22,253 nt of DNA from a virus. The DNA lies in the IMG/VR virus record IMGVR_UViG_3300014050_000159, positions 1 to 22,253 of that record; one strand, given 5' to 3'. The notes under the pieces were generated by a model, which saw nothing but the letters and a program-made list of their open reading frames with translations, was not told the DNA's origin and searched no databases. Of the stretch, positions 1 through 22,253 are shown one piece after another; position 1 is the stretch's first letter; each line of letters starts with the position of its first letter. The position numbers were made by a program, and so were the translations under genes.

Positions 1-1
1 A

Positions 2-10
2 TGCTAAAAT
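2..10 (+). promoter_or_regulatory. Extended -10 promoter of the first tail operon
   Basis: TGCTAAAAT matches an extended -10 element (TGn followed by a TATAAT-like box). The upstream -35 region lies outside the window. A start about 7 bases after the box would give a leader of roughly 30 nt before the ATG at 47. The same TGC context precedes the boxes upstream of 8477 and 17031, which supports the call. Confidence 0.5.
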
Positions 11-14
11 AAGC

Positions 15-30
15 ATAGGAGTTTTCCTAT
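15..30 (+). other. Leader hairpin next to the ribosome site
   Basis: ATAGGA-GTTT-TCCTAT is a perfect 6-bp inverted repeat with a 4-nt loop, placed between the -10 box and the Shine-Dalgarno TAGGAG at 32-37. The left arm runs into a second copy of the TAGGAG string (16-21), so an SD-like sequence is held in the stem while the real one stays free. It may stabilise the 5' end or tune translation; no U tract follows, so it is not a terminator. Confidence 0.45.
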
Positions 31-46
31 TTAGGAGTACTAGCAA

Positions 47-397
47 ATGGCAGGACAAAAGAATTTCGAAGTGGATCAAAATGCCACTTTTTCATTTATT
101 GTTGAATATAAAGACAATAATGGATTACCCATTGACTTAACAGGCGCAACGGCAAAAATGCAAGTTCGTGATACAAAAGGCGGATCAAAATTAGCATTTA
201 CTTTAACGTCACCATCAACGGGAGGTATTACAATAACCCCATTGCTTGGTAAGCTAACTATAAAGATGACTCCAACACAAACCAATAAGCTATTCTATCC
301 AAAATCATCATATGACATTATGATAACTGACTCAAATACAAATAAAATTAAATTGCTAGAAGGATTTTTAACTCTTAGCAGGTCGGTGACAATCTAA
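47..397 (+). CDS. BppU-like baseplate/tail protein
   Basis: This 116-residue protein has the pattern of the N-terminal immunoglobulin-like domain of phage baseplate upper proteins: a short start, then 'IDLTGATAKMQVRD' (about residues 30-43), an alternating-strand core, and a C-terminal 'YDIMITDS' strand (about 89-96) followed by a 'LLEGFLTLS' strand (about 103-111). Such proteins sit at the tail tip and anchor receptor-binding proteins. The start is set by TAGGAG at 32-37, nine bases upstream. The stop overlaps the next start (TAATG), so the two are translationally coupled. It is the first gene of the operon, which suits an anchoring role for the fibres that follow. The family call rests on recalled motifs; the exact partner is unknown. 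Confidence 0.65.
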   Translation: MAGQKNFEVDQNATFSFIVEYKDNNGLPIDLTGATAKMQVRDTKGGSKLAFTLTSPSTGGITITPLLGKLTIKMTPTQTNKLFYPKSSYDIMITDSNTNKIKLLEGFLTLSRSVTI

Positions 398-834
398 TGA
401 CAGATACAGTGATAGTAACGGAAGTTGTTAATGATGTAATTATTTCCTCTCCAGGCCCGCAAGGTCCTAGAGGTAAATCAATATTAAATGGTAATGGAGT
501 TCCTGCAGAAAACCTAGGGCTTGAAGGAGATTTTTACTATGATAAATCTACAACAAGATTCTATGGCCCAAAACCAACAGATGCTACATGGGATGGAGCA
601 ACCAACTATCTTTTAAGTACAAGCACACTTACATATCCGTTCTCAATCAGTCAGGTTACAAATCAAGGATCTTACTGGGCCCTTGAAATAACACATAATA
701 TGGGATATAACCCAAACGTGACCGTAAAGAACAGTGCAGGCGACATATTAGAAACTGGAATAGACTATAATAGTATTAACAAAATAACACTGACAATGGC
801 TCAACCATTCGGTGGGATAGCTTACCTATCCTAA
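397..834 (+). CDS. Tail protein with collagen-like motif
   Basis: A 145-residue structural protein. The N-terminal third has a short collagen-like stretch, 'GPQGPRG' (residues 20-26), followed by the phage-tail motif 'GDFYYDKSTTRFYGPK' (44-59), which often follows collagen-like linkers in tail fibres. The C-terminal half ('ITHNMGYNPNVTVKNSAGD', then a terminal 'AYLS') looks like a compact beta domain used as a fibre tip, and a similar 'VTHNLG' element ends the next protein. It is coupled to the upstream gene by a TAATG overlap and followed by an SD-led gene. The Gly-Pro triplets are also a possible target of the oxygenases encoded downstream; that link is inference. Confidence 0.6.
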   Translation: MTDTVIVTEVVNDVIISSPGPQGPRGKSILNGNGVPAENLGLEGDFYYDKSTTRFYGPKPTDATWDGATNYLLSTSTLTYPFSISQVTNQGSYWALEITHNMGYNPNVTVKNSAGDILETGIDYNSINKITLTMAQPFGGIAYLS

Positions 835-847
835 AGGAGAATAGAAA

Positions 848-2161
848 ATGGCAAGATTATTTGTAACTGATATCAATCTTAATAAGAATGAGCTTCAGAA
901 CGCCAGAATTCAGGGATTGAGCACAGCTCCATCATCACCTGTAGCTGGACAGATTTATTACAACAACGCAGAAAATGTGATGTACTACTACAATGGACTC
1001 ACATCACCAAATGGTCCATGGATGCCAATGTCTGGATCAACAGAAGTTATCCAAGACGTAGTTGGAGCATTAATATCTGGCGGAACAGGTTTAACAGCAA
1101 CTTATAACGATCCAGCAGGAACGTTATCAATTAAATTAAATGATACAGCAGTAACAGCTGGGACATACGGATCATCAACAGCAATTCCTACATTTACAGT
1201 AGATGCTCAAGGTCGTTTAACAGCCGCAGGTACTGCAACAGTAGCAACTGTACTTTCTATTGCAGGCGAAACTGGTACAGATACAGTAAATCTTCTAACA
1301 GATACACTAACAGTAACTGGCGATAGCGCAATTGATACAGCAGTAACAGATAATACAATTACAATTACAGCAAAAAATGCAACTTCATCTCAAAAGGGTG
1401 TTGCCTCATTTGATTCAACAGACTTTACAGTAACAGCAGGCGCAGTAACACTTAACAAAGATCCAGTAATTACTCTCACAGGAGATGTAACTGGTTCTGG
1501 TACAATGACAAATCTTGGCAGCGTTTCAATTGCCACAACAGTACAGCCAAACTCTGTAGCGCTTGGCACAGATACCACTGGTGATTATGTACAAAATATT
1601 TTAGGTACAACAAATCAAGTAACAGTTAGCCCCACATCAGGCGAAGGTACCACAGTAACAATTGGTCTTCCAAACGATGTAACAGTAACTAATAACTTGA
1701 CAGTTGGTGGGAACCTAAATGTAACAGGAACAATTAATTCAGTAAATACTACTCAGGTAAATATTGTTGATAATAAGATTAATCTTAATACCGACTTTAC
1801 AGGAACACCAACAGTAGATGCTGGAGTAAGAGTAGAGCGTGGTACGTCTTCAGACGTAGAAATCCTATGGAGAGAATCAGCAGGCTCAAATCAAGCTGCA
1901 ACAACATGGGGACTTACAAATGATGGTACTAATTACCACTCAATTACAAGAAAATACACAACAACAGTAGGAAATGGATCTTTAACACAGGTACCAGTTA
2001 CCCACAATTTGGGTACACGGGCTGTTACAGTTCAGGTTTATGATACTTCAACATTTGATACAGTAGAGTGCGATGTAGTCAGAACTTCAACTTCTGTTGT
2101 AACGCTAGGATTTACAGTCGCACCAGCAGCTGGAGCATATACGGTAGTTATTGTAGGATAA
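848..2161 (+). CDS. Tail fibre protein, beta-repeat shaft with C-terminal tip
   Basis: 437 residues, low complexity in Thr, Val, Ala, Asn and Gly, as expected for a trimeric beta-structured fibre. An N-terminal segment carries 'AGQIYYNNAENVMYYYNG', a common tail-fibre element. The middle has repeated short strands (for example 'LTGDVTGSGTMTNLGSV') and 'NNLTVGGNLNVTGTINSVNTTQVNI', a shaft signature seen widely in marine phage fibres. The last 70 residues ('VPVTHNLGTRAVTVQVYD') look like a small tip domain related to that of the upstream protein. AAAGGAG at 833-839 overlaps the previous stop and fixes the start. Probably a side or long tail fibre; the receptor cannot be read from sequence. Confidence 0.7.
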   Translation: MARLFVTDINLNKNELQNARIQGLSTAPSSPVAGQIYYNNAENVMYYYNGLTSPNGPWMPMSGSTEVIQDVVGALISGGTGLTATYNDPAGTLSIKLNDTAVTAGTYGSSTAIPTFTVDAQGRLTAAGTATVATVLSIAGETGTDTVNLLTDTLTVTGDSAIDTAVTDNTITITAKNATSSQKGVASFDSTDFTVTAGAVTLNKDPVITLTGDVTGSGTMTNLGSVSIATTVQPNSVALGTDTTGDYVQNILGTTNQVTVSPTSGEGTTVTIGLPNDVTVTNNLTVGGNLNVTGTINSVNTTQVNIVDNKINLNTDFTGTPTVDAGVRVERGTSSDVEILWRESAGSNQAATTWGLTNDGTNYHSITRKYTTTVGNGSLTQVPVTHNLGTRAVTVQVYDTSTFDTVECDVVRTSTSVVTLGFTVAPAAGAYTVVIVG

Positions 2162-2172
2162 GGGGGCATTAA

Positions 2173-2427
2173 ATGTCTGTAAAAAGATTAGTCCCTATAC
2201 ATGCAGTAGCACTTGCTTCTGATCCTTCTGGAGCCCGTATTGGAGATATTTACTACAATACAACAGACTCAAAGTTAAAATTTTATGACGGTGCTAATTG
2301 GAATGCAGTTGGCGGCGGCGCAATTACAGGACTTTTAGATCATATTCATACTTATGATGGTGCAGTATTTTCTGTAGAAGCAACTGAAGTTCCAGCTCCT
2401 GGAACAGTTGACGGTGGTAGTGCATAA
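2173..2427 (+). CDS. Small fibre-associated protein
   Basis: 84 residues dominated by one tail-fibre module, 'ARIGDIYYNTTDSKLKFYDG' followed by 'ANW' (about residues 21-43), which resembles the 'AGQIYYNNAENVMYYYNG' element of the upstream fibre. The remainder is short and ends in a Gly/Ser tail. It may be a separated fibre head or linker piece, a chaperone-like adaptor, or the leftover of a fibre gene that lost its shaft. AGGGGG at 2161-2166 is six bases before the start, and the stop overlaps the next start (TAATG), indicating coupling to the following fibre. Confidence 0.55.
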   Translation: MSVKRLVPIHAVALASDPSGARIGDIYYNTTDSKLKFYDGANWNAVGGGAITGLLDHIHTYDGAVFSVEATEVPAPGTVDGGSA

Positions 2428-3719
2428 TGCCAGTTATAAAAATAAGAAGAGGCACAAGCACTCAGTGGGCTACATCTAATAGAGTTCTGCAACTTGGAGA
2501 ACTTGGACTAGATACAACACTTAATAAACTTAAAGCTGGTAATGGAACTACAGCATGGTCAAGTCTTCCATTTCTTCAGGCAGATGCAGATGTTACAGAG
2601 TTAGCCCAAGATGCTGTAGCAACAGCGCTTGCTAATGGCACACATTCAAATATAACTGTTACATATGACGATGCAACAAATAAAATTAGCTTAGCCACAG
2701 GCCCAGATGTTATAACACAAACTAGTCTATCAAATACTTTAACAAATGCAACAACTGGATACGTACCAATTGCAGATGTGGGATCAGCAGATGGAGTAGC
2801 ATCACTAGATTCAAGTGGAAAAGTTCCAGATTCAGAAATTCCAGCAGGTATTGCAAGACTAGCATCCCCTACATTTACAGGAACAGTTGCTGGTATAACA
2901 AAAAATATGGTTGGTCTTGGAAACGTAGACAATACTTCAGATGCTAATAAGCCAGTTTCAACTGCTACAACAACAGCACTTGGACTTAAGGCTAATCTTG
3001 CTTCACCAGCACTTACTGGAACACCAACTGCACCACTTGCAGCAACAGGAACTAACACAACACAGATTGCAACAACAAGTTTTGTTCAGCAAGAACTTAA
3101 TGTTTTAACAACTGGAGCACCAGCAGCACTAAATACTCTTGACGAACTTGCAGCAGCCCTTGGCGATGATGCAAATTATGCAGCAACTATTACTACTGCT
3201 TTAGGAGCAAAGTCACCAATTGCTTCACCAACATTTACAGGAACAGTTACAATCCCAGCAGGAGCAAGCATTTCAGGATTTGCTCCACTTGCTTCACCAA
3301 CATTTACAGGTACCGTATCAGGTATTACAAAGTCAATGGTAGGACTTGGTAATGTTGACAATACAACTGATGCAAATAAGCCAGTTTCAACAGCAACTCA
3401 AACAGCATTAGATGCAAAATCTAATCAAATTGTAACAATAAATGCACAAACATCATCGTACACACTTGCAACAACAGATTTAGATAAAATGATTGAAATG
3501 TCTGGCGGAGGAACACTAACCATTACAGACTCTGCTTCATTCTCAGTAGGGTTTACTTGCAATATTCTTCAAACAGGATCGTCACAAGTTACAATTGCTG
3601 GAACTGGATTTACGCCAGATTCTACCCCTGGATTAAAATTAAGAACACAATGGAGTTCCGCCACATTAGTTAAGAGAGCCCTAAACTCTTGGGTTGTAAT
3701 GGGCGATTTGAGCGCATGA
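2427..3719 (+). CDS. Tail fibre with Mtd-N-like head and T4-type repeats
   Basis: 430 residues. Residues 1-50 ('IKIRRGTSTQW', 'GELGLDTTLNKLKAGNGTTAW') match the head domain common to phage tropism-determinant and fibre proteins, which attaches the fibre to the baseplate. The shaft has two copies of a module of about 40 residues, 'SPTFTGTV..GIT' plus 'MVGLGNVDNT' (147-188 and 289-330), and a 'TTSFVQQELN' block like that of T4-group fibres. The last 90 residues, from 'LATTDLDKMIEMSGGGTLTI', resemble a terminal knob found on many tail fibres. Translation is coupled to the preceding gene through TAATG. Likely a receptor-contacting fibre. Confidence 0.75.
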   Translation: MPVIKIRRGTSTQWATSNRVLQLGELGLDTTLNKLKAGNGTTAWSSLPFLQADADVTELAQDAVATALANGTHSNITVTYDDATNKISLATGPDVITQTSLSNTLTNATTGYVPIADVGSADGVASLDSSGKVPDSEIPAGIARLASPTFTGTVAGITKNMVGLGNVDNTSDANKPVSTATTTALGLKANLASPALTGTPTAPLAATGTNTTQIATTSFVQQELNVLTTGAPAALNTLDELAAALGDDANYAATITTALGAKSPIASPTFTGTVTIPAGASISGFAPLASPTFTGTVSGITKSMVGLGNVDNTTDANKPVSTATQTALDAKSNQIVTINAQTSSYTLATTDLDKMIEMSGGGTLTITDSASFSVGFTCNILQTGSSQVTIAGTGFTPDSTPGLKLRTQWSSATLVKRALNSWVVMGDLSA

Positions 3720-3720
3720 T

Positions 3721-4677
3721 ATGGCTAGAATATTTGGCAGACATGGCAGACGTAAACAAAAGGTCCCAAACTTATCTGGATTAACTAGATCTCAAGCTCA
3801 GGCAGAATTAACTGCTCGTGGATTTTCATATTCTGAGTCTTCTTCAAATACATCTACATCTTCTGATGATACAAAAATAGCAAGTCAAAGTATAACTGCA
3901 GACACAACTCTTTTATATGGAGAATCTGTTACTTATACTTATTATACATATGTAGCACCTTATTATAATCCTTATTATAATCCGCCACCATATTATAATC
4001 CATATTACAATCCATATAGTAATCCTCCACCATATGATAACACTTACTATAATCCATATAGTAATCCTCCACCATATGATAACACTTACTATAATCCATA
4101 TAGTAATCCTCCACCATACGATAATACATATTACAATCCATACTATAACCCATACTATAATCCACCAAGCGGCGGTGGCGGAGGATGTTTTGTATTCGGA
4201 ACAGAAATTCTTATGGCAGACGGTACTTATAAAAAAATGGAAGATCTTCAAATTGGAGATCAAATTTGTGGTGCTTCAATTCCAACGCTACCAGATGAAG
4301 AATATCCAGCCTATGTTGATGAATGGTCAATTTCAGAAACTAACGGCATAGAAAAAATTTCTTCCACAGTTACTGGAAAGATATTCGACATGTTCAATAG
4401 CTACTTTAGAATAAATAACTCAATAAATATAACATTCGAGCACCTTGTTTTATCTAGATCTATTAATACAGAATGGCGATTTGTTTCAATTGGTGCTATT
4501 GAAATAGGTGACTTTATATTAAATGAAGACATGCAAGAAGTTGAAGTTATTTCAAAAGAAGAAATATTTGAACAGGTTCAAACTATTAATATTGATACAG
4601 AGCCAAAAGATGTTTATTTTGTAAAAGGAATGCTGGCCCACAACATTATTTGTTACTATTGCGGTGGTAAGATATGA
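3721..4677 (+). CDS. PASTA-like / Pro-Tyr-Asn repeat / Hint-domain tail protein
   Basis: A three-part protein of 318 residues. Residues 15-77 look like a PASTA domain ('VPNLSGLTRSQAQAELTARG', later 'GESVTY'), a fold that in bacterial kinases and penicillin-binding proteins contacts peptidoglycan. Residues 80-149 are almost only Pro, Tyr and Asn and contain three 14-residue repeats. After a Gly5 linker, residues 156-308 form a Hint (intein-like) domain without endonuclease: Cys156 begins 'CFVFGTEILMADGT', T238-F-E-H241 gives the TxxH motif of block B, and 'VYFVKGMLAHN' ends in His307-Asn308. Only ten residues follow, starting with Ile, so normal splicing is unlikely and autocleavage or transfer (bacterial intein-like behaviour) is more plausible. 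Its ATGA stop/start overlap couples it to an oxygenase gene. Surface role inferred. Confidence 0.75.
   Translation: MARIFGRHGRRKQKVPNLSGLTRSQAQAELTARGFSYSESSSNTSTSSDDTKIASQSITADTTLLYGESVTYTYYTYVAPYYNPYYNPPPYYNPYYNPYSNPPPYDNTYYNPYSNPPPYDNTYYNPYSNPPPYDNTYYNPYYNPYYNPPSGGGGGCFVFGTEILMADGTYKKMEDLQIGDQICGASIPTLPDEEYPAYVDEWSISETNGIEKISSTVTGKIFDMFNSYFRINNSINITFEHLVLSRSINTEWRFVSIGAIEIGDFILNEDMQEVEVISKEEIFEQVQTINIDTEPKDVYFVKGMLAHNIICYYCGGKI
4009..4134 (+). repeat. Three tandem 42-bp repeats (NPYSNPPPYDNTYY x3)
   Basis: Copies at 4009-4050, 4051-4092 and 4093-4134 each encode the same 14 residues. The first two copies are identical in DNA. The third differs at five positions, all third-codon and synonymous (Y133, N135, T136, Y137, Y138). 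Similar but less regular PYYNP units flank the array on both sides. Confidence 0.9.
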
Positions 4678-5255
4678 TAATTGAATATCAAAATTTTTTA
4701 CCAGAGTCTGATTATTTAATTCTAAGAAGATTTGCAGAAAGAACAAATGACTGGCAAAAAAATAGTAGTCCTTTATGGAATATGAGGGCCGTAAATACAT
4801 TTAATGTAGATCCAAGAGAAAAAGAAGTTCTGACGACAATGTTAAAGTTGCATAATTTAACTAGAATCGAAATTGAAAACAATTTAAACCCTGAAAGCAA
4901 ATTGCATGCTGAGACCATACAGTTTCAAAGAACATTTGTTCAGCCAGATCAGCCACCACATTCAGACTCTACTGGAAATAATGGAGAAGATAATGGAACT
5001 TCACAAAGAAAGTTTTCGTCATTAATATATTTAAATGATGAATTTTCTGGAGGGAATTTGTGGTTTCCAAAGCAGAATACAGAGATTGAGCCAAAGCCAA
5101 ATACCATAATTATTTTCCCAGCCACATTTGAATATATGCATGGAGTAAAAGCAGTGACAAATGGGATTAGATATAGTATACTTGAGTTTTGGACATATGC
5201 AACAGAGAATACTTTTTGCGAAAATGTTTTAGAGAGGTGGGCAGATAATGGCTAA
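4674..5255 (+). CDS. 2-oxoglutarate-Fe(II) oxygenase, prolyl-hydroxylase type (first of two)
   Basis: 193 residues with the double-stranded beta-helix signature of the family: iron ligands H96-x-D98 in 'QPPHSDS', 'LNDEFSGGNLWFP' (120-132), distal iron ligand H156 in 'YMHGVKAV', and R166 for 2-oxoglutarate binding. The family couples oxidative decarboxylation of 2-oxoglutarate to hydroxylation, most often of Pro, Asn, Asp or Lys side chains in this subgroup. All catalytic residues are present, so it should be active. The start lies inside the stop of the Pro/Tyr/Asn-repeat gene (ATGA), making that protein an obvious candidate substrate; this is inference. Related enzymes occur in cyanophages near tail genes. 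Confidence 0.85.
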   Translation: MIIEYQNFLPESDYLILRRFAERTNDWQKNSSPLWNMRAVNTFNVDPREKEVLTTMLKLHNLTRIEIENNLNPESKLHAETIQFQRTFVQPDQPPHSDSTGNNGEDNGTSQRKFSSLIYLNDEFSGGNLWFPKQNTEIEPKPNTIIIFPATFEYMHGVKAVTNGIRYSILEFWTYATENTFCENVLERWADNG

Positions 5256-5865
5256 AGAAGATATAGTTGTTATATATGATTTTATAACAGATGAAGAATG
5301 TTCAGCGATTTTAGAATATGAAAAATATTTGACTGAAAATGATTTATGGGATCAGGGAGATAAAAAGGGAGATCCAAAACAACACTGGGCAAAAAGATTT
5401 CTAGGTGTTCAAAATTTAAGTTTAAAAGAAAAAGGCCTCGGAACCCCCAGAGACCTTGAGATGATAGATTTATGTGTCTCAATAAGAAAAAGAATTAGAT
5501 CTAAAATAAAAGAAACATGGGGCCTTCAGGAAGAAATTTATGCGGATTCTTTAAACTTAATTAGATGGCCACAAGCAGAACAGCAACCTCCTCATGCAGA
5601 TTATGAAAACTTTGGCTTAGAGCCTCATGTGTGGAATTGGAGAGATATAGGAGTTGTCTTATATCTAAATGATGACTTTGTTGGTGGCCAAATATATTTT
5701 CCACAGCATGATTATTCAATAGATATTAAAAGAAAAATGTTAGCATTTTTTCCAGGAGATCAACAGCATGCTCATGGAGTTAAAAAGGTAGAAGAAGGAT
5801 GTAGATATACAGTTAATATGTTCTATACCTACTTTGAGTCACATAAGGACACACTAGAGCAATGA
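5248..5865 (+). CDS. 2-oxoglutarate-Fe(II) oxygenase, prolyl-hydroxylase type (second of two)
   Basis: 205 residues, same fold and motifs as its neighbour but clearly diverged: H116-x-D118 in 'PPHADY', 'LNDDFVGGQIYFP' (140-152), H176 in 'HAHGVKKV' and R186 in 'GCRYTVNMFYTYF'. The catalytic set is complete. The N-terminal 100 residues differ strongly from the first enzyme, and this part often decides substrate choice, so the pair probably acts on different residues or proteins rather than being a recent duplication. It overlaps the upstream gene by 8 bases and the downstream gene by ATGA. Substrate is unknown; nearby Pro/Asn-rich and Gly-Pro tail proteins are candidates. Confidence 0.85.
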   Translation: MAKEDIVVIYDFITDEECSAILEYEKYLTENDLWDQGDKKGDPKQHWAKRFLGVQNLSLKEKGLGTPRDLEMIDLCVSIRKRIRSKIKETWGLQEEIYADSLNLIRWPQAEQQPPHADYENFGLEPHVWNWRDIGVVLYLNDDFVGGQIYFPQHDYSIDIKRKMLAFFPGDQQHAHGVKKVEEGCRYTVNMFYTYFESHKDTLEQ

Positions 5866-6599
5866 TATTTAAAAATAAATCGGTAGAGAACCAAATAGAA
5901 TTCTATTCCTGGTCTCACCAAGCTGAAGAAATAACTACAATGCCAGTTCCAGCAAAATCACATATATCTGAAATGTGGAAAGCAAAAGAAAGATATTATG
6001 GCAATGAAGAAAAAGAGTTAGATCTTAGAGTTACTGGAGATAGAGGAAACGGTGTTCCTAATCTAGGACTAAAACACTGTATGCCATATTTTGATGCGAT
6101 GACTGCTGGCTATTTACAACTGCTTCATTGTGATCTTCAAGTTACCCAAGTAAACGGGCAGCCAGAAATTAAATGGAGGTCATCTTTAGCCCCGCTTCAA
6201 GTTAGACAAATAGAAGAGATAGATGCACCTCACGGATATAGTTCAAAACATTATGCCTGGTTAATGCAATGGGGATTAAAAACTCCCGCAGGTTGGTCTT
6301 GTTTAATCACACAACCAATAAATAGACCAGAGTCGCCATTTATATGTACTTCTGGGTTTATGGATACAGACAAATATCATGCTCCAGGGAACATTAGCTT
6401 TCATGTCAAAGAAGGATTTGAGGGCATTGTTCCAGCTGGTACTCCAATATTTCAAATTATTCCAATCAAAAGAGAGCCATGGGTATCTGTCAAAAATAAT
6501 AATTTGCGTGAAGAAGGTAGGTTTGATCAAGAAAGAAAAAAGAATGTTTTTTCTGGATACTATAAAAAGAATCGCTGGCAAAAGAAGGAGTATTCGTAA
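5862..6599 (+). CDS. Conserved phage protein, DUF6065-like
   Basis: 245 residues, no recognised catalytic motif. From memory it resembles the DUF6065 family found in cyanophages and other aquatic phages: an aromatic-rich middle with 'KTPAGWSCLITQPINRPESP' (about 144-163), 'SGFMDTDKYHAPGNISFHVK' (about 167-186) and 'GIVPAGTPIFQIIPIKREPW' (about 192-211). The alternating hydrophobic pattern suggests a beta-barrel or jelly-roll core, and the tail is strongly basic (KKNVFSGYYKKNRWQKK). It overlaps the second oxygenase by ATGA and the next gene by TAATG, so it is made together with them. It could act with the oxygenases, for instance in substrate presentation or as a third tailoring enzyme; function is not known. 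Confidence 0.5.
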   Translation: MIFKNKSVENQIEFYSWSHQAEEITTMPVPAKSHISEMWKAKERYYGNEEKELDLRVTGDRGNGVPNLGLKHCMPYFDAMTAGYLQLLHCDLQVTQVNGQPEIKWRSSLAPLQVRQIEEIDAPHGYSSKHYAWLMQWGLKTPAGWSCLITQPINRPESPFICTSGFMDTDKYHAPGNISFHVKEGFEGIVPAGTPIFQIIPIKREPWVSVKNNNLREEGRFDQERKKNVFSGYYKKNRWQKKEYS

Positions 6600-7000
6600 T
6601 GCATGATCCAACACTCACTAGATGGAAAAAACAAGCCGTATTTGGTTTTGCTGGCACAAACTTAAAAATTGAAACAATTAAAAATGCAGCAGGTAGATAC
6701 CAGACAGCCGTATTTGAGACAGATGAAATTGGTAGACTAAGGGATCTAGCTATTAAGTTTTCTAAATACCATTCCTCAGAAGAAGATGCTTCAAACTTTT
6801 ATGAATCATTAGTGAAAGGCTTTATCGCTCTACAAGAAAAAGCCTACTATTCTTCAATAGAAGATGTTTATGCTGAGATAGAGTCAGCCAGCCTTATTCC
6901 TAATCATAACGGTCCTAGGAAGTTCGACTTTGTCAGAGTTCCTGCAGGAAATACAATAGTTGGACATAACATTAACGTAGAGGAAAATGAGCGAGGATAG
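6599..7000 (+). CDS. Hypothetical protein
   Basis: 133 residues, not recognised. It has an N-terminal beta-type segment ('KKQAVFGFAGTNLKIETIKN'), a central helical part ('SSEEDASNFYESLVKGFIAL', about 59-78), and a C-terminal stretch ending in 'EENERG'. There is no signal peptide, membrane segment or cysteine pattern. The start overlaps the previous stop (TAATG) and the 3' end overlaps the next gene by 14 bases, so it belongs to the oxygenase transcription unit. A small soluble assembly factor or virion protein would fit; nothing in the sequence decides. Confidence 0.6.
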   Translation: MHDPTLTRWKKQAVFGFAGTNLKIETIKNAAGRYQTAVFETDEIGRLRDLAIKFSKYHSSEEDASNFYESLVKGFIALQEKAYYSSIEDVYAEIESASLIPNHNGPRKFDFVRVPAGNTIVGHNINVEENERG

Positions 7001-7193
7001 GTCGGCAAAGCCGTGGGACCTTCTAAACAAAAATATAGGAAGGGTAGAGCAGGATATTGCAGAAAACAGAATGAATATTTGCAGATCCTGTGAGCATTTC
7101 TTAAAAATGACGGGGCAATGCAAAAAATGTGGCTGTATTATGGCTATGAAAACTAAGTTACCTAACGCTACTTGCCCAGAAGGAAAATGGTAG
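6987..7193 (+). CDS. Six-cysteine zinc-ribbon-like mini-protein (DUF6171-like)
   Basis: 68 residues with cysteines at 32, 35, 45, 48, 50 and 63, arranged CxxC, nine residues, CxxCxC, twelve residues, C, and ending 'CPEGKW'. Two CxxC knuckles suggest a structural zinc site. The layout matches, from memory, small cyanophage and marine phage proteins placed in DUF6171. It is the last gene of the first operon, overlapping the preceding gene by 14 bases. Its role is unknown; a metal-binding adaptor or assembly factor is possible. Confidence 0.6.
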   Translation: MSEDRSAKPWDLLNKNIGRVEQDIAENRMNICRSCEHFLKMTGQCKKCGCIMAMKTKLPNATCPEGKW

Positions 7194-7213
7194 TATTTAG
7201 ATTTTTTTAAGGG

Positions 7214-7219
7214 TATAAT
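7214..7219 (+). promoter_or_regulatory. -10 box of the 7240 cassette
   Basis: A perfect TATAAT lies between the end of the oxygenase operon and the fibre gene at 7240, with no clear -35. A start about 7 bases downstream would fall within the purine-rich ribosome site AGGAGAGAGG (7221-7230), giving a leader of only about 14 nt. The T7 run at 7202-7208 has no convincing hairpin before it. Confidence 0.5.
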
Positions 7220-7239
7220 TAGGAGAGAGGTATACGCAA

Positions 7240-7980
7240 ATGGCAACAAATTTTCCAACTAGTTTGGACGTTTTAACCAATCCGCAAGGAACTGATTCCG
7301 TAGCGGCAGTTCCTCATGCCGCCCAACACGCAAACGCAAATGATGCAATCGAAGCCCTTGAAGCCAAGGTCGGTGCGAATAATTCTGCTGTAACTACAAG
7401 CTTAGATTATAGAATTCGTACACTTGAAAGCGCTTCAGTAGATACAGAGGCTATTCAAGATATTGTAGGCGGAATGGTAACTGGAAATACAGAGACCAAT
7501 ATAGTAGTAGATTACAATGATACTACAGGTAAATTAAACTTTTCAACAGGCGCAGATGTTGTAACCACAACATCCCTAAATAATACTCTTACTCACCCAA
7601 CAACAGGATATATCCCAGTTTCAGATGCGGGAAATCCTGACGGAATTGCAACATTAGGCCCAGATGGTTTTGTTCCAGCTTCTCAATTAAATATAGATGA
7701 AAAAATTCAAGATACTGCTGCGCTTATGTTTACATCTGCAACACACAGTAATATAACGGTAGCATATGATGACAATACTGGAAAATTAAGCCTTACTGGA
7801 ATTCCTCTTACACAAGAGCAGGTTCAAGATTTTATAGCACCGCTTTTTGCCCACTCATTCCACACAAATGTTACAGCAACATATGATGATACAAATAATA
7901 GAGTTGTTCTTGAAGGTTCAGGCGGGGGAGGATCAGGAACAGGCGGCAGCCTAACAAACTCTTGGTTCTTAGGAGCATAA
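7240..7980 (+). CDS. Tail fibre protein with repeated 'NITVxYDD' modules
   Basis: 246 residues. The N-terminus ('FPTSLDVLTNPQGTDS', 'HAAQHANANDAIEALEAKVG') is a recurring phage-tail head that ends in a short coiled coil, probably for trimerisation. Three copies of a strand-turn-strand module follow (IVVDYNDTTGKLNFS, ITVAYDDNTGKLSLT, VTATYDDTNNRVVLE), with 'TTGYIPVSDAGNPDGIATLG' between copies one and two. The fibre at 2427 has one such module plus the same linker. A Gly/Ser-rich hinge precedes a short tail (SLTNSWFLGA), so there is no knob; the tip is probably supplied by the small protein encoded next, one base after the stop. Confidence 0.7.
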   Translation: MATNFPTSLDVLTNPQGTDSVAAVPHAAQHANANDAIEALEAKVGANNSAVTTSLDYRIRTLESASVDTEAIQDIVGGMVTGNTETNIVVDYNDTTGKLNFSTGADVVTTTSLNNTLTHPTTGYIPVSDAGNPDGIATLGPDGFVPASQLNIDEKIQDTAALMFTSATHSNITVAYDDNTGKLSLTGIPLTQEQVQDFIAPLFAHSFHTNVTATYDDTNNRVVLEGSGGGGSGTGGSLTNSWFLGA

Positions 7981-7981
7981 T

Positions 7982-8440
7982 ATGGCAGTCAGACGTTTAG
8001 GTATATCTAATCCAACACTTAATACAGATACTTCTGTATTCACTGCATTAAATGCGACCTACCTTTGTTCAGTAATTATTACAAATAAAGATTCTGTCGA
8101 AAAGACAGCTAGAGTTTGGGTACGGCCATCTGGCGCTACTCTCGCATCTCAATATGGATATATTGTTTACGATGTCGTAGTTCCTGCAGGGAACTCGATT
8201 GAAACTCACAGATTTGCAATTTCGGACGGGGATGCAGTATGGGTAAGAGGAAATAGCTCAAACCTATCATTCTCTCTCAACGGTATATATGATTCGTCGG
8301 CATCAATAGATGATCATATTATTGATACTACAGGTGTCCATGGAATTGCAGATACAGCACAATTAGCCACACTTACTACAACAAATTCCCTAAATACCCG
8401 CCTAATCAATATTGAGCTAGGCCTAGGGATATTTGATTAA
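7982..8440 (+). CDS. Small beta-sandwich tail tip protein with C-terminal coil
   Basis: 152 residues. Residues 1-105 align by eye with the protein at 11182: both begin 'MA(V/I)xRL..SNP..NTD' and share 'RVWV', 'SIETHRF'/'SLETFRF' and 'LSFSLNGI'/'ISFSLSGI'. The fold is likely a small all-beta sandwich, as in tip or decoration proteins. The C-terminal 45 residues add a 'DTTGVHGIADTAQLATL' segment and a heptad-like end (NSLNTRLINIELGLG) that could trimerise or dock onto another fibre. It starts directly after the 7240 stop and so forms a two-gene cassette with it. Confidence 0.6.
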   Translation: MAVRRLGISNPTLNTDTSVFTALNATYLCSVIITNKDSVEKTARVWVRPSGATLASQYGYIVYDVVVPAGNSIETHRFAISDGDAVWVRGNSSNLSFSLNGIYDSSASIDDHIIDTTGVHGIADTAQLATLTTTNSLNTRLINIELGLGIFD

Positions 8441-8451
8441 AACTTACAGAA

Positions 8452-8460
8452 TGCTATAAT
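8452..8460 (+). promoter_or_regulatory. Extended -10 promoter of the 8477 cassette
   Basis: TGCTATAAT is a perfect extended -10. TTGATT at 8433-8438 gives a modest -35 with a 16-bp spacer. The predicted start near 8467 lies inside the ribosome site TAGGAG (8465-8470), so the leader would be about 10 nt. The string AATGCTATAAT also occurs before 17031, whose fibre is a paralogue, suggesting the promoter moved with the gene. Confidence 0.65.
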
Positions 8461-8476
8461 ACATTAGGAGACCAAA

Positions 8477-10390
8477 ATGCCAAATTATTCAAGTTTATCA
8501 ACCCAGATCGATGCGATCAAGAGCGAAATATCATCCTCTCTCGCAGCATCTGCCTATTCCGCTCAAGATCTAGTATATGTAGCCAAAGCGCTACAAGCGC
8601 TAGGTTCAGTAGTTGCACCAGATGGTGTATCTAATATTACGATTAATGACAATATTTATCTTGGCACAACAGCAGAAGCGTTTGCAACCACTGCTGCTCT
8701 AACTAATCCTAATTTAGTAATTGCTGTAAGCAAAGACGATTATGCACAGCTAGCATTCACAAATAGATCTTCAAATTCCAACGCATCAACAGATGTTATT
8801 CTTTATTCAAATAACGGTAACGATGCCTCTGGATATATTGACATGGGTATTACATCTTCTAACTTTGCCGATCCAGACTATACAATTACTGGCAAAGGCG
8901 ACGGATACATATTTATGGTTGGCGCAGAAGCTGGAGTTCAAGATAAAGGTAATCTAGTACTTGCAACTTCTGATACAGGCACACAAAACAAAATTATATT
9001 TGCAGCAGGAGGACTTGCTTCAGATAATACACAGATGGTAATTACACCAAATCAAAGCGTTGCAATTAATATTCCTACTCCATCAACATCACCATCAACA
9101 GGAGCACTCACAGTAGCTGGCGGAGTGGGTATTACTGGAGATGTTAATATTAATGGAGCAATCACATTTGGCGGAACTGGAACTTCTGTTTCAACAGCAA
9201 ACCTTTCTGTCACAGACCCACTATTATTTGTTGGTAATGCTAACGCTGGAGACGCATTAGATCTAGGATTTGTTGGTGAATACTCAACATCAGTTGCAAC
9301 AATTACACGGACAATTTCTAATAAAGCTCTTACATCAAATGTAGCAACTCTTACTACATCCGCTGCTCATGGTTTTGCTGTCGGAGACTATGCGGTAGTA
9401 TCTGGAGTAGACGCTACTTTTAACGGAACTTATTTAATTGCTTCAGTTCCTACAACTACAACATTTACATATGCTAAAACAGCAACTAATGTAACTTCCG
9501 CAGCAGCAACAGGATCTGCAGCAGTATCTTTAAAGCGCAGATTTGCAGCGGTAACAAGAGATGCATCTGACGGAGTAATTAAATTTGCATCAAATATTAC
9601 AACAAAGCCCACAAGCACAATTAATTTTTCAGAAGCTGGATTAACTTATTCTGATATTAAGGCTGGATCAATTCAAGTAGACTCAGCAGTAATTGGAAAT
9701 GTAGATAATACAGAGCTACAATATCTAAATGGCGTAACATCAGCAATTCAGACTCAAATTGATACTAAGTTAGCATCTTCAACAGCAGCTTCAACATATG
9801 CTCCAATTGTAGGAGCCACACTTACTGGTACAGTAACACTTCCATCAACAACATCAATCGGTAATGTATCTTCAACAGAAATTGGATACGTAGATGGAGT
9901 AACATCTGCAATTCAAACACAGTTAGATGCAAAACTTGCATCAGCAACTGCATCATCAACATATGCTCCACTTACAGGAGCAGCATTAGTTCGTCCAGTA
10001 TTGACATCAGCATTTGAAACAAATGCAGTTTCTGCAACACAAGCAACTGGAACAGTAAACGTAGATTTATCTACAGCAGCAGTTCATTATTATACAGGAG
10101 CGGCAGCAGCAAACTGGACATTTAACTTTAGGGGAAATGGATCAACTACATTAAATTCATTGTTATCAGTTGGACAATCTGCTACAGTAGCATTTTTAAA
10201 TACAAATGCATCAACAGGATATTATCCAACAGCTTTTCAAATTGATGGAGTTGCAGTAACTCCAAAATGGCAGGGTGGAACAGCGCCGACTACTGGAAGT
10301 GCTTCCTCAATAGATTCGTATACATTTACAATTATTAAAACGGCATCGGCAACATACACAGTTCTTGCCTCACAAGTTAAATTCGCATAG
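8477..10390 (+). CDS. Long tail fibre protein with FCCH-like insert and knob
   Basis: 637 residues. Residues 1-45 form a helical head ('LVYVAKALQAL'). The shaft up to about residue 265 is closely shared with the fibre at 17031 ('GYIDMGITSSNF', 'ITGKGDGYIFMVGA', 'TPNQSVAINI', 'GAITFGGTGTS'). Residues 282-351 are an inserted beta domain ('NKALTSNVATLTTSAAHGF', 'GVDATFNGTYLIASV') like those annotated as FCCH-like in phage fibres. Two 'IGNV..TE..Y..GVTSAIQTQ.DAK' repeats follow. The last 125 residues form a knob ending 'SIDSYTFTIIKTASATYTVL', which resembles the end of the fibre at 12140. First gene of a three-gene cassette; likely a main receptor-binding fibre. Confidence 0.75.
   Translation: MPNYSSLSTQIDAIKSEISSSLAASAYSAQDLVYVAKALQALGSVVAPDGVSNITINDNIYLGTTAEAFATTAALTNPNLVIAVSKDDYAQLAFTNRSSNSNASTDVILYSNNGNDASGYIDMGITSSNFADPDYTITGKGDGYIFMVGAEAGVQDKGNLVLATSDTGTQNKIIFAAGGLASDNTQMVITPNQSVAINIPTPSTSPSTGALTVAGGVGITGDVNINGAITFGGTGTSVSTANLSVTDPLLFVGNANAGDALDLGFVGEYSTSVATITRTISNKALTSNVATLTTSAAHGFAVGDYAVVSGVDATFNGTYLIASVPTTTTFTYAKTATNVTSAAATGSAAVSLKRRFAAVTRDASDGVIKFASNITTKPTSTINFSEAGLTYSDIKAGSIQVDSAVIGNVDNTELQYLNGVTSAIQTQIDTKLASSTAASTYAPIVGATLTGTVTLPSTTSIGNVSSTEIGYVDGVTSAIQTQLDAKLASATASSTYAPLTGAALVRPVLTSAFETNAVSATQATGTVNVDLSTAAVHYYTGAAAANWTFNFRGNGSTTLNSLLSVGQSATVAFLNTNASTGYYPTAFQIDGVAVTPKWQGGTAPTTGSASSIDSYTFTIIKTASATYTVLASQVKFA
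9320..9530 (+). other. FCCH-like domain coding segment, copy 1
   Basis: Encodes about 70 residues from 'NKALTSNVATLTT' to 'TGSAAVS'. It splits the conserved shaft between 'DLGFVGEY' and 'AAVTRDASDG', which are nearly contiguous in the paralogue at 17031. The related copy is at 13037-13240, in a different part of its fibre. Confidence 0.7.
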
Positions 10391-10402
10391 GGGGTTGGCT
10401 AA

Positions 10403-11182
10403 ATGCCACTATTAGAAACTGTAGGATCTAGTTCATCTAGGGGATTTGGAATGTTTGGTAAAACAGAATATCCGATTAATGCTATATATCTTTCTGCTAA
10501 CCTTTATGCGCCATTAGTTGACTCTACAATATTTTCATTAGGAGCTAAATCAACATCACAAATAAATATTGTTAGTGGTGCTTCTTATTTAAATGATCAA
10601 GTAAATACATCAAGAAAAGTTCTGCAGGGAGACGGGGCTGTTGGAGTTAAAGTGCCTGGTGGAAATCCAGGAACTACACATACAGTTTCAATATGGCAAA
10701 GAGCACGTTCAGGTGGACAATCTGGAATGCTTTTATCAAAATTTTTAAATTCAGACGACAGTGATATAACTGGAACAACAAACTATCCAAATACTAAAGG
10801 ATACCCACTAGACATATGGGATGAAGGAGGCTCAACTGGAAACTCTATAGTATTTAATCAAGGTGATGGTGGAGCAAATAAAGTAACTCAGGCTTTAAAT
10901 ATAAATTTTAATACTACAACATGGACTCATTGGGCTTTCACTTTTGACGGATCAACTTCAAGGCTTTTTAGAAATGGGTCTTACGTTGGGCCACAATCTT
11001 CATATTATAGTTCATGGTCAACATATAGTGGATCATGGACAATTGGATCCTGGGCAGGGATAGGTCAGTTTGCTGCTTATGCTCTTACAAGCAGTAATTT
11101 TTCAAATTTTGCAGTATGGAATAACACAGTAAAAAATGCTGGAGATATATCAAATATTTATGCGGCAGGGCCTTCAGTATAA
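10403..11182 (+). CDS. LamG/concanavalin-like tail adhesin
   Basis: 259 residues. The N-terminal tag 'MPLLETVGSSSSRGFGMFGK' is a short anchor-like segment similar to those of 14331 and 15797. The rest fits a jelly-roll concanavalin/LamG-type fold: 'HTVSIWQRARSG' (about 91-102), 'TWTHWAFTFDGSTSRLFRNG' (about 174-193) with the typical strand followed by a 'dG' turn, and 'SNFAVWNNTVKNAGDISNIY' at the end. Such domains bind sugars. A GGGGG run at 10390-10394 serves as ribosome site. The stop overlaps the next start (TAATG). Second gene of the 8477 cassette, so probably a tip protein or an alternative receptor binder. Confidence 0.65.
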   Translation: MPLLETVGSSSSRGFGMFGKTEYPINAIYLSANLYAPLVDSTIFSLGAKSTSQINIVSGASYLNDQVNTSRKVLQGDGAVGVKVPGGNPGTTHTVSIWQRARSGGQSGMLLSKFLNSDDSDITGTTNYPNTKGYPLDIWDEGGSTGNSIVFNQGDGGANKVTQALNINFNTTTWTHWAFTFDGSTSRLFRNGSYVGPQSSYYSSWSTYSGSWTIGSWAGIGQFAAYALTSSNFSNFAVWNNTVKNAGDISNIYAAGPSV

Positions 11183-11553
11183 TGGCTATATCAAGACTAG
11201 CAACATCTAATCCCGCATCTAATACAGATATACTTTTGTATACTGGATCAAGAACTATTTTAACTTCAGTTATTGCTACAAATAGGTCTTCAGATCCCGC
11301 CACAATCAGAGTATGGGTTGTCCCACTAGATCAGGACTCAACTCCTGCAAATCATGTTTTCATTTCTTACAATGTTTCAATTAGCGGTAACAATAGTCTT
11401 GAGACTTTTAGATTCCCCGTTTTAACTGGAGATAAAGTTTATGTGCGGGCATCAACAGGAGATATTTCATTTAGCCTTTCAGGTATAGATGATACAACAG
11501 TTACTGGGCTTGAGTATGCGACCTTAGAGGCGCTTATTCTGGGCTTGGCATAG
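11182..11553 (+). CDS. Small beta-sandwich tail protein
   Basis: 123 residues, paralogue of the first two thirds of the protein at 7982 ('SRLATSNPASNTD', 'ATIRVWVVPLD', 'NNSLETFRFPV', 'DISFSLSGIDD'). It lacks that protein's long C-terminal coil and ends in a short hydrophobic helix (LEYATLEALILGLA). Probably folds as a small beta sandwich that caps or decorates a fibre. It is translationally coupled to the LamG-like gene and closes the 8477 cassette. Confidence 0.6.
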   Translation: MAISRLATSNPASNTDILLYTGSRTILTSVIATNRSSDPATIRVWVVPLDQDSTPANHVFISYNVSISGNNSLETFRFPVLTGDKVYVRASTGDISFSLSGIDDTTVTGLEYATLEALILGLA

Positions 11554-11562
11554 GAGATATAG

Positions 11563-11568
11563 TATAAT
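11563..11568 (+). promoter_or_regulatory. -10 box of leaderless gene 11575
   Basis: TATAAT is followed by six bases and then the ATG at 11575, so a normal start site would coincide with the A of the ATG. The only SD-like string (GGAG at 11553-11556) is 18 bases from the ATG, too far to serve. The gap equals that seen at 16842 and 20123. No clear -35 is present. Confidence 0.65.
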
Positions 11569-11574
11569 AACAAT

Positions 11575-11889
11575 ATGGCAAATTTCGGGAATGTAAAGTC
11601 AACTTCAGTAGGAACCTCGGCGGTAAACCTAAAGGTTGTAACTACTCCTACCCTTGTAACAGGATGTAATATCCTAAACAAAACTGGATCAACTGCCTCA
11701 ATATCTCTTTATGTGACAAACAACTCAGTAAATTACTACATATTTAAAAACAAGCAGGTTGACGGAAATACAAATATAGAGGCGATAACAGGAAACAAAA
11801 TTGTCCTCGTAAGCGGAGATACATTAAAGGCAATATCAGATGTTTCAGCTGCTTTTGATATAATTGTTTCTACATTGGACGGATTCTAA
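11575..11889 (+). CDS. Small beta-rich tail protein, leaderless
   Basis: 104 residues, no cysteine cluster or membrane segment. The pattern of alternating strands ('LVTGCNILNKTGSTASISLY', 'NKIVLVSGDTLKAIS', 'FDIIVSTLDGF') follows a class of short tail-associated beta-sandwich proteins; 18279 appears to share the general layout. The ATG lies six bases after a perfect TATAAT with no usable ribosome site, so I take it to be leaderless. It heads a five-gene cassette (11575-16804) joined by TAATG overlaps. Exact role unknown; capping or decorating a fibre is likely. Confidence 0.55.
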   Translation: MANFGNVKSTSVGTSAVNLKVVTTPTLVTGCNILNKTGSTASISLYVTNNSVNYYIFKNKQVDGNTNIEAITGNKIVLVSGDTLKAISDVSAAFDIIVSTLDGF

Positions 11890-12140
11890 TGGCCACAATA
11901 GCTAACCCAAATGAGGTCTCAGACCTTAGTTTTGCTAATACTACATTTTACGGATTTAGGATAAATGCCGCAACAGGCAAGTTTTACGTAGATGTGATAA
12001 ATGACGGGTCAACCGTAGAATTACCAGCAAATGACGTACTAAAAGATAATCAGTATAGAACTTGGATTTGGACCAAAAATACTGTACAATTTAGTTGGGA
12101 CGGCACAAAAAAGACACACCTTAAGATGGAGATAAAATAA
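11889..12140 (+). CDS. Small conserved tail-region protein
   Basis: 83 residues. Not assigned to a named family. It has a compact beta pattern ('YGFRINAATGKFYVDVIND', then 'YRTWIWTKNTVQFSWDGTKK'), rich in aromatic residues near the end, as in small structural or carbohydrate-contacting proteins. It is coupled on both sides by TAATG overlaps, immediately before the long fibre at 12140, so it may act as that fibre's adaptor. Function is inferred from position only. Confidence 0.5.
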   Translation: MATIANPNEVSDLSFANTTFYGFRINAATGKFYVDVINDGSTVELPANDVLKDNQYRTWIWTKNTVQFSWDGTKKTHLKMEIK

Positions 12141-14320
12141 TGACACAAATTATAGATTTAGGCAAACTTAGATTTCACTGGGCTGATTCATATAACGGCA
12201 GCACAGAATACGAATTAAACGATGTAGTCAAATACGGTGGAAACGCATACGTTTACACAAACGCAGTGGCAACCACTGGCAACCTCCCAACTAACACCAC
12301 ATATTGGAAAACAATGGTGGAAGGAATTAATTTCTTAGGTGTATATTCATCTGGTACAGCATATAAGCCAGGAGACTCAGTAACACATGGTGCAAATCTT
12401 TACCTTTGCGAAAACCCATCAACTGGCAACACTCCACCAAATGCTACATATTGGTCAAAACTTGCAAGCGGTATTCAATACGAAGGTGCATACAGCGCAT
12501 CTGTAAATTATCAGAAAGATGACATTGTATCTTACGGCGGAAGCGTATATATTGCTCTTTCAGATTTCATAAACTTTATACCAACTAATGCAACCTATTG
12601 GGCAAAATTAGTAGACGGTACATATCCAGCACAAGCTGGCTTAACAAATTATATTTTAAAGACAGACGGTTCAAACGTCTCATGGACAAATGCCCCAACA
12701 TTAGACGATGCAACAATTGTTGACGATCTAATTGTAGGAGGAACAACCTATGCTGGAGATAACGCAGATAACTTTGATGCGGCAGCAGTATTAACTGGAG
12801 CACGAGCAGTATTTGATATGGACTCATCTCCATATGGTCAAGTTGCAATACATAACTCAAACACAACCTCATCGACAGATGTTATTGCATATTCCGCAAA
12901 TGGAGTAGATGCCTCTGGTTGGATTGATATGGGTATCACTGGACAAGATTTTAATCAGGCTACCTTTGGAATCACTGGTCCAAATGATGGATATATCTTT
13001 ATGCAGGCTCCAGAAGTATTTACAAATTCAGTAACAAATAAATCTTTAACATCAAATGTAGCAACACTTACTGTAGGAACACACAGCATCAGAGTTGGAA
13101 TGCCAGTAGTCATTACTGGAGTTGATGCAACATTTAATGGTACTTATACAGTTACAGCAGTTACAGCTACAACATTTAGTTATGCTAAAACTGCATCAAA
13201 TGTTACTTCAGCAGTTGTTTCTCCATCAGGAACAGTAGTAGCTGGAAAAACTGGAGCAGGTAATTTAGTTTTTGCAACGGGAGCAAACGGCACTGCAAAT
13301 AAAATTGTATTTGCGGCTGGCGGTTATGATTCTGGCAGTACTCAAATGGAAATTTTTCCAAATAGCAAAGTTTATATTAACATCCCAACAGCCTCAACAT
13401 CTTCTACAACAGGAGCACTTGTTGTAAATGGAGGAGTTGGAATTGCAGGATCAGTTAATATTGCTGGAAATACAACAATTACTGGTAATTTAACATTTGG
13501 TGGAGGATCAACAACTACATCAAATCTTGCAGTTTCTGATCCACTTATTTTTGTTGGAAATGCAGCAACTGGAGATACAAACGACCTTGGAATTATTGAA
13601 GAATATCGAACTGGCGGATCAACTAAGTATGCTGGTATTGTTCGTGATGCTACAGATGGAATATTTAAAGTATTTAATGGTGCATCAACAAAACCAACAT
13701 CTACAATTAACTTTTCAGAAGCTGGACTTGGATATGGCTCATTGCAAGTAGGAGCAGTTTCAGCAGCAGCAATAACTGGTTCAGGAAATCTTACAATTGC
13801 AACAGATAAGCTTGTAGTTAATTCATCAACTGGTGCAATTACAGCAGCTGGAACATTTACTCCTTCAGGATTAGTAACAGCAAATGGTGGAATTTCATCA
13901 TCAGGATCTGTCACTCTCACTGGTGGAGTTTCAATGAGCGGAACAGTAGATGTTCAAGAACTTCGTGAACAAGTTGTAGATGTAACACTTTCTTCAAACG
14001 CTGGAACATTAGATTGGTCAGCTGGAAATATTTATTACATTGGAACAGCACCAACTGGCAACATGACGCTTAATGCTACAAATGTTCCAACAGATAATTC
14101 AAAAATTATGACAATCAATATCTTTGTAGTACAGGGTTCAACTGGATATATCCCTGGAACATTCCAAATTGGTGGAGCCGCACAGACAATTCGTTGGGCT
14201 GGTGGAACAGCACCTACTGCAACATCGTCTGCTGGTAAAATTGATGTGTTCTCATTCACACTGCAAAGAACATCAGCAGGATCTTGGATTGTGTACGGAG
14301 CAGCAACACTCAACTTTTAA
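12140..14320 (+). CDS. Long tail fibre with triple CBM5/12-like head
   Basis: 726 residues. The N-terminal 160 residues hold three repeats of a short carbohydrate-binding-like module (about 12-57, 66-106, 116-155). Each has the pattern Y..(G/L)D.V.(Y/H)G...Y followed by P.N.TYW (W56, W105, W154), typical of chitin-binding CBM5/12 folds. A shaft shared with 8477 and 17031 follows ('GWIDMGITGQDFNQA', 'NDGYIFM'). An FCCH-like insert occupies about 300-367. Next come 'STSSTTGALVVNGGVGIAG' and a knob from about 610, ending in 'SFTLQRTSAGSWIVYGA'. Coupled by TAATG to 11889. Likely a host-surface glycan-binding fibre. Confidence 0.7.
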   Translation: MTQIIDLGKLRFHWADSYNGSTEYELNDVVKYGGNAYVYTNAVATTGNLPTNTTYWKTMVEGINFLGVYSSGTAYKPGDSVTHGANLYLCENPSTGNTPPNATYWSKLASGIQYEGAYSASVNYQKDDIVSYGGSVYIALSDFINFIPTNATYWAKLVDGTYPAQAGLTNYILKTDGSNVSWTNAPTLDDATIVDDLIVGGTTYAGDNADNFDAAAVLTGARAVFDMDSSPYGQVAIHNSNTTSSTDVIAYSANGVDASGWIDMGITGQDFNQATFGITGPNDGYIFMQAPEVFTNSVTNKSLTSNVATLTVGTHSIRVGMPVVITGVDATFNGTYTVTAVTATTFSYAKTASNVTSAVVSPSGTVVAGKTGAGNLVFATGANGTANKIVFAAGGYDSGSTQMEIFPNSKVYINIPTASTSSTTGALVVNGGVGIAGSVNIAGNTTITGNLTFGGGSTTTSNLAVSDPLIFVGNAATGDTNDLGIIEEYRTGGSTKYAGIVRDATDGIFKVFNGASTKPTSTINFSEAGLGYGSLQVGAVSAAAITGSGNLTIATDKLVVNSSTGAITAAGTFTPSGLVTANGGISSSGSVTLTGGVSMSGTVDVQELREQVVDVTLSSNAGTLDWSAGNIYYIGTAPTGNMTLNATNVPTDNSKIMTINIFVVQGSTGYIPGTFQIGGAAQTIRWAGGTAPTATSSAGKIDVFSFTLQRTSAGSWIVYGAATLNF
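13037..13240 (+). other. FCCH-like domain coding segment, copy 2
   Basis: Encodes about 68 residues ('NKSLTSNVATLTVGTHSIRV', 'GVDATFNGTYTVTAV', 'TFSYAKTASNVTSAVV'). Here it interrupts the shaft between 'YIFMQAPEVF' and 'GNLVFATGANG', well before the site used in the 8477 fibre. The two copies are clearly similar in protein but diverged in DNA. Confidence 0.7.
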
Positions 14321-14330
14321 GGAGAACTAA

Positions 14331-15794
14331 GTGCCATTTGTAAATAGCGTTAGAGGAACACTTGGAGCTTCTGGAATTACACTTCCTAGAGGTGTATCTG
14401 TTGCCTATTCTGTAGGTCAGCCATTAGAATATATGACTGGCGGTGCTCAAAATTTTTCACCAGGATACTTCGGAGTAAGTACCGCAGATAGCTTTATTAT
14501 TCCTAATAATTCAATTTTAGATTCTGTTACATTTAGAAGAACACAAGCATCGGCATATCATTGGTGGGTAATGGTATGTACAAAAAGTGGAAATACATAT
14601 ACTCCAGTATATGGTGCTTTAATACCAGTTTCTTCTGGTGGTTCGGCTGGAGATATAATTACAACAAATCTTTCAACCGCAATTACATCATTTGGAAGTA
14701 ATGCAATTCCTTCAAGCGGTACCTATTATCTTGGATGGCATTCAGGAAACGGCGGATATATAGGAACAACTCAATCTTCATCATCTATGTATTGGTCTTC
14801 TAATTTCCCAGATATGGGTGCATATCAAACTAGAGCAGAGTTAAACTGGAGATATGCTAACGATGTATATCCTCAACTCAATACATCATTTACAACTGGA
14901 ACAACATATAATGGAAATGCTGGATATAATTATTATGCAGCAGGAATTCATATAGCATTAAATTGTCGTAAAATATTATCAACGGCTCCAGTGCTAGATG
15001 GTTCTGCTCCAGAAAAAGCAGCAACAAGCGCTCTAGCAATTAAAAATTTAACTGGTACAACAACTAATGGATATTATTGGATTAAACCAACAGGATATTC
15101 AGTTCCAAGATATATTTATTGTGATATGAGTACAAATGGTGGAGGATGGATGCTAATTGGTTGGCATGGTGGAGATGCAACTGGTGCTAATTCGCATGTT
15201 GGTGATGCAGAATGGAATACTGCACATGTGTTGGGTTCTGGTGCATATACTAACGCATCATTAAATACACCAGCTCCATATACTTCTGATAGCTATGGTG
15301 TAGGATATAAGTTTGTTCAATCATTAGTTGTTAATAATAGATCTAGTTGCACATTTGCTGCAAAGTGGAATGCTGGTGGAAATGCTGAATCTAGTGGACA
15401 AGCAGCAACCACATTATGGTATTATAATTCAGATTCTACAGCAGAGTGGGAAAAATATGATATTAGAGCATCTCAAAGTCCTTCATATAATATTTCAGAT
15501 TCAAGACATGCATGGCTAAGAACAGGATACTCATCTTATACAACATCAGGTCGTGGAGGCGCTGGTGGCGGAACTGGAACAGCATCAACATTCATGGGTT
15601 CAAACTGGGGAGTTCATCCATTTAATATGGACTCACTCCCATACGATGGAAACCACGGAATTGCAATTACAGGATATTATAGTAATGGTACAGCTTCTTC
15701 ACCAAATTATGTAACTCAATATTATGGTGGACATATGGCAACAACAGATGGATCATGGCCTAGAGCAATGGCTTTATGGATTAAGGTGGCGTAA
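14331..15794 (+). CDS. Tail adhesin with fibrinogen-like C-terminal domain
   Basis: 487 residues. GTG start, supported by AAGGAG at 14319-14324. The N-terminal tag 'MPFVNSVRGTLGASG' is nearly the same as that of 15797. Residues 20-215 form an unrecognised Ser/Gly/Tyr-rich beta domain. From about 222 on the protein has the hallmark of fibrinogen-related domains: 'NGYYWI' (246-251) and 'YCDMSTNGGGWMLIGW' (263-278), the strand and turn that open such domains, followed by aromatic-rich strands to the end. In animals these domains recognise acetylated sugars and other glycans. Probably a receptor-binding tip protein of the 12140 fibre. Confidence 0.7.
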   Translation: MPFVNSVRGTLGASGITLPRGVSVAYSVGQPLEYMTGGAQNFSPGYFGVSTADSFIIPNNSILDSVTFRRTQASAYHWWVMVCTKSGNTYTPVYGALIPVSSGGSAGDIITTNLSTAITSFGSNAIPSSGTYYLGWHSGNGGYIGTTQSSSSMYWSSNFPDMGAYQTRAELNWRYANDVYPQLNTSFTTGTTYNGNAGYNYYAAGIHIALNCRKILSTAPVLDGSAPEKAATSALAIKNLTGTTTNGYYWIKPTGYSVPRYIYCDMSTNGGGWMLIGWHGGDATGANSHVGDAEWNTAHVLGSGAYTNASLNTPAPYTSDSYGVGYKFVQSLVVNNRSSCTFAAKWNAGGNAESSGQAATTLWYYNSDSTAEWEKYDIRASQSPSYNISDSRHAWLRTGYSSYTTSGRGGAGGGTGTASTFMGSNWGVHPFNMDSLPYDGNHGIAITGYYSNGTASSPNYVTQYYGGHMATTDGSWPRAMALWIKVA

Positions 15795-15796
15795 GG

Positions 15797-16804
15797 ATGC
15801 CATTTTTAAATAGTATCAGATCAACATTTGGAGCACAAGGTAGAGTTAAAAAAAGTGGTTTAAATGGGTCAACTGGTGGAACAATAACTACTTTAGGTGC
15901 ATACAAGTTGCATACATTTACAACATCTGGAACAACAAATGCAAATTATACATTTACTGCTGCTGGAGATGGAAATATTGAAATATTAATTATTGGCGGT
16001 GGAGGCGGTGGAGCGGCAGCTTTTTCTGGTGGTGGTGGAGCTGGCGGAGCAGTTTATTCTGCATCTTATCCAATAACAGCTGGTTCATATAGTGTTCAGG
16101 TTGGTGGAGGAGGCCCAGGAGCATACTCTTGGTATAAAACAGATCCGTATCCAAATGGCATGCAAGGAATTGACGGGGCAGATTCGTATTTTGGTTCTTT
16201 AATTGCAAAAGGCGGTGGGGGCGGAGGAGAATTTGGTGGCTCTACAGATTATCCACCTTTAGCTCCAGCTAGACCTGGAGGTTGTGGAGGCGGCGGAGGA
16301 TCATGGCACTCAAGTACATCAAGCACAACATACACTGAAAATGGTTGGGTAGGTGCAGCAAGTAATCAACAGTCTTTTGCTGGTACAACTTCGTATGGAT
16401 TTGCTGGTGGAAATGGATGGAAAGGATACCCAGGTGGTGGCGGTGGAGGTCTAGGCGGAGTTGGCGGAAATGGCGGTGGAAGCAATTATGGCAACACATC
16501 ATTGACAGGAGGTCCTGGTGGAAATGGTGGTCCTGGAAGAATTTTTAATATTACTGGTTCTGATGTTTACTATGGAGGTGGCGGCGGTGGATCTTCACAG
16601 AATACTGGTTTTGGAACTGGTGGAATTGGCGGAGGCGGAAATGGAAAATCAACAAACGCTGCAAACCAAGAAGAATTAAAGGGAACAGATGGACTTGGCG
16701 GAGGTGGAGGATCTTCTGGATGGCCAGGAAATACTGGAATTGAAGGAACTCGTGTTGGTGGACGTGGTGGTTCTGGAATTGTAATTGTTAAATATGCAAT
16801 ATAA
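15797..16804 (+). CDS. Glycine-rich tail adhesin
   Basis: 335 residues. The 15-residue tag 'MPFLNSIRSTFGAQG' is followed by a small beta segment ('YKLHTFTTSG', 'NYTFTAAGDGNIEILIIGG') and then by a domain of many runs of three to five glycines separated by single aromatic or polar residues, ending 'GRGGSGIVIVKYAI'. This layout matches glycine-rich phage adhesins, in which parallel polyglycine-II helices form a sandwich and the loops between them contact the receptor. The ATG overlaps its own ribosome site, AAGG directly before it at 15793-15796, and it follows the fibrinogen-like gene by two bases. Likely the cassette's tip or receptor-specificity protein. Confidence 0.7.
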   Translation: MPFLNSIRSTFGAQGRVKKSGLNGSTGGTITTLGAYKLHTFTTSGTTNANYTFTAAGDGNIEILIIGGGGGGAAAFSGGGGAGGAVYSASYPITAGSYSVQVGGGGPGAYSWYKTDPYPNGMQGIDGADSYFGSLIAKGGGGGGEFGGSTDYPPLAPARPGGCGGGGGSWHSSTSSTTYTENGWVGAASNQQSFAGTTSYGFAGGNGWKGYPGGGGGGLGGVGGNGGGSNYGNTSLTGGPGGNGGPGRIFNITGSDVYYGGGGGGSSQNTGFGTGGIGGGGNGKSTNAANQEELKGTDGLGGGGGSSGWPGNTGIEGTRVGGRGGSGIVIVKYAI

Positions 16805-16829
16805 AAATAGAATAAGTTTAAATGTGAGG

Positions 16830-16835
16830 TATAAT
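16830..16835 (+). promoter_or_regulatory. -10 box of leaderless small gene 16842
   Basis: TATAAT with a six-base gap to ATG at 16842, the same spacing as at 11575 and 20123. GAGG at 16826-16829 lies just upstream of the box, 12 bases from the ATG, and is not a likely ribosome site. No clear -35. Confidence 0.65.
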
Positions 16836-16841
16836 TAAACC

Positions 16842-16994
16842 ATGCCTGGATACTTGACTAATAGATATATTAAATTTGATCCCGCCGCATCTTCAGATGT
16901 GGTTACAGTTCAAGCAACAGTCTCTGCCATTAATACCAGATTAACCGAGGCGGAAGCAAGCATAGATGATCTTAGCCTTAATATAGGCGTTTAA
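16842..16994 (+). CDS. 50-residue coiled-coil tail peptide, leaderless
   Basis: A short open frame filling an otherwise empty gap. It starts at the ATG six bases after a TATAAT and ends at TAA 16992-16994, before the next promoter. The N-terminal 20 residues ('MPGYLTNRYIKFDPAASSD') may form an anchor, and the rest ('VTVQATVSAINTRLTEAEAS', then 'IDDLSLNIG') is a likely short coiled coil. The end recalls the 'NTRLINIELGLG' end of the protein at 7982. It could be a self-standing trimerisation plug, a cap, or the remnant of a fibre N-terminus. Its own precisely spaced promoter argues that it is a real gene. Confidence 0.5.
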   Translation: MPGYLTNRYIKFDPAASSDVVTVQATVSAINTRLTEAEASIDDLSLNIGV

Positions 16995-17004
16995 ACCTAC
17001 TTAA

Positions 17005-17013
17005 TGCTATAAT
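17005..17013 (+). promoter_or_regulatory. Extended -10 promoter of the 17031 cassette
   Basis: TGCTATAAT, in the same AATGCTATAAT context as the promoter at 8452. The predicted start near 17020 lies within the ribosome site AAGGAG (17019-17024), giving a leader of about 11 nt. I see no good -35. Confidence 0.65.
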
Positions 17014-17030
17014 TTCAGAAGGAGATACAC

Positions 17031-18275
17031 ATGACACTTGCAACAGAAATTGGTTTAGTTAAAACGGAAATAGCTTCATCGCTAGCCGCTTCTCTATATA
17101 CCGCAAAAGATTTAGTATACGTAGCAAAAGCAATTGAAGCCCTAGCAAATGCTGAGACAACAACTGGAGTCTTTGAGACAGTCGATGTAAACTCTCTTCT
17201 ATATGTTGGCCCAAATGCAGATACATTTAATACAGCGGCGGGACTAACAAATCCTGTAATTATCGCTCAATCTAATTATAATGATTATTCACAGATAGCA
17301 TTTAAGAATACCAACTCAGGCTCAAATGCCTCAACAGACTTTATTGCATACTCAAACAATGGAACAGACTCAGATGGCTACATTGATATGGGTATTACTT
17401 CACAAAACTTTTCAGATCCCAATTTTACTATCACAGGTAAAGGTGATGGATATATATTTATGGTCGGTGCCGCAGGCGGAGTAGATCAAGGAAACTTAGT
17501 TCTTGCCACAAGTGACACTGGATCACAAAACAAAATTGTATTTGCAGCAGGCGGATTAGCTTCAAACAATCGGCAGATGACGATTACTCCAAATCAAAGC
17601 GTTGCAATTAATATTGCAACTCCATCAGTTTCCCCATCAACAGGAGCGCTTACAGTAGTTGGCGGTGTAGGTATTCAGGGAGATGTAAACATTCAGGGAG
17701 CAATTACATTCGGCGGCACAGGAACATCTGTTTCTGCAGCAAACCTTTCTGTAACAGATCCGTTAGTATTTGTTGGAAATAATAATGCGGGGGACGCAGT
17801 AGATCTAGGATTAGTAGGAGAATATACAGTTTCTGCTACAAAGAAGTATGCTGGTGTAGTAAGAGATGCATCAGATGGAATAATTAAATTCTTTAAAGAC
17901 GCTACAACAAAGCCATCATCTACAGTTAACTTTTCAGGTGCAGGTTTAGCATATGCAGACATTCAGGCAGGTGCAATTACTGCAACATCTGCAACTATCG
18001 GTAATGTTTCAAATACCGAACTTCAATATTTGGACGGCGTTACAAGCGCAATTCAAACACAACTGGATGCTAAAGCAGTATATCCAGTTCAGACAAGCCA
18101 ATCAGGTAAGTATCTTACTACAAATGGCACAGTAACATCTTGGGCAACGGTAGATGCCCTTCCAGCACAAGCAAATAATTCTGGATATTATCTAACCACA
18201 AATGGAACATCGGCATCGTGGGCAGCACTTGTCACTGATCCTTTACCGCAAATATTCATGATGATGGGAGCATAA
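17031..18275 (+). CDS. Short paralogue of the long tail fibre
   Basis: 414 residues. Its shaft is very close to that of the 8477 fibre: similar head ('DLVYVAKAIEAL'), 'GYIDMGITSQNF', 'ITGKGDGYIFMVGA', 'TPNQSVAINIATPS' and 'FGGTGTSVSAANLSVTDP'. It lacks the FCCH-like insert, carries one 'IGNVSNTELQYLDGVTSAIQ' repeat instead of two, and has no knob. Instead it ends with two 'Y.LTTNGT..SWA' repeats and 'IFMMMGA', a short hydrophobic end that may receive a separate tip protein. The next genes encode such candidates. Either an ancestral knobless form or a deletion product; the reading frame is intact. Confidence 0.75.
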   Translation: MTLATEIGLVKTEIASSLAASLYTAKDLVYVAKAIEALANAETTTGVFETVDVNSLLYVGPNADTFNTAAGLTNPVIIAQSNYNDYSQIAFKNTNSGSNASTDFIAYSNNGTDSDGYIDMGITSQNFSDPNFTITGKGDGYIFMVGAAGGVDQGNLVLATSDTGSQNKIVFAAGGLASNNRQMTITPNQSVAINIATPSVSPSTGALTVVGGVGIQGDVNIQGAITFGGTGTSVSAANLSVTDPLVFVGNNNAGDAVDLGLVGEYTVSATKKYAGVVRDASDGIIKFFKDATTKPSSTVNFSGAGLAYADIQAGAITATSATIGNVSNTELQYLDGVTSAIQTQLDAKAVYPVQTSQSGKYLTTNGTVTSWATVDALPAQANNSGYYLTTNGTSASWAALVTDPLPQIFMMMGA

Positions 18276-18278
18276 CAA

Positions 18279-18611
18279 ATGGCAACAACTTACAAGGTAC
18301 TAGGAAGAAAAGCCTCAGCGGCTACAACTATGGAAGAGCTCTATGCAGTTCCTTCATCTACTTCAGCGGTAATTTCAACAATTACAGTATGCAATAGAGC
18401 GTCTGCATCAAGAACATACAGAATCGCAATTAAGCCAGCAACAGGAACAACTTTAGCAACAGAACACTATATTGCTTATGATGTAACAATTGCAGCAAAT
18501 GACACAACTGCTTTGACACTTGGTCTAACACTTGCAACTGCTAATTCAATTCAAGTATACGCATCTGCTGCAGACTTAACTTTTCAGGCTTTCGGCTCAG
18601 AGATATCGTAA
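18279..18611 (+). CDS. Conserved small beta-sandwich tail protein
   Basis: 110 residues. Closely fits a widespread aquatic-phage tail protein type: 'YKVLGRKASAATTMEELYAV' at the start, 'VISTITVCNRASASRTYRIA' in the middle, then 'EHYIAYDVTIAANDT' and a terminal 'FQAFGSEIS'. The strand pattern ('RIAIKP' ... 'YIAYDVTI') parallels 7982 and 11182, which may share the fold. It starts three bases after the stop of the short fibre and probably caps it. Confidence 0.65.
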   Translation: MATTYKVLGRKASAATTMEELYAVPSSTSAVISTITVCNRASASRTYRIAIKPATGTTLATEHYIAYDVTIAANDTTALTLGLTLATANSIQVYASAADLTFQAFGSEIS

Positions 18612-18629
18612 TAGGAGGAAATAACCAAT

Positions 18630-19409
18630 ATGGCTATTTCTAAAGCTTCTACATCTACACTGTCTAACGGTTTAGAAAAACTAAAATCATTAAAGACTTC
18701 GCCATCTCTTCCAGTAAGAACTGGTCTTATAATGTGGTACGATGCATCTAATACGGCTAGCCTTACTTTGTCTGGTTCTAATGTTGTTGAATGGCGTGAT
18801 CTTTCTGGAAATGGACGACATGCTTCTGGAGGATCATCTCCACAATATATATCAAATTCAGGATTAAATAGTTTGCCAGCTATTGATTTTGGAACAAGCT
18901 CTCAATATAGGTTAATCATTGCAAATCCAGTGACCTTTGTTTCAAAAAACTGTCATTTTTTTGCAGTTGCAAAATCACGTAGTGAAGTGCCTACAGACTA
19001 TTCTGCAATTATTGGAGCGTATGCAGCCAGTCAATCTACTTCAACAGGGGCTGTAGCATGGTCATTTCCTGGGGCAGGTAACGTTGGTGGAACTCAGCAA
19101 TTCCTAAACTCAAGCGTTGCTTGGGGAACAGCAGCTATCAAAAGTGATTATAGCTCTTCAAGTTTTTATAACGTTAACGCTGCAATGTCTTCTGGTGCTA
19201 CTTATTACAGAGCATCACGAGCAGACGATGGGGTTGGAGGAAGTCTTTCTGGAACAGTAGGCTTTACTACTAATGCGTTGGGACATCAAGAAGGTCCTAT
19301 ATATGGAGGCAATGTTACTATTGCTGAGCTTATTTGTTTTGGGTATAAACTTTCTGACGCAGATAGAGACAAAGTAGAAAATTATTTATTTGATAAGTGG
19401 GGTGTCTGA
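18630..19409 (+). CDS. LamG/concanavalin-like tail adhesin
   Basis: 259 residues. A basic 20-residue tag (MAISKASTSTLSNGLEKLKS) precedes a concanavalin-like domain with its usual signposts: 'GLIMWYDASN' (about 33-42), 'VEWRDLSGNGRHA' (about 53-65), and near the end 'IAELICFGYKLSDADRDKVE' with 'YLFDKWG'. These domains commonly bind sugars. It has the strongest ribosome site in the window, AGGAGG at 18613-18618. The stop overlaps the next start (TGATG). Its tag resembles that of the next gene and of 11182. Confidence 0.7.
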   Translation: MAISKASTSTLSNGLEKLKSLKTSPSLPVRTGLIMWYDASNTASLTLSGSNVVEWRDLSGNGRHASGGSSPQYISNSGLNSLPAIDFGTSSQYRLIIANPVTFVSKNCHFFAVAKSRSEVPTDYSAIIGAYAASQSTSTGAVAWSFPGAGNVGGTQQFLNSSVAWGTAAIKSDYSSSSFYNVNAAMSSGATYYRASRADDGVGGSLSGTVGFTTNALGHQEGPIYGGNVTIAELICFGYKLSDADRDKVENYLFDKWGV

Positions 19410-20104
19410 TGGCTATTAGTAAATTATTAACTTCTGGACTATCTAGTTCAAAAAAATCTAGAGCTTTAACAACAGACCTTGCTGATTTTCCAGTCGGTAT
19501 TGGACAGTATGGATTTAACAATAATGCTACAAATTCAGGAACATATGGTTCTATAATAGCAAATACATGTACATATACAACTTCACCAGTTAAATTTGGT
19601 ACACATGCAGCAAACTTTAATGGTACTAGTGGCTATATGAATATTGGTCTCCCTCCAAGTCTTCAAAGTGTAACAATTTCTTTTTGGGTGTATGTTGGTG
19701 ATACATCACTAAGAAGTTACGTTGTTGATTTTAGACCACCAGATAGTGCTCCATATGGATATTGGTTATACGATAATAATGGTACAGCCACATTCGGTGG
19801 CAGTTCTGAAAATACCTTTTCGTATACACCAACCTTAAATACATGGCTTCATTGGGCAATGGTTATTGATGGTGCTGCTGGAACAATGACATGGTATCAA
19901 AACGGATCAGTTTTAGCATCTGCATCCAGAACTTGCATTGTTAATAATGCTGGTTACTTTACCCTTGGAACTTATTATGGAGTTGCTGGCGGCAATCAAA
20001 ACCAATACTTTGCCAATATGGTTGTAGATAATCTATATGTATCAGATAAGGCTTTAACTGCTACTCAAGTTTCAGCTCTTTACAATTATTCCTCAAGTTT
20101 TTAG
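19409..20104 (+). CDS. LamG-like tail adhesin
   Basis: 231 residues from the ATG at 19409, which I prefer over an in-frame GTG at 19397 because the ATG overlaps the upstream TGA and gives 'MAISK', the start shared by neighbouring proteins. A tag (MAISKLLTSGLSSSKKSRAL) is followed by a LamG-type domain: 'FNGTSGYMNIGLP', 'SLQSVTISFWVYVGD', 'TWLHWAMVIDGAAGTMTWYQ', 'NGSVL' and 'VVDNLYVSDKALTATQVSAL'. Probably binds a host glycan. It closes the 17031 cassette; the next gene has its own promoter. Confidence 0.7.
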   Translation: MAISKLLTSGLSSSKKSRALTTDLADFPVGIGQYGFNNNATNSGTYGSIIANTCTYTTSPVKFGTHAANFNGTSGYMNIGLPPSLQSVTISFWVYVGDTSLRSYVVDFRPPDSAPYGYWLYDNNGTATFGGSSENTFSYTPTLNTWLHWAMVIDGAAGTMTWYQNGSVLASASRTCIVNNAGYFTLGTYYGVAGGNQNQYFANMVVDNLYVSDKALTATQVSALYNYSSSF

Positions 20105-20110
20105 AGGTAG

Positions 20111-20116
20111 TATAAT
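20111..20116 (+). promoter_or_regulatory. -10 box of leaderless gene 20123
   Basis: TATAAT, six bases from ATG at 20123, repeating the spacing seen at 11575 and 16842. GAGG at 20104-20107 is 15 bases from the ATG, too far for a ribosome site. No clear -35. Confidence 0.65.
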
Positions 20117-20122
20117 AATATT

Positions 20123-21862
20123 ATGAGTTATCAACTGAAGGTAATTAAAGATTATCCTATTGGCTTTTGGCCTTTGGATGAGTCTTCGGGTACCACCGCC
20201 TCAGATATATCAGGCTGCGGAAACAATGGCACGTACGTAGGAGGCCTGCAGACAAACATACTTCCGTTAATCCCTGGCGGGCTTGCAGGAAACTTAATTA
20301 ATTCTACAAAATCAATTACTCTTTCTACAACAAAAGATTTTTATGGATCAACTGTAAGTGGCGGGTTTGCTAATAGATATACATCACAGAATAACTTCTC
20401 ATTAGAGGTCTGGGCATATCCTAAAATTATCAGCACATCTAGAACAATTTTAATGGCAGACAACACGGCAGGAATTGGAATATACTATGAAGCAGGCTCA
20501 TTAGTATTTAAACTTGAAGGCAATGAGTTATACTACACCTTAAACAATACTAATAAAGTAATGCATATTGTAGCCACATATTCTCAATCCAGCATGTCTC
20601 TATATGTAGATGGATACAATGTAGCCACTAAATCAATTACGGGATTCAAATTTACAAATACAGCCCTTGCCCTAGCTATTGGCCCGTGTACTGCAAGTGA
20701 CTATTTCATAGTAGATGCCCCAGCAATATATCGTGAGGCCCTTCCTTCAGAAACAATTAGATTTCATTTTGTGGCAGGAACTTACCATGTAAATCCAATT
20801 CAATTTATTAGAACAGACGGCGGTAAGTTATTCCAGTTAAATGATGAATTCCTTAAGCCAGTACACAGATACTCTCTAGTTAATTTAAAAAACTATGTAA
20901 ACGATAATGTTTATTTTGATAAGACTGCTCAGGCTTTAACATTTTATAAAACAGATACGGCTGTAGCTAAGTCTCTTGAAATTAATGAAATTATTAATAT
21001 TCCTGTAGATATGGGTGCAACAACTTCCAAGGTATATTGGAAAGCGGATAAAAATATAACAGTAGAATCTAGCATTGATGGAACTACATACCTTCAATGT
21101 GAAAATGGAAAAGCTTTACCTAATTATAATAAATCGGCAACAATAACAACCAATATTATATATCTTAGAATTACAATGTCTACAACAGATGCCTCTAAAT
21201 ATCTTCCAAAGTTATCTTCAGTTAAGTTAGACTTTTATTCATCAATTGATGCATATTCAGAAAATTCAGGATATTATGCAACATCAACATCTGACTACTC
21301 ACTGGGATCATTTAATTATCCCCCACTTTTAAGACATAAAAATAATGGATTGCAAACAAAGGCAGGGGCAGGCTTTAACATACCCGTTACAGACTCTGTG
21401 AGCACCATAGAGATGTTTTTCACACCTTCTGACCTTACGGCTAACACCTTGTTTGATGTAGCCGCAGATGGCTCTTATACGGCTTCTAGATATTCTTGGA
21501 CAACGGGCGGGACCATAACAAAGACCAATATATCAAAAATATACGTAAATGGAGTAGATCGGACAAGTCAGACAAATATATCAAATGTATTTCTAGCAGA
21601 TAACCTGCATCATGTTGTATTAGTTCTAACACAACCTTGTTCAGGTATATTAAAGTTTAATTATTCAGGTTCAGGTGGCCCATCTAACCTATATAAGAAT
21701 ATTGCTATTTATGATTATCAATTATCAGAGGCTTTAATCCTAGAACATTATGGATCTTATATTGCCCGCCCAAATGCTTCAATTGCAGATACGTCCTTTA
21801 CTCTGACAGAATCTACCCCTAAAGCATATAATAATGACTGGATAGTGATACAAACTATCTAA
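20123..21862 (+). CDS. Large tail protein with two LamG-like domains, leaderless
   Basis: 579 residues, the last tail gene in the window. The first domain, about residues 1-220, is a clear LamG type: 'DYPIGFWPLDESSGTTASDI', 'SGCGNNGTY', 'FSLEVWAYPKIIS', 'HIVATYSQSSMSLYVDGYNV'. A central part (about 240-390) contains 'LINEI'-type strands ('INEIINIPVDMGATTSKVYW') and resembles a connector. A second concanavalin-like domain (about 395-550) has 'VSTIEMFFTPSDL', 'IYVNGVDRTSQTN', 'LHHVVLVLTQPC' and 'NIAIYDYQLSEALILEHYGS'. There is no N-terminal tag like those of other LamG proteins, so it may be attached directly as a minor tail or baseplate protein. The gene is leaderless and on its own promoter. 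Confidence 0.7.
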   Translation: MSYQLKVIKDYPIGFWPLDESSGTTASDISGCGNNGTYVGGLQTNILPLIPGGLAGNLINSTKSITLSTTKDFYGSTVSGGFANRYTSQNNFSLEVWAYPKIISTSRTILMADNTAGIGIYYEAGSLVFKLEGNELYYTLNNTNKVMHIVATYSQSSMSLYVDGYNVATKSITGFKFTNTALALAIGPCTASDYFIVDAPAIYREALPSETIRFHFVAGTYHVNPIQFIRTDGGKLFQLNDEFLKPVHRYSLVNLKNYVNDNVYFDKTAQALTFYKTDTAVAKSLEINEIINIPVDMGATTSKVYWKADKNITVESSIDGTTYLQCENGKALPNYNKSATITTNIIYLRITMSTTDASKYLPKLSSVKLDFYSSIDAYSENSGYYATSTSDYSLGSFNYPPLLRHKNNGLQTKAGAGFNIPVTDSVSTIEMFFTPSDLTANTLFDVAADGSYTASRYSWTTGGTITKTNISKIYVNGVDRTSQTNISNVFLADNLHHVVLVLTQPCSGILKFNYSGSGGPSNLYKNIAIYDYQLSEALILEHYGSYIARPNASIADTSFTLTESTPKAYNNDWIVIQTI

Positions 21863-21885
21863 TTTTGTCACATTCGTTGACAAAA
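21863..21885 (+). promoter_or_regulatory. Perfect inverted repeat overlapping a TTGACA
   Basis: TTTTGTCA (21863-21870), seven bases, TGACAAAA (21878-21885). It follows the last tail gene's stop directly and precedes the next gene by 40 bases. The right arm overlaps TTGACA at 21877-21882. No U tract follows, so an operator is more likely than an intrinsic terminator, but either remains possible. Confidence 0.5.
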
Positions 21886-21911
21886 AGCTGGACTTGTGTA
21901 GGGAATAATGG

Positions 21912-21917
21912 TAAAAT
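21912..21917 (+). promoter_or_regulatory. -10-like box before the last gene
   Basis: TAAAAT lies eight bases upstream of ATG at 21926, close to leaderless spacing and with no ribosome site between. TTGACA at 21877 is 29 bp away, too far to serve as its -35; AATAAT at 21904-21909 is a second candidate, 21 bp from that TTGACA. Confidence 0.4.
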
Positions 21918-21925
21918 AAATTACT

Positions 21926-22253
21926 ATGGACATTAATCGTATAAATACTAAAGTTCTTGAAGAAGAATCAACGCTTGGAATATATGTCTGGGAAATGCCT
22001 GACGGCAGATGGATTGGAGATGACGATGGGAATTTTCTTTCGATCACGTCCAAAAAAGGCAATAGATCCAAGATCGATGCTCTGGCTAGAGAAGTTCGCT
22101 CATACGGTATATACGAGGGCGGGCCTAAGTTTCTTTCTGGAAGACGGAAGATTGACGACGAAGAGTTCAAGTACCAAAAGCAAAGACTCGACTGGGGACT
22201 AGTTCCTGACCCATTTGATATCGGTAACTACAAGGACGAAATGAAAAAATTAG
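21926..22253 (+). CDS. Hypothetical protein, 5' part (runs off window)
   Basis: The frame is open from the ATG at 21926 through the end of the window (109 complete codons, no stop), so the gene is partial at its 3' end. The protein is charged and soluble-looking: 'EEESTLGIYVWEMPDGRWIG', then 'KGNRSKIDALAREVRSYGI' and 'LDWGLVPDPFDIG'. I do not recognise the family with confidence; similar short proteins occur in actinobacteriophage structural regions. Codon use differs from the tail genes, with many C-ending codons (GAC, GGC, ATC, TAC) and AAG. The short spacing from the TAAAAT box suggests a leaderless transcript and a new unit after the tail block. Confidence 0.6.
   Translation, partial: MDINRINTKVLEEESTLGIYVWEMPDGRWIGDDDGNFLSITSKKGNRSKIDALAREVRSYGIYEGGPKFLSGRRKIDDEEFKYQKQRLDWGLVPDPFDIGNYKDEMKKL

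Follow-up and report, generated by a model that had tools for sequence, protein, structure and literature searches.

A phage tail-region gene unit links a Pro-rich stalk protein with a Hint domain to candidate prolyl hydroxylases

Results

OXY2 follows the stalk

We analysed a 22,253-base record of an uncultured virus (hereafter the window), which holds part of a tail-fibre island. It encodes a protein with a PASTA domain, a Pro/Tyr/Asn stalk and a C-terminal Hint domain, and two 2OG-Fe(II) oxygenases, OXY1 and OXY2. As judged from sequence comparison with relatives, OXY2 tracks the stalk and not the PASTA or Hint domain, because it is kept when PASTA is exchanged for FN3 or Hint for a Cys-rich end and is absent where Hint sits on an FGFTP stalk. 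The oxygenases most likely modify the stalk, and prolyl hydroxylation of a virion stalk is the favoured reaction, since the stalks always contain Pro, not always Asn, and the best PDB matches of the enzymes are prolyl hydroxylases. In the papers searched, this gene set was not found described.

Organisation of the gene unit

Open reading frames were called mechanically, and checking them showed that the coordinates, Cys156 and Asn308 had been given correctly in the initial annotation. According to a Pfam scan, a fibre gene with an Mtd_N domain lies directly upstream of the stalk-protein gene, which is followed by OXY1, OXY2 and the genes for a DUF6065-like protein, P133 and a DUF6171 protein (Table 1). 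The unit had been described as four genes between 3721 and 6599 coupled by ATGA overlaps. These four genes are present, but the unit is longer and runs on to 7193 with P133 and then the DUF6171 gene. ATGA overlaps were found twice, at 4674 (stalk gene/OXY1) and 5862 (OXY2/DUF6065-like), whereas OXY1 and OXY2 overlap by 8 nt.

Table 1. Features of the stalk-protein gene unit in the window.
Feature	Position	Strand	Supporting match
Stalk protein, 318 aa: PASTA, Pro/Tyr/Asn stalk, C-terminal Hint	3721..4677	+	
PASTA domain, residues 14-71	3760..3933	+	Pfam PF03793, 2e-8
Pro/Tyr/Asn stalk, residues 80-149; 42-bp tandem repeat NPYSNPPPYDNTYY	3958..4167	+	
Hint domain: Cys156 (4186-4188), TxxH residues 238-241 (4432-4443), His307-Asn308 (4639-4644)	4186..4644	+	
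10-residue tail IICYYCGGKI after His-Asn; +1 residue Ile, not Cys/Ser/Thr	4645..4674	+	
OXY1, 2OG-Fe(II) oxygenase, 193 aa	4674..5255	+	Pfam PF13640, 7.3e-12
OXY2, 2OG-Fe(II) oxygenase, 205 aa; always with NPPPY-type stalks	5248..5865	+	Pfam PF13640, 5.4e-9
DUF6065-like protein, 245 aa; optional member	5862..6599	+	PHROG 7084, 2e-32
P133, 133 aa; no known family	6599..7000	+	gene content of relatives
DUF6171 protein, 68 aa, CxxC pairs; end of unit, optional in relatives	6987..7193	+	Pfam, 5.4e-8

The stalk protein

The combination of PASTA, a 70-residue Pro/Tyr/Asn segment and Hint in one protein, as initially annotated, was confirmed by Pfam, PHROG and composition. The PASTA domain scored 34.5 bits against a gathering cut-off of 23.2. 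Residues 80-149 comprise Y24, P22, N15, S3, D3 and T3, so that 61 of 70 are P, Y or N; when the protein was shuffled 2000 times, this count never exceeded 33. At the DNA level, the 42-bp tandem repeat is present in 4.7 copies with 85% matches. Strain L003 is nearly the same as the window (99.95% identity across 3.9 kb, with 100% identity for the products of the downstream genes), but it has a stalk that is 18 residues shorter, with a different repeat copy number between identical flanking genes, and stalk length is therefore fast-changing.

The protein had also been proposed to be secreted or attached to the virion. Judged by eye, no hydrophobic segment is present at its N-terminus (MARIFGRHGRRKQK...), and we rejected secretion as unsupported; a part of the virion would be the better fit.

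The Hint domain

Pfam matches to the Hint region (Hom_end_hint, 5.7e-6; Hint, 3e-4) are both below the gathering cut-offs, and PHROG 38766, annotated as 'virion structural protein', matches residues 147-309 (3e-13). The family profile matches the structure of a bacterial intein-like (BIL) domain, 2lwy (1.3e-5), and the gp41-1 intein. A true (class 1) intein was rejected, as the +1 residue is Ile and the C-extein has only 10 residues. The domain shows the sequence features of A-type BIL domains, members of the Hint superfamily described in PMC7765530: a Hint-fold match including 2lwy, Cys1 (Cys156), TxxH (T238-F-E-H241), a C-terminal His307-Asn308-Ile309 without a +1 Cys, Ser or Thr, and a location in a variable protein. 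Unlike A-type BIL domains, it lies at the end of a phage stalk protein from the tail region, with 10 residues after it, and related phages carry Ser1 and His-Asp. Jumbo phages (Erwinia phage Alexandra, gp112; Phage NCTB) likewise have a C-terminal Hint domain (~30% identity) on a tail-region structural protein, but no Pro/aromatic stalk precedes it and no adjacent oxygenase is annotated.

Relatives of the Hint domain divide into a Cys1...TxxH...His-Asn group and a Ser1...SxxH...His-Asp-Ser/Gly group; a few have Tyr-Asn or unusual ends. Read without gaps, the motif starts with Cys or Ser in essentially all of them. Because the domain begins with Cys/Ser and ends near the C-terminus, activation at the stalk-Hint junction is suggested, and the selected reaction is probably located there, since relatives often lack the C-terminal Asn and have little sequence after this position. 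Of the two cleavage sites initially put forward, Cys156 is plausible. Cleavage at Asn308 is ruled out as the general activity, since His-Asn is replaced by His-Asp or Tyr-Asn in many relatives and is followed usually by 4-13 aa.

The oxygenases

Both enzymes belong to PF13640 (2OG-FeII_Oxy_3), with 46.5 bits for OXY1 and 37.3 bits for OXY2 against a cut-off of 27. The HxD...H...R residues are invariant in relatives (H96/D98/H156/R166 in OXY1; H116/D118/H176/R186 in OXY2), which bears out the earlier assignment of two intact 2OG-Fe(II) oxygenases. In profile searches of the PDB, human prolyl 3-hydroxylase 1 ranked first for OXY1 (3.3e-9) and OXY2 (2e-9), followed by bacterial prolyl 4-hydroxylases (1.5e-3 and 4e-5, respectively). 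Peptidyl proline is our best guess for the substrate; similarity in sequence is not enough to establish it. A nucleic-acid oxygenase of the Tet/JBP type was rejected, as the Pfam matches were weak (0.011 for OXY1) and the PDB matches were prolyl hydroxylases.

The prolyl 4-hydroxylase of B. anthracis hydroxylates collagen-like Pro-Pro-Gly peptides (Schnicker and Dey 2016, as cited in PMC8968730). It resembles the candidate system in being a prokaryotic 2OG hydroxylase that acts on Pro-rich repeats, but it is a cellular enzyme with a collagen-like Gly-X-Y substrate, and the window stalk has no Gly-X-Y repeat. Human prolyl 3-hydroxylase 1, despite being the top match, is a eukaryotic multidomain collagen enzyme. 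Plant extensins, hydroxyproline-rich glycoproteins, also contain repeats of Pro runs and Tyr that are prolyl-hydroxylated; we draw this as an analogy and claim no homology.

No relative of OXY2 was found in 84,980 prokaryote genomes, and therefore no prophage or host copy was seen. Among the cultured phages searched, OXY2 had one match at 28% and P133 none.

Co-occurrence in relatives

Relatives were gathered by four queries (the stalk protein, OXY2, the NPPPYxNxY DNA pattern and the Hint profile), and the loci were scanned with iterated HMMs of the oxygenase, DUF6065-like, P133, Hint and PASTA families. The scan of 2.9 million viral contigs (all IMG/VR) with NPPPYxNxY, a stalk peptide searched as a DNA pattern, is the fairest test of co-occurrence, because the query uses the stalk only and is blind to the oxygenase. 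It returned 10 contigs. OXY2 and P133 were present in 10/10, OXY1 in 6/10 and the DUF6065-like gene in 8/10, although these counts are not independent events since the contigs share ancestry. Co-occurrence in relatives, whose absence would have counted against the initial proposal, was thus found.

As a control, we sampled loci of c1, a virion protein of the tail-fibre island (at least 450 loci; 80 were kept, and 40 of these extend 9 kb or more downstream). In 38 of the 40, both a Pro/Tyr/Asn stalk and a downstream oxygenase were lacking, and the remaining 2 had both (Fisher p 0.0013, not corrected for relatedness). Among the Hint-profile loci with enough sequence, 27 of 36 had an oxygenase within 6 kb, compared to 2/40 control loci. 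With the profile used, no oxygenase was detected in the other 9 with enough flank, which include L058, L060 and L061/L062 (F/T/P-type stalks) and L057 and L072 (IANAQQPY-type stalks). Oxygenases are also missing from L134 (YYAAPQ stalk) and from L146/L147 (FPT stalk), and are therefore not required by every stalk. In L061, a nucleotide-sugar epimerase gene was seen nearby.

Domain swaps and stalk types

The decisive domain swaps are few independent cases. In L007, L008 and L020, PASTA and the same stalk are followed by a Cys-rich end without Hint, and OXY2 and P133 are kept. L011 has both versions of the stalk protein, Hint-ended and Cys-rich-ended. In L009, where FN3 takes the position of PASTA before the stalk and Hint, the genomic setting is different, and OXY1 (49%), OXY2 (61%), the DUF6065-like protein (49%) and a P133 relative are kept. 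Conversely, L048 has a Hint domain 50% identical to that of the window on an FGFTP stalk, without OXY1, OXY2 or P133 and with a distant other oxygenase. By eye, positions 3424-4248 of L009 might encode a sulfotransferase, a guess with no Pfam, PHROG or PDB match.

In a tree of the oxygenases, made by a quick method and containing open forks and long branches, the OXY2 clade comprises 16 rows (SH-aLRT 99) with only NPPPY-type stalks (NPPPY, TPPYDN and NPPVYDN). The next branch is the oxygenase of L063, which adjoins a polyproline stalk. P133 was found in every full locus with OXY2 and an NPPPY-type stalk.

The Hint scan showed one architecture with many stalks: NPPPYDN, TPPYDN, NPPVYSN, FGFTP, FSPFGVFG, FFGPPG, NPGFSPGF, NTDPPVV, polyproline and FPTFPT. 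A QYYAAP type occurs without Hint. Pro is present in all stalk types and an aromatic residue (Tyr or Phe) in most, while Asn is not in all.

Proposed function and alternatives

Phages carry many 2OG oxygenases that lack a known substrate and are usually classed as auxiliary metabolic genes. An oxygenase subfamily that stays with one stalk sequence through domain swaps offers a testable substrate. Overall, the earlier interpretation is supported in part. Its main point, the assignment of the oxygenases to the repeat protein, gains independent support from co-occurrence, the within-family control and the swaps in which OXY2 follows the stalk. The suggestion of Asn as a target is disfavoured as a general rule, because oxygenase-linked stalks without Asn exist, all contain Pro, and the closest enzymes of solved structure are prolyl 3- and 4-hydroxylases.

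We propose, with a probability of about 0.55 for the explanation as a whole, that the gene block gives rise to a modified virion appendage located in the tail-fibre region. In the 318-aa protein, an extended Pro/aromatic stalk would lie between a small adhesive or assembly domain (PASTA, replaced by FN3 in other phages) and a C-terminal Hint cap. In the order of events that we infer, stalk prolines, probably those in the NPPPY-type repeats, would be hydroxylated by OXY2; OXY1 would add an optional second activity, and P133 would be a putative helper that this stalk type needs. Hydroxylation may give a stiffer extended stalk, protection, or a site for further decoration or host recognition. Hint would then activate the bond between residue 155 and Cys156, as a thioester or, in the Ser1 relatives, an ester, and the stalk end could either detach from Hint or be transferred to a nucleophile. 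If this is true, phages devote particular enzymes to building hydroxyproline stalks, and virion parts are finished with the help of Hint domains in an abundant aquatic phage group, that of the c1 loci counted above.

Tail-fibre islands gather foreign genes, and the oxygenases, DUF6065-like protein, P133 and DUF6171 might be accessory cargo of this variable island, co-travelling by linkage and acting on host metabolites, host proteins or nucleic acid. Members of the unit are indeed gained, lost and reordered among relatives, and some stalk-less control phages carry two extra oxygenases 6 kb upstream. Phage 2OG oxygenases are also widespread (PMC12774648), and DUF6065-like proteins occur in HF2-like haloviruses with no oxygenase or stalk genes annotated beside them. 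Linkage alone, however, predicts neither that OXY2 and P133 stay while the N- and C-terminal domains of the stalk protein swap nor that they are absent from 38/38 stalk-less sister loci, and prolyl-hydroxylase similarity beside a Pro-rich neighbour is a specific match. We consider the cargo explanation rather unlikely.

It is improbable that the oxygenases target Tyr or Asn residues in the stalk instead of Pro, for example for Tyr cross-links or as a decoration site. Tyr makes up 34% and Asn 21% of the stalk in the window, and Tyr or Phe recurs in most stalk types, but FGFTP-type stalks with oxygenases have no Asn and little or no Tyr, the polyproline stalk of L063 has an OXY2-like enzyme, and the closest solved structures again argue for proline. 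Similarly, we give little credence to action on another fibre protein of the island, such as the upstream Mtd_N protein: its gene is adjacent in many loci, but the 38 control sister loci carry the island (scored as a whole, not by individual fibre protein) without an oxygenase there, and L009 has the oxygenases and the stalk with no recognisable window fibre proteins on its 8-kb contig.

Beyond proline hydroxylation and Hint activation in this appendage, a tentative and rather doubtful extension would be a widespread and modular class of phage appendages, with an Ig-like/PASTA head, an exchangeable Pro/aromatic stalk whose types each have a cognate hydroxylase, and a Cys/Ser Hint cap that, beyond simple cleavage, joins the hydroxylated stalk covalently to another molecule, in a hedgehog-like manner. 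If true, a virion part would be tailored via hydroxyproline by the virus's own enzymes.

Accessory genes and host

The label 'DUF6065-like' held in part. The match to PHROG 7084 is strong, but that to DUF6065 (PF19541) is weak, with 15 bits against a cut-off of 26.6 (E 0.018). In halovirus HF2, the neighbourhood of the DUF6065-like gene has no annotated oxygenase or stalk. The AlphaFold model (pLDDT 73.5) gave Foldseek matches to dUTPases (3e-4) with high rmsd in most, and the predicted fold resembles dUTPase-type beta-clip proteins. For P133 (model pLDDT 68), the fold search gave no significant match, none being below E 0.026.

The terminase encoded on the 103.7-kb record of L007 is 62-63% identical to those of Streptomyces phages, e.g. 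Gilson and BillNye, and the ribonucleotide reductase of L005 is also nearest to Streptomyces phages. The host is therefore likely actinobacterial, and the habitat literature (PMC6802176, PMC10202952) leads us to guess at freshwater 'Ca. Nanopelagicales'.

Variation in the stalk and the fibre island

When the window was compared with L003, a locus from a near-identical strain, the stalk proteins (window 3721-4677; L003 215-1117) were found to differ by 18 residues in the length of the stalk, a difference that slippage in the 42-bp repeat would be expected to produce. Several fibre-island genes of the window are paralogous copies of one another, one set at 7982-8440 and 11182-11553 and another at 8477-10390, 12140-14320 and 17031-18275, which suggests repeated duplication within the island. 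The same island of sister phages encodes PASTA proteins (L133 8224-9459 and L134 10839-11474) whose middle parts differ from that of the window protein, these being Cys-rich or made of QYYAAP repeats; both Hint and oxygenase are absent there.

Gene content of related loci

Two genes separate stalk-Hint from OXY1 in the FN3-stalk-Hint locus L009 (see table), and for the second product no database match was found. In one branch (L017 5828-8000), additional small genes lie between Hint and OXY2; among them are a protein that by eye resembles GNAT and another matching PHROG 2954 (1e-8). Two loci of the Phe/Thr/Pro stalk-Hint type, which lack an oxygenase, encode in L061 9893-11891 and L058 6607-8605 a nucleotide-sugar epimerase, matched by Pfam at 6e-35 in L061, together with a possible glycosyltransferase of 316 aa for which we found no significant match.

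Conservation of the DUF6065-like protein extends to HF2-like haloarchaeal viruses, with 49 records at about 30% identity, and tail and baseplate genes are located near it there. Hint also ends tail-region proteins in the jumbo phages NCTB and Alexandra (L034, L035), with three Hint proteins close together in NCTB.

Features of the compared loci
Locus	Coordinates	Feature	Remarks
L009	2426-3178	APS-kinase-like/cytidylyltransferase-like gene, between stalk-Hint and OXY1	Pfam 7e-17 for APS kinase
L009	3424-4248	274-aa protein, between stalk-Hint and OXY1	sulfotransferase-looking motifs, by eye
L033	5851-6741	DUF6065-like protein	Halorubrum phage HF2
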